A DNA stretch of 64,000 nucleotides. Origin: Sphaerolaimus hirsutus. Taxonomy: Eukaryota > Nematoda > Chromadorea > Monhysterida > Sphaerolaimidae. Both the position numbers and the translations under genes were made by a program. The DNA is taken from positions 8,618,001 through 8,682,000 of the forward strand of contig OZ038454.1 in NCBI GenBank assembly GCA_964036195.1, written 5' to 3'. The notes under the pieces are model-generated. The model was not told the origin of the DNA. It made no database searches and was given only the letters and a program-made list of their open reading frames with translations. Every line of letters begins with the position of its first letter. Position 1 is the first letter of the stretch. Of the stretch, positions 1 through 64,000 are shown in pieces.

Positions 1-86
1 AGTATTAAATCTGGCCCCTGGGGGTATTTCGAGGGGGGGGGGGGGGGTTAATTCAAGGGAGGGGGAGTATTTCGAGGAATACGGTA
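1..86. mobile_element. Right part of a TACCGTAT-type inverted-repeat element (family A)
   Basis: The stretch reads AAATCTGGCCCCTGGGGG, then GTATTTCGAGG and a G-run, and ends with GAGGAATACGGTATA. The same string is found at 26,690-26,726, where it is the right end of another family A copy. The left part lies outside the window. Confidence 0.7.
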
Positions 87-1021
87 TATATCGTTGTCTT
101 GGTCATTTTTGTAGTGCCGTATTGTGTATCGCAGAATCAATCCTCTTGCATTAACCCCCCTCGAATAAGCTCTTTTCGTGGCACGACGAAAGTTTTTGGT
201 GGTTTTTGTAGTGCAGAGTTGTTAAAAGAGTAATGAGCATTTTTTCAATGTATATGTAAACATAATGTAGGTCATTATTTTTCACTCAACCCCCGAGTAC
301 AGACGTAAAGTAAACATTTTTTTACTTTTACTCTAAAATATCACTGAAAATCATAAATTTTCATATTTTTGCTCAAATTCACAACTTTCAGCTTTTTCGT
401 TATATATGATCCTATATACCGATTTGTTGGCAATTTTTATCTATATATATTCATGCAATGTCATTTGACATTTACAGCAGTATGTATGCATGGGTAATAC
501 TGTGATATTGATGTGATGATTTACAGAATAAAGACAAAAAAATTTCACTTTAAATAATGTTAAAATTGCATTAAATAAAAAAAATTTGTAAAATAATCAA
601 TTACATTTATGTGATAATTAAACTTCTTAAGAGAAAACCCCCAAATTTTTCAGATCATGGAATGAGCATCATTTTCCAGGTCATAAATCACATTGGATTT
701 GGGTGGTGTGCCATTGGCAGAATGCTCGATAACAAAGGGTGATTGAAGTAATGTTAGGTGACATTCTTTATGTTTTTGTTGACATTGGAATTTGTTAATT
801 CTTGTGTTGACATATATATATTTCCTATATACTGTATCCTGTGCGGAAGGACCAGACCTTATCTTGGCTGTCCCTTATGTATGAGTAAAATTGCTTGTAC
901 ATTGATCCGCTCTACCTTTAATTAAATTAAATTAAATCTATTTTTAGTCTTTCTCACCCTTTTCTCCCTTCCATCCCTTTAAAAACCTGTATAAATGCCT
1001 ATCAGAAATATGTTTTCTGCA
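87..1021. other. No gene seen; partial family D repeat
   Basis: This AT-rich stretch has no supported exon. Around 221-330 there is a left half of the hAT-like family D (GAGTTGTTAAAAG, then CCCCGAGTACAGA). The rest shows no structure I can name. Confidence 0.5.
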
Positions 1022-1650
1022 GAGTTGTTAAAAGTGCTGAAATTTATTCAAAGTATGCATATGCATTTAGTATTTTATTTTTACTCACCCCCGAGTACAG
1101 AAAGCGTAACCTAATTTTTACTCATGTGTAAATGAGAACAAAATATATTTTTCCCCAGAAAGCATAAATGCAAGTATTTTTTCCTCAGGAAAGCATAAAA
1201 GCAGGAAAAATTACGTTTTATTTCTGGAGAATGTAGGAGGGTACAGAGGGAACATTATGAATGTCTGCCCTGGACAACGAAACGGTGTTTTCTTTCTATA
1301 ATAAGTATTCTTTATGAAAAGCAGCGGTCTCAAATGGCAAATATACTCTTTCTGTACTCACAAAAATTACACTAACTACAGTACTCGAGTACTCTCAAAA
1401 AGTAAGCATACAGGCAAGTACAGATACTTTTGAAGTATGTGTGTGCATATTTACTTGGTACTCGAGTATGCATACTTTTTGAATAAAAGTGAATATGCAT
1501 TAACAACTGTGGTCTTCTGTACTGAAGTACTTTCAAAAAGTATGCGTAAAAGTATGAGTTCAGTTACTTTTTCAGAGGAAACATAAATGTATTTACTCTG
1601 TACTCCAGTATACATATTTATTGAGTAAAAGTAAATACGTTTTAACAACT
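1022..1650. mobile_element. hAT-like non-autonomous element, family D
   Basis: It begins GAGTTGTTAAAAG and ends CGTTTTAACAACT, so the ends are inverted repeats. The interior is built of related blocks (GAGTACAGAAA, AGTAAATACGT, TTTTTCAGAGGAAA) that recur in at least ten other places in the window. The short peptides readable in it are by-products of these blocks, not genes. Confidence 0.7.
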
Positions 1651-1691
1651 ATGTTGTAGTGTTAGCCATTCATGACGTCTTTGAACATATT

Positions 1692-2131
1692 TACCGTATA
1701 TCCTCGAATAAGCCCCCCCTCTCGAATAACTCCCCCCTCTCGATTAAGTCCCCCTCTTGTGAGTGTGAGGAAAAAACAACTCCCCCCTCGAGTAACTGCC
1801 CCACCCCACTTTGATGCGTAGAAACATTTCATAACATTTCACATTTACAAAAAACGTTCTATGTATTTAATATGTAAATATATGTAATATCTTGCAGCTA
1901 GAGTTCGAAACATTGTTTTCATTGCTTGACTTGTTAGTTTTGTATTCCTACTAATCATTTATGTTACCAAATTTACCCCATTTGTGCAGTAAATTTATCA
2001 TACATTTTACTGGAAATACTGACGAAAAAATAACTCCCCCTTCGAATAACCACCCCTCTCGAATAACTCCCCCTCAGAAACTTCTGACAAAAAAATAACT
2101 CCCCGGGGAACTTATTCGAGGATATACGGTA
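1692..2131. mobile_element. TACCGTAT-type MITE, family A, intact
   Basis: The left end TACCGTATATCCTCGAATAA is matched exactly by its reverse complement at the right end. The interior has C-rich and CTCGAATAA blocks. The length is 440 bp, with no coding capacity. TA at both termini is compatible with a TA target, as for mariner-like elements. Confidence 0.85.
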
Positions 2132-2297
2132 TGTCGGGATGAGACTATTATTTAGAACTATTATTTAGAAGTAAAAAAATTGCGCATTCATTCACGCTGT
2201 CGCCATCTCGTGGGGATTCAAAAAAACAATTAATTTGCCCGAAGTCAACGAATCGGAATCATAATCGAATCAAGCAGCGTATTTATAAATTCATATT

Positions 2298-3241
2298 TAC
2301 CGTATTACATCGAAATTCCCCCAACGGGGTTTATTATTTCGCCAGCAAAATTTGAGGGGGGGTTAATTCGAGGGGGGTTATTCGAGCGGGGGGGGTTATT
2401 ATTTCGTCAGAAATTTTCGTAAGGATCGTAGTAAAAAGTAAGCATTTGCGTACCCAAAACAGGCAATAAATGTGTCCAAACAGGATATATTTGGACAAAA
2501 AAACGTAGATAGCTACACCAACTACCGTATATCCTTGAATAAGACCCCCCCCCCTTGAATAATACCCCCCTTGAATAACACCCCCCTGTTGGCCAGGTGA
2601 GGAAAAAAAACGCCCCCCCCTTGAATAACTCCCCCCTCTTGAATAAGTCCCCCCTCTGGGTAAAACGATCGATGAGCAACACACGAAAATGAAAACGAGA
2701 CAAACAGAAAAATAAAGCGTCTGGGCTGATTCATCGAATGCAATCTAATGGGGTTTGGTGTGTGAAACGAAAAATACAAAAGAATGTTAGCCTATGATAT
2801 TTTTAGGTTTAGATGATTGAACACGAATTTTAGGATGGATACGTTGTTTTGTTAGTGTTGAACTGGTCATTTTCTGCATTAGATGTGTTGACGGAATGCA
2901 TACAAACAATGAATAAAGTGAAAGTTTTCCTGGAAGTTCTGAAGAAAAAATAACTCCCCCCCTTGAATAGTACCCCCCCTTGAATAACTCCCCCCTCCAA
3001 AACCTCTGACGAAATAATAACGCCCCTGGGGTCTTATTCAAGGATATACGGTATGTCTATGTGTAGCTGCAATGGAAATAAGCAGTAATAAATACATCAT
3101 GTACATTGTATATGATGTATTTATTACTGCTTATTCCGGTGGGGTATTTCGTGGGGGGTTTATTATTTCCCCAGCTCATTATGAGAGGGGTTAATTCGAG
3201 GGGGGTTTATTCAAGGGGGGATAATTCGAGGGAATACGATA
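2298..3241. mobile_element. Family A MITE, split by a nested family A copy
   Basis: The outer ends are TACCGTATTACATCG and CGAGGGAATACGATA. The two internal halves (GTCAGAAATTTTCGTAAGGA on the left, AATACATCATGTACATTG on the right) are contiguous in the undisturbed copy at 41,497-41,895. This shows that bases 2,523-3,053 are a later insertion. Confidence 0.8.
2523..3053. mobile_element. Family A MITE nested inside another copy
   Basis: It has a perfect terminal inverted repeat of about 23 bp, beginning TACCGTATATCCTTGAATAA and ending with its complement. The interior has poly-C CTTGAATAA blocks. It lies inside the element at 2,298-3,241. Confidence 0.85.
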
Positions 3242-4454
3242 TGTGTGTTCGCGATAGAGCGGGCCGCCCGAAAATCCATGAAGGGTCAACTAAGGAAAAT
3301 CCATGAAGGGTCCCTGTGTTCGCGTGCATGAGAGCATTTTGTATAGACAAACTCATTAAGCCTGTCAGCTTGTTATGCACAACAGTACGAGTTACATATT
3401 TATTTGTAATTAGCGCAAGCCCGCTCCCAACATACAAGGACATAAAGGACGCATATCGTAAACTATCTATGTCTACTCAAATCAACTCTCATTTTCATTT
3501 TACAACAGTCATGGGTTTGTGAAGACATAACGTCGACATTTCAGGATGTGAATGCATCAAACTTGACAAAAGAACCTGCTGAAATCGTAGTTGAGTGGTT
3601 GTTAGGAGTAGCTGAGCGAGCGAACAAACGATAAATTTAAATATCCCGTAGCCACATATCTTGAAAGCAGGTACCTATTATTATGTAGCTTACCCAGAAA
3701 AATATTCAATGGAATAATCCTTTGGTTTCTCTCTTGTACTGGCATATTTATATTTATGGGCGACTCGACTTATTTTTTATGGGTAAATAAATACCTATAC
3801 ATTTTACTTTTACTTTTTTACTTTACTTACATAAATAATGAGTTATTACTTGCTAATTGTTCCAACATTTCTGGTCACGTGAACAATTTTTGCTCAGCCC
3901 GAAACTGGCCCGAACTAGTGATAGAAAAAACGCCAATACAAATAGCGCCATGTGCCAACTGCCAATGCGCCATGGCGACTGGCGCCATTCGTAAACTGGG
4001 CCATTATAAGGAAAAGAGTGCCATAGCATCAGAAGGAGACAGGGCGCCAATCACAAAGGGTGCCATGATAAATGACGCCAATCGTCAAGGGTGCGAATGG
4101 TAGCAATGTAATGTTATGAGGAAAAAACAAAGCTTTTGTTTTTTATTCAATGGGATATGGTAGATTTTATTGTTAAATGTGCATCCAGTTGACTATACCT
4201 GACAATCGATCCAAAAGAACTGCCCTTTCCATTAACAAAGAATTTAACACAAACATCACTAATAATAACTTAATATTTAGTATTTATTTGGACAGTCCCT
4301 AAATACAAAACTCCACGATCTGATGAATTGTTATAACAAAAACTTGATCTAAATCACTAATTTTCAGGCCAAAATCGATTTATGATGCACTCTTTATCAT
4401 TTGTTTGTCGTTGAAAGACTCACCCTGAAGCCATGTTGGCGCCAATGTGGAACC
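3242..4454. other. No gene seen
   Basis: No exon or intact element is supported. Near 3,940-4,100 there is a loose array of GGCGCCA-type words, like the ends of the family E hAT elements. The open frames here are short and overlap on both strands, as expected for a repeat. Confidence 0.4.
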
Positions 4455-5925
4455 ATTCTAAACACCTTCCCGGACAAGTTCACCGCCCATTTTTTAATTT
4501 CACTTCGAATGCAATATCTCTGTCCAATGGGGGTGCTATAAAGCTGAAACTTTGTATATATAAAGTTGTAAGACCCCTCTACTCCCCAACAATGGGGGGA
4601 GGTGCGGCGACTCACTACAGGGTGGGTCGCCCCTATATGCAACAATTTTTTGTGGCGTTTTTGGTGTCCCAAGCAAGTTCACCACCCACTTGATTAGCTA
4701 CACTTTGAAGGCTATATCTCCAGCTGTGAGGGCGTAGAAAGCTGAAATTTGGGGGATGTCTTGCCAACAACCCCCTCACAATACACCAGTGGGCGGCTGC
4801 CGACGACCCACTAAAGCATGGGTCACTGCATATAAAGTTGATAATTTTTTTAAGAACAGCCCAAGTGTTCCAAGCAAGTTCGCCACCCAACTGCATTATA
4901 AAAATGTTGTGAGAACATACCTGATATAAAAATTGAATTAGATTTGAACCCTAGTTCTGCTCATTAAAATTTATTCAGTAGGGCACCCACCCTGTCCCAT
5001 AAACAGCAGACTGAAAATTTCACTTTAAACCAATTTTTTGTATCACACTTAAAAAGTTGGTTTACAAAGTTCACTAGGGGAGGGTCTAAGGTTCAAAGTT
5101 ATGTAAACAACATAACCTCTAAAATGCTTCCATAAGGAAATTTATTTGGGGTGAATGAAAAAGTCAAAATTTCGTCAAATTTTGTTCCTGAAATGACATC
5201 ATTTTGACATCATAGAATTCACCCCAAGTAAATTTCCTTATGGAGGCATTTTAGAGGTTATGTTGTTTACATAACTTTGAACTTTAGACCAGTCTCAAGT
5301 GAACTTTGTAAACCAACTTTGTAAGTGTGAAACAAAAACATGGTTTAAAGTGAACTTTTCATTCTACCGTTTATGGGGCAGGGTGGGTGCCCTACTGAAA
5401 CAATTTTTTTTGGCTGAAATAGTGTTCCAACCCGATTCAGTTTTATATTAGGTATGTTGTTGCAACATATTTTTAATGCAGTTGGGTGATGAACTTGTTT
5501 TTGGGACACTTGGGCTGTTTTTAGAAAATGGTCAACTTTATATGCAGTGACCCATGCTTTAGTGGGTCGTTGGCAGCCGCCCCACTGGTGTATCGTGAGG
5601 GGGGTTGTTGGCAAGACATCCCCCAAATTTCAGCTTTATACCGCCATCACAGCTGGAGATATGGCTCTCGTAGTGTAGCCAATCAAGCGGGTGGTGAACT
5701 TGTTTGGGACACCAAAAACGCCAAAAAAAATTGTTGCATATAGGGCGACCCACCCTGTAGTGAGTCGCCGCACCTCCACCATTGTTGGGGAGTAGAGGGG
5801 TCTTACAACTTTATATATACAAAGTTTCAGTTTTATAGCACCCCCATGGACAGAGATATTGCATTCGAAGTGAAATAAAAAAATGGGTGGTGAACTTGTC
5901 CGGGAAGGTGTTTAGTACTGCGCGC
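4455..5925. repeat. Large fold-back: about 0.7-kb inverted arms
   Basis: The left arm (about 4,455-5,160) is the reverse complement of the right arm (about 5,215-5,925) over nearly its whole length, with scattered mismatches. An example is CACCTTCCCGGACAAGTTCA on the left and its complement near 5,900. The spacer is about 55 bp. No transposase is visible. The transcript would form a very long hairpin. Confidence 0.85.
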
Positions 5926-6671
5926 CAGGCGCCAAAGGCTTCCACAAAAATGGTGTCAAAGGCCAGTGGCGTAATGGCGCTGCGCCATTTTGCGACCTCA
6001 AATGGCACCATTCCATCACTATCCCGAACCCAAAGCTGCAGTACTTTCACGAATTCCGCAGCTGACAATGGGAGGGAGGGAATGCAGGAAAAACGATGGC
6101 TGATAAAATTACTAGTAAATTCGCAGCGCACTCCCATGCGACAATTTCAATAGACTCGTTTTTTTGCACGTTATGATGCACATTGCACATGGCTCGGGTC
6201 GGGTGCATAAGTTCTCAAAATTGATTTTACCCTGTGTTGTGTGGTATTATAGATTCGTGTGGTCACGTTTTCATCAATTCACTTTGAGCAGAATGTTTTC
6301 GAACAGAGAATTAAGAATGGGACGTTCTAATTTTTTGCCTATAATATAAGTGCCATTTTATTTATGTAAACAGAACTTGTGTCAAAATGTAGCCCTGAAA
6401 ACATGAAAAGAATGCAGTAGGCATCTACTGTGGGTGGCTTACTGGTTACAGTTGTAACTGTATTATTTAGAATAAACCTATTTTGAGCAACTTTACTGAC
6501 CTGTAAAACATTTATTTCTCACTTTTTATGGAAACTTTTTTTGTGGTCACAGGTATAACGATTTTTTGCGCTGTTCGTGTTGCACTACATCGGGTGCAGG
6601 TTTTCTGTTCCTTTATTACATTGCATGCAATGAAACTTGAGGATGATATTACCGTGCTCGCCTGATGATGA
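5926..6671. other. No gene seen
   Basis: GGCGCC-type words and a TCCATCAC block near 5,930-6,030 resemble a decayed family E terminus. No exon is supported. Confidence 0.4.
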
Positions 6672-6936
6672 TTAGCGTTCCAAAAATTTCGGGAGATTTA
6701 TGTAAATTTATATTTTTATATAAGAAAATATGAAAAATTTTATATATTTTTTTTCCGGGGAGGATTTAGATATCTTTATTTTATGAGGATAAAATATAAA
6801 CAATCTCTCATTTATATATTTTTATATTTTTCCACGTTTGTCGGAAAGATTGAATATAGTTTAAGCCTTTGAGAGGTTTTTCTGATATTATATTTAATTA
6901 TACTTTCTTGAAAAACACTTATTTTTGGAACGCTAA
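6672..6936. mobile_element. MITE with TTAGCGTTCC ends
   Basis: The ends are TTAGCGTTCCAAAAA and TTTTTGGAACGCTAA, flanked by TGATGA on both sides, which I read as a target duplication. The interior is AT-rich with TATAAATTT-like blocks. It has no coding capacity. Confidence 0.75.
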
Positions 6937-7627
6937 TGATGATAGAGTTCTGTCATCATGTGAACGAAGTGGTATCATTAGGTCATCTGGTTTCTTTATT
7001 TCTTTTGTAACGTTGGCAAACCCTCTGGTCTCTGGAAAAGTGTTTAAAATTTTTCTAAATTTTTGATACAAATATATTCAATTTTCTAAACTGACTTTCA
7101 GAATTGTAATTTTTGCCATAAAAAGGTTTTAGTTGAATTCAGTTTTCGAATTTTTTTTTCCACCGTTATTCTTTTGTAATTACCCGCGCCGCGACGCCAA
7201 TTAAGGTAAATAAACTACCTAATTGAATGTAATTTACTGCTTGCTTACCTATCTTCAAATCTGAACGATAGCTGCATTTTCCGTAATATTTGTGATATTT
7301 GGCCCAGACTAAGATGAATCTTTGCAATGTGAAGTGTCTCTTTTTTCGAGTCTGGACAGAAAGGCATCTTATGCATTAAAAAATCCAAAATGGACAATTC
7401 AGACAACTGGCCATGCGCAAGTTTCAAACACAAATTGTATGTGCATGTCTGGGCTAGACGAGCGTATCACCGCTGAGTTGACAAAAGTGTCCTAGTTTTG
7501 GAAACTGTACCTACTGTTAAACTACAATTATATTGTGGTCATGTTTATAGATGTCTGGGGCCAATCCATTTGCGAAAAATTCGAGTAAGTAATAAAATAC
7601 CCTACACGCACACAAACCTTAATGGAG

Positions 7628-7832
7628 CGATTACAGCTCGGGCGTAAAATTCGAGCGTAAAATTCCATCGCAAAATTGATTACATAAAAGTGGATGATGA
7701 TACAGGTCTGCAATTTTTCATGGAGAATATGTTTATCAATACCTTCATTGTGTCCGAGAGTCAATCCACTTTTATGTAATCAATTTTGCGATGGAATTTT
7801 ACGCTCGAATTTTACGCCCGAGCTGTAATCGT
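7628..7832. repeat. Inverted repeat with about 80-bp arms
   Basis: The sequence from CGATTACAGCTCGGGCG to CATAAAAGTGGA returns as its complement at about 7,765-7,832. The loop is about 50 bp. This is a hairpin-forming MITE-like structure. A partial internal direct repeat (GCGTAAAATTC) is present. Confidence 0.75.
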
Positions 7833-8547
7833 AGCATAACAGGTAAATTTGCTCAAAAGAGATTTTAGTGCAAATTTTATTGACTTCCATCCATAACAGT
7901 GAAAAGAGCTTCTTCACAATGTTTTTTTTGACATCGACATCGTTACACATCCTGTGCAAAAATGTGTTGAAAAGTTTAAATGTTTTTTTTTATCTCTGAA
8001 ATTACATTTCAAGTTTTTGCCTAAGATAATTTTTTATCAATATCACCTATTTATGAATTTTGGTCAATTTGGGATAGGTAAATTTTTTGCATGCCTTAAG
8101 CTGTTGCGATAGCATTCTCCGAATGCTGAACCTTTATTATAACCGTCGAAAAATGTTTCCTGAAACGGTATATTCAGTTTCGCAGCTCTGCATTTTATGT
8201 GTTTACTTGTGCATACCTAAATGCTTTATGGCATTTTTAGCCTTTAGGAATGCCGATGCAGTAAATACTTACTGATATTCTTACTGTGTGCTAAAAAGGC
8301 TGGGGTGGGGCTAAATAAATCCTTCCGTCTGATATTCATTCTCCCAAATTCAGCTATTTTAGGTAACTACGTTTTTTGGCATTGGTAATATTGGTGTGCA
8401 ACCACCATAAAACATTCCAAAAGTTTGAGATTAATTTTTGAGAAAGATAAGGGGTAATTGATGAAGCCAGTATTTACAATAACATTTCCAATGTCATTTT
8501 CAATGCCCACAGCCATCCTTTACATATGACTACCTATATAACCAGTA
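7833..8547. other. No gene seen
   Basis: AT-rich sequence without supported exons, splice-flanked frames or recognisable repeats. Confidence 0.4.
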
Positions 8548-8555
8548 ACCTAAAT

Positions 8556-9000
8556 CAAGGACGTATCCAGGGGGGGGCGGGGGGGGCTGCAGCCCCCCCC
8601 CCCCTTCCCGGGGTGAGACCTAAAAAGCACCGAAAAATGCAACTTTTCCTAAATTTTTTTCGATGTGTCTTAAAAATTTTGCGCGCAAGCGCGCAATTTC
8701 TTCCCCATGCAGTGTATTTTCAGTGGATCGGCCCCTTTAAACCAAAATCCTTGGAAATGAACACATTTTTGCCAATTTCGCTGCAATTGTATGCATATTT
8801 CCATACATTTAAAGCGGTTCCTGGCGCTGGCGCCAACGCCAATAGCGCCATGGCGTGGCGCCTTTGTATGGCACTAGCGCCAAAACACTTTTCCGCCCTT
8901 ATATAGGGAAAAATTTTAGGGGGGGGGCTGAGCCCCCCCCGTTCGCCGGCCCCCGTAAACAAGCAGCCCCCCCCGCTCAAAAATCCTGGATACGTCCCTG
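8556..9000. mobile_element. hAT-type MITE with GGACGTATCC ends
   Basis: The left end is CAAGGACGTATCCAGG and the right end is CCTGGATACGTCCCTG. The 8-bp sequence ACCTAAAT occurs directly before (8,548-8,555) and after (9,001-9,008), a target duplication of the hAT length. The interior has poly-G/C tracts and a GGCGCCA block. No transposase frame is present. Confidence 0.9.
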
Positions 9001-9196
9001 ACCTAAATAAAAAAGCCATGCCCAGAGCCAAATGTAAATAATGCAGCAATTGACCATGCATATTTGAAATATTTATGAGTTGCGTGTAGATGTTCCAAAG
9101 TTTAAAGCTCCGCATTTTTTCCGTAAATTGATATTCGCATTGATGCTTTCAGCAATTGTGTACAGTACACTCCGCTCTAGCAGATGCTTTATCAAC

Positions 9197-9362
9197 CAGG
9201 GGGCAGTCCCAGACCCTGTAAAATGCCCTGTCAAATGTCATGCAAGTGTCAAAAGTAATGTAAAATGCTCTGCAAAATGGAGTTGCTATTTTGCAGGGCA
9301 TTTTACATGACTTTCGACACTTTGACATTTGACATTTTACAGGGCATTTTACAGGCTCTGAT
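9197..9362. mobile_element. Introner-family element (intergenic copy)
   Basis: It begins CAGGGGGCAGTCCCAGACCC then TGTAAAATGCCCTG, and has complementary blocks at its right side (GGGCATTTTACAGGCTCTG). It belongs to the same family as the exact introns at 60,163-60,328 and 60,496-60,711, but no exon is visible beside it. Its right terminus is degenerate. Confidence 0.7.
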
Positions 9363-9378
9363 ATTTGTGGACACGATA

Positions 9379-9946
9379 TACCGTATTTGCTTGAATAATC
9401 CCCCTGGGGGATTATTATTTTGTCAGACTTTTTGGAGGGGGGATTATTCAAGGGGGGGGGGGAATTATTTGAGGGGGGGAATTATTATTTCATCAAAGTT
9501 AAAAGGATGTTTCTATCAATTCATTCAGCAAAATACGGTTTATTACCTCGTGATTACATGACATTTTTGTACAAATTGCACACAAATTTATCAAATGCCA
9601 AGAATTCATATTTTAGGGCATCAGCGTCAGCGTACATTCATTGTGTACAATGTGTACACACAGCATATGCATGTATATATGTTCCGTCTCCGATGGTAGG
9701 CACATTCCATTGCGTTGCTGCACACCGGATGTACTGCCTTTCCATTCATGAATCAAACCAGATACACTTTTTTGCTTTGTCTGGCTTCATCGATTGTTTT
9801 TTTAAAGATATGCGGTATTTTTAGTCCATCCGTGGGGGGATTATTCAAGGGGGGAATTATTTTTTCCTCACGCGTCTAACAGGGGGGGATTATTCGAGGG
9901 GGGGGGAATTATTCAAGGGGGGGGGATTATTCGAGCAAATACGGTA
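9379..9946. mobile_element. Family A MITE (TTGAATAAT subtype)
   Basis: The ends are TACCGTATTTGCTTGAATAA and TTCGAGCAAATACGGTA. The interior has GGGGATTATT blocks near both ends and unique sequence between them. Confidence 0.8.
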
Positions 9947-11240
9947 TTTACTGTAAATTCTCTAATTTGGCACCAGGTCTCCAATAATGTGTCCTCTCCA
10001 ATAGTGCGACACCCATGCACACGTTGTGCGGATATAATGTGCCACTCTTCAATAATGTGCCACTCTTCAATAATGCGACACCCTGAGAAAAAAGTAAAAA
10101 ACTCTGCGTCAAAAAGTAGTATTTAACGATGTGTCTGATTAAGATGTGTCGATAGTTGAATTTGAGTATTAGGTAGCCGATATCCTCTGGCACGTAAATA
10201 AATACATAAATAGGAAGTAAATATAATGTACACATGGCTTAAATAATGACACAAAATATGCACTATGTACGCATGGCTTTAATAATGACACAATGGGGTT
10301 AAATAATGATACACTTTTGGTGATGGGTCGTTTGATTGACTGCGGCTTTAGAGACGAGGCACTTTGGCTTTAATCTTGATGTAGTTTGGCTTACAAGTCG
10401 ATGGGTTACGAGTCGCTGTGGTTAAATAATGGGTTTCCCTCCTTCAAGATGCACCTTGATATGTATCTTAATGCTGTGGTGCACGCGACGCGACACTCAT
10501 TTGCAGGTGGAGAGGTTTTCGCATGAGCATTTTTGACGCCGCAATAGTGTGGTACATGGATATTGTTCCGGAGACGGAACCATTTTTCTACAATTTAAAA
10601 TGTCAGGTTATTTATGCAGTAAAAATGAAATAATTTTTTTTACATTTTACATGACATTCGACATCTTACTTACAGACATTCGACACATTTGTGTTACACT
10701 TAAGCTGACATTTTACATGGTGCCGAAATGACCCCTGGATGGATATAGGTATTCATTTAGGTAGTCGTGCTGTACAAACTACAAAGCAAAAAAACGTTCA
10801 AGGAGTTTCTTCACTTTGTGAAGCACTATGTGTAGTAAAAATGATCGTATCGCGACTTTATCATCGACATTCCTTAACATAAATACGTTACATTTTTTAC
10901 ATTGTGTGTTCACTGTTGCGTTCGCTGTGTTCGTATTTGCGGCTGCGCTTGTTATTTTTCCTTAGTTTATTGGCTGTTTGACGCCGACATGCCAGAGGTA
11001 ATACATAATGCTGATATGATTTGAACGAAGAACTTTTTTTGCTCTGAAATTTTATTTTGCACATTTTTTGCTACCTTGCAAGGCTGGTTTTGCACTTGCA
11101 GATTACAAGCTTCTGTGGTTGATTAAAAGAAATCGAAAAATGAATCTTTCGATGACGTGCAGCACAACTTGTCTGGAATCATTTTAGTTCTGTTGCAGTA
11201 AATATGCGCGTTTGTACAATGGAACACGTAATACTGTATT
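9947..11240. other. No gene; repeat fragments
   Basis: From about 9,965 to 10,330 there is a region of repeated AATAATGYGCCACTCTTC / AATAATGACACA words. Around 10,640-10,735 there is a partial introner-family copy (ACATTTTACATGACATTCGA ... TTTACATGGTGCC). The remainder shows no coding signal. Confidence 0.45.
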
Positions 11241-11498
11241 TACCGTATTTCCTCGAATCATCCCCCATTCGTGGTATCTTGGCTACTTACCAGTCTCAAA
11301 ACAACTCATAAATATTCGATTTTTGTTGCATTTTTCGACGTCTGTGTACGTTTCAAACGACATTTTAGTACTGGGATTTCAAAAGTTTATGGCGAAATAA
11401 TAAACCCCCCTCGAAATACCCCCTCGTTTAACCCCCCCTCTCAAAATTCTCAGTCTGAAAAATCAAATCTCCTGGGGGTATTTCGAGGAAATACGGTA
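11241..11498. mobile_element. Family A MITE
   Basis: The ends are TACCGTATTTCCTCGAAT and TTTCGAGGAAATACGGTA. The internal block TTTTTCGACGTCTG-TACGTTTCAAACGAC is shared with the copy near 25,920, which supports family membership. Confidence 0.8.
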
Positions 11499-11513
11499 TA
11501 TGTCTAGTGCCTA

Positions 11514-11709
11514 ACAGAGTTGTTAGAATTACTGAACTTTTTTCAAAGGTATATGTAAATATAAGTATTTTATTTTTACTTGCCACAAAGTAAAGAAAAT
11601 GTAAAATACTTTCTTTTCACTCGTACTCATGCATAAATGTGAGTAAAATACTTTTTTCCCAGGAAAATGTAAAAGCGAGTACTTTTCCCCTAGAAAATGT
11701 AAAAGCTTT
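11514..11709. mobile_element. Family D hAT-like element, truncated
   Basis: The left end CAGAGTTGTTAGAATTACTG is followed by the usual AAGTATTTTATTTTTACT and GAAAATGTAAAAGC blocks. The right terminus is missing where the retroelement 3' end begins. Confidence 0.55.
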
Positions 11710-11811
11710 AGTTTAGTAGTATACGAGATCGGGAGCCATACCCCTTTCGAGGTTACGCTCCTCTCCTATTCCATCCACATTTTGGTGGCTAGCTCTAGCC
11801 GCAACATCGAA

Positions 11812-14433
11812 TCATGGAATAACCTGATCAAACTGAGACATGCATTTGTTTATCATTACCGCACACTGCCTTCTATGTGCATGACACGTCTCACTCTCTA
11901 GGAAACCCTTTTGCCATTTACATGGCACAGTACAGTGGATGCTATTCATTCTTTCTCTTTCAGCGAGATTGTGCATACATCCATACACCACATGATATGT
12001 GTTCAATACAATTTTCACATATTCATTTGAACAATGTGGGCATGTTCTCCGTCCAGACTCCACCCATCTGCGCAGAGCATTATGCCTTGCTGCAAACCAG
12101 GCAAGCTCATTGAAATGTACCCCCTTAATTTCAAGAGTGTCGCATTTCCTGTATCTCCCAACTGATTGCTTGTTCACAGTTTCTGAAGTTTCCCGTCTTC
12201 TACGTCTATATATATATTCTTTAATGTTGTCTACTCTCCATCTTGTCGTATCTATATTTACCCCAATGAGTGTTTTGCATTCTAATACCATTTTTGACAT
12301 AGTATTGTCATGCTTTAATCTAGCACTGTTGTGAAGTGTCCTGTCAATATCATATGTTCTAGATAGCCACCTATCTCTGCGCACAAGCGCCATGTATCTA
12401 TCAGTTGACAGTATTAATTGACGATATTTGTCAGACGGTAATATGCCGTCCAGATCATTGAGTAGCGAGGCATTACTACACGAGCTTGGCAAACCTGCTA
12501 TTCGTTTCATTGTCTGTAGATATATTCTATCCATCTCTAGAAGATGTTTTGTGTTAAGACCTGTTATCTCAACACCATACATACTGCCTGGTTCTACATA
12601 TGATTTCCATGTGATTTTCCCTGTGTATATAGGACTTATTGTTTTGCGTGCGGCACTAATTGCCAGCGAGCTTAACTGTCTCATTTTTGTAACACATCTC
12701 TCTTTGTGCATTTTGAAGGGGTCTGGTCCTGTATTGATCAGTACCCCCAGATATCGTAGTGAAGTTGTTTCATTCAGAACAGCCGTCTTACCGTTCTTTG
12801 GATCACCTACTGGAATGTGCCAGCATTTGGATTTCACACTCTGAATGCCCCATCTCAGGACCTCACTTTTGCTACTGTTTATACTTACACTCCATGTCCA
12901 TGCCCAATCACTAAATATATTTAGAAGTGATTGTAATTCCGAATCTTTACTTGCCATAATTACGATATCATCAGCAAAGAATAGTGCAGGTATTTTTGCT
13001 TGATTCCAACCACACTTTGCACCCATTTTAGTGTCCAGCAGTACTTTTGCTAGGTCATGGAGGTATATGGCATAGAGAGTTGGACTTAAAGCACACCCCT
13101 GTGCCACCCCTATCGGGTATTGAAGTTTTTCACTGTGGTAGCCACCATAAGTCATCACTGCCTGTGTCTTTTCGTACACGTTGGATATCGCAGTGATTAG
13201 TTGTGTTGGAACCCCCATATCACGCATCTTTAACCATAACTTATCTCTATCCACACGATCAAAGGCTTTCACAGCATCAAGGAAACAAGTCATGAAAGCA
13301 TTCCCATTGGCTTGGGCATAATTGTAACAAGTCTTTAGGATGTGTACATTATCCAGTGTTCTCCTATGCGGGCGAAACCCCCCTTGCATTTCTGTTAGGG
13401 CATTTGTATCCTCTAGCCAGCGAATCAATCTCTGATTCAACACAGACATATATAACTTCTTAATATTGCATGACAAGCCTAGTGTTCTATAATTCTTTAA
13501 ATCACTCTTACTTCCCTTTTTGTGTAACAGAATCATCTTACAGATTGCTGCATTCTCAGGTATACTATCACCCTTGAGCCAACTGTTAAACACATTTACC
13601 AGTACTTTTTGGTGGTCTTCCTCTAACAATTTTAAGTGCTCGTGAAAGACTCCTGTAGTACCTTCAGATTTATTATTTTTTAGTTTTATAATTGCCTTCT
13701 CAACTTCAATTAATGTTATAGGATTATCTAGTTTTGACAGCTGTTGTCTCGTGCATGCCACTTTACCAACTTTCTTTATATCCTGCAATGAGGCCCCTGG
13801 ATTGGGGGCAATTACTATATCCCAAGCTTTTTTAAGTTCTGTTTTCATACCAGTTTCCGTAACTACATGTTTCCCTTTATCATCTACAATTGTATGAATG
13901 GTGTTGACACCCCCCCCTCTGATTTGATTCACTTTTTTGTATACAGTATTGATATGATAGTTGGCACCTTTTTTTGTGAGTGCAATTATATCTTTTTCCC
14001 TCTTTGTTCTTTCTAATATTTTTTTCATCTTGTCAAGGCTTTTTCTCTCCTCTTTGAGAGACGTTTTGGTTGCAGTAACCTCATCTTCAGACATATCAGT
14101 TTTCAATTTGCGCCGAAGTTTTGATATTTTCCGACACTGTTTAGTGATATTTTTTGGCACAGTTGGTAAAGTGACACACACTATACTCTCATTACCTGCT
14201 TTATTTATCAAATCTACCATACCTTGATATGAATTCACCTCACAACCTTGTATTGTCTTTTGGAAGTGCATCTCTTCTACATTGTTTTTTGGTCTTTTCA
14301 ACTTTTGTTTTGGATTCTGTAATTCCACCGGGTAGTTGAGTTTTAAGATCATCGCGTTGTGATCCGAATTAATGCTGCTTTCCGAGCCACATTCATCTAT
14401 TACACCAGAGAGAACCGAAATATTTCCATCCAC
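11812..14433 (-). CDS. Non-LTR reverse transcriptase (retroelement ORF2)
   Basis: The 873-residue frame begins in the C-terminal end of the EEP endonuclease: SDHN, the last catalytic motif, is within the first 30 residues. RT motifs follow: FLDAVKAFD (Asp 386 and Asp 392), then AQGCALSP, FADD at 486-489 and the NSSKSE block, so the catalytic aspartates are present. A C-terminal zinc-binding motif C-x2-C-x12-H-x4-C starts at residue 798, as in several LINE clades. The first codon is GTG and the frame overlaps ORF1 by 34 nt in a -1 relation, so translation probably depends on frameshifting or the frame has been broken by an indel. Function: target-primed reverse transcription of the element RNA (family knowledge). 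Confidence 0.9.
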   Translation of the reverse strand: MDGNISVLSGVIDECGSESSINSDHNAMILKLNYPVELQNPKQKLKRPKNNVEEMHFQKTIQGCEVNSYQGMVDLINKAGNESIVCVTLPTVPKNITKQCRKISKLRRKLKTDMSEDEVTATKTSLKEERKSLDKMKKILERTKREKDIIALTKKGANYHINTVYKKVNQIRGGGVNTIHTIVDDKGKHVVTETGMKTELKKAWDIVIAPNPGASLQDIKKVGKVACTRQQLSKLDNPITLIEVEKAIIKLKNNKSEGTTGVFHEHLKLLEEDHQKVLVNVFNSWLKGDSIPENAAICKMILLHKKGSKSDLKNYRTLGLSCNIKKLYMSVLNQRLIRWLEDTNALTEMQGGFRPHRRTLDNVHILKTCYNYAQANGNAFMTCFLDAVKAFDRVDRDKLWLKMRDMGVPTQLITAISNVYEKTQAVMTYGGYHSEKLQYPIGVAQGCALSPTLYAIYLHDLAKVLLDTKMGAKCGWNQAKIPALFFADDIVIMASKDSELQSLLNIFSDWAWTWSVSINSSKSEVLRWGIQSVKSKCWHIPVGDPKNGKTAVLNETTSLRYLGVLINTGPDPFKMHKERCVTKMRQLSSLAISAARKTISPIYTGKITWKSYVEPGSMYGVEITGLNTKHLLEMDRIYLQTMKRIAGLPSSCSNASLLNDLDGILPSDKYRQLILSTDRYMALVRRDRWLSRTYDIDRTLHNSARLKHDNTMSKMVLECKTLIGVNIDTTRWRVDNIKEYIYRRRRRETSETVNKQSVGRYRKCDTLEIKGVHFNELAWFAARHNALRRWVESGRRTCPHCSNEYVKIVLNTYHVVYGCMHNLAERERMNSIHCTVPCKWQKGFLESETCHAHRRQCAVMINKCMSQFDQVIP
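14400..14433 (-). other. Overlap / -1 frameshift zone inside the EEP domain
   Basis: ORF1 runs on past its EEP residues (SVIDLA) to a stop at 14,400, while the reading continues in ORF2 (VDGNISVLSG ... SDHN). Moving from ORF1 to ORF2 needs a -1 shift near GGCTTTGTGG. I see no canonical X-XXY-YYZ slippery heptamer. It could be a single-base indel in this copy or a programmed shift. Confidence 0.6.
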
Positions 14434-17400
14434 AAAGCCAAGATGCCATCATTGTGAGCCAAATCTATGACTGAGCGAGCGTTTGCCCGTTCATAAGTCC
14501 AGAGACCATTTAGTTCTCTGTTTATAGGTGCCAACCCCACATTTGCCATAAATTCACGCACTAAAATTCCATTTTTATTAATTGAGAGTGTATTTCCGGG
14601 GCATCCCCACTCATCATCTCCTATGTGACCATTGAAGTCACCAAAAATAATTGTTTCCTCACCATTTTGACGATTTTGCAAAACGATTCTCTCCAAATTA
14701 GCTATTATCTCTGCATTTAGCCTACGTGCAGCACTGGAATTGAGCACCTTATTATTATTTTCCAGGTATACAATGATTAAATTCACATTTTTTTCCTTTT
14801 TTCCATTTTTGGCATTTTTTTCCAATATAGGGTGCTCCCTAATTTTTATGTTTAGTACATTGTCTTCAATGGTGTCAGCAGTTTTGTTCACTGAGTATTT
14901 TATACCTTTACGCACGTATATCGACAGACCACCTGTTTCTTTACCTTTTTTGAACGAATGTGTTGATGCATAGCCACCAATATTTATCACCTCGGAGGCA
15001 TTTCTGTACTGTGTTTCAGTAAAACACAGAATATCACTACCAGTTTTTAGGATTGTACCAAGCAATGCTGTGGTCTGGCTTCTCAAACAGCGCGCATTTT
15101 GGTATAAAATACTCAATGAAAGTAACATGGTACTTGTCTGTTCTGCTATCAATGTGAGATTTGCTGCTTCTACTGGATTCACGAGACATAGAAAAGTATA
15201 TAAAACCAGCCAGAATCTGATGTTTATTGAGCTACGTGTACTGCGAATCATTTCCACCCTGTGGTAATCTAATCGATCAGTATACTTTAGATCCCCATTT
15301 AGAAAGCGTAAAAAGCGCAAAAAGCATAGAAATGCAAAAAATATCACGTTTAGCAACCACGGTATTGGGCCAAAACATGAAGCATTACTATCGACAAAGA
15401 GCCTTAGAGCACACGTAGAAAAGTGATATAAATTCCGAAAAATAAACCCATCACACAAATATTTGAAAAATTTCCCATAAATTTGCGAAAAAGTAGCATT
15501 TAAAAGATTCATGTATGATGTATATGCCGTATACATCTGGTACGCAGTGGGCAGCATGACGTGTAATAGTAAAGTGAAAAGTGTAAGTAATAACAAAACT
15601 TCAATGTGAGCGGAAATGTGACATTTCGTATATAAATGGAATTTTTGAATATCATAGGCTGCATCTTTAGATAGAAGGGTATATTTTGATTGCGTCCTTT
15701 TTTCAACAATGGTTCCCTTTGAAATTGGTTCATGTTCTGTGTCCATATGAGAAATTTTTTGGAGATTTTCGTTGTGGCAGTCTATGATATTCTTTTGAAT
15801 TGAACGATTTTGCAATTTATCAACTTCCTCGCCCTGTCTGCTCCCACTTCTCTTGACATTTTCAAACGGTTTCAGCGCGCTCACTCCGTGTCTGCATGAA
15901 ATTTCGATAAAATTAGATTGGCACTGTTCCAAGTGGGGAATAATCTCCATACAATGATCGCAGAAACACGATGTTATGTTCTTTTTAGTTGCATCTACAT
16001 ATTTTTCTTGAGTGACATCATAAGTTCCAAGCTCGAAAAAGCATTTGTGTAGGTGTAAAAAGTCGACTGTATACACAGAGAAGACATCTAACCTGGGTTT
16101 ATAGTCTGCATGAAGGATGTAATGAAGCGTTGATTCACCGGGGGTGCACGTTTCCGCTCGCGCTGGCGCTTTCTTGTCGCCGCTGCCTAGAAATACATTC
16201 TTGTTTGAGGTACATACTTCAAGCAATATCAACGAATTTAGAACCCACATATTTCTCAGTATCTGCAGGGCCAAATGTGCCACAATTTTATGCCCTGATT
16301 TCACTGTATGTAGGCCATCACGAGCTATTAAATGAACCATGGCCTGGGCGGGCGAGCGCACGCCCAATTCGTGAAACTTTTCAAGACAGAAATTCATTAG
16401 TGGCAATACCATCACAAGTTTTGTTCGCGCCCGTAGAAATTCTCTCAGCGCATTTTCCAAGTCCAAGTAAAAGTAGAAAATTTCACAGGCCAATTGATCG
16501 CACCAAACTGATGAGTTATAGTCTGGTAGGGTCGGTCCAATTAGGCTCAACAAAATACGCCCATGGGGTTGCAGTTTCAGATTTCCCGTAGACAAAATAG
16601 TGTTGAACAAGTCCGACACAGGTCTCAAGAAGTTTTCTCTCACACTTGTCCCTTCTCTTTTTACCGCTAAACAATGTTCTAGATCAGTGCTGTCTAGAAC
16701 ACCGCGTATGAGAACCAAATCATACGCATTTGGATTTTCAAAGTTTTTCAAAATGGTTCCCATACATGGCAGACGTTGCCCCGAGAACACAGTGCCGGTT
16801 GCATCAATTTTCAATTTCAGATTTTGCGCCTGTGCCTGAGTTGACAATTCTGGCACCAGTCCAACGCTCGTACTGTCTCCCACTACCATTACAGTGTAGA
16901 AATAGTCGGTTACCTTAATAGGTTCAAGTGGACATAACTTTGCTGTATCGGGAATGCATGGGATATATCTAGCATAGGATAGCAAAAAATGCGTTTTTAT
17001 GCAATTTTGACACATTTTTTGATTTTCATCATTCCAATAGATACTTCTGGATTTATGCAAGTCTATGGGTGGGGGTCTTTGAGGGAAAGTGTGATAAAAG
17101 ATAGATATAACATTTTTTGATAGTCGTGATTCGGATCTATGATCGACGTGTGTCTTGAACATATTCACCGGTCCCGAAAGAACAGGCATATCAAGCACTT
17201 CCGGGTACATTTCACGCCCATCACTTGGTCGGTATCCCGTCATGGCACCAAAATTCGGACATATTTTTAGTTTTCTAACTATCGACACAGGCGCAAGTAG
17301 TGAATTGTTAAAACACGGATCCCGCATTAATCTCTGCTCTGGCACTTTGTTGTGTTCCAGAAGTTTGCGAAAAAACTTTGTAATCTTTTGTTGGTTTTTT

Positions 17401-20400
17401 GGCTTCAAATCGCCAAAATTCACAAAACAGGTTGGTCCCACAATAGTGCCATCTCGTCGTAATCCGCGGTATTCACTGAGAAGCTCACGCACCTGTGTAT
17501 GTGATGGGTTTGTGTTTTGCGGCTCCGAATTTTCGACTGCAAAAACGCCATGTTCGGCACTTGCCTGTGGTGGTGCTGCAGTCGACCCCCCCACAGGTTG
17601 AATTGGCGCCTCAGGCGAATCTGCATGTAAGTGTATTGATTGAGAGCAATAATCTTTTGGTGAAGTATCATTATTTGCTGACAAGTTCGATTTTTTCGAT
17701 TTTTGTCCGTGAGCACACGTTTTTTGTGAACTAAACAGACAGACCCCCCTTATGTATTTATAGCACATTTTTGCTTTATCGTATATACTTGATATCCACT
17801 TGCTACCCATCAAAACCACATAATATCCGAAAAACATGTGAATCTTATCAAATTTACCAAAATTTGGATCATCCTCTTCAAAAATTGACGCCTCATCGAG
17901 GACTTCACCATCTTCACCGTCTTCACCAGCGGCACGAAGCGCGGGGGTAACCATGTTATCCTCATATTCATTCTCCGACCCCTCTTCATCGAGTAGAAAC
18001 GGTTCCAGTTGCTGGGCAGCACCAGCTCCGACCTCGCCAGCGGCGTCCGCCACCGGTTCAGCGCCCGCGACAGCAACACGCCCAACGTTCGGTGGCTGTT
18101 GGTTGCTCCGTTCAATCACCCCTAGTAGATGCGCCACGCGAGCATTCAGCTCGTCCACTTGCGAGGTAACTGCGATAGATGAAAATGTTATGTTTGCGTG
18201 TTTGTGGATATTTGGGTTTTTCTTGACATGAGAATTTACCGATATATTTCTTATATTTACCGATAAAATGATACGGAAATCTGTCAATAACTTTTTCATA
18301 CATTTATGTATCCATACACATGATAATTTCAAGCTGTCAACAAATTTCAACCCCGAAAAGTGCATACCACTAGACGATGACGATTGCGCCTGTTGCACCT
18401 GATCCGCATTTTGTGCACTTGTAGCCGGCGGTACCAACACAACAGCGCTTGCGCCGGCGACTGTGAGAGAGGCAGACAGTTGTAATGATGTTTTTGACAG
18501 AAGATTTACACATTTTGTCCAACCCAAATATGGAAATGGTGTGAGTTTAAATGCGATTGAAAATTTCAATATTTTCGACACGTTCGATATTTTCGATATT
18601 AGTTTTTTCGATATTTTTGACCGTTGCATTGTGGGATTTCTTACGGTCCTAATTAACAAACCATTTGAAGAAATAATCGGAGCATTCGTTTGGGGCACTC
18701 CAGCAAAGTCAGTGTCCCCACCCCCAAGCTCAATAGCTGGTTCTTTAGTTTCCACTCTCGCTTTATGGAAAGCACTGACGGGGGTTGCTGATACGCTACC
18801 CCTTCCACGGAAAAATCCACCATTGAACGAAGACCCTCTCGCCGGGGCCCGCCCTCTAAATGCGTCATTTTGTGGGAAAAAGTTCATGGGCGGGGCATTT
18901 GATAGGGCGGCACCCCGCCCTCCTCTGGAACCCCCGCGATTCGTAAAATTGCCCTGATTTGCACCCGTATTCCCGCGTCCGCGTCGGGTCTTAAAGGGAC
19001 AACATAAATGTGGTATAGACAAAGGCAATGAGTATTTGTTATAAGGCAAGCCACACACAGCTAGGTGCAATGTTATTTCCACATAAATGCGCAAGCAAAA
19101 ACAGCACACACACAAACTCACCAAAAACTCAAAATGAGCCCAAATTAGCAAAATACATAGTGTAGGGCATAAATTATGCATAGGAACGCCATTTGCTATT
19201 GTAAATTTCTTTATAGATAAATTTTTCAATTTCTCACAATTTGCGTAGTACTCAACAATATATTTTAGTGTATTTCCGAATCTTTGATGGTCATACAATA
19301 GCAGTATTTGTGTACGCACAACGATACCATGTTTGCCAACATAAATACTGCTCTTGTCATGAACCATTTTTCCATGATTTGTGCAAGTAGACGGTAAATG
19401 GCTCATGCTATCGATAACGATCCCACAACCCCCCGATGTTAGGAGAGGTATACCAACAAATAATTCATCAGTTAGTGAAATATGAGATTTTGGGGAAAAG
19501 TTACTATGGGTATTGTTTTTTTCACAGTGTATATTCGAAATACGTTCACACATGAGTAATTTGAGTATAAATTTATCGCTTTTTTTAGGAAAATCTAGTA
19601 AATTTGAATAGTTTGCAAAGGTCCTTAGCATTGTATTATACTTCATAAACTTCAAAAACAGCCCTAAGTCAATTGTGGTGACATTTCGCAGGTAACCCCC
19701 AGTAATTAAAGGGTGACTCACCTTATTTGGGTCACGCAACATATTAAAAACCGCTCTCATACTATTTGTTGGATCTTTAATCTTCCAGTGACCTTTTTTC
19801 TCATATTCTTCAAAAATTCCATATTCCGGGGCTGTCACCCATTTACCGCTAGCATCGCGCATGCGGTATGCATAATCTTGGGTTATGCACGCCCTTGTTT
19901 CCATCAGAATTTCTCCCCACAGGTTCATAAATGGTCGTTGAAAACAGGGCCCCACCATTGTGCTCAAAGCGATCTGAGTAGTGTTAAGTACTTTAGAAAT
20001 TGCTAATGATGCCAATTTCACACAGTATTGTAGGTTATTTTTCAAAAACGACAGTGCTCTCTCAAAAACACCCGGAAGACACACGCAAATCGACAAGTGA
20101 CAGGCTAATAATAATAATGATATGTGTCGACCGAAGCAAGCATATAGTCGACTCACCTCTGTTGACAATTTGTCATTTCCACACAGGAGTGCGCCCCGAA
20201 AACCGCTATTTGGAAAGCTGCCAGTGCACCGTATGAACCGCGGATTATCGCGAACTTCATTGCCAACTTTTTCTTTGCCAGTTTGCCACAACAGTTGCCT
20301 GTGTGGAATGGTTGTGTCAGATGTAGGTATATCGATACAATATGATACGTTGTCATACCGGGTAAAATTGTCAAAACTGTTTGAAGTTGATACTGACACA

Positions 20401-23400
20401 CAATTTTGCAGACTAGCAGTAAACGAGTCTGAGGCTATTGTTGCGAAACATTTTGATACGTATGGTTCAAATAGTGTACTAGAGTTCTTCAGAGTTGTGT
20501 ATACAGGTAAACTGTATCTGTCGTTGGTAAGACAACTGTAAAATTTGGAGAAAATTGCATCCATGAAATAACAATTATAACCACACCTGAACTGTGGGTT
20601 GTTCAACACAGCGTTTTTCATAATCGTTTTCACCGTTTTGTAGGCAACTGTTGATTTGGCTTCTTCGATGCTACTGTACAGCTGCTCATATGGACCGGAC
20701 CCTGGGTTGAACCATTTGGGGCCCATTTCGGAATTACCCTGAGCTAGCTGAGCTTGCCAAATCGCGCTCCAAGCGGCGTTCATGCGCAGTACAAAGTCAT
20801 TGTACTTTCTATCGAAATTGATGCCGTTGTGCTTGACAAAGTATGCGCAGCAGGCGAACACAGAGTTTTCAAATTCAATCCCGCCTACGGCCTTTGCTTC
20901 AGCCTGTAGGGCATAATAAGATTGATTTAGATTGTATACTGTAGATGTATCTATTCTGTTTTGAGAAAATCTTAAATTTGAAACTGAGACTTTATGTCGC
21001 TGTATATCGACCCCTTTGAACTTTACGAGGCAAAATATAAGTCCACCCAAAAAGTTTGAACTCTGTCTTAGTAAATTGATTAAACAAACCATCATCATTG
21101 CGAGCGCAATGCACGGAAACTTCTTTCCTTCGTGTATGACCGTCAGGGGAAACATAAAACCCAAAATATCCAGTGGGTCTGTTAGTGTCACCAATAAGTC
21201 ATGTTCGGCCACACGACCCCTAAACTCTTTTGGCACCGCGCCAAGCTTCGGGCGCACAGTCTGAAAAATATAGGATTCTTGAATATTAATAAGTATGTAA
21301 GCACATTCTATTTTATCTACACAGTTCATTTTATAACACCCCATACGCCCATTTAAGTCACCCATTTGTTTGATATTGAAAATCGTTTTGTCAATACAAG
21401 ATACACAAGGCCAATGAAAATGATAAGAAGGACAAAATCGCTCCAATACCTGTGCCAGAGCATTTTGCTGCGGCGGATCGCATTGCGGGGTCGGGGTAGC
21501 TTCGACGGGGTGCATAGTCACGCCAGACGTTTTAGCACGTTTGGAAATTTGGCCCGTTGCCAGAGTCTGTGTCGGAGATTTGCGCTTGGTACGTGTTTGG
21601 GCGGCGGCGCTGGCATAGCTCGTCGCTCGCTGCTCCAACGCCAGCACTTTATCTTTCAATTCGGTGATATTTGCCAATAATTCGTCTCTTTTGGTCGTGC
21701 ACTGTGTGACAACGGACGGTTGGGTATAAGTTGAGTGTATCATATTTTGCAAGCAAAAAAGCATGGCACCTTTATCCATATTTGCACATAGCATTTTTTT
21801 AAGATTCTTTGTGAATTCTAGTAGACCCCTTTCACCATCCATGAATCTAATACAGTTTTGGATATCTATAGAATTGTATATCTCCCCACAGACGCCAATG
21901 CTAATTTTGAAATACCAGTACAGTACAGTAAAGACAACCATATATATAATGGGGTCCGTATCCAAATATAGAAAGAAGGATGATGGAAAAATGAAAAATG
22001 TGTAATTTGACATCATACCTACCGTGGCCGCATTATCTTCCATCTTATCATCGATTTTTATAGTGTCATCTATCAACATGGTAATGTCACCTTCGATTGT
22101 TGCCAGCCGGACATAGATCCCGTCGCAATCTTCTTTGAGTCCTGTAGCCAGATCGGCCACAAGCAACTCAAACTGCAGGTTGAATTTGAATTTTTGATTG
22201 TATCTCACAGTACACCATACAACACGTCCGTTTGTTGTATCAGCTCGCTTAGCTCGCTTCGGAAAATCATTCCTAATTTTTAGCAACCAAGAATCGTACA
22301 TTTTTACTAAATTGATCGATTTGAATGAAGAGTATACACATATCGACTGCGAATCGATCCCAGAAAAACCACATAATAAGCAAAAAATACCATCGTACAT
22401 TTCCACTAAATTGATCGGTTTGAGAGAGGAGTATACACACATCGATTGCGGATTCAGCCCAAAAAAACCACATAATAAGCCAAAAATACCACTCACCCTC
22501 TCGGCAAATTTGGACAATAGACTCATTTCCGCACATGCATAATGTAGAAGATGGCCCATCAACATTGTGGCTCTAGTGGCATTCTGGTTTGGGTCCAACG
22601 TTTTTGTGCATTTGTGAATTTCGCTCATTACCACGTCAGGCTGGAACGGTGCCCCGCCGATAGTATATTGTCGCCTCAACTCTGCCGCATAACTGCTCCA
22701 ATTGAAGAAAAAGTTTTTTTGCGGTGCTTTCGGATCTGCAAAGCAAAGATTTTGTGATATGCAATTGCTTGTATTTTTTGCAGCCAACTGCCGTATACTT
22801 TTTAGATTCCAGCTATGTGAGCTCACAGGGATACTAATACCGGTCTGACCAGTACTAACATTCAGTATATTAGTTAGCGTACCGAAAAAACTAACAGCCC
22901 AATGATTGCAAGCCAATTTTACAATATAAAGAGAAAACTCACTCATATGAACGTGCATGTCATTCATAGACAGTACTCTATTATTCAATGCCTCAAGTTG
23001 AGATTTTAAGCACATGCCGCCCAGACGCTTATTGGATTGCTCTAGGGCCGCCAAGCGTCGTTTTTGAGCTAGGGAGCTAGACTCAGCACCTGTGTGTGCG
23101 AAATTGAGATTGGATATGATGAACAGTAAGGTTTTATCGAAGAGTATTTGATTTGCATATCTGAAAAAACTCCAACTCGGCCCATTTATAACCCAGGAAA
23201 TGCTAACAAATAAATTGTTGCGTATTAGTATTTTGATTAATTTACGTTGGCATATCATTTTTTGTTCACATTTTTGAGACATATAGCTTCGTACTAGGGT
23301 GAGGATATTTAGAGATGTCAGTTCGAATAAATTCTCTACACTTACAGAGGCTATTAAACCAAGAAAACATACACCGAACTGCGTACCTGCCAATTCCGGT

Positions 23401-24206
23401 AACGGTTTCACTGTGCTCTGCGTCTTGGATTTTGTCTGTTTTTCGGATTTCGCTTCCAATGCAGGGACATTTTCTCCCACCACGGTTTTTCCGACATCGT
23501 TTGTGACTTTCTGAACCGCCGCATTAGATGTACCGACCCCCTCGTTTGCCACCACATCAACATTAGGAATCGATACTGCTGGGGGGGGGGCCGCACCCCC
23601 CAATTCCGGCGAGAATTCCTCACCCGGCTCATCTCTGCGTGAATAATGAGTATTTCGGTTCGCATATAATGATGCTTCAAAAACCACCCATGATGCCCAT
23701 GATATGTTTAACTGCTTTATGATTACCCCCAATGAGCTATATAGGGCCACCCCCCAATAGTAGATATTGACTTTATTTGTTACCGAAATTGACGTAGCTC
23801 TCTTGCTGGCAGCAGAAAATGAGTTTAATGATATACATCCCATAAACCCAAGGGATAGTGTGCGCATAACTAACCTAATTGTCGACAGGCGTGACGGATG
23901 TGGTGTTGTGCTATACATTCTGCCGCGCGGATGACGCGTTTTGGACCAAACCAGTCGCAGAGCTTTCTTTTCTTCATTCGGCATCTTGGAGATCGCCTCC
24001 TGCAACCGTACGTCAAGATTTACAGAGATACAGCTACATATTCCAAACAGTGGATAAACTTTATAAGCACATATTCCAACCTCAAATTTTTCTTCATCGG
24101 TTAATTGAAGAATTTCGGCAGTTAGGTCATCTTCCGGCATGACCTCCTCGAACGTTTCAGCCGAGTTGCGAGTAGACCTCGTACGTTTTTTAATTCGATT
24201 ATCCAT
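14400..24206 (-). CDS. Retroelement ORF1 polyprotein: coiled coil, RGG box, SGNH-like hydrolase, EEP endonuclease
   Basis: The frame is open from 24,575, but the first ATG is at 24,206 (residue 124 of the open frame), so I start there. Residue numbers below count from 24,575. I see candidate coiled coils at about 506-544 and 959-992, an Arg-Gly-rich segment (about 1,863-1,929) typical of RNA binding, an acidic stretch (about 2,196-2,240), an SGNH-like domain (GDS at 2,566-2,568 and DGLH at 2,753-2,756), then an EEP endonuclease (QNAR with Asn 3,160, TET, GDFN at 3,312-3,315). Its SDHN motif lies in the next frame. Seventeen segments inside the frame have splice consensus at both ends and all are 3n and stop-free. 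If they are removed the protein is about 1,640 aa. The N-terminal two thirds match no family I recognise. The RGG and coiled-coil content suggests an ORF1-like RNA-binding role (inference). Confidence 0.7.
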   Translation of the reverse strand: MDNRIKKRTRSTRNSAETFEEVMPEDDLTAEILQLTDEEKFEVGICAYKVYPLFGICSCISVNLDVRLQEAISKMPNEEKKALRLVWSKTRHPRGRMYSTTPHPSRLSTIRLVMRTLSLGFMGCISLNSFSAASKRATSISVTNKVNIYYWGVALYSSLGVIIKQLNISWASWVVFEASLYANRNTHYSRRDEPGEEFSPELGGAAPPPAVSIPNVDVVANEGVGTSNAAVQKVTNDVGKTVVGENVPALEAKSEKQTKSKTQSTVKPLPELAGTQFGVCFLGLIASVSVENLFELTSLNILTLVRSYMSQKCEQKMICQRKLIKILIRNNLFVSISWVINGPSWSFFRYANQILFDKTLLFIISNLNFAHTGAESSSLAQKRRLAALEQSNKRLGGMCLKSQLEALNNRVLSMNDMHVHMSEFSLYIVKLACNHWAVSFFGTLTNILNVSTGQTGISIPVSSHSWNLKSIRQLAAKNTSNCISQNLCFADPKAPQKNFFFNWSSYAAELRRQYTIGGAPFQPDVVMSEIHKCTKTLDPNQNATRATMLMGHLLHYACAEMSLLSKFAERVSGIFGLLCGFFGLNPQSMCVYSSLKPINLVEMYDGIFCLLCGFSGIDSQSICVYSSFKSINLVKMYDSWLLKIRNDFPKRAKRADTTNGRVVWCTVRYNQKFKFNLQFELLVADLATGLKEDCDGIYVRLATIEGDITMLIDDTIKIDDKMEDNAATVGMMSNYTFFIFPSSFFLYLDTDPIIYMVVFTVLYWYFKISIGVCGEIYNSIDIQNCIRFMDGERGLLEFTKNLKKMLCANMDKGAMLFCLQNMIHSTYTQPSVVTQCTTKRDELLANITELKDKVLALEQRATSYASAAAQTRTKRKSPTQTLATGQISKRAKTSGVTMHPVEATPTPQCDPPQQNALAQVLERFCPSYHFHWPCVSCIDKTIFNIKQMGDLNGRMGCYKMNCVDKIECAYILINIQESYIFQTVRPKLGAVPKEFRGRVAEHDLLVTLTDPLDILGFMFPLTVIHEGKKFPCIALAMMMVCLINLLRQSSNFLGGLIFCLVKFKGVDIQRHKVSVSNLRFSQNRIDTSTVYNLNQSYYALQAEAKAVGGIEFENSVFACCAYFVKHNGINFDRKYNDFVLRMNAAWSAIWQAQLAQGNSEMGPKWFNPGSGPYEQLYSSIEEAKSTVAYKTVKTIMKNAVLNNPQFRCGYNCYFMDAIFSKFYSCLTNDRYSLPVYTTLKNSSTLFEPYVSKCFATIASDSFTASLQNCVSVSTSNSFDNFTRYDNVSYCIDIPTSDTTIPHRQLLWQTGKEKVGNEVRDNPRFIRCTGSFPNSGFRGALLCGNDKLSTEVSRLYACFGRHISLLLLACHLSICVCLPGVFERALSFLKNNLQYCVKLASLAISKVLNTTQIALSTMVGPCFQRPFMNLWGEILMETRACITQDYAYRMRDASGKWVTAPEYGIFEEYEKKGHWKIKDPTNSMRAVFNMLRDPNKVSHPLITGGYLRNVTTIDLGLFLKFMKYNTMLRTFANYSNLLDFPKKSDKFILKLLMCERISNIHCEKNNTHSNFSPKSHISLTDELFVGIPLLTSGGCGIVIDSMSHLPSTCTNHGKMVHDKSSIYVGKHGIVVRTQILLLYDHQRFGNTLKYIVEYYANCEKLKNLSIKKFTIANGVPMHNLCPTLCILLIWAHFEFLVSLCVCCFCLRIYVEITLHLAVCGLPYNKYSLPLSIPHLCCPFKTRRGRGNTGANQGNFTNRGGSRGGRGAALSNAPPMNFFPQNDAFRGRAPARGSSFNGGFFRGRGSVSATPVSAFHKARVETKEPAIELGGGDTDFAGVPQTNAPIISSNGLLIRTVRNPTMQRSKISKKLISKISNVSKILKFSIAFKLTPFPYLGWTKCVNLLSKTSLQLSASLTVAGASAVVLVPPATSAQNADQVQQAQSSSSSGMHFSGLKFVDSLKLSCVWIHKCMKKLLTDFRIILSVNIRNISVNSHVKKNPNIHKHANITFSSIAVTSQVDELNARVAHLLGVIERSNQQPPNVGRVAVAGAEPVADAAGEVGAGAAQQLEPFLLDEEGSENEYEDNMVTPALRAAGEDGEDGEVLDEASIFEEDDPNFGKFDKIHMFFGYYVVLMGSKWISSIYDKAKMCYKYIRGVCLFSSQKTCAHGQKSKKSNLSANNDTSPKDYCSQSIHLHADSPEAPIQPVGGSTAAPPQASAEHGVFAVENSEPQNTNPSHTQVRELLSEYRGLRRDGTIVGPTCFVNFGDLKPKNQQKITKFFRKLLEHNKVPEQRLMRDPCFNNSLLAPVSIVRKLKICPNFGAMTGYRPSDGREMYPEVLDMPVLSGPVNMFKTHVDHRSESRLSKNVISIFYHTFPQRPPPIDLHKSRSIYWNDENQKMCQNCIKTHFLLSYARYIPCIPDTAKLCPLEPIKVTDYFYTVMVVGDSTSVGLVPELSTQAQAQNLKLKIDATGTVFSGQRLPCMGTILKNFENPNAYDLVLIRGVLDSTDLEHCLAVKREGTSVRENFLRPVSDLFNTILSTGNLKLQPHGRILLSLIGPTLPDYNSSVWCDQLACEIFYFYLDLENALREFLRARTKLVMVLPLMNFCLEKFHELGVRSPAQAMVHLIARDGLHTVKSGHKIVAHLALQILRNMWVLNSLILLEVCTSNKNVFLGSGDKKAPARAETCTPGESTLHYILHADYKPRLDVFSVYTVDFLHLHKCFFELGTYDVTQEKYVDATKKNITSCFCDHCMEIIPHLEQCQSNFIEISCRHGVSALKPFENVKRSGSRQGEEVDKLQNRSIQKNIIDCHNENLQKISHMDTEHEPISKGTIVEKRTQSKYTLLSKDAAYDIQKFHLYTKCHISAHIEVLLLLTLFTLLLHVMLPTAYQMYTAYTSYMNLLNATFSQIYGKFFKYLCDGFIFRNLYHFSTCALRLFVDSNASCFGPIPWLLNVIFFAFLCFLRFLRFLNGDLKYTDRLDYHRVEMIRSTRSSINIRFWLVLYTFLCLVNPVEAANLTLIAEQTSTMLLSLSILYQNARCLRSQTTALLGTILKTGSDILCFTETQYRNASEVINIGGYASTHSFKKGKETGGLSIYVRKGIKYSVNKTADTIEDNVLNIKIREHPILEKNAKNGKKEKNVNLIIVYLENNNKVLNSSAARRLNAEIIANLERIVLQNRQNGEETIIFGDFNGHIGDDEWGCPGNTLSINKNGILVREFMANVGLAPINRELNGLWTYERANARSVIDLAHNDGILALWMEIFRFSLV
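15259..24080 (-). other. Seventeen predicted in-frame, stop-free introns of the retroelement
   Basis: Predicted introns (donor-acceptor, plus-strand numbers): 24,080-24,000; 23,916-23,635; 23,386-23,090; 22,942-22,736; 22,496-22,173; 22,022-21,702; 21,449-21,261; 21,089-20,904; 20,586-20,299; 20,156-19,974; 19,721-18,990; 18,661-18,461; 18,367-18,170; 17,857-17,621; 17,168-16,914 (donor uncertain); 16,248-16,183; 16,092-15,259. Donors include GTGAGT four times; acceptors are pyrimidine-rich with CAG in 14 or more. Lengths run from 66 to 834, all divisible by three, and sum to 4,881. The translated introns are hydrophobic and low in complexity, unlike the neighbouring exons, which is why I call them introns. 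Junction phases match at every one. Confidence 0.65.
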
Positions 24207-24740
24207 CGAGTTAGTATATAGATATGTTAGTAACACGCCAGCGCCCTCGCCCCTGTACGTGTAAGAGCATATATTGTCATTTTGGCACTCTTCCAATTTT
24301 TTGGAAAAAATGGGCAGAGACCAAATACCGACAGAAACATAACGCAGATATGACAAATCTACGAATATACTCCTAGACGGTTTAATGGAGAAAGATGTAA
24401 GTAATGTTGATGATTTTGAATGGTTTTGACCCTTTTTGGGTCGAGCCAAAAATTCTTGGCTCCTTGCCAAAATGGCATAGTCAGCGTATTTGCCGACGTT
24501 CGATGAATGCCTGTCCTTTTTGGACACTCGGCAAACATCACAGGGGGTCTTTTTGACCAGCCCTACTACAAACACCCAAGATGCGTCAATCTTAGGCCTT
24601 GACAGCGTTGTTTTATAGCGTCAACCAAGAAAATCGGAATTTTCTTTTTTTTTCCCATCTACTACTTTTTACATGTGAGAGTGTCAGTTTTACTCTGAAA
24701 GGCATAATAGATGTCGTTTTTTGGTGATCATATAGTATTT

Positions 24741-25578
24741 TTAACGATGGCAAAAAAAAATTCGAAAATTCAAAAACATTTTCGAATTTTCGAATTTTTT
24801 CATAATTTACGAATTTTTATTTCACCCCTGGAAAAAATACATTTTTATATATAAAATACATATAAATCGATTTTTTTTCAAAAAATTCAAAAATTCGAAA
24901 ATACTTTTCGAATTTTTTAGAGCATTCCAGGCCACAGAACACTTTCTTCAGTTAAATGTGATAAATCAATCGATAATTGATATGCGCTGCGTCTGAAAAA
25001 GCGTACAAAACTGAGAAAAAACATCAAAACGTTGAAATGGCATCCATGGCAGACACCGACACATCCGTTTAGGAATGCACCCAGCAACCTGAACTATTGC
25101 AATCACAGTGCTCTATTTACTTCCACTGAAACAGATGCCGTTCAATCAAAAATAAATCGTGGGTTATTGTTGAAAGTTGTTGAACTGAGCAATATCAGAC
25201 AATCCAACAGGGCCACTTCCAGACACTTAAAAATGCCCTGTAAAATGTCATGCAAAGCGTCAAAGTCATGGAAGCTCTGAAAATTGAACATATTTGTGCT
25301 AAATTTAGCTAAACAAGGGTAAATTATTTACAGTGAAAATAAGGTGAAAAAGTTATCCAAAACATTAAAACTATCCAAATACTGCTTTAAAGCTTCAAAT
25401 TCTATATTTATCCAAAAAATCGAAAATTGCCCAAAAAGATTCAAAAATTCAAAAATTCGAAAATGAAATTTAAAATTCGAAAATTATTTCTAGGAAAAAT
25501 TCGAAAGTTCGAAAATTCATTTCAGAAAAAACACTTGAAAATTTAAATACTTTTTTCCAGGGGGTTTGCCATCATATT
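24741..25578. repeat. AATTCGAAAA-rich element with AACGATGGCA ends (family J)
   Basis: It starts TTAACGATGGCAAAA and ends with GGTTTGCCATCAT, approximate inverted termini. The interior is dominated by AAAATTCGAAAA words. A similar unit is at about 59,803-60,030 (TAACGATGGCAAAC ... GTTTACCATCATTA) inside an intron of the second receptor. A partial introner-family copy lies within it at about 25,206-25,270. Confidence 0.5.
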
Positions 25579-25722
25579 TTGAGAAAGTATTTTGAGAAAA
25601 ATGAAATGATTTCTTCTAAATTTTCTTACTTTAGCAACAGAAAATTGTGATTTTAGCAACAAGAAGACATTTTCTATGTACGCGTGTACTTTTAAAATGT
25701 ACGCATAAAATGTACGCATCCG

Positions 25723-26726
25723 CTCGAAATACCCCCCCCCCCTCGCAATACCCCCCCCCAAATTGAGTGTATAGAGAACGTAAATGACAAAGGCTGCGGT
25801 TGTCATCCGGGCAATGCAGAACACATGTTAAAAACAATGACTCTGTTATGTGAGAACAGTTTTTATACATCTACACACTTATACAAGTCTTTAGAGTCTT
25901 ATAAATGGCAATGTTTGTCACATTTTTCGACGTCTGCGTACGTTTCAAACGACAATTTAGTACTGGGATTTCAAAAAATTTCTGCCGAAATAATACCCCC
26001 CTCGAAATACCCCCATCGTTTAACCCCCCCCCCCCTCTCAAAATTCTCACTCTGAAAAAATAAACCCCCAGGGCCAGATTTAATTCTCCCTACAGATTTG
26101 TAGGGTAGGGCGTATGCCTGATAGATTTTTTAGAGTTCAACCACGTCGACGCACATGCACTGAGAGCAAGACAGTTCATAAAATTAACGAAAGTATCCCT
26201 TAATGTCGCCGATATTACAATCTGTTGTATTTTACTTCGATTTTGGCCCGTAAATTACGATTTCGTCATTTCTTGGCCGTCAGCCAACTCTTTCTTTTTT
26301 CGATTTTGTCGGGCGCATTACTCGCACAACTCGCGATTTTGTTTGCTCGTGTATGCATTTCTTTATTTTCACTGCCCTCATGTTTCGTCTGTAGGGCAGA
26401 GAAAACTAGGAAGTGCGCATCCGACTATACAAGATTACGAGTTATGCCAGTAATGCGCCCGACAAAATCAAAAAAGTAAGAGTTGGCCGATGGCCAAGAA
26501 ATGACGAAATCGTAATTTCCGGGCCAAAATCGAAGTAAAATACGACAGATTGCAATATCGGCGACATTAAGGGATACTTTCGTTGATTTTATGAACTGTC
26601 TTGCTCTCAGTGCGTGTGCGTCGACATGGTTGGACTTTAAAAAATCTATCGGGCGTACGCCCTACCCTACAAATCTGTAGGGAGAATTAAATCTGGCCCC
26701 TGGGGGTATTTCGAGGAAATACGGTA
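25723..26726. mobile_element. Family A MITE interrupted by a palindromic insertion
   Basis: The C-rich CTCGAAATA blocks on the left (25,723-25,760 and 25,990-26,065) and the right end TTTCGAGGAAATACGGTA (ending 26,726) are parts of one family A element. The inserted palindrome occupies 26,066-26,703. The left TACCGTAT terminus is not recognisable. Confidence 0.6.
26066..26703. repeat. Long palindrome with about 270-bp arms
   Basis: GGGCCAGATTTAATTCTCCC on the left and its complement on the right bound two arms that match with few differences (for example CGATATTACAATCTG / CAGATTGCAATATCG). The spacer of about 100 bp reads ATTTGTTTGCTCGTG ... CTATACAAGATTACG. The arms have no coding signal. 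Confidence 0.8.
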
Positions 26727-26837
26727 CATTACTTTTTGTCAAAAGTATATGTAAATTTACCTATTTACCGGGTACTCGCGTACGCGTATTTTTCGAGTAA
26801 ATGTACGTACATTTTAACAACTGTGGTACCTAATATT

Positions 26838-27880
26838 AGAGTTGATAAAAGTACTGAACTTTTTTCAAAGTATATGTAAACATAGAGTATTTCTTTTTAC
26901 TTGTGCTGAAGCGCAGTAAAAAGCGAATATATATATATATATATTTTTTTTTAACTTCAACATTTTTTGGATATTTATCTTTATCAGTTGTTGACTTTTT
27001 TAAATAGTTGAAATTGCTCGCTAAAGGGCGATTTGTCAAAGGCAAGTGTTTTTATTGATATTTGCCGCTGTCTGTTGGCATTTGATGATGTGCCACCGAT
27101 ATCGGATTTTTCACTTCACTTGAGAATACAAATAAAATACTGTCAGGAAATTTGGAGATAGATTCATATCTAGAATTAATCTAAATGAGTGTTTTTATTT
27201 TAATCCAAGATTTTAATAGGACAAACTTTGCTTCAACGTTTTGGATTTTTACATTACTCACCCCCAGGGTACAGAAAACATCGAGTAATTTTTTTTACTT
27301 TGGTACACATGAGTGAACATACTTTTCCCTGGACAATGTAAAAGTGAGTTAAAGTATTCTAATGTACCTATGTTGTAAAGGTATTTTTTTATAAATATTT
27401 CTCTAATTTTCACCAAATCACTAGTTTTTGCACCGTTTTGCACATTTTTACTTTTAAATTCACCATTTCGAATGCTTTTTGCCTATTTTCAGCTATTATC
27501 TTTAAAGAAAGAGTGCAAAATTGCACTTGCCTCAGGTGGGAATCGAACCCACACGTCTCGTATAGAACAAGAGTGGCCTAGCCACTAGACTACAGAGGCG
27601 GCTGGGCTCTTCACTATTAGGGGCTGACATGCTGCGACGGCAATGCCCTTATCATTAATATACCCATTTTTGGATATTTTTCCATATTTTACAGCTTTTT
27701 TTCTTCCTTCGATGCCGTTAAAAAGCGTATATCTGAAATAGGTACATTTTCTGTACTCAAGTAAATTGAAAAAGTATATATAAATCCGAGTACAGATACT
27801 TTTTTCAGAGGAAACATAAACCTATTGACTCAGTACTCGAGTATACTTATTTTCGACTAAACATAAACACGTTTTAACAC
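26838..27880. mobile_element. Family D hAT-like element, enlarged by an insert
   Basis: The left end is AGAGTTGATAAAAGTACTG and the right end is CACGTTTTAACACTATG. The usual GAGTACAGA and AGTAAATAC blocks are present on both sides, but about 27,460-27,720 is extra sequence that contains the tRNA-like gene. An adjacent partial family D right end is at about 26,727-26,822. Confidence 0.5.
27528..27599 (-). tRNA. tRNA-like gene, Glu-type body, apparent anticodon TCT
   Basis: Read on the minus strand, a 72-nt cloverleaf is possible. Acceptor arms are GCCTCTG and CTGAGGC (6 of 7 pairs). The T arm is a perfect GTGGG/CCCAC stem around TTCGATT. The D arm GTCTAGTGGCTAGG resembles tRNA-Glu. With standard spacing the anticodon loop is GTTCTAT, giving TCT (Arg), with a mismatch in the anticodon stem. 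Shifting the stem by one base would give CTA. It may be a tRNA-derived pseudogene or SINE head. Both RNA polymerase III boxes are recognisable. Confidence 0.55.
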
Positions 27881-28314
27881 TATGCTCAATACCTCTGTGT
27901 TAAAAATTTGTGTTTTTGCCATCATTGTTCATGCTACAAAATGTATAAATCGAATCAAACAAATGCCGGGTGGTGGTGCGGTGAAAGAGACTCAAGATAG
28001 AGATAATGTAGGTAGCCGACGCGACACCCCCCCCCTGTAAATATTGTATGGTGGCAGGAAATTGAACAACAATTTGAGATTAGGTAGTGTCATTTGTCAG
28101 TGAATCCCAGCGGTTGATTTAACATAACCCATTTTTGGCGAACTTCCGCTTTCAGCACGACTAGAAGACGCATTTCCTTTCTCAATTTTTGTGTCAACAT
28201 CTAACCGATTACGTAACAACGAACGTAATTGGCTGTACACACTAGTTTACCATCATGCAACGTCGATCATTTTTGCAAACTGTTTTGTACCGGAACAGTT
28301 TGCAAAAATTGTTG

Positions 28315-28822
28315 TACCGTATTTCCTCGAAATACCCCCCGGTGGGTGATTGTTTCAGAGTGTGAATTTTGAGGCGGTTGAATGAGGGGGGTATTTCGAG
28401 GAGGGGGCTTATTATTTCGCCAGAATTTTTTTTAACTCTCAGTGCTGATTTGTTGTTTGTAACGTACGCAGGCGTCGAAAAATGTATGTATAAAAATCTA
28501 TAGACCTACATAATAAGTATGTATATGGTATAAAACAGGGTCTAACGTAATACAGTAATTGTTTCGCAATGTCCGGATCACAAACAGTAGCTTTTGTCGT
28601 TTCCATTCCCTTTACACTCAATTTGCGAGGGGGGTATTTCGAGGGGGGGCTAATAAATTCATAGTGGCCATTTTGAGGGGGGTATTTCGAGGGGGGGGGC
28701 TAATAAATTCATAGTGGCCATTTTGAGGGGGGTATTTCGAGGGGGGGGGGGGCTAATAAATTCATAGTGGCCATTTTGAGGGGGGTATTTCGAGGGGGGG
28801 GGTATTTCGAGGATATACGGTA
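28315..28822. mobile_element. Family A MITE with internal tandem repeat
   Basis: The ends are TACCGTATTTCCTCGAAAT and TCGAGGATATACGGTA. From about 28,625 to 28,810 a unit of about 55 bp (GAGGGGGGTATTTCG, a G-run, then CTAATAAATTCATAGTGG) is repeated about three times. Confidence 0.8.
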
Positions 28823-29370
28823 TAATCTACACAGGTCCAACATTCGTTTACTTTTCAAACGAGCGCCGGTTTTTCTCAGCTCGGTCAATCACGTCACGAT
28901 GACGCGCTACCGGGCCAAACCCAATAATTTCAACTCGCAGATGTGACAATATGCAAAACGATGGTGCCGCTACACATTGCTACAAAAAAATTCATCGCGG
29001 AAAGCCTAAATATATTCTTTTTGGCTGCGGTTTTGGTCAAATCGGCGATTACTGGCTGAAATATCGCAGGAAGCCCTGGCACAATGATGAACGAGACCCA
29101 AAAATTTGGTGAGCCATGCTTTTTACCCACTTTTCCTCTACCCATCAAAAATGCATGGAAAGTAACGCGCGGCGGTAAAATATCTAGCTGCCGCGGATGT
29201 TAAACGGGGTGGCGGTCGGCAGAAATTAGGTGATCTATGGCACATCTCCGGTGTATCGAACAACACATAAATCTTTGGACCCCTCGCCCTTTTGGTGATC
29301 TAAAAAATAGCCTTCCCAATTTTTCTCCGGAAACATGCGCTCCACGCATCGGCGTATTGCTGTAAAAATG
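28823..29370. other. No gene seen
   Basis: Mixed-composition sequence. A minus-strand open frame at about 28,930-29,148 has no recognisable motif and no splice context that I trust. Confidence 0.35.
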
Positions 29371-30840
29371 TACCGTATTTCTCCGTGTAAAGCACCCGGG
29401 TGCTATACAAAATTGCGACCCTTTCCAGCAACCTGTTATTAAAACTTGTATAACATCCGGGTGTTAGGTCAGGGGTGTTATACACGGAAACACCTCCACA
29501 TTCAGCTTCGTTTTCTATTTATGATACATATTTATGCTTTTTTGGTTCCCAGCATGCAGCAATTCAATGGAAAAGTGCATGCCGCTGAATTACAATGAGT
29601 GGCCCGCGCCACACACAATATTGAAGCAATTCAAATCGGGTGATCTTTTTGAAACCTAGCATAGCACCCCGGGGTGCTATGCAGCTGTGTAACACCTAGC
29701 ATTGAAAAAAAACGACCGATTTTGAGAAAATATAATTAAATATTATCTCAGAAAATCTCTCAAGCAAAAAATATAATTAAATCTCTTGGGTCATTTTTGA
29801 AAATATAATTAAATCTCTGAGAAAATCTCTTGCAGTTCAAAAATATCTCATAAAATCTTTCAACTTAAAGTATGATTTAAGTAATATTTCAAGGTGTTTG
29901 AACCATTGATAGTAGAAGTTAAGCACATTATGTGTTGTTTGACTTTTTCATTCACAATTTCATATGATAATAGCATATTGTCTTCTGATGGCTAACTTTG
30001 TATTATCATGTATTTAGTATCTGAAAAATGAACAAAAATATGGTTTAGGCACATTTTTCCTCATAGTAGAATAAATTACTTTCACATGTGATGATCCCCA
30101 CAGAATTTATCAGATGACTTTTTCACCAAAATTTGATAACTATATTTCTAAAACATGCTGTCAACTCTTTAGTTGTTAAAACGGCTAGAACCCAGTGCAT
30201 AAGTTTACCTGTTGCACAAGTAGCAACACCCAGCGCCAATTCAGACTCAGCACTTAAATACAGCCCCATACTTGAGCACTGGGTTTTCATGGGACTGCAG
30301 GAGTTCAGTATGGTCCAGGGATTAAACATATTTACGTTTACTCAAAAATACAAATACTTGAGTACTAAGTAAATACATCTTAATTTCCTCTGAAAACATA
30401 CCATTACTCTCTTTTATGTATACTTCCTGAAAGTACTTGAGTACAGAAAATGTATTTCAGATAACTTTTTTATTGGCTCTTTCATGCCATAGAACAGAAA
30501 AAGGAAGGAAAAACAGAGGAAATGGAGGGAAAATAGCCAAAAATTGGTATATGAGCAAATATATAAATAGTTAAAATTGGCAAAAAGCACATGAACTAGT
30601 GAATTTGAAGGTGAAAATGGGAAAATATGGAGAGATTTTCTCGAGAGATTTTCTCAATCAGGAGAAAATATAATTAAATCTCTCTGAAAAATCATGGAAA
30701 AAATATAAATCCCAGAAAATCTTATATTTTCTGAGATTTTCTGAGATTTTTTAAATATAAATCTCCCAGAGATTTTTTCAATGCTAGTAACACCCCGGGT
30801 GTTGTGCACGGGGGGGTCCTTTACACGGAGAAATACGGTA
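29371..30840. mobile_element. TACCGTAT-ended element with CACCCGG blocks (family C)
   Basis: The left end is TACCGTATTTCTCCGTGTAA and the right end is its complement (TTACACGGAGAAATACGGTA). Each end carries GGGTGCTATAC/GGGTGTT words. Inside are AATATAATTAAATCTC repeats on both flanks and a family D fragment near 30,319-30,620. Only the terminal TACCGTATTT is shared with families A and B. Confidence 0.75.
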
Positions 30841-30888
30841 ATCGAGCATTGACGCAGAAATACTCACTAATGCTATGATTAGAGCTCG

Positions 30889-31306
30889 ATGTAAAAAATT
30901 TTTTTGGGTGTTAAACACCCCCTTGAATTAACCCCCCCTCGAAATACCCCAGGTGTTTTCGAGCTGAGGAAAAAATAAACCCCCTCGAAATACCCCCGTC
31001 TAAAATGATGTACATCATGTATGCAATGTATGCGATGCCACTTTGCATCGCAGATACGCATATACGCTGATTGTGTACAGATATAAACGTCTATAATATA
31101 AAATACGTGATATGTCGCGACTCGCGATATATCCTTTCTTTTCACGTTTTGCATATGAAAAAGCGTATTGTTTACTATGAATTGCACGACGAAATAAGAA
31201 ACAAACTAAATAATACCCCTCGAATAGGCCCCCCCTCGAAACCCCCCCTCAAAATTTCCACTCTGAAAAACAAACCACATGGGGGAAATTTCGAGGAAAT
31301 ACGGTA
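30889..31306. mobile_element. Family A MITE, left end decayed
   Basis: C-rich CTCGAAATACCCC blocks lie on the left, and the right end is TTTCGAGGAAATACGGTA. The middle GATGTACATCATGTATGCAA is shared with the copies at 2,298 and 41,497. Confidence 0.7.
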
Positions 31307-31447
31307 TGTATGTTTTTCTGGCGTTTCTCAGAGATTTCTTATGAACACTATGCTACCAAAACAAAGCTATGAAATGACATCCAGATCGCGTATTTTAGCA
31401 ATTATTTTTTTAGGAATCAATCAAATTCAAACTGGTACGGTGCTCTA

Positions 31448-32360
31448 TAGTGATGGAAAAGCGCCAGAAAAAAGGGCGCCAGGCGCCAATGGCGCCATGG
31501 CGCCATTCGGGAACTGGGCGCCAAGCGCCAAGGGCGCCACAGAAAAAGGGCGCCAGGCGCCAAGGGCGCCATGGCGCCATTCGGAAACTGGGCGCCACGG
31601 AAAGAGGGCGCCAAGCGCCAAGGGCGCCATGGCGCCATTTGAAACTTAGGGCGCCAGGCGCCAAGGGCGCCAGGATAAATAAGTGTGTATGATACCCTGC
31701 GTGTGCTAAAAATGGTTCTTCAACACTGTATTGCACACATACACTTCTTTATTAATGTTCTCTAGGATGTAATCAACAAAAATGAAACTAGCAACAAAAC
31801 TTTTGCAGAATATCATACTCACACATAATTTCAATTCAAACGCAATGAAAATTGTCATTTCACAAAACAATGCATTCATCTCAAATAGAGTGATCCAACG
31901 GGTGTTTTTTTAAAGTGGACGAAAACGGAATTAAAATGATTTGAATCCGTTGATTTGGCAGGTTCCACGGCCCATCATTCTCAGCTTCTGATCCAGCAGA
32001 AGTGTCTGGAAAACCATTCGACAAAAGATTTCAATCCACTGGCCTGGCTCCACGTGCATTTTTCCAGCGAATTTCGATTATCCACCGACGCGCTTTTTTA
32101 TTTTTTATCATTTTCGCAGCGCTCACCTTGAAACCCTGCTGGCGCCATTTTGGCGCCCTTTTAAAGCAGGGCGCCAGGCGCCAAGGGCGCCACGGAAAAA
32201 GGGCGCCAAGCGCCAAGGGCGCCATGGCGCCTTTCAGAAAGTGGGCGCCAGGCGCCAAGGGCGCCACAGAAAAAAGGGCGCCAAGCGCCAATGGCGCCAT
32301 GGCGCGGCGCCCTTTGGCGCCCTTAAATGGCGCCAGCGCCATGGCGCCATTCCATCACTA
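31448..32360. mobile_element. hAT-type element with GGCGCC arrays (family E)
   Basis: The left end is TAGTGATGGAAAAGCGCC and the right end is GGCGCCATTCCATCACTA. The 8-bp GTGCTCTA occurs on both sides (31,440-31,447 and 32,361-32,368), a hAT-length target duplication. Both subterminal regions are arrays of GGCGCCAAGCGCCAAGG-like words; the middle is unique AT-rich DNA. The long proline/alanine/tryptophan-rich frames over the arrays are by-products of a 3n-periodic repeat. Confidence 0.9.
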
Positions 32361-32368
32361 GTGCTCTA

Positions 32369-32690
32369 CCACCACACTTTTATACCATGCCGTCGTGAAC
32401 GCTTAAAAAGAGCCAACAATTACGGTGCCATTCCATCGCTAGCACCGGGCTCAGGCAAGCAGATTGGTTGACTGTCAATGATCGGTCGGTGCCCAAGTTT
32501 TACGCGGCATTTGAAGTGTTCTTTGAATGCACTTACTACGCGGCAAATCAGCTCAGCATGCAAATCAGTACGAGCGGGAGCCGCAGCCAGGATGCACCCA
32601 CTGATTTTTTCCTGTCCACATGCGGTCTTCGGAATGACACTTGGGTTGTTAAGTGTCCATCAAATTTCAATTTCAGGTGCAGAGTTGTTA
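32369..32690. other. No supported gene; one unrecognised open frame
   Basis: An 82-114 residue open frame on the plus strand (from about 32,468) has mixed composition and runs into the adjacent family D element. No domain, start context or splice site decides it. I leave it as unassigned. Confidence 0.3.
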
Positions 32691-33085
32691 AGCTTGATGA
32701 ACTTTTTTCAAAGTACCTATATGTAAATGTAAGATATTTATTTTTGCTCACTTGTTTTTTAAAAGATTTTTCACTCAAATTTTTTTCACTTGTTTGTACT
32801 TTTGTTTTTTAAAATATTAAATATCTTGAGTAAATCTAAGTAAATAGGTATACTTCTTCCAGGAAAATATAAAAGCATGTACTTTTTCATAGCATATGTG
32901 AAATCGGCAATTTTTTCGATATGCTTTGTGTTTTAACATTTTCTTTACATGCTGAATGCTTTTTACGACACATATTTTTTTTAAAAACCTACAGGTACTT
33001 TTTCAGAGGAAATGTAAATGTATTAATTAACGCAGTACTCGAGTATATTTATTTTCCGAGCAAATGTAAATACACTTTAACAACT
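32691..33085. mobile_element. Family D hAT-like element
   Basis: It has GAGTTGTTAAGCTTG at the left, ACTTTAACAACTATG at the right, and the typical AGTAAATAGGTA, TTTTTCAGAGGAAA and AGTACTCGAGTA blocks between. Confidence 0.7.
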
Positions 33086-33396
33086 ATGCTCAAGCACATG
33101 GAACTATCATTACAAATTTGCAACAAAAAGTCGCGAATGACATTTTCTAACAGATTTTCCCTCTCTGCAAAGTCAGCCGCAATAGAGCCATTAAAGAAGG
33201 ACAATGCAACCTGTCCGTAGAGCATCCGATCGCATCATTTCATGAGCAAATCAGTTGACGCGCGATAATCACCAATGTATCAAGTCGCAGTGCACTGGAG
33301 CGCACACTGCAACCGCCTCCGTATTTACATCTGTACGTATTTATAGACGTATAAATGCAGTGCAGTCTTTTAGCACGCCGTATATTTAGACATAGA

Positions 33397-33961
33397 TACC
33401 GTATTTCTTCTAATAGAAGGGCGCTCTTCTATTTTTTTGTCAACTTTTTTTATGCGCTTTCCGTTGGAGATGCTCTTCTATTGGAAGCTGCCCTTCCGTT
33501 GGAGATGCCCTTCTATTGGAAGCTGCCCTTCTATTGGGACACCCTATTATTTTTTCACCATTTTTCAGACAATTTTTTGAAGTTCTGCCAAGGCTTTTTC
33601 AAAGTATTACATCACTGACTATCCATAGAATGACGATTCATGTAGTCCTTTCAACATTTGATCTTAAAGAACACCTACAAAAAATCTTATTGGGCCAAAG
33701 CCACATAATAGCGGCATCTGCTGACATTTAGCATTCTTTAAGCGTTTGGCACAATTCCAGCAGTTTTTGACCTTTCTATTGGAGAGCGCCCTTCCATTTC
33801 TTCATGGCCCAAAAAAGTAAAACAGTGTACCGTCTATTGGTGACGCCGTTCTATTGGAGACCCGCCCTTTTATTGGAGACGCCCTTCTATTGGAGACCCG
33901 CCCTTCTATTGGAGACGCCCTTCTATTGGAGACCCAGCATTCTATTAGAAGAAATACGGTA
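33397..33961. mobile_element. TACCGTAT-ended MITE with ATTGGAGA arrays (family B)
   Basis: The ends are TACCGTATTTCTTCTAATAG and its complement. Near both ends a short unit (GCCCTTCTATTGGAGAC) is repeated several times. Related copies are at 35,377, 37,455-37,609 and 47,621-48,094. There is no coding capacity. Confidence 0.85.
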
Positions 33962-34101
33962 TCATGCATTCATACACGCTATGTACAAGACGTATCCATT
34001 ATGCGTCATAGCATAGGGCCGCGCGCGCGCGTCGCTGCATTTTGACGGCAATGCATTTTTAAAAGTTACCAATGAGAGACGGCGCCATGGGCCGGCCTGG
34101 G

Positions 34102-34318
34102 GCCAGTTCCGCAACATGAGAAGTGAGAAGTGACATGGCAAATGCGAAGTAAAAGAGCAAAGACGAATTGAAACGGTAAGTGAATTGGCAAAAGCGATAT
34201 AAAAAATATATAAAAAATAAGAAGTAATTTCTCTTCGATTTTACCATTTCACGTCGCCTTGCGCCTTTACTCGGCCTTTGCCATTTCACTTCTCACTTCT
34301 CATTTTGCGGAACTGGCA
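34102..34318. repeat. Fold-back with AGTTCCGCAA ends (family F)
   Basis: CCAGTTCCGCAACATGAGAA on the left and its near-complement on the right (TTCTCATTTTGCGGAACTGG) enclose repeated GAAGTGAAATGGCAAA words. Further copies are at 36,237-36,472 and, decayed, at 50,275-50,397. Confidence 0.75.
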
Positions 34319-34740
34319 CCAGAAGTTGCCAGCTGCGCGCGCGCGTCCGGTGGGCGGGCGTCGCCGCGGCGCGCCCCACGACAGCCGGCTCACTCAAATT
34401 GAATGAAGAGCACATGGACGGGCGGCCGCGGCGGCGCCGTTGCCTCGCGTCGCCGCGCCGCCGCGCCAGCTTTCAATCGGACAGGCGGCCGCCGGTCGAC
34501 GGCGCACCTTTGCCGCGGCGGCAGCTACAATAGCCGGCCCACTCCGCTAGATTAGATTCCTATGACACACACACATTAGCTGTTGCAATCGTGCCGCGCC
34601 GCCCGCGAACGCATAACTCATGCAAAGCGGCACATCCGTCTGCGTTGTCGAGTTGGGGCGTGGGCCCGTTTTGCCGCCAGATTTCGGCGCCTATCAGACT
34701 GCATTGCGGACAATGTGAACGGCTAGAATTCTCAACTTAG
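34319..34740. other. CpG-rich GC block
   Basis: This interval of about 400 bp is far more GC-rich than its surroundings, with GCGCGCGCG, GCCGCGGCG and CGTCGCCGCG runs. No frame stands out. It may be a promoter-proximal or 5' exon region of a gene I cannot see, or a separate GC-rich repeat. Confidence 0.35.
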
Positions 34741-34808
34741 GACGACTTAAAGCACCCCATCCCAGCTGTCGTTGGTGAACATAAATTACGCACTGTCATT
34801 TTTGTGGG

Positions 34809-35071
34809 TAACGTAGTACCTCGAAATACCCCTAGGGGCTAATTCGACGGGGGCTTTTTCAAGGGGGGATATTAGTTCGTCAATGGACTCTCATGCATAG
34901 CAGTTACTGTTACATTTATCTAAATACGTATGCGTACGTTAGAAACAACAAATTAGTAATGGGAATTGAAAAAAATTCTGGCGAAATAATAACCTGCTTG
35001 TTTACCCCCCCCCCCTCAAAGTTTGCACTCTGAAACAATTACCCGCGGGGATATTTCGAGGAAATACGGTA
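34809..35071. mobile_element. Family A MITE, short
   Basis: The left TAGTACCTCGAAATACCCCT and right TTTCGAGGAAATACGGTA form imperfect inverted ends around C/G-rich blocks. Confidence 0.7.
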
Positions 35072-35376
35072 AATTACTTATGTCTTAGTCGATGACGCGC
35101 GAGCAGGATACTTAGACAAGCAAGGTCTTTCAAAAAAAGAAAATAAATAAAAAGAAAATATTTTCCTTTATGAAAAAATTTCGCTACTCGAGTAAACGTA
35201 AATAAAAGTAAACATCCGTCTTCGTGACAATCGGCTATCTGCTATCAGCGCGTGCACATTGCATTGGGACCTATCAAAACGTAGCCGGGCGTTTCTATTT
35301 ACTAATTATTTTAAACTTAATTGTAATTGTCACCTGCTTGTTGTGCAATAATCTATAACGTGGAAGAATTTATTGA

Positions 35377-35440
35377 TACCGTATTTCTTCTAATAGAAAG
35401 GCGCTCTTCTATTTTTTGTCAACTTTTTTACCCGCCCGTC
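35377..35440. mobile_element. Family B MITE, left end only
   Basis: It has TACCGTATTTCTTCTAATAG followed by AAAGGCGCTCTTCTATTTTTT as in the full copy at 33,397. No right end follows. Confidence 0.55.
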
Positions 35441-35578
35441 TTGGAGACAACAAAGGATCACACCCGCATTTCCTTGCCTGGCTTTTTTACCCACATTGAT
35501 AACTAAACGAGGCATTCCAAATTCGTCCGCATAACTTTTTTTTGGAGTGAACACTCGAACAACTGAGCACCTCCACTT

Positions 35579-36203
35579 AGGGTGTCAAATAAATTTTTTT
35601 TACAAATAACGGAAACGGAAACGGAAATTTTTTTTCAGCGGCCGGAAAACGGAACGGAAAACGGAAAAAAATTTGCACTTAACGGAAAACGGAAACGGAA
35701 ACAGAAAAAAATTTCAGCGGCTTGAAAACGGAAAAAGAGGCTGGAAAAATGGAAATGGAAAAATCAAATTTGCACGGAAATGGAAAAACTTGCTGAAATT
35801 TTGCCAGAAAACAGATAAAATTTGCTGAAATTTTGCTGGAAGTGGAAAAAATTTGCAGTAATTTTGCTGGAAACAGAAAAAATTTTACATCATTGACAAT
35901 CTGCATGAATTTTTACCAGTTTGGCTGATCAGAAAACAGAAAGTTGAGCCAGAAAGGGTAAAATGAGGCAGAAAAATGGAAAATTGAGGCAGAAAATGGA
36001 AAAAAAGGCGGAAAATGGAAAAAAGCAGAAAAACTGAAAATTTAGTCGGAAAACGGAAAATGAGCCGGAAAAACGGAAACGGACAAAAAAGTTGCCGGAA
36101 AACGGGAAAAAAATTTCAGCAGCCGGAAAACGGAACAGAAAACGGAAAAAATTTGCCTGCAGAAAACGGAAACAGAAAACGGAAAACGTAAATTTGACAC
36201 CCT
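35579..36203. mobile_element. AGGG...CCCT element with GGAAAACGGAAA array (family G)
   Basis: The ends are AGGGTGTCAAA and TTTGACACCCT. The 10-bp ACCTCCACTT occurs on both sides (35,569-35,578 and 36,204-36,213), read as a target duplication. Almost the entire interior is a degenerate array of CGGAAAACGGAA and AAAATTTGC words. The duplication length and G-rich ends fit a Mutator-like (MULE) origin. Confidence 0.85.
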
Positions 36204-36236
36204 ACCTCCACTTATCACTGTTGTGCCGTGCATCGA

Positions 36237-36472
36237 CCAGTTCCGCAAATTGAGAAGTGAGAAGTAAAATGGCAAAAGCGAAGTGAAATGGCAAAGGCGA
36301 AGTGAGTTGAGAAGTAAAATGGCAAAAGCGAAGTGAGTTGAGACGTAAAATGGCAAAAGTGAAGAGAAATTACTTTTTATAGTCGGTTTTGCCAATTTAC
36401 TTGCCATTTCACTTCACTTTCGCCATTTTACTTCGCTTTTGCCATTTTACTTCTCAATTTGCGGAACTGGCA
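36237..36472. repeat. Fold-back with AGTTCCGCAA ends (family F)
   Basis: CCAGTTCCGCAAATTGAGAA on the left pairs with TTCTCAATTTGCGGAACTGG on the right. The interior is an array of GAAGTAAAATGGCAAAAGC. Confidence 0.8.
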
Positions 36473-37454
36473 CCTAAACCGACGTGGCCGCGTCCCCGTG
36501 GTAGTTAGCATTCAGAGTTGATAGTGGGTATTTACGTTTACTCTGAAATACGCGTAAGACTGCGTACTGAGTAAATACCCATGGATACAAAACTTGTACT
36601 AGTTCAAGTAATGCAAGGAAAGGATACAAAAGTAAAAACATGTGACCGTTAAGGTGCATGCAATGGCCATCGACAAATTGATTTTAGGGCTTCGCCGTGA
36701 AGAAATTGATTTGTCAGCGGACCACTTTTCATCGAACGTTTCTCATTCAAATTCGAATTTCACATCTCGCACATAATAAATTTTTGCAAAAATTTGATTA
36801 TTAAACATGAATTTTAAATAAAAAATTGAAAAAATCATCAATTCTTCAAAAGTCATTTTTCGGTGACATTTTATTAGTAGTATCACCTTCTATTTATCGT
36901 TGTACTGTAACTCCGGCTCAATGCTTGCATTCATACAATGTTCACATGTATTAGTTCAAGTATCATTGCATTGCATCATAGCTGCATCATATTTGAATTA
37001 CACCATACCTGTGGAATACAGCTGATATTGTAGTGTAAGTGACTTACAAATGTATTGTTTCTGATTGCTTTACCAAAATAGCTCAATTTTTATAATTTGT
37101 GTCTTATCAATGCAAAAGTCTGGTTCTAGTCCACGGAACTTGGCACTAAAATGCATTTAATCAACTTCTAGTGCACGGGAAATTGTGTGAGCTAACGGAT
37201 AATGCATAAAAAGTCTTTCCTACAACGTCATTCGCAATGCAGAATGACAATGGGAAATGTAAGAACGCCAACCATAGATCGATCATGTTCATACAGCTTC
37301 TAATTTTTTAGACAGAGGTACTTGATCTATGTTTTTACTGTCAGCTTACAGATACTGTGTTTTATCTGTTCTGACAACAAAGTGCCTTTTTTACATCTCG
37401 TAATTTTCAATTGCGATTGGAAACAGTTGTATCACAGGACAAAAGTATCATATT
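36473..37454. other. No gene seen
   Basis: AT-rich sequence. A short family D fragment is at about 36,510-36,600 (CAGAGTTGATAG). No exon is supported. Confidence 0.4.
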
Positions 37455-37609
37455 TACCATATTTCTTCTAATAGAAGAGCGCCGTTCTATTTATTTCGTC
37501 AACATTTCTACCTGTCGTTCTATTGGAAGTGCCGTTCTTTTGGAGGCTGCCGTTCTATTGGAGGTGCCGTTCTATTGGAAGTATGCCGTTCTATTAGAAG
37601 AAATACGGT
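37455..37609. mobile_element. Family B MITE, short
   Basis: The ends are TACCATATTTCTTCTAATAG and CTATTAGAAGAAATACGGT, with GCCGTTCTATTGGA units between. Confidence 0.8.
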
Positions 37610-37689
37610 TATTAATACGGCAGATATCATTGACATCTCATAATTTACGAGTTATTTCTTTAAAAAATCGTCGAAGATAAAAAATTTAA

Positions 37690-37930
37690 TTTATAAAATG
37701 TTGCTTGCCATCATTGCATGCCCGCCTCTGCTCTGGCTGGCGGCATCCGCCACACTCGAGTTTCGAGCGAAGAGAAGCTTCAGTGGGTGGCCGATAATCA
37801 GCAGTTTCAGCGTCTCGTGCAGCCCGATGGAAATGAAACTGATACAAATATAAGCCGATTTCGCATGGCCCGGTAGGCATTGCGTGCTACTCCGAGCCGA
37901 GCTCGGGGGCGGGGCACTGAAAGGACCGGG
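37690..37930 (-). other. Possible exon of an unknown gene
   Basis: This stretch of about 240 bp is GC-richer than its flanks. Two overlapping minus-strand frames are open here (ending near 37,686 and 37,691). Neither shows a known domain, and an introner-family copy follows directly at 37,986. It could be a terminal exon of an unseen minus-strand gene or unrelated sequence. Confidence 0.25.
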
Positions 37931-37985
37931 TCGCACACACACACACCGCCTTGTAGTATCGCGTGGTTTGCAACCCGCATGCGGG

Positions 37986-38175
37986 CGCCACTTACAAACC
38001 CTGTAAAATGACAGGTAAAATGTTAAGTGTCGTGCAAAGTGTCTAAAGTGATGTAAAGTGCTCTGGTAAATTGTAAACTTGTTTATCGTTTTGCAGATCA
38101 TTTTACATGACTTTTGACATTTTGCATGACATTTCACATTTTACATGGCACTTTACGTGGGCCGGGAGTGGCACC
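37986..38175. mobile_element. Introner-family element, splice role unproven
   Basis: Its right end, read on the minus strand, is GTGCCACTCCCGG, the same donor-like terminus as in the exact introns. Its left end is ACAAACCCTGTAAAATG with GCGCCACTT outside. Complementary AAAATGTCAAA-type blocks fill both halves. It sits beside the GC-richer segment at 37,690-37,930, so it could separate two exons, but I cannot prove flanking exons. Confidence 0.65.
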
Positions 38176-40862
38176 AGCGCTCACGGCATCTGTAGGTATT
38201 GTGCGATTTTATCAATGTGTAAGCAGCGGCGGTTGAGTAGCGCACTAATCAAGCATCGTGCCGTCACCGCCCAGGCTTATATTTAGCGCTGCAGAGCCAG
38301 CCAGTGCAGGCCAATTGCGTGCAGGCCCTCTTGCTTGAGCCCTCTCTGTCTGGCAATTCGCATTATGCACCATTGTTCGATATGGACAGATCGTGATGCA
38401 AATGAGCAGACAATGAAGCAGGATTTTTTCTGTTCTTTTAATATATGCCGCATTGAAAGTGCATTCCCTTCACTCCTATCCCACACGTGTGATAAGTCTG
38501 ACAAAAAGTGGTCAACGTTCAATTAAAAGTGATTGCCTAAGTGCATTGGTAATGACACAGGTAAATGGAAATACTGGGCACATGCAAGTTTTTCTTTTGT
38601 TCGAACCCTTCACAACCATTCTTACGGCGTTGTCACTTGACTTGTCTGTTGTGGAACCTGCCCCTTACTGTAAATATATTGTCGGTATATTGTGCTCCAC
38701 TAAGAGTGTCAAGATTGCATTTTCTATTCCAAAGGCAACATTTTTCCCTTTCCATTTTCTGGTAGCCGAAAGTTTTTACATTTTCCTGATTTCATGCAAG
38801 TGGATATTCTGAGTCTTTCAGTTTTCTGTTAAGTGGAAATGAACCATTTCTATTTTGTCGATTTTCCGGCAGGTGAAATTTTTAACCTTCCTGTGTTCCG
38901 TTTTAAGTGCGATTATTCTATTGAAATCCTACCCACTGCAATGTAAAATGAACGGATCGCCAGCAATCTCGCGACACCTAAAAATTTCGGGCAGCAAACC
39001 TCCCAACCTTCGGGCTTATACTCCAATCTGACGAGACACTGGCTAGTTGTTGTGATCCAGTGTCAATTCCACCACACGTCAAATGACATGAAAAGTTGTA
39101 TGTGGGAAGCCGAGTGTCAACTGTATTCTTTTTCCATATTTGTCGGTTAACTATGTATTTATAAGCCGTTTTTTAGCTGTTTAAGTGTACCACTGTTTTT
39201 GGTGACAACTCAAGTTTTTTTTCTCCACAAAACACAAGTTTTTACACAAAAACTGAATTTTTCAGCACAAGCAGTATTTGAATGTAAAAAATTCAGCACA
39301 AATTGTCTTATCAATGTTCAGGGCACTCTCAAATCCCATAAGATAACCAGTCAAATTCAAAGAGTCATGTAAATACATAAATGTTGGCAGCTGTGGAGTC
39401 AGCTATCAAATCTATGGTGCGAGCTGGCTGGTGCTTTGATCATAATCCTGGCAAAATGGATGCCATTTATATTTTTGTTGTTTATTGGATACTTTTCACT
39501 AAATTTGGGAACCTAATGTACCAATCAAGGTATGTATCAATCTATTGATATGTACACAGTACACACTACCTTATTTTGTTCAGTTCAACACAGCACTTTA
39601 TGCATTGATCCAATGAAAAAGTTTTTATTTCTATATTACCTGTGTTTCTGTGTTCTCCAATAAAAAACTTATTTGAGTTCTGAGTTTTTCAACAAAAAAA
39701 ATAGTTTCCGTGTTCCTGTAAAAAACAAAAACACAGAAACTCAATGAGTTTCCGTACTTAAAATGGGTGGTTTTGGCGGGTCAGGCCTAAATGGCATCTA
39801 ATCCGCTTGGCATCTGGACCCGGATAGCATGGATTTCTGCCTGCTTGGCATCTAGACCTGCTTGGCATCTATCCAATGCTGGATGCCAAGCGGACTGTGG
39901 CATAGATGCCAAATGGGCGGGTAGGGCCAGATGCCAAGCGGGCAGGGGGGTCTACATGTCTAGTGTATCATGTGCACAAAAAATATGAATTCAAAATGTG
40001 TAAAAATTTCAATGTTTTTCCCAATTATTATTTTCAGATGTCAAGTGTCTCTGAATTTTTTTATTTAAATGCAAATATGAGTACCGTTTGAAATGGGGAA
40101 GAAGGGTAGATACATGCATGCCCATGTGAATTCATAAGTACAATTCTTTAGTAAACTCGGCAGACATGAAACGAATCAGTGATTCGGCCCTTGGTTACCA
40201 ATGACGTATGTTTTTAAATTCGAACTTGAATGGACGGATTCCATTCGGTTCACGATACATTTGATTCAATTCAACTTTTATATGCAAACGATATGAATTT
40301 GATTGGCATATCGTTATTGAAAGTCGGATTGTAAGGCCTTAGGTCGGATCTTATCGTCGCAGCCCAGACAAATTCCTCCGAAAAAGTACCGCATGAATTT
40401 GGCACACGTCCAAATTCCTTGCGTTGCCTAACAAAAAGTTAAAGACGCACGATTTCTTTTCGCGTCACCGATAGCGGTTGCAGAATTACCTAAGTCAACA
40501 CAAGATTCAACGAGTACGTGGGTCGCCATTAGCGGCAATTCGCGGTCGCTGAATTGGACTTAAACGCGAACGCGAACGGTGCGTCGCGCGTCTTTAAACT
40601 TGATTGCATGAAACGCAAGGAACTTGGACATGTGCCAAGTTTAAGTATTCACACTCGTACAAAAATCCCGTAGAACAATGACTTCCAAAAAGTCCGCCGA
40701 GTTTAACTCTGTAAGAGTGGCTACTAGAATAAATTTTTGAATTGAATCGGCATTGTTGAATTGAACATATTTGGCATATCTCGTATGAAAGCTCAGACTT
40801 TTTTCGACGATTGTAGTAAAATGATAAAGGACGGATAAAATAGAGTTTCATAGCTAATGCAT
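38176..40862. other. No gene seen
   Basis: No exon is supported in this 2.7-kb stretch. At about 39,785-39,950 the words TTGGCATCT / AGATGCCAA occur repeatedly in both orientations, a small fold-back array. The rest is AT-rich unique sequence with a few short frames. Confidence 0.45.
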
Positions 40863-41204
40863 AGTTGTTAAAACGTATTTACGTTTACTCGATAAATACG
40901 GATACGTTTACGTTTATTTACGTTTTCGTTTCCTCCCCCCAAAAATACCGGTACTTTTTGAACGTACGCGAGTACAGAAAAACACATTAACTAGTGAATT
41001 TGATGTTGAAAAGGCTCGAAAATGAGCGATTTTAAGTGAAAATTGGGGCACAATTTCGCAAAAATACCCACTAATACCCACCCAATTTACTCATGAGTAA
41101 AAGTAAAAAATAAATACTTTACGTTTCTGTACTCATCTGTGAGTAAAAAATAAATACTTTACGTTTACGTTTACTTTCGAAAACGTTCAGTACTTTTAAC
41201 AACT
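40863..41204. mobile_element. Family D hAT-like element
   Basis: It has AGTTGTTAAAACG at the left and TACTTTTAACAACTCTG at the right. The flanks GCTAATG-C and GCTAATG look like a target duplication (one mismatch over 8). The interior blocks AGTAAAAAATAAATAC and TTTACGTTTACT are shared with other copies. Confidence 0.8.
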
Positions 41205-41496
41205 CTGCGCTAATGTAACCCCCGCACGGCACCTGCAGTGAAATTAAATCGACCGATTCACGAAGAAAACTTTGTAAACAGCTGCATTTATACATGCAAC
41301 ATTGGGCACAATTAAGCTGCGCCTATTGTGCGTTTAGTAGTGAAAACCTTTTTGTGATTTTTTTTGAAAATCACAAAAAAAATATACAAGATTTATGCAT
41401 ACGTATATATTTATACCTATGTATTTATGTTTAATTTACATTTTTCTCAATTCTGAGATATTTAGAGGGTGATTTTTGGGTGATATATTTTATATA

Positions 41497-41895
41497 TACC
41501 GTATTTCCTCGAAATACCCCCAGGGGGTTTATTCTTTCAATGTGGAAATTTTGAGAGGGGTATTTCGAGGGGGGGGGGGGTTATTATTTCGTCAGAAATT
41601 TTCGTGGAATTCATAGTAAGGAAAACGCTTTTACATACCTAAAACCGGTAATAAACGTACTTAAATAGGATAAATTGGTACATTCAACTTACATCGCTAT
41701 ACAAACTAGTGTATATGTGTGTCTGCGATGCAAACTGGCAGCAAAAAATACATCATGTACATTGCATACATGATGTACATCATTCCAGACGGGGGTATTT
41801 CGAGGGGGGGGGGGTATTTTTTCCCCAGCTCGAAAACACCTGGGGGTATTTCGAGGGGGGTTAATTCAAGGGGGGTAAATCGAGGAAATACGGTA
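41497..41895. mobile_element. Family A MITE, reference-quality copy
   Basis: The ends are TACCGTATTTCCTCGAAATA and its complement. G-rich TATTTCGAGG blocks lie near both ends, and the centre contains ATACATCATGTACATTGC. It is the intact form of the element that is split at 2,298-3,241. Confidence 0.85.
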
Positions 41896-42063
41896 GGTAT
41901 CTTCTGAAAATTTCTAACTCTATGCACACGCGCTATCTTCGTGATGCGAACTCATAGCCTAGCTCACGCACGATTCCACCTGCCGCCACAGAAGTATTTT
42001 TATCGCTGCGCAGGGAATTCCACAACGAAGTTCCATCACAAAATTACACAAAATGTATATACC

Positions 42064-42209
42064 TACCCTATTTGCTTGAATAATCCCCTGGGGAATTATT
42101 TTTTCGTCAGACTATTTCAGGGGGAGAATTATTCAAACTGGATTATTTTTCCTCACTCGTCTAAGCGGGGAGGATTATTCAAGGGGAGACTATTCTAGCA
42201 AATACGGTA
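42064..42209. mobile_element. Family A MITE (TTGAATAAT subtype), short
   Basis: The ends are TACCCTATTTGCTTGAATAA and CTAGCAAATACGGTA, with GGATTATT blocks as in the copy at 9,379. Confidence 0.75.
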
Positions 42210-42524
42210 TTTAGAACCAAATTTATATCTGTGTATATTTAGGTATCTTTTTGTGTACGTACATATTTATGGAACCTACATAATAGCAGTCACAGCGTTC
42301 GTAAACCGAAAAAAAGTTTCCATTCTTGGACCATCATACCAAAATCCACCAATCCACACGAACAGCTATAAATACATAGCAGGGCTACATTACATCCCCC
42401 GGGGCTCTAAACACTCACAATCCACCTTCGAGTACAAGCGACACATGTCGCACTGAAAACCAGAGCTTGCCGCGGCGGCGGGCAGGTGGGTGCAGTCAGG
42501 CGCGCCTTGCAGCCCCATGGTGCT

Positions 42525-45500
42525 ATGCGGAGGATGCGCGCCACGGCCGCCTGCTGCACGGCCGCCTGCTGCAAGTACCTGCTGTACGGCGGCGCGCGGC
42601 CGCCCAACCCCCAGCTGGGTCTAGCCACCGCGCTCACTAGACACCCCGGCCATTCAGGCGACGGGGCGACGCCGCTGCGCAACTTCACCGCGCTGCTGCT
42701 GCCGCCGGAGAGGTTCGACGCGGCCGGTGGACAACACTTGAACGAGTCCGACTACCATTGTTGCGCACCGCCCGCGCACAGGTGCTGTGGGTGAGTGAGG
42801 CGGGGCGAAGCGACTGCTTTTTGTGTTTGGATTTTTGAACAGTTTGGGTTTGTCGACTACTGAAAGTTTGGGAAGAGTGGGGTTCACGTGTTCGGCACAG
42901 GACCCGTAAACACAGTTGGGAGAGCCACTTTATTGAAGTACTGAACTGAAAAAAAGTAGTCACAAGCGGCGTGCAGTCCAGACCAAGGTGGTTTGGGTGA
43001 GGGTATCCAAGGGGGTTGGGGACAATTTTTTTGGCTACTACCCCCTGAACCCCCGAATCGCCCAACCAGAGTGATTTTTGTGAATTGCTAAGTCCCATTG
43101 TGATTGTGAATTGTGATTTTTGAGAAATTTTGTTCCCATTTGGTAGTCCACCTTTTTTCGAGATATCGATATTTCTGTGATCTCAGTCATTTTTACATCG
43201 TCAATGAAAATTGACCGTAATTACCAAAAAAATCACTATTTCCAGAAAACGCGGATTACATAATCATGCAAAAAAATTTGAACAGGGTGAACGTAATGGT
43301 TATTTCAATTTTTTTATGCAGTCAAATCATCAACATGCACACAGCACTAGGGTTCAAACGGGATTGACTTTTCGGGATCGGGATCGGGATTGGTTTTTTG
43401 AGATTTCGGGATCGGGATCGGGATTGGCCGGGATTGGGGTCACGGGATCGGGATTGGCATTTTTTCGGGATCGAGATTGGGGTCTTGTGATACAGATTTT
43501 GGCCAATGTTCTGGCATCCACAGTTGTTCAAAAAGGTCTCAAAACACTGTTGGATGCCAGAAAAGTGGTATAAAATGGACGCTGGGTGTTTTTCGTTCAC
43601 ATTTTTGCATGCAAAAACGTCATTTTTTCACAGATCTCGTTAATCATTCATTCATTCACTTTTTATAATTTCACTGATCTTTCCGGGATCGGGATCCCGG
43701 ACTTGGGAGTTTCTCGGGATCGGGATTTGAAAATTTTCGGGATCGGGATCGGGACTGCAAAATCCCGGAATTTCATGGGATCCGGGATCGGATTCCCGTT
43801 TGAACCCTACACAGCACTCAAGGACCAAACCTTCGCAGGATGTTCGAGTGCAGCAACACGCCCATGGACGAGATGCCCATCCGTTTCATGCTGGTCGCGC
43901 TGGCGGGCACGTGCGTGTCCGCCGTCGGCATCCTGAACAACATGCTCGCAATACACATTTTCGTGAACAAACTGGGCTTCGCCGCCAACCACATGCTCTA
44001 CTTGGTGTGCCTGGCCGCCTTTGATATTCTATTAGAGCTCAGTTATATTATGGCCTTCAGGTGGGTAAATGTTTTGTTGCTGGTGGTTAATTTTGGAATT
44101 AACAAACTATTTGTGTGGCCCAACAGAAAACCAGAAAAGTTTTCACATGGTGAAAGTAGAGTTATTTGGTTAACATTTGCTGCAAAAGCATTACAGACAT
44201 TTCTAGCCCACATACCTTTTTTTGTGGAATTCAGCGGGATAGCGCGGATTCTAAAAATTTCATTTATTAATCAACCAGCCTACTACCTAGCATAAACATA
44301 GTAAACCAAACACAATCCACTTTTATATTCCCATTTTGTTTGTTTTCACTGAGACCAAATTGAACAGCACCAAATCATTGATCAAATCCCTGGTGACACT
44401 CCCAGACCTTGTATAACATTACCTGAAAAATGTCAAATGTGATACAAAGTGTAAAATGTCAAATTTTATTTTTTACTGGTTGTTTGACATTTTTAAAAGC
44501 ATTACATGATTTTTGACACTTTGAATTACACTTTACATATTAGATGGTTTGTCAGTTGCCCCAAATCCTTCAATTCTGGAGCAAACATTGATTTAACTGT
44601 GAGACCCAAAAATATCGACCTCAACCGTTAGAACTAATAAAAATGCAAGACACAAAGGTTGGTGAAGTGCAGCAGAATGATCTACCAAAGGATAACAATC
44701 TGGGTAGAAAGCGCATCACAGCCCAAACACGATTACATTCAGCAGAACTCCCTCGCAGCGTGGACGTGTTCACCGACCACGTGCACATCTGGTGGCTGTA
44801 CCAGCTGTGGCACTGGTACATCCCCTACGTGGCCACCGTGGGCCAGGTGTCCATGACCGGCGCCGTGTTCATGATGGTCGCCGCGTCGGCCGAGCGCTAC
44901 ATGACCACCAGCAACTGGCTGCAGCAGCTGAGCGTGGCGCACCGGTGCTTCGTGGTCACCACCGTGCTCGTGTTCGCCTTCGTCTCCAAGGGCACCGTGT
45001 TGTTCGAGATCGAGGTCTACGAGCGGCAGGTGGCCCGTCCCGGACACTGGGAATGGCCCTGTAGAATGTCAAATGTCATGGAAAGTGTCAAAGGTCATGG
45101 AAAATGCCCTGCAAAATGGCAACTCGGTTGCTCGCTTACTCCGGTACTTTTTGAAAGTACGCGAGTACAGAAAACTTATTTCAGATGGGCTTTTATATTG
45201 GCCTTTTCAAGGCATAAAAGGGAAAAAAGGAGAAAAATCTAAAATAAGGAAAATATCCAAAATAGCTTGAAAATGGGCAAAAACACATTAACAAGTGAAT
45301 TTGAGGGTAAAAAAGTTTGGGAATTTGTTATTTTAAGCAAAAATTGGGGTCAAAAGTAATTTATTCTCGTTTACTCATGAGTAAAAGTAATAAAAATTGT
45401 ACTCTACGTTTTCTATTCAGCGGTGAGTAAAAAAAATACTTAAGGTTCACGTTTTCTTTCCAAAAGTTCAGTACTTTTAACAACTGTGCAGTGCATAACT

Positions 45501-47211
45501 TTTGACACTTAACCTGACATTTGACACTCTACAGGGCCATTCACAGTGCCCGAGACGGCCCCCTAGGACTGCATCGGCTTCGGCTCGCTCAGCATCCAGC
45601 CGAGCAATCTGGCGCGCAGCCCCGCCTACAACTACTGGATCCGGCTGGGCTACCGGCACGTGGCCTGCGTGTTCGTGCCCTTCTTCGCGCTGCTCTACCT
45701 CAACGCTGCGCTGTTAGCCGCCGCCAGACGGGTCAGGGGCTTTAGAGGCGCGCTCATGAGAATAGCCGTGCACGTGAATATGGGCGAGAATGAGGTGGGG
45801 CGGTTTTTTTGATCGTGGCATTTGGTGAGGTGGTTGGCTGGCGCTCTGTTCCCCAGACCCAGACCATGTAAAATTTCAAGTAAAGTGTAAATGTCCCAGC
45901 AAAAATGTAAAATTTTACATCTTTCATGACATTCTACAGCGTCTGGTACTGGTCCTTAGTGGTATTCACACACAGTTCCTGACAAATCCGTACACCAGGG
46001 GGCAGTCTCAGACCCTGTAAAATCTCATTTTTGAATCGAGTTGCCATTTTGCCGGGCATTTTACATGACTTATGAAACTTTGCATGACAGTTTACATTTA
46101 ACAGGGCATTTTACAGAGTCTAGGTCCAGTACCTAGTCGATAAAGTGCCACTTGTTCACAAAACACACCAAAAATACAACATATCCTATTCAGTTACATG
46201 CCAATGACCCCAACAAAACACTCACCAAATCAACTAACACCCCCCTCCCAAACTGCTCCCTAGATGCGCGAGCGCGAGCGAAGAGTGCGCGATGCTACGC
46301 GCATGCTGGTGGCCACGGTGGCCACGTACGTGTTCGCCAACACGCTGAACATAGTCATCACCGCGTGGGAGCACGTCGACGTGCGGTCGCTGCGCGCCGC
46401 CGCCGACGGCATGTTCTACCCGCTCGCGTCCGACGTGGTCTCCTTCCTGACCATGAGCTGCGGCGCGGTCAGGCTGCCCATTTATTGCCTGTGTAATGGA
46501 ATGGTTGGTTACTCCCACCCAACCCACGTCAAAGTCTGGGTGGCGTGATTTTGTCGCTGCACACACTAGTTTGCCGATGAAATTTTTTTAAATTTGGTCA
46601 ACTCATAAATCAGCCTTGAACGCATTTGAGTTTACGCGAGACCAGTTTGTCAACTGTAGTTGACAAACAATTGATTTCCGTAAACTCAAATGACATTCAA
46701 ATTAGATTTACGTGTGTAGTAAATTTTCAGTTTACTGGCAGCAAACTAGACTAGTGTGTGCAGCGCCAACGAGGAACATCGTGCCGTATAACGCAACTAC
46801 CGGTCGACCGCAGGTGCGCGTCGCTATGCGGCAGCTACTAATCGACAACTGGTCGCGGCTGCGCTGCCAGCAGGTGTACGCTCGGTGCCGCGCGTGCGAA
46901 TTCCGCGAGAAGTGCATCTGCACGCCGCGGTCCAACGCGCACGCGCAGCCGCGGCAGCAGAACGCCGACGCGTCGGCGGCCAACGCCAAGTACGCCCGAC
47001 TGCAGCACACGGACATTGGCCGCAGTCGGCTGGACGAGCACTGCCTGCTGAAGAACGGCGCGTCGCCCATGCTGGGCGCCGGCGACGGGTCGGGCCTGGC
47101 CGACGGCATAACCACCAGCAGAAGTTGCGACAGTCACGCGCCCCTGGGCAGCAGGTCGTCGGTGAACGTGCGCATGGTGTGCCGCAACGGGACTTGCTTG
47201 AAGCAACTCAC
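42525..47211 (+). CDS. Class A G-protein-coupled receptor, 6 exons (GPCR-1)
   Basis: Exons: 42,525-42,790; 43,839-44,060; 44,759-45,029; 45,567-45,794; 46,264-46,503; 46,814-47,211. Phases (2,2,0,0,0) agree at each junction. ATG 42,525 is the first in frame; upstream exons are possible. Seven hydrophobic helices can be placed: TM1 from MPIRFMLVALAG, TM2 from ANHMLYLVCLAAFD, TM3 ending in ERY (residues 208-210, variant DRY), TM4 from HRCFVVTTVLVF, TM5 from RHVACVFVPFFALLYL, TM6 from MLVATVATYVFAN (no CWxP), TM7 ending RLPIYCLCN, where NPxxY is replaced. The tail after TM7 is long, Arg/Cys/Ala rich. It is probably a peptide receptor of the broad FMRFamide-type group (inference). The in-frame TGA at 47,213 is inside a GTGAGT donor, so the CDS may continue. 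Intron 3 is an introner. Confidence 0.8.
43349..43808. mobile_element. AGGG...CCCT element with GGGATC array (family I)
   Basis: The ends are AGGGTTCAAACGGGA and TCCCGTTTGAACCCT. ACACAGCACT occurs on both sides (43,339-43,348 and 43,809-43,818), a 10-bp duplication. Both halves are arrays of CGGGATCGGGATTGG-like words. It sits in GPCR-1 intron 1, about 30 bp before the acceptor of exon 2. Confidence 0.9.
44398..44572. mobile_element. Introner-family element inside GPCR-1 intron 2
   Basis: It has CTCCCAGACCTTGTATAAC at the left, TACACTTTACATATTAGATG at the right, and AAAATGTCAAATG blocks in both orientations. It does not touch the splice sites of this intron (44,061-44,758). Confidence 0.65.
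45030..45566 (+). mobile_element. Introner forming GPCR-1 intron 3, with nested family D element
   Basis: The intron begins GTGGCCCGTCCCGGACACTG and its other end, reverse-complemented, is CTAGGGGGCCGTCTCGGGCA. The two ends continue with a matching GAATGGCCCTGTAGARTGTC, so the terminal repeats extend to the splice sites. The junctions are CAG before the donor and TAG at the acceptor. A family D element (about 45,130-45,490) has inserted into the middle. The flanking exons encode the end of TM4 and the loop before TM5 and join in phase 0. Confidence 0.85.
45852..46132. mobile_element. Two introner-family copies in GPCR-1 intron 4
   Basis: Copy one (about 45,852-45,957) runs from CCCAGACCATGTAAAATTTC to TACAGCGTCTGGTACTGG. 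Copy two (about 45,996-46,132) runs from CAGGGGGCAGTCTCAGACCC to TTTTACAGAGTCTAGGTCC. Both lie inside the intron 45,795-46,263, away from its splice sites. Confidence 0.7.
46554..46767. mobile_element. MITE with GCTGCACAC ends in GPCR-1 intron 5 (family K)
   Basis: The left end is CGCTGCACACACTAGTTTGC and the right end is GCAAACTAGACTAGTGTGTG then CAGCG, an inverted repeat. The interior has CATAAATCAGC and ACTCAAATG blocks. A second copy is at 55,745-55,947, and a partial one is near 51,190-51,320. Confidence 0.8.
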
Positions 47212-47620
47212 GTGAGTCGCGTTTGCGTCGCGCAAGTGGCTTCCCCGCCGCCCGCGCACGTATACAACACGTTTACGTTTACGTTTACGTGGCCTTCACG
47301 TTTAAAGCCAACATATTCTGTCAGAGGCCAGAGCAGATCCATGTGATCGGGTTCAAAACACCGTGAGACGTGAGCTTTTACTATTTCGATGCGGACGCTG
47401 TCGTAATGCTGGCGCCTAACTATTTTCATTTTACACCCGCCTACACACGCTGCCAATAAGAAATCACAAAAATTGTGCCACGTTAGACTTAGAGAGAGCA
47501 TAAACACCATGCTGAGATTGTAAAGTCGGTGTCTTCGAGATCGAACCATTTTGAGTTGCTTTAGATTTTACACTAAACGTTTGCCAGTGGAGGATCAGCA
47601 GAATAATGGCGATATCCAGC
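47212..47620. other. No gene; short TTTACG array
   Basis: This stretch directly downstream of the donor-like GTGAGT at 47,212 contains a GTTTACGTTTACGTTTACGT run near 47,268-47,290. Nothing else is recognised. If GPCR-1 splices on, this is intron. Confidence 0.4.
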
Positions 47621-48094
47621 TACCGTATTTCTTCTAAAGAAGGGCGCCCTTCTATTTTTTTCATCAACTTCTTTACCCGCCCTTCTATTGGAGACGCCCT
47701 TCTATTGGAGACGCCTATCTATTGGAGACGCCCTTCTATTGGAGACCGCCCGTCTATTTTTTTCGTCAACTTTTCAGCCGATCTTTTTTAGGTTCTGCTC
47801 AGGTTTTTCAAAAATTTTCGTCTCATACAGTTCATAGAATGGGAATACATCGAGTTCATTCAACATTTGATGTTAAAAAAGCTCAAAATCAATGGACCAA
47901 AGCCACTAAATCAAAGCGTCCGTTGATATTTTTTACTTTTTATGCATTTGGCACAATTCCAACACTTTGTGTACCTTCTATTGGAGACCGCCCTTGTATT
48001 TATTTCGTGGCCCAAATAAAGTCGAAAAAGTGTACCTTCTATTGGAGAAGCCCTTCTATTGGAGACCCGCCCTTCAATTAGAAGAAATACGGTA
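47621..48094. mobile_element. Family B MITE
   Basis: The ends are TACCGTATTTCTTCTAAAGA and TTAGAAGAAATACGGTA. Units of TTCTATTGGAGACGCCC are repeated on both sides of a unique centre. Confidence 0.85.
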
Positions 48095-48501
48095 ATTAAC
48101 TCGACTGATGCCAAACGCAAAAAAAATTGTCGCGCTTATTGTGTTTCTACGCACTAATTTACGGTCGAAGTTCAACACATTGGAATTTACCAGAACGAAT
48201 CATTTTCGAATTTAGTTAACTAAAAATGACAAACAATAATAGAAAATAAGAAATTCGCAAAGTCATTAAAAACACTTTTTCTGGAGGGATTCCAACCGTC
48301 ACCGTCAGCACTGACTGACAAACTTCCCATTCCGGTAAACTCAAATCGTCCAAACCTGATTTATCAGTTTTTGGCTATAAATTAGTGTTTGTGGTGCCAT
48401 TACAGCTAAATCGAGTTGCAAAAAAATATTTGAGGAAAATAATTGTACTTTTTTGCGATGCTACACCTAAATATATTGTCGTTGTATCCTTTACAGCTAG
48501 G

Positions 48502-48854
48502 CAGAGTTGTTAAAAGTTAATGAGCATTTTTCTCACAGAAATCGTGAAAGTGAGTATTTTTCTCACAGAAAACGTAAAACTCAAAAATTTTGTCAATTTT
48601 TATTCCAGAATACATCAAAGATGTGTTTTTCTCCTGATAAGTATTTCTTAGGAAAACGCTCTATTTTTCACCTTCTGTCTGTAAAAATGTCACTTTGGTG
48701 CCATTTAAATACGTTTTCAGTAATCGCGTACTTTCAAAAAGTACACGAGTAAGCGCGTAGCGGTATTTTTTTGAAGAGAAAACGTGAACATATTCACACA
48801 ATACCCGAGTATACGTATTTATCGAGTAAACGTAAATACGTTTTAACAACTGTG
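48502..48854. mobile_element. Family D hAT-like element with clean target duplication
   Basis: The ends are CAGAGTTGTTAAAAG and TTTTAACAACTGTG. CAGCTAGG occurs directly on both sides (48,494-48,501 and 48,855-48,862). This 8-bp duplication and the CAGAG terminus identify the whole family D as hAT-type. Confidence 0.9.
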
Positions 48855-48862
48855 CAGCTAGG

Positions 48863-50274
48863 TTGAAGTTGATGCTCGAAACTGAAAAAAATTTGTTGTG
48901 CAAAATTTTCGCGACAAATTTCGTCATTTCTCACAACACGATTCAGCTGTAAATCGGCAATCGAACTTCTACAAATTGTTATTGAAATCTTACAGCGCCG
49001 TGCCTCAATACCTACGGGATCTATCGCTTACCGTTGTCCTAACTAATGCGATTTTCATTTTTCATTAGAGTTAGCACCGACAACTGGTGCTTGTAATTTT
49101 GGAGCCACTGATTTTGAGGGTAAAAAACAGCTGAAAGTTGTCGGCGTACCCGATTACAAGCACTGGTTGTGGCAAAAAAAAACCTAGCAAGTGGTTAGTA
49201 CGTCTTTATTAGACTAGATAAATAAATAGTAAACTAATAGTAAGTATTTAATTTAGCCCTATGTGAGCAGATGCACACGGGTTTTTCAATCTGGGACAGC
49301 AAAACTCTATCTGGGGCATAATAATTTTATAGACCATTTGCGATTGTCAGCATAGAAAGAAGCTTCTCATGCATAAAGTATTTTTTTCTTTTACTTATGA
49401 GTGAGTAAATACTTTTTCCCAGGAAACATAGGAGAGAGTATTTTTGAGAAATTTTGCCCCAATTTTCACTCAAAATAACTTATTTTCGTTTTCTTTTTGG
49501 CAATATATTATGTTATATTTTGGCTCATTTTTCCCCATTTTTGGTCTTTTTCACACTTTTTCTCCATTCTATGTCTTGAAAAAGCCTACCTGTATAAACG
49601 CCTATCAGAAATACGTTTTCTGTACTTGAGTACTTTCAAAAAGTATACATCATATCGAGTACAGGTACTTCTTCAGAGGAAACGTAAATGTATTTACTCA
49701 GTACTCGAATATACGCTTTTTTCGAGTTACCTACCTAACTTAAATACGTTAATATGGTTTAAAAAACGTATTTTTCCATCCCTATTGAGACCATTCTCCA
49801 CCTTCAAACTAGGTAATTAGCATTCAGGTTTTATGGGTTTGATGCCAAGGATAAAAAACCCGTGTGCTCCGTGTTCGGTAGTGTTACAAAGTGCCCCTGG
49901 GACATTATTTCCCGTGACGTCCAGACCATGCCACGCGCCCATCCAGAAGACTACAGAGTTGTAGCGACGGCTGTTGGCAACTGGCCAATTTGTGTCTTTC
50001 ATCATTGCTGCCTGGAAAAATTGAGGTGGAAAAGGGTGATTCGACAAACGCACCGGCCTCTGGTAAGATTGCGAGCGATTTGCGGTTGGTAAAATTTCTT
50101 AACTTTTCTTCTCATAGCTTAGCTTGAGCTTGCGATGTTTGTTGCTTTCGCTTGTGTTGATTAGCTTTGTATGGATAGTCTTTGTAATATTAGTGCAATT
50201 AAATACAATAATATATGCATGCTTTCACTCGGACTTAACACAGCAGAAGATGGTAATCTGCAATTTAACCCGTG
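48863..50274. other. No supported gene; family D remnant
   Basis: Family D blocks lie at about 49,380-49,770. At about 49,820-50,090 both strands are open over 75-78 codons with mixed composition, but I recognise no domain and no convincing splice frame. Confidence 0.35.
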
Positions 50275-50605
50275 GCCAGTTCCGCGAATAGCAAAGTTTA
50301 GTTTACTTAGCTTTTAAGTCTTAACTTTACTTTTGTATTTCCATTAATCATTTTACTTGACTTTTAACATCACTCTTGCAACATGCGGAACCGGCGCCAG
50401 CTTCTCCATATGGGAAGTTAAGTGATGCAGCCCGAAATTTACAGGTACCGCCTACGTAGAACCGATTATTTTGCCGATTTCCCGTACTAGCAATTTTGCA
50501 AGACCGCACTCGCACACAAAAATAACCACAAAACAAAGAAAAAAACGCAAAAACCCACCCGCCAATTTCAGGCACCATCCGAGCACGTACGGGACCACGA
50601 CGCAC

Positions 50606-50746
50606 CTGATCAGACCGATTGGCAGTGTGCCAAGTTCGGCGCCGGTGCCCAGCACGAACGGCGACGCCAGACAGCGACACCAGCGGCAGGCTGTCGCTGC
50701 AGACGCTCATGGCCCCGAATCCCAGCACGCGACCGATATCGATGAG
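50606..50746 (-). other. Candidate exon, unidentified gene
   Basis: This GC-rich stretch on the minus strand lies between an acceptor-like AAAAACGGCAG and a donor-like ATCAG-GTGCGT. Two frames are open: one reads LIDIGRVLGFGAMSVCSDSL, the other SPFVLGTGAELGTLPIGLIR. I do not recognise either. The open frame extends at both sides, so the borders are uncertain. Confidence 0.3.
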
Positions 50747-51740
50747 CTGCCGTTTTTGGCTGAGTTCCAACTCACCTGCGTCGCCACTTTGTGACACTGT
50801 TGTTTGTGTCGGTTGGGTTAGGGATGGAAACACGTTTTTTTAATGACCGTTTTAAAAATGATGGGGTTTTTCAAATAAAAAACGGGTTCTTTTTCAAAAA
50901 TTTTAAAGTATGGCTATGATTCAACATATACAGTCATATGAGACAAGTCAGTTCACTTTCCATTACTTGGTGATGTTTCATATAGACAAATAATTGCCAT
51001 GGAGCCATGGAATTATAAGCAGTGGTTTCTGCTAAAAATTCATTGTTGTCGACTAGTGACGTATTTTATATCCCTTTTCGTCAACATTCGTGACGTCAAC
51101 TAGGTATGGAAGTTGGGAATGTAAACATGTTCAAATGGGAAGAGAAGCCTAATGCATAGAAAGTTATTTTTAATGGTTCAGCAACATGTGGGTTACTGCC
51201 AGTAAACTCGGATTTTGGTCAAATCATAAATCAGTTTTGAACGCATTTGAGTTTTCGAGAATGATGAGTCTGTCAACTACAGCTGGCGGGAGTTTAAAAT
51301 AACTCAATAGACTAAAATACGTCCAGAGCTGATTAATGAGTACCCAATTCGAGGGGCGGCAAAAATATAGGGCGGCTTTTTTTTCGAAACCAGCATTTTT
51401 TCAATGTAACGGTCAAAAAACTCCGGCCATCCCTATTTAGTTTGGAACTATGTACTGCTACCCTGCCACTCCGATTGTTTGTAGTGTAGCGTGAAGGTTT
51501 TCGCGTTTGAAGGTTTTATTTACTAGCATGTGAAATGAGTCTCGCGTCATAAAAATCGGCAGAAGAAAACCAAAACATTTCATAGGTTCTTTGTAGTTTT
51601 TTTCCTGCAATAACAGCCCGATGTTTGCAGATTTTTCAAAGAATTAAAAAAATGAAATGCCAGTGAGTGGTAAAAGCAAAATGCGAAAATCTTCGTAAAT
51701 ATGTCATGTAAATAAATACTAACTCATTTAAGATGTGAAT

Positions 51741-52114
51741 ACAGGGTGGCGCGCGTCAGGCGGACGTTTTCGATCTGCTACCAACACGTCAATTTTGATA
51801 GAAAAGTGCTCAAATTTGGTATGGCAGTGGATAAATGTACACCATTTAGTATTTCAAGCATATACATTCATATCTCGCAAAATTTTCTAATTGATCAAAC
51901 CATATGCAAAACAATGTCACTCCACATAACCACTGCCATTCACCAAGACAATATGCAAATGATTACTTCAACCACAGCATTCACAGAAACCGTGCACTTA
52001 ACATACCATAAAGGGGTACATTTATCTACTACCATACCAAATTTGAGCACTTTTCATTCAAAATTGATGTGTTGGGAGCAGATTGAAACATTCCACCTGA
52101 TGTGCGTCACCCTG
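51741..52114. mobile_element. MITE with ACAGGGTG ends
   Basis: The left end is TACAGGGTGGCGCGCGTCAG and the right end is GATGTGCGTCACCCTGTA. Subterminal regions are complementary (AGCACTTTTCATTCAAAATT against AATTTTGATAGAAAAGTGCT). The 134-residue open frame across it is a by-product of the fold-back. Confidence 0.8.
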
Positions 52115-52637
52115 TATTACTCAACTATTTTGGATATGATATGGATGTAAATATTATCGAATTTTTACTGTGGATTGCTACCAACAATTAGCTACACATT
52201 GCTCAATTTTTTGTGTTGATGTAAGTCGTGAACAGTTATCTGTGAATTGTTATGTATTTATATCATCTATAAAGGTATTTGAATAACTTCAGATGGTGCA
52301 AAGAGAAATATCAAGAGATATAAGTACTTTCTAACTTTTATTTCTCAATATATATGTAAATATAATCAATTACTTACATGAATGATAAAAGAAATGCTAG
52401 ATTTGGTACAATTTCACCAGAAATCAGTTTATGAGCATGAAAATAGGTTCACTACCCAAAAAACACACAAATAGGCGGAAATCACAGAAATTTCTAAAAT
52501 TGGGAAAAGCTCCGACAAAACAAAGTACACATGAATGGCACATTTTTAATCATTTAACAAGAAAAAATGGCTCACTTAAATCCACGAAGTGCTACCCCAA
52601 CCACCAGTGGTTTGCTTTTTATATAGGTTGTTGCGAC

Positions 52638-54950
52638 TGGTGATGGAAAAAGCGCCAGACTTCTAGCGCCAAGCGCCAAAAGCGCCATGGCGCTTTTCTA
52701 GACCACGGCGCCAAGCGCCAATGGCGCCAGAAGGTTTTAGCGCCAAGCGCCAAGAGCGCCATGGCGCTTTTCTGGACAACGGTGCCAAGCGCCAATGGCG
52801 CCAGGAGAGGATGGCGCCAAGCGCCAATGGCGCCAGCGCCAAAGTGATTTCGCTTATTATGATGCAGATGCACTCCACTATGTTGTGTATAAATTTTTAT
52901 CGCTTTGTGTGAGCTGTATCAATTCCACACAATCTATTTAGACACACTAGCACAATCCACTGGTTCAATATAAGTAATAGGCTTTTCAAGGTGTAGAAGG
53001 CAGAAAAGGGGGAAATCATGAACAAATGGGGAATATATCTAAAACTAGTACACCAGAACATACAGAACATATAGACATATAGTATAGACAAAATAACTGA
53101 AAATAGGTTAAAAGAAAGAGCACATGAACTAGTTATTTTGAAGGTGAAAATGGCCAAAATGTATGAAAATTTGCGATGTTGAGCAAAAATACAAGTAAAA
53201 TTTCTCAAAAAGCACTTCAGATGGGGCGCCCTTCAGATAGCTAGAAGATTGGTGGCTGATTTGGGGGGCGGGTATTGGGTAGTGACCAAAAATTTTGCCT
53301 CCAGAACAGATAGATATACTCGGCAGACATGATACTATACAATGAGTCGCATGATGTCATATCATGAACGCTTTATCCAACCCGTATAACTCTGTTTTGG
53401 TGACTCGTGCTTACGCATATACGGAGTGAAACTATTCAATTGTGCCCGCACAATTCAAACACCCGTCAAAGTGTAGTTGAGTTTTTTGGCATGATGCCAT
53501 CCAAGCGTCGTCTGGATCTGAATAAATACAAAGCGGGAACGTTTTCTGAATTCAAAATTTTGAACGTAACAACTTTTCGTCAAAATGAATCGATAGCGTG
53601 TAACTTCTCTAAATATGAATTAGATTAAACGTAGGTAAACGTATAATCAAAAATTTGCAGCACCTATCGGCACAAAAATTGGAGTAAACGAGTGCGTAAA
53701 GAACGACGTTGTGGAGTTATTATTCTGGCTTCTATTGAGTACCGTATGTGCGGCCTATAGCAATCGTGTCGTGCGGCCTATAGCATTCTGTCTGTTTTTA
53801 CGTATTCACATGTGAGGGGTCGGCGCGGTGATCATCAAAGGCGTGCAATTCCACCAGTAAATAGCCACATGCGACATGGACTTGCGTGTGATGCCGGACG
53901 AACTCCAATGTGAACTTAGTTGGTGCATCTGTTTACATCAGATTTACACTCTACATAGAGATTGATGATAATAATAAGCATTTAAATTTGTTTATTAAAA
54001 ATTGAAGGACAAAGAAATTGAAAAAGACGTCAAAATTTGATTGTGATTGTGCAGAAAACATAAATTAGTCAAGGGTGTCAGTAATAATTGCGCGAATTTT
54101 AGCCGCTCAGAATTCCCATAAAAGTCTGAGTTTGATTCCTAAATTGTGCCTTCCATTTTTTCATGCTGGTGTGTTCATGCTGGTGTGCCTTCTCTTATCA
54201 CGTTTTTAAGCACCTTCACTCACTTGAAATCACAAATATTTGATATACGTAACAAGGCAACATAAAATAGATTTTTCGGGAAGAAATGCCCACTTATAAC
54301 GTTATCACATAGCTCCAGAGCCATGTTATTTCTATATGTAATATCACAAAGTACTGCCACATGTGTAATAACACAAAGTACTGCCACATATGTAATATCG
54401 TATAAAACCTGTATACCGTATTTCCTCGAAATACCCCCCTCGTTTGACCCCCCCTCTCGAGACCACTATGAAACAATCACCCCCCTCAGATTGAGTGAAA
54501 AGAGAACGTACATGACAAATGCTGCAGTTTGTGTTCTGCGTAGTGGAGAACACACGTTAAAACAATGTCGGAATCACGTTAGAACAGTGTTTATACCATC
54601 TACGTACTAATATTAGACTACAGGAGTCTATAGATGTCAGTTATTGATGCATTTCTCCACCCCAGCGCACATCACAAACAACGATTTTGTACTAGGTTTT
54701 CAAAAAATTTCTGGCGAAACAATGACCCCCCCTCGAAATACCTCCCCGTCGTTTAACCCCCCCCCCTCTCGGTAGCACCATGAAACAATCACCCACGGGG
54801 GGTATTTCGAGTAAAATACGGTATGTATGTCGTATTGCGAATGCTGCGCGTTTTGCACTCTCTGGCGCTTTTTTGGCGTTTTTTTAAATGTCAGCGCCAG
54901 GCGCCAAAAGCGCCACCGATGAATAGCGCCATGGCGCTTTTCCATCACTA
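52638..54950. mobile_element. Large non-autonomous hAT element, family E (2.3 kb)
   Basis: The left end is TGGTGATGGAAAAAGCGCC and the right end is GGCGCTTTTCCATCACTA. GTTGCGAC flanks both sides (52,630-52,637 and 54,951-54,958), an 8-bp duplication. Subterminal AGCGCCAAGCGCCA arrays match the copy at 31,448. The interior of about 2 kb is AT-rich and contains a family A MITE. No transposase motif was found. Confidence 0.85.
54414..54823. mobile_element. Family A MITE nested in the 2.3-kb hAT element
   Basis: The ends are TACCGTATTTCCTCGAAATA and TATTTCGAGTAAAATACGGT then A. It lies wholly within 52,638-54,950. Confidence 0.8.
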
Positions 54951-55059
54951 GTTGCGACTTAATCTTCTGTTTGCTTCAAAATGAACACCACAGTAACCTA
55001 AGCCAGCCAAGTGTGTGCATACTGTGCAAGTGCAAGCACAAAACCCATTTGAAGATGCC

Positions 55060-55244
55060 TTTACAGGACGGCCGTGTGCCGGTACACATCTAAACCTAAT
55101 TAGACAGAGTCTGTGGATAAAGGGACAGTGGCGATCTACATGTTGGATTGAATCAATCCAACATGTAGATCGTCACTGTCCCTTTATCCACAGACTCTGT
55201 CTAGTTAGGTTTAGATGTGTACCGGCACACGGCCGTCCTGTAAA
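55060..55244. repeat. Near-perfect hairpin with about 90-bp arms
   Basis: From TTTACAGGACGGCCGTGTGC to the centre GGATTGAATCAATCC, the sequence reads as its own complement to about 55,244, with only one or two differences and almost no loop. The termini TTTACAGGACGG / CCGTCCTGTAAA could be transposon ends. No frame is present. Confidence 0.85.
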
Positions 55245-55405
55245 GTCATCAGTCTATCAGTCATTCAACATACATAGCTTACTATTCAGTGGCACTCACA
55301 GCATGTATAGTTTCCACCGTCAGTGCGCCCGAATTTGGTTGGATGATAACGATATTAGTGGACAGGCCCGCTCTACAGTGGCGGTAAACACAAAGGCACT
55401 CAGGT

Positions 55406-56350
55406 AGGGCTCGAACTCGACTCGACTCGACTCGAGACTCGAGGGTAAAACAGGGTACCGACTCGACTCGTCTGACTCAACCGGAAAAATATGGCCCAAA
55501 CTCGAGACTCGAGGTTTTTGCCCGACTCGACTCAAAATTTTGGCAAATTTCGAGTCAGGGTTTCCATTGAATAATGTCCTGAAATATCAATTTTGATATG
55601 AAATTTTAAACATATTTTTCAAAAAATTTGCGCGCGAGCGCGCATTTCCACACCATGTGTGTGATATATTGTAGATTGGCTTGGCATATGTATTGAATGG
55701 TGTTAAAACTCAAATGTCTGATTACAATGCAATTCTACATAATGGGCATGTGCACGCTAGTTTAGCGCCAGATTTTGGTACACTCATAAATCGGCTTTGA
55801 TAAAACACATTTGAGTTTACTGAAATAAGTTATTCTTAATCCCCATCAACTGCTGTTGACAGATACATCATTATGGTCAATTCAAATGCGTTCAAAGCAG
55901 ATTTATGAGTTTAAAAAATCTGGCAGTAAACTAGCGTGTGCAGCGCCACATGTGAAACACACGCACACCACCTCAAATGCATTGCACAATGGTGGCACTG
56001 ATCCAAAAAATGTTGTAAAAGATGTTGATTTTCCATCCGTAGGCCGATTTTATTTTTGCAACTTTATTTGTAGCAACATGAGTGATAAAATGTTCTATTT
56101 TTGTTTTATCTTGATATTTAAATGAACGGCATTTAGACTTCATTAAGTGTGTGTGAAAACATTGGTAGAGAAACCAGTATCAAAAATTACTGCAAGGTTC
56201 ATACCAAAAAGTAACGCATCCGACTCGACTCAAGACTCGAGATTTTTGCCCGACTCGACTCCACCTTTCACTGGCTTGCCCGACTCGACCGGAAAATTTT
56301 TTGGGTTGCGACTCGAACTCGAGTTTGAAAAAAGTCGAGTTTCGAGCCCT
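55406..56350. mobile_element. AGGG...CCCT element with ACTCGACTCG array (family H)
   Basis: The left end is AGGGCTCGAACTCGACTCG and the right end is CGAGTTTCGAGCCCT. CACTCAGGT is present on both sides (55,397-55,405 and 56,352-56,360; 10 bp with one mismatch). ACTCGACTCGAGACTCGAG words fill both ends, and a family K MITE (55,745-55,947) is nested inside. Confidence 0.85.
55745..55947. mobile_element. MITE with TGCACACGCTAG ends (family K)
   Basis: It has GCATGTGCACGCTAGTTTAG at the left and TAAACTAGCGTGTGCAGCGC at the right. The same TCATAAATCGGC and TTTGAGTTTAC blocks as in GPCR-1 intron 5 are present. Confidence 0.8.
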
Positions 56351-56771
56351 ACACTCAGGTCTTGTCTACGCCTTTGTGTTTCCCCCCCCCCAACTTTAGA
56401 GCAGGCGTGTCAAATAATATGCTAATATCCTTATCCTAGATGTGTGATGGGTAGAATTAGATGGATGGTGGGTTTAGATGTGTAATGGTTTTTTTTAGAT
56501 GTGTACCTATCATGTTTGGACATTAAAGAATCTTTTAGTATATTTCAGTATTCACACATCCAAATACCATAAGCAGTTTTAGTTTTAAAAGCAGTTCTGA
56601 AAAATACACTGAATGATATAAGCGAAAATACCTACAATATATCTGTAAGAGCGTTTTTACGATGGGAAAAACACCACCCCACAAAATTTTAGACAACCAA
56701 ATGCAATAATAATTCACAGAACGTAAATTGCTACGTGTTTTGTTGATTAAATTTGATTAAAACCATTTCAG

Positions 56772-57018
56772 ACATTTCGGCGGCTTTTCGACGGCTACGG
56801 GGCCTGCGCGGCATGCGCGACCACGCAGTGGGCTGCGCAGCACCCCGGCAGAGCACTGCATCACAAGATCAACGCCGCTACACTGGCAGACCGAGTTCGC
56901 CATGTTTATAGTGGTTGTAGTGCTCTGCACAATTTCGTTCCCTTACCCCCCAATTTTAATGGCTATTTTGTGCGCCAGATCTATTTTAGTAAAGTTAGCT
57001 AAGTTATGTCTAGCTTAA
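56772..57018 (+). CDS. Candidate terminal exon, possibly of GPCR-1
   Basis: A good acceptor (AACCATTTCAG at 56,761-56,771) precedes a GC-rich stretch of about 180 bp. If joined to the phase-2 donor at 47,212, the frame reads HFGGFSTATGPARHARPRSG and runs to TAA at 57,016-57,018, giving a 623-aa receptor. A second frame gives an Arg-rich tail (FRRLRGLRGMRDHAVG) with a stop near 56,910. The exon looks real, but its gene and frame are unproven. The intron would be 9.6 kb. Confidence 0.35.
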
Positions 57019-58879
57019 GTGTAACTACATTCCACGTGGCATAAAGTGAGAGGGGAATTTCATATTTTTCACTTTGAAATGCTGCGGCGCGGCGTGTGGC
57101 CGCCTTTGAGTTCGCTGGCACACTGTTGTGACTTTCTGGGCGGTCTAAAGCACATTCCACCCTTTACTTATCTTTGGGCAGAGGCGGAGACTGACGACTG
57201 ATAGGTAGGTGGCGACCGGAAGCCAGGAACAATGAATTCACCCAATAAAATACCAAAATAAATACTGTTCCGCGTTCCTCCCCATGTTGACTAGATTGTC
57301 GTGCGTCATCTAGTACCGGTGGGTGGTAGGAACAGCTTCTGATAACGCCCCAAGTGACAAGTCGCAGTCTAAAAAATACTTTTCCACCGCCCCAGCATAA
57401 ATATTCCACCGCGCTCGGAAGGGTGTGGCCATCGGGCTGAAACCTTTCTCACGGGCGCTAGCTGACCAGATAGTCACAATAGTGGGTCGCAGGGTTGGAG
57501 GTGATAAGCACTCCGCGCCCGCGAGCATTTTGTTAGCTACCGTAACTTATGAATACAAAGCCCCCACACAGAGTTTCCATGTGACATGTAGAAATCATTG
57601 TACATATTGTTTCACGCCAGTGCCTTTCATTTCCACGAGCTTAATTAATCGCCTTGTATTTTAATTAATAACCATTAGTTGTAAGCTTGTATTAATTGTC
57701 TAATTACTTGTTAGCTTGATTCTCTGTATTAGTTTATGACGTCGTAATTGCCTTTGTCCATACTTTGTTCATTCCGTCTGTCGTAAACATGCGTTGCACT
57801 GCGTTGTTACCTGTTCTAGATTATGTTGGATTAAGTAGGGATTTGTAGGTAATTATGGAAGTAGATAATTGCTGTTTTAAGTAATGTAGTAAATTGTACA
57901 TAAAGCCCCATGTCGCATGAAGCCTTCTTTTAATTATCGATATTAGCTGTTCTCAATTGGTACCACCCTCTTTTATTAGCTTAATTAGTGCTCTTTTCAC
58001 AGGTAGCTATATGTCAAGATTTTACTAAGTATTTGCATCAGAGCTTATGTGATTAGATAGTGATTATGTACCTACACAACATTATGCCTTTTTTAGCTTT
58101 TTATTCCCGCCGATTATGGTAGTTTCAATTGCCTTATAAGTAGCTGAAATTGTTATTTTTCACCCCAATTCTTCGATTCGACGAAAATTGATTTTGCTTC
58201 TACTCTGCCGCTACTGTTCTTCCATCGCCCTAAAAAATAAAACTCTCTTCTCAACCCAACTTGGACCCCCTTTTGTATTGGTACTAAGTACTAACTGTTT
58301 TTCCCTAAGTTAGCTAATTAACAACTGCTCTAATTACCGCACTGCTTGTGCTAAGTGTAAGTGCTGTGCGTGCTGCGGGAAACGGAACAGCGTGAGCCAC
58401 CGAGTGGTTCACTGCACGTTCTGAAAAACGTACTGTCTTCGGACACGTTTCCTTAAAATTTACACACGCATTTATAACCTGGACCCCCGGGCCCAGTGCA
58501 GTGCACTGCAGCGGCAAGCGGCCGGTGAAGTGGAGATAGAGGGAAAAAGTGCGGTAAAAACGCTCTGAATCGTGTAGACAAAAAACAGCTGAATACACAG
58601 ATTCATGACATATCCCCAGGTGGGTTGCAGATGACCAATAACTGCAGTGCTACAGTGAAACGATTTTTCCAATGATACCATTTCTGGAAGCGACAATTTT
58701 TTCACGCATGTTTTCAAATGTTCAAAACGACTACTTTTGTGGAACTTCGGTATGTGTAAAAATTCTATAAAAAATAACCCCCAGCCCCATAAAATAAAAT
58801 AAAAATCGTTGCCGATAAACAAAAACAAAGCGATGATAGAAATAGGTAGATTTAAAGCATCATCATGTAAACAACACCA
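57019..58879. other. Intergenic region between convergent receptor genes
   Basis: This stretch is AT-rich, notably TTAATTA/TTAGCT-rich at 57,600-58,320, with no repeat family I recognise. It would contain the 3' ends of the plus-strand gene ending near 57,018 and the minus-strand gene ending at 58,880. AATAAA-like words occur, but none is decisive. Confidence 0.4.
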
Positions 58880-61800
58880 TCACAACAAAATCTCATCGTC
58901 GTCGAACTTGACATCCAAAATGGTCACATTGGCCGCTTCCCTCGGCGAGCCGTACTCCGAGTCTTTGTAGGGCGCGCTCAACTCGCTCATAAAGTCGTGC
59001 CAGTCGGACGAGTCGCCGCTGTCGTTGGGGCATGTCGGGTCGGCTAGCGGGACCCGTCCGGGTGAAGGGTTGTCGGGTTGCAGCCCGACACTCGTGCCAA
59101 TGAGTTCTTGGCCAGTGTTGTGAGAGGGCGACTGGGGAGGTTTGGGAGGTGTTTTTCAGATGGAAAAGTATGTAATTCAATATTATTAAAGTATAAAGGC
59201 AATTAAATATAATCTCAGAGAATCTCTCAAAAATGAAATAAAATATCTCTCGAGAAAAGTGGCAAAAATCTTTTTTTTTTTTTCAGAAAATATTTCAAAA
59301 AGTAAGTGCAACACAATTTCTGACCTCTGACTCTGACAAGAAATACAAATTAAAAAATAAAATTTAAATTTTTTCCAAGATTAAAAAATAGGTATATAAA
59401 CCTCCCACTATCTTCAAAATACCAAAACATCAATGACAAAACAAACATTAACCATAGCAGGGCAGAAAATGGACGAGCGCTCCTCATCAATCGAATTGAC
59501 GCGCTGTCCATTCGGCTGCAGTCCATTCTCGCCGCCGCGGTGGTCATTGTTCACTTGCAGGCAGTCGGCGTCGCAGCCGATCGCGTTGTTCGGCTGCAGC
59601 AGAGTCGTCCGCGTGCTGGCCGTCAGCGGCGCTTTCGTGCTTTGTCCTCCTGACAAAAAGTTGGGTGGGGGGGGGGGGTTATTGGGGGTGGTTGGTGGTC
59701 ATTGAGAGAGCGGCAATGCTTTGAACGCTCGAAAATGGATGGCAAGCGCATCCAAAAGTTTGTTAGAAGACAGGACAGTAAATAATTAATGGTGCACCCT
59801 AACGATGGCAAACCTTTTTGAATGAAGTGTTCAAATTTTTATGTGTTAAATAATATATTTTCGATTTTTTTCTCCGAAAATAGCTTTCGAATTTTCGAAC
59901 TTTTTGAGATATTGTACAAATTATGTAGATACATATGAAATTGGTGTTTCGAACTGCTTTTCCGCATTTTCAAACAAAAATATTGCAAAAAAAATCGAAA
60001 ATTCGAAAACGTTTACCATCATTACCGTCGGCTTCCTCTGAAGTAGGATACACCGACACAAAACAGTCAAAAAGCTCACGTTTTCTGAGCGACTCTGTGC
60101 CGCCGCTGGCCGCTAATCTGAGACACCACTTTGCGCACGGTACGGCTCTGAGCACCTGCCGCCTGGGGCAGTCACAGACCCTGTAAACCCCCTGTAAAAC
60201 GTAAAATGTCATGCAAAGTGTCAAACGTCATGTAAAATGCCCCGCAAAATGGTATTTTATATGACTTTTGACACTTTTCATGACATTTGACAATTTACAT
60301 GACCATTTGCAGTGTCCGCGACCGTCACCTGATGTCCTCGTTGCACGCGAAGTAAACAACCGCATTGGTCAAGTTGGTGAGCGAGTAGAAGACGGAATTG
60401 AGCACGATCACCCATTTGCTGTCGACCGGCGCCGCGTAGAAAAACAGGTAGTAGACGAACATGTACAGGAAGAACACTACCGTGACCGTGGTGATCTGGG
60501 GGCAGTCCCAAACCCTATAAAGTGTAAAGTAAAGTGTCAAATGCCACGTAAAATTAAAATAAAAACAAAAACGAAAATATTTTATCACTGAATTTTGCAT
60601 GACAACTGACACTTTGCATGGCAATTGACACTTGACATTTGTCATGACAATTGACACTTTGCATGGCATCTGACACAATACTTTACACTTGACAGCGGTT
60701 GGGACTGGCACCTGGATGAAGATGCGCGCCTGTTGCACGCGCGCTGTTCGATGGTTGGCAGCCACTTGGTTCACGGCTGTGGAGGCGGCGTGCTCGGCGG
60801 GCGACATCGGCTCGCCCTGGAAAAATGGCCCATATCATAACATGCATGTGAAAGCACCTTGCATGGGGAGAAGTTCCTGGTCCTATAAAGTGTAAAGTAA
60901 AGTTTCAAGTGTCATGAAAAATGTCAATCAAAAAAGAAAAGAAAATATTTTATTATTGAACTTAACACGACAGTTGACACTTCGCCTAACACTTTTCATT
61001 ACAATTTACAAATTTACATGACATTTGACACTTGACTTTACACTTTACAGCGCTTTGACCCCAAGTGAAATAGTTTATTGTGAAATGGAATCTTCAAATG
61101 AGAATAGTCGGCGGAGTAGGTACAGGCCCATCGTTGGTAATTTTTTGCGGGTTCTAACAATAACCCAATCGACACAGGCTCTTCACATCATCACGAAAAC
61201 GTCCGCGAACAAACAATCGATCAAGTAAAAACGCCACGCACCTTGTCCCTGCTGCTGTTCATGGACACATTGACGGTCATGTGCAGCAGCAGGCGGCTGG
61301 CCTGCCGCATGGCCATGCGCCGCCGATGTCGCTGGTAGAGCCGCGTCAGCGTGATCGGCGTGCACGTGAGCAGGATGCACATGCTCGCCACCTGCAGTCG
61401 CACCCAGTTTCACTGGGTTATTTTGAATAGGGCCCCCACTAGGTAGTTGACGCGGTAAATTTTTGTCAACTGAATGCTAACTAATGTCAACTATGTAGCG
61501 CAAAAATTTTTTATAGCATCACACTTAACAGAAAAAATAAAATTCACCCATGCGCTCTCACATCGGAAAGTTGAAATCACATAATCAACCCAAATTTAGT
61601 TGACATGAATTCAGTTGACATCCAGCTAGTGGGGGCCCAACGTCGGCAAAGTCAATATCAATCAACCAAACCTCAAGGGGCACGTAAATGACGGGATAAA
61701 CGTTGAAATACTGGGCGGACGCATTGCCGTGGCCATTCAGGGGCGTGACAAAGTCGAACGAGTAGAAGTCACTTTTGGCCTGCGGCGCCACGTTGCAGCA

Positions 61801-63705
61801 CGCGTTGGTCACCCAGAAGAGCATGTTCATCACGACGAAGAATGTCCAGCAGGCGATGCTGCGAACGATGGATGATTTTCTTAGTGGATTAACTAGCCCT
61901 GCACACTGTCAAGTGACAAGTGTCTTGTAAAATGACATGCAGTGTTTATTGCCATGACAAATGTACAGTAAAATGTCAAGTTTCATGCAAAGTGCGGTAA
62001 TAAAACCTTGTCTTTTTGTTTTGATTGACACTTTACATGACACCTGGCACTTGACTACAGGGCTCGGCACTGCGCCCAGGGGGCAGTCCCAAGCCCTGTC
62101 AAGTGTAAATTAAATTGTCAATTGTAAAGTCAAATGCAAAGTAAAGTGTCAATCAAAAGAGAAAAGATTTTATTACTGAAAATTGCATGACAATTGAAAC
62201 TTTACTTTGCATTTGACTTTACATTTGACAGTTTACTTTGCATTTGACTTTACATTTGACACTTTACTTTACACTTTACAGGGCTTGGTGAATCACCAGG
62301 TGAATCCAAAACCTGCAGTGGTCCATTCATTACATTTACCTGTACGCCTTGGCTCTGCGATTGGTTACGATGGCGCTGTAGCCGGACAACGAAGTAATGG
62401 CGATTAGACGATCGATGCACACCGCGGACATGTGGCTGCGATTCAAACATAATGCGGTGTTATTTGTTTGTGATACAAAAACTACTGCGTCATATACAGT
62501 ACAGTCTGCTTGGTACTTAGTGTTTAGTTTAATTGCTATGGCTGACAGTTTGCATAACTGCACAAAAATGGCGGTGGGGGGAAGGCACAGATTACAGCGG
62601 CACATACCATATTTACTCGAATACACCCCCTGGATTACCCCCTCCTCAAAATTAGCTGTCGAAACAAAAAAGCCCCTGGGGGCATTTCGACGAAATACAG
62701 TAGTCAAAAAACTCGAAGTTATAATCAAACTGGCTTCCGATCGCCTATTCAGATTGACAACGACATCTTTCAGTACCCATAGCGATCCCATCCCATCTAA
62801 ATCCTACCCACCCGTCATCTAAGCCAAAACCCACCCAAAACCCACGTAATAGTAATGCCCCAGGCGGTCCAATCCCAGAACACGAACAGCTTCTGCAGGG
62901 CGCCATGCACGTGGTTCTCTTTGAGCACGATGGGCGGGTAAAAGTAGCCAGTGGTCACTATCGCGTGACCGATGTCCGCCAGCGCCATGTTCACTATGAG
63001 CACGAAGCTCGGCTTCCGGATGTGGCCGAACTTGAATATCACGTAGATTAGAAGCACGTTGCCTGGATTGAGGGGATGTTTTAGTGGGTGACAAAGGGGT
63101 GTAGAAACAGTGGTGAAATGTGTTTCGACAGCGTAGGCGCAAAATGCCACACGTGATGATAAACAACCAGGTGCTACCAGACCAGGTTCTCACGGTTTTG
63201 ATGTGATGAGAGTGCTCAAGTTGAGAATATCGATGAAATTGACAAGGTGTTGGATAAAAAACGTCCGGTTTGCGTAAGCAATATTTATGCACCACTAGTT
63301 GTTATTCATTGACAAGATAGACAAGTGACAATTTTTGCACATGCAGTTTCATTGGTGGGCACAAAAAGTCAAGTGAGCCAGGCCGACAACACTTTTTATC
63401 ACCTCCAACAAAAGCTATTGTGTTAAAAATGTCATTTGTCAAATACCGTGAATAAATTTTGATAAAACGAGAAATAAAACGCAAACCGGATTTGCCAATT
63501 TTCTCCCCCACATTGGACTTCTTCATTGTCACTTCATCGATCTAGTCAATTCAAAAGCCATAACCACCAATTAAAACACCACTTTACCAAAAAATCCAGC
63601 CACGCCGAGTAGTTCCAAGCCGGCGAACACAACAACGTCGTCAAAGGTCAGCCGGGACACGGCCGCGACGGTGCCATTGACTGCAATGTCGAGCGGCGCG
63701 GACAT
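58880..63705 (-). CDS. Class A G-protein-coupled receptor, 10 exons (GPCR-2)
   Basis: Exons (minus strand): 63,705-63,588; 63,062-62,846; 62,435-62,340; 61,858-61,672; 61,391-61,242; 60,816-60,712; 60,495-60,329; 60,162-60,080; 59,649-59,453; 59,131-58,880. All phases fit and the total is 1,572 nt, giving 523 aa plus TGA. TM1 has the GN motif (residues 40-41), TM2 has NMALAD, TM3 ends CIDRLIAI (DRY-type), TM4 starts ACWTFFVV, TM5 contains CILLTCTPITLT, TM6 is TVTVVFFLYMFVYYLFF without CWxP, and TM7 is NLTNAVVYFACNED with NAVVY in place of NPxxY. An N-glycosylation site is at Asn 10. Exons 8-10 encode a cytoplasmic tail of about 180 residues ending in an acidic FDDDE motif. The ligand is unknown. 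Introns 6 and 7 are introners. The donor of exon 9 is the least certain boundary. Confidence 0.85.
59803..60030. repeat. Family J-like repeat inside GPCR-2 intron 8
   Basis: TAACGATGGCAAACC at the left and GTTTACCATCATTACC at the right are approximate inverted ends. AATTCGAAA words lie inside, as in the larger unit at 24,741-25,578. Confidence 0.5.
60163..60328 (-). mobile_element. Introner forming GPCR-2 intron 7
   Basis: Read on the minus strand, the intron opens GTGACGGTCGCGGACACTGC and closes with CAGGGTCTGTGACTGCCCCAG. Its ends are the two terminal repeats of the element, and the flanks are CAG at both junctions. Complementary AAAATGTCATG blocks fill the 166 bp. It separates the TM7 exon (ending NEDI) from the first tail exon (RRQVLRAV) in phase 2. 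Confidence 0.85.
60496..60711 (-). mobile_element. Introner forming GPCR-2 intron 6
   Basis: On the minus strand it opens GTGCCAGTCCCAACCGCTGT and closes GTTTGGGACTGCCCCCAG. The preceding exon ends ATCCAG and the following exon begins ATCACCACGG. Length 216 bp, phase 0, 3n and with no in-frame stop, so it can be translated if retained. It sits at the start of TM6. Internal TGACAATTGACACTT words are present in both orientations. Confidence 0.9.
60869..61065. mobile_element. Introner-family element inside GPCR-2 intron 5
   Basis: It has TCCTGGTCCTATAAAGTGTA at the left, CACTTTACAGCGCTTTGACC at the right, and GTCATG/CATGAC blocks in opposite orientation. The intron (60,817-61,241) has its own splice sites outside the element. 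Confidence 0.7.
61431..61637. mobile_element. MITE with GGGCCCCCACTAG ends in GPCR-2 intron 4
   Basis: The left end is GGGCCCCCACTAGGTAGTTG and the right end is AGCTAGTGGGGGCCC. The repeated word AGTTGACA/TGTCAACT is inside. It fills most of the 280-bp intron 61,392-61,671 but stops 34-40 bp short of each splice site. Confidence 0.8.
61893..62300. mobile_element. Two adjacent introner-family copies in GPCR-2 intron 3
   Basis: Copy one (about 61,893-62,072) runs from CCCTGCACACTGTCAAGTG to TACAGGGCTCGGCACTG. Copy two (about 62,077-62,300) runs from CAGGGGGCAGTCCCAAGCCC to TACAGGGCTTGGTGAATCAC. They abut within the intron 61,859-62,339. In copy two, TTACATTTGACAGTTTACTT-type blocks are tandemly duplicated. 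Confidence 0.75.
62605..62702. mobile_element. Short family A MITE in GPCR-2 intron 2
   Basis: The ends are TACCATATTTACTCGAATAC and TTTCGACGAAATACAGTA, with a C-rich centre. It is about 98 bp in the intron 62,436-62,845. Confidence 0.7.
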
Positions 63706-64000
63706 TGTGATGAGCAGCACAATACACCTCTGCTGTGCGGCGCACTTTCATCGACTGGTAGATAGATACTGAATATATAGAGGTGATAATGTAGGCGGAG
63801 TCTACGTTTGGCTGCCGGAAAATGGAAAGGTTGACATTTTTAAGCTGCTGAAGAACGGAAGACAAAAAAATTTCCTTCGGAACACGGAAGGCTGACGCCC
63901 TAATCCCAACCGACGGGTCAGGCCTATTACGCATGTAAACCCATTATGCATGTAGACCCATTATAGACACATTATACCCGCAGTAACTAGAAAGGGGGCG
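63706..64000. other. Upstream of GPCR-2: no promoter element identified
   Basis: This is the 5' flank of the first ATG (63,705). I see TATATAGAGG near 63,775 on the plus strand but no decisive TATA box or initiator. CCCATTATGCATGTAGACCC-type duplications occur near 63,930-63,965. Confidence 0.35.

Follow-up and report, generated by a model that had tools for sequence, protein, structure and literature searches.

A LINE retrotransposon family of the nematode Sphaerolaimus hirsutus with predicted introns that preserve the reading frame and lack stop codons

Introduction

A family of LINE retrotransposons in the genome of Sphaerolaimus hirsutus appears to carry about 16 spliceosomal introns in its 5' half, and these introns can be read through: their lengths are multiples of three (3n) and their frame is free of stop codons. 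Introns are normally lost from retrotransposed RNA, and LINE proteins work mainly on their own encoding RNA, a cis preference established for L1. Since retrotransposition should erase introns, it is paradoxical for a LINE to have kept many of them across deep divergence. We propose that the unspliced RNA serves as template and has to be translated along its whole length, while the spliced RNA gives rise to a clean protein; on the present evidence this is the probable explanation, though well short of certain. The proposal draws on what can be read in the DNA itself: conservation of splice sites, introns that look neutral and yet stay open, 3n lengths and indels, a contrast with the introns of actin, and the loss of two introns from one copy.

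Results

The copy from which the analysis started lies in the window, by which we mean the whole 64,000-nt stretch of DNA that was analysed, and all features of it named below are on the reverse strand. The element is a LINE (non-LTR) retrotransposon with an APE-type endonuclease and a reverse transcriptase downstream of it. A single open frame of 3391 codons had been claimed at 14400..24575, and the listing of open reading frames (ORFs) agrees exactly if counting starts at the first GTG; from stop to stop the frame has 3406 codons (14400..24620) and comprises ORF1-like exons, introns and most of the endonuclease. The endonuclease (14457..15098; Pfam PF14529, 3e-07, and PF03372, 1.7e-05) continues into a downstream ORF of 878 codons (11812..14448), which also encodes a reverse transcriptase of the LINE type (PF00078, 1e-30) and a C-terminal part, and in which no introns were seen. 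The top matches of the reverse transcriptase among solved chains were L1 ORF2p and R2 proteins. A GIY-YIG endonuclease, the mark of Penelope-like elements, was not found with Pfam at E up to 0.1, where only the APE type was returned. In the window copy a frame change near 14450-14470 splits the endonuclease across the two ORFs. Unlike the window copy, eight relatives (copies a1, a2, a3 and b1-b5) have the downstream ORF in frame with the upstream one, and their single frame of 4226-4609 codons runs through the end of the reverse transcriptase.

The open frame takes in most of a conserved and structured 5' leader (24420..24640), and a 3' untranslated region is found at 11700..11811. Several relatives have (AAT)n or (ATT)n at the 3' end. 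Endonuclease and reverse transcriptase are what the family has in common with known APE-type LINEs, to which its many related copies and, in several relatives, such microsatellite-like tails may be added; it differs from them in retaining about 16 introns in its coding region, each 3n and open, and in the very long frames of the eight copies. An exon with an RGG-rich stretch (18662..18989), for which Pfam gave no match, perhaps encodes an RNA-binding segment, to judge by that stretch. Another exon (16093..16942) has candidate motifs that may resemble those of SGNH-hydrolases; its sole Pfam hit was DUF459, at an E of 0.037 and below the cut-off. A tRNA-like gene with the anticodon CTA is reported in the window, and an alternative genetic code was considered after it and set aside, as the long ORF can be read without reassigning any codon. 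The one 7tm_1 match obtained is weak and under its cut-off; with the actin gene described below, it suggests an animal genome.

A first gene-finding model of the window copy gave implausible exons, and 16 introns were instead drawn by hand with borders based on homology, most of them checked against other copies. They are intron 1 (24000..24080, 81 nt), intron 2 (23635..23874, 240 nt), intron 3 (23090..23386, 297 nt), intron 4 (22736..22942, 207 nt), intron 5 (22173..22496, 324 nt, with a 99-nt in-frame tandem duplication), intron 6 (21702..22022, 321 nt), intron 7 (21261..21449, 189 nt), intron 8 (20904..21089, 186 nt), intron 9 (20299..20586, 288 nt), intron 10 (19974..20156, 183 nt), intron 11 (18990..19721, 732 nt), intron 12 (18461..18661, 201 nt), intron 13 (18170..18367, 198 nt), intron 14 (17621..17857, 237 nt), the weak candidate intron 15 (16943..17110), and intron 16 (15892..16092, 201 nt). 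Candidate intron 15 has uncertain borders, and as even the GT is missing from its drawn donor it was excluded from all counts. An unconserved stretch at 15890-15190 may be one further intron. The 15 counted introns, 81-732 nt each and 3,885 nt together, are all 3n and have no in-frame stop, against 88 and 75 stops in the other two sense frames. The earlier note had given 17 introns of 66-834 nt, 4,881 nt in all; its statement that every one is 3n and stop-free holds for our set, while its exact list was not reproduced.

If the entire frame is open, why should these segments be regarded as introns? They could be hypervariable linkers in a giant polyprotein that is never spliced, and the uninterrupted frame is just what such a polyprotein would have. 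Translations of the 17 exons and 16 introns were compared with 15 other ORFs, among them an unrelated LTR element that matched no exon either. Most exons had matches in the closer copies, with amino-acid identity of up to 87% (none of the 15 ORFs matched exon 3 or exon 13), whereas the 16 x 15 intron comparisons gave no match at E 0.01.

The borders of these segments proved to be conserved. With the exons fitted to nine copies, GT stood at the exact homologous offset in 75 of 112 donors and AG in 87 of 107 acceptors, while at ten shifted offsets, used as control, GT was found 1-9 times and AG 0-14 times. Both denominators count badly placed exons too, so that the rates are higher where the placement of a junction is good. 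In most placeable copies, introns 1, 2, 4, 5, 6, 8, 9, 10, 11 and 14 show GT as well as AG at the homologous base; the donor of intron 2, for instance, is GT in all five closer copies (a3, b2, b3, b4 and b5). The acceptor alone is conserved in introns 3 and 13, where AG is present in 5/5 closer copies (the donor of intron 3 could not be placed). For introns 7, 12 and 16 the evidence comes mainly from the window: the borders of intron 7 are not exactly placed in most other copies, and intron 12 was seen in the window only. In five distant copies (41-43% identity in the reverse transcriptase), introns 8, 9 and 10 had GT in 15/15 and AG in 15/15 cases. The consensus extends further, since all 85 introns outside the window, which had been selected for GT and AG, have a CAG acceptor whose C is preceded, two bases earlier, by a pyrimidine; G is at donor position +5 in 74 of them. 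The donor and acceptor consensus that the earlier note saw in the inner segments is thus real, with extended splice sites at homologous positions in relatives.

A second line of evidence came from a copy that has lost introns. The joined protein of exons 8-11 was used as a query and found 212 matches; at least 64 loci with an exon-9 match, window included, were counted by eye among them. At one of these (C13:26524449-26525159, reported frame 4347 codons), the match runs unbroken from exon 9 through exons 10 and 11. In 1,251 nt of this locus, which we call L047, introns 9 and 10 are absent exactly at the predicted junctions, and introns 8 and 11 are present. Such an exact absence is the expected trace of a partly spliced RNA that was reverse transcribed. 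There is at least one case of intron loss: at least three further matches extending past an exon border (C6:20166224, C7:4559975 and C4:5115870) lie outside this count, and three other pieces (L048, L049 and L050) were rejected, as their matches merely ran on into introns. Splice-site conservation and the exact absence of two introns from L047 together support splicing of the inner segments. For the unspliced polyprotein, which accounts for neither the extended consensus at homologous borders nor the two segments missing from L047, this leaves an extremely low probability.

We next examined how general the open introns are. Relatives were taken from the genome assembly to which the window belongs (348.5 Mb, 762 contigs); they were not found in the viral_contigs or genome_contigs searches. 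A search with the reverse transcriptase of the window gave at least 51 relatives at 54-65% amino-acid identity (52 of 1268 candidates scored, window included), and 10 of the 51 listed have frames of at least 4200 codons. Ten long-frame copies were fetched, then five more, then one near-identical copy with a broken frame. Copy a10 (L027/L028) turned out to be a gypsy-like LTR element and was dropped from the family, and copy a4, whose frame is disrupted in exon 6 and not in an intron, by an insertion of about 970 nt, was for that reason kept out of the intron counts. The remaining set has 100 introns from 14 copies: 15 of the window, 70 from eight copies with 128 intron places, and 15 from five distant copies. 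The other 58 of the 128 places were dropped for poorly placed flanking exons or for borders that deviate from GT-AG; b2 and b3, being near relatives, are not independent in this count.

All 100 introns, 81 to 819 nt long and 26,226 nt together, are 3n. Their 8,705 in-frame codons contain no stop, compared with 707 stops in 8,642 codons and 635 in 8,624 of the other two sense frames. From the stop rate of these frames (7.8%), about 677 stops are expected, so the lack of stops noted earlier in the window is beyond chance. Stops in the introns of other copies, which the earlier note said would mark the open introns as chance, are accordingly missing from this set, and were met in a decayed copy. 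This copy (L050, a 541-nt piece) has a stop in exon 11 and three stops in the same frame upstream of exon 11, and shows that dead copies do lose the open-intron property. In the near-identical copy c1 (L039/L040), which is 98.9% identical to b2, a 71-nt tandem duplication in intron 8 breaks the frame, and this is its only frame break.

Open introns could also be a habit of the whole genome. An actin gene with five introns is present in the same genome. Two actin gene regions together provided nine introns (3,784 nt), with 59 stops in frame and 60 and 60 in the other frames. Each of the nine has at least two in-frame stops, and 6/9 have 3n lengths. As far as one gene family shows, these ordinary, stop-bearing introns rule out a genome-wide habit. 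Could the open introns then reflect nothing but lucky open frames? Apart from the window, all copies in the intron count were picked for long frames, and there are exceptions in c1, with its broken intron, and in the decayed L050, with its intron stops. Set against this are the roughly 677 expected and zero observed stops, the long frames in 10 of the 51 listed relatives, and the actin introns full of stops, and we regard chance or sampling as having a negligible probability.

The selection acting on the introns was assessed with b2 and b3, which are 96.9% identical over 12.95 kb and are the one close pair in this test. The exons differ by 17 non-synonymous and 27 synonymous changes (pN/pS 0.25) and the reverse transcriptase part by 24 and 24 (pN/pS 0.39). 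A stretch mixing exons and unplaced introns gave 67 and 45 (pN/pS 0.63), and the ten placed introns 79 and 27 (pN/pS 1.13). Synonymous divergence is equal in exons (0.040) and introns (0.041), and introns are distinct from both exons (Fisher, p 6e-5) and the reverse transcriptase part (p 0.005). In the placed introns, 4.2 stop-creating changes were expected and none was seen (Poisson p about 0.015). Beyond the 5' edge of the frame the pair differs by seven indels, each of 3n length, and three of these (15, 15 and 12 nt) fall in placed introns; the total of seven excludes an end gap and a 1-nt indel, located within the first five bases of the b2 frame, in the leader. The two units of the 99-nt duplication in intron 5 of the window differ by 9 non-synonymous and 5 synonymous changes (pN/pS 0.73), but 14 differences are too few to decide.

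By base composition at the three codon positions, the AT-rich introns are like random DNA of equal base content from which the stops have been removed, and unlike the exons. Copies had thus been compared for substitution and stop rates as the earlier note proposed, with a pN/pS of 0.25 in exons against 1.13 in introns and no stop in the 8,705 intron codons. The codon-like conservation that would make the segments ordinary coding sequence is not found in them, given the missing similarity between copies, the pN/pS and the composition.

These results bear on another explanation, in which the intron peptides are functional and the protein is tuned by alternative splicing, as with exitrons. Spliceable, stop-free 3n segments are the very definition of 3n exitrons in the accessible part of PMC4484396, and the segments described here share with these the 3n length, the splice signals and the absence of stops when retained. 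However, exitrons are there described as coding, GC-rich and subject to mostly synonymous change, while the peptides of the LINE introns look neutral and are merely held open. With no similarity between copies, a pN/pS of 1.13 and an AT-rich, near-random composition, we find exitron-like isoforms quite improbable.

Discussion

The loss in L047 suggests that spliced RNA can be reverse transcribed. Introns should then vanish over time unless something retains them, and their persistence in spite of L047 is the remaining puzzle. Our proposal is that reverse transcription would use the unspliced RNA as template, which would explain why the introns persist. As LINE proteins act in cis, this RNA would have to be translated from end to end, through every intron to the endonuclease and reverse transcriptase at the 3' end, and the introns would have to be 3n and stop-free in consequence. 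The amino acids that they encode would themselves be irrelevant. The splice sites would be retained because a clean multidomain protein is made from the spliced RNA. We infer here the translation of the unspliced RNA, the coupling in cis and a role of its own for the spliced product.

That selection keeps the introns translatable, as the earlier note suggested, is supported by the neutral intron peptides and the lack of intron stops in long-frame copies; the part of the unspliced RNA as messenger and template would follow from our proposal. The note had also envisaged a short protein from spliced and a long one from unspliced RNA. Splicing is supported by the sequence, but both RNAs encode the endonuclease and the reverse transcriptase, so the contrast would be one of a clean and an intron-laden protein. 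It is tempting to go further and see here a new replication strategy, with introns long kept and selected only for readability, copying that requires end-to-end translation of unspliced RNA, spliced sister RNAs giving N-terminal proteins, and junk for intron peptides; this wider claim we hold to be evenly balanced between true and false.

The nearest rival to the translation of the template is its survival. Open introns could hide the unspliced template from nonsense-mediated decay, with no need for the protein made from it; the accessible part of PMC2911113 has the decay of intron-retaining transcripts as its topic. The absence of stops and the 3n lengths fit this equally, and the two explanations are not separable on sequence alone. 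Survival of the RNA does not demand a frame that reaches the reverse transcriptase, though the coding exons would bring that about, and we consider this explanation unlikely.

Retention of spliceosomal introns by a moving retroelement has a precedent in Penelope-like elements (Arkhipova et al., 2003, as cited in PMC6431247; PMC3846280). These are another class of elements, and a stop-free 3n constraint is absent from the account of them in the accessible part of PMC3846280. An antisense template is proposed there as one cause of intron retention. If an antisense or otherwise non-spliceable template also preserved the introns of the LINE family, the open frame would need another cause, since an antisense template would not account for sense frames that stay open; this makes it a very improbable explanation.

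Spliced and unspliced RNAs are also both used by retroviruses and copia, in which unspliced RNA is both genome and messenger and spliced RNA yields another product. Their introns are real coding sequence, unlike those of the LINE family, which carry no conserved protein. To the best of our knowledge, neutral intron peptides and a strict frame are not found together in Penelope-like elements, exitrons or retroviral splicing. A literature search, made mostly outside subscription journals and in sources partly accessible, found no report of LINEs with stop-free 3n introns among the titles and abstract openings listed. Such introns are reportedly rare in eukaryotes (Jaillon 2008, as cited in the accessible part of PMC4484396), and with this rarity the LINE family would stand in contrast.

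For annotation, the family is a warning that open frames of 4000 codons can contain several kilobases of intron. For the biology of these elements, the combination of a neutral peptide and a strictly kept frame would record, in nature, that translation of the unspliced RNA precedes its copying, and the link between cis preference and the survival of introns in retroelements would become testable from sequence.

A predicted structured leader RNA at the 5' end of the element

Structure prediction on an alignment of five copies, the window copy and those at the equivalent position in L013, L032, L036 and L037, placed a conserved structured RNA in the 5' leader of the LINE (24420-24640, minus strand). 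The prediction comprises 47 pairs, with 91.9% of cells paired, and both-sided changes were found at 11 of the predicted pairs across the five copies. For four of the five pairing measures, tested on the same alignment from which the structure had been predicted, none of 500 shuffles reached the observed value; the fifth, the number of further pair types, did not exceed that in the shuffles (472/500 as high). A search of Rfam at the gathering threshold gave no match over 24420-24640.

The open frame also extends through the leader: in six copies it covers 124-146 codons upstream of the conserved ATG (24206-24620, minus strand, in the window). By eye, an in-frame CTG lies close to the frame start in five of these six, namely the window copy, a3, b3, b4 and b5. 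The frame of b2 begins downstream of the place of this CTG, a point against a possible non-AUG start.

Other features of the window and assembly

The window also holds a tRNA-like gene with anticodon CTA (27528-27599, minus strand) and long inverted repeats at 4458-5915 and 26065-26705, which are perhaps foldback or MITE-like elements. Elsewhere in the assembly, L027/L028, an LTR gypsy-like element, was dropped from the set of copies; its open frame is reported as 4837 codons long, the length also reported for a second match on C16. The actin gene of G000:C637 (L041) is GC-rich and lacks introns, in contrast to the other actin genes examined; it perhaps belongs to an organism contaminating the assembly.

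Interrupted frames and the two ends of the copies

In copy c1 (L039/L040), 98.9% identical to the intact b2, a 71-nt tandem duplication breaks the frame in intron 8. The otherwise long frame of copy a4 (L015/L016) is interrupted in exon 6 by an insertion of about 970 nt. Among copies a1, a2, a3, a4 and b1 (L009-L016, L029/L030), six pairs share 77-79% DNA identity over 3.4-3.6 kb at the 3' end, and the 5' parts of the same six pairs gave no megablast match, as if the 5' and 3' parts of these five copies had evolved, or been exchanged, independently of each other.
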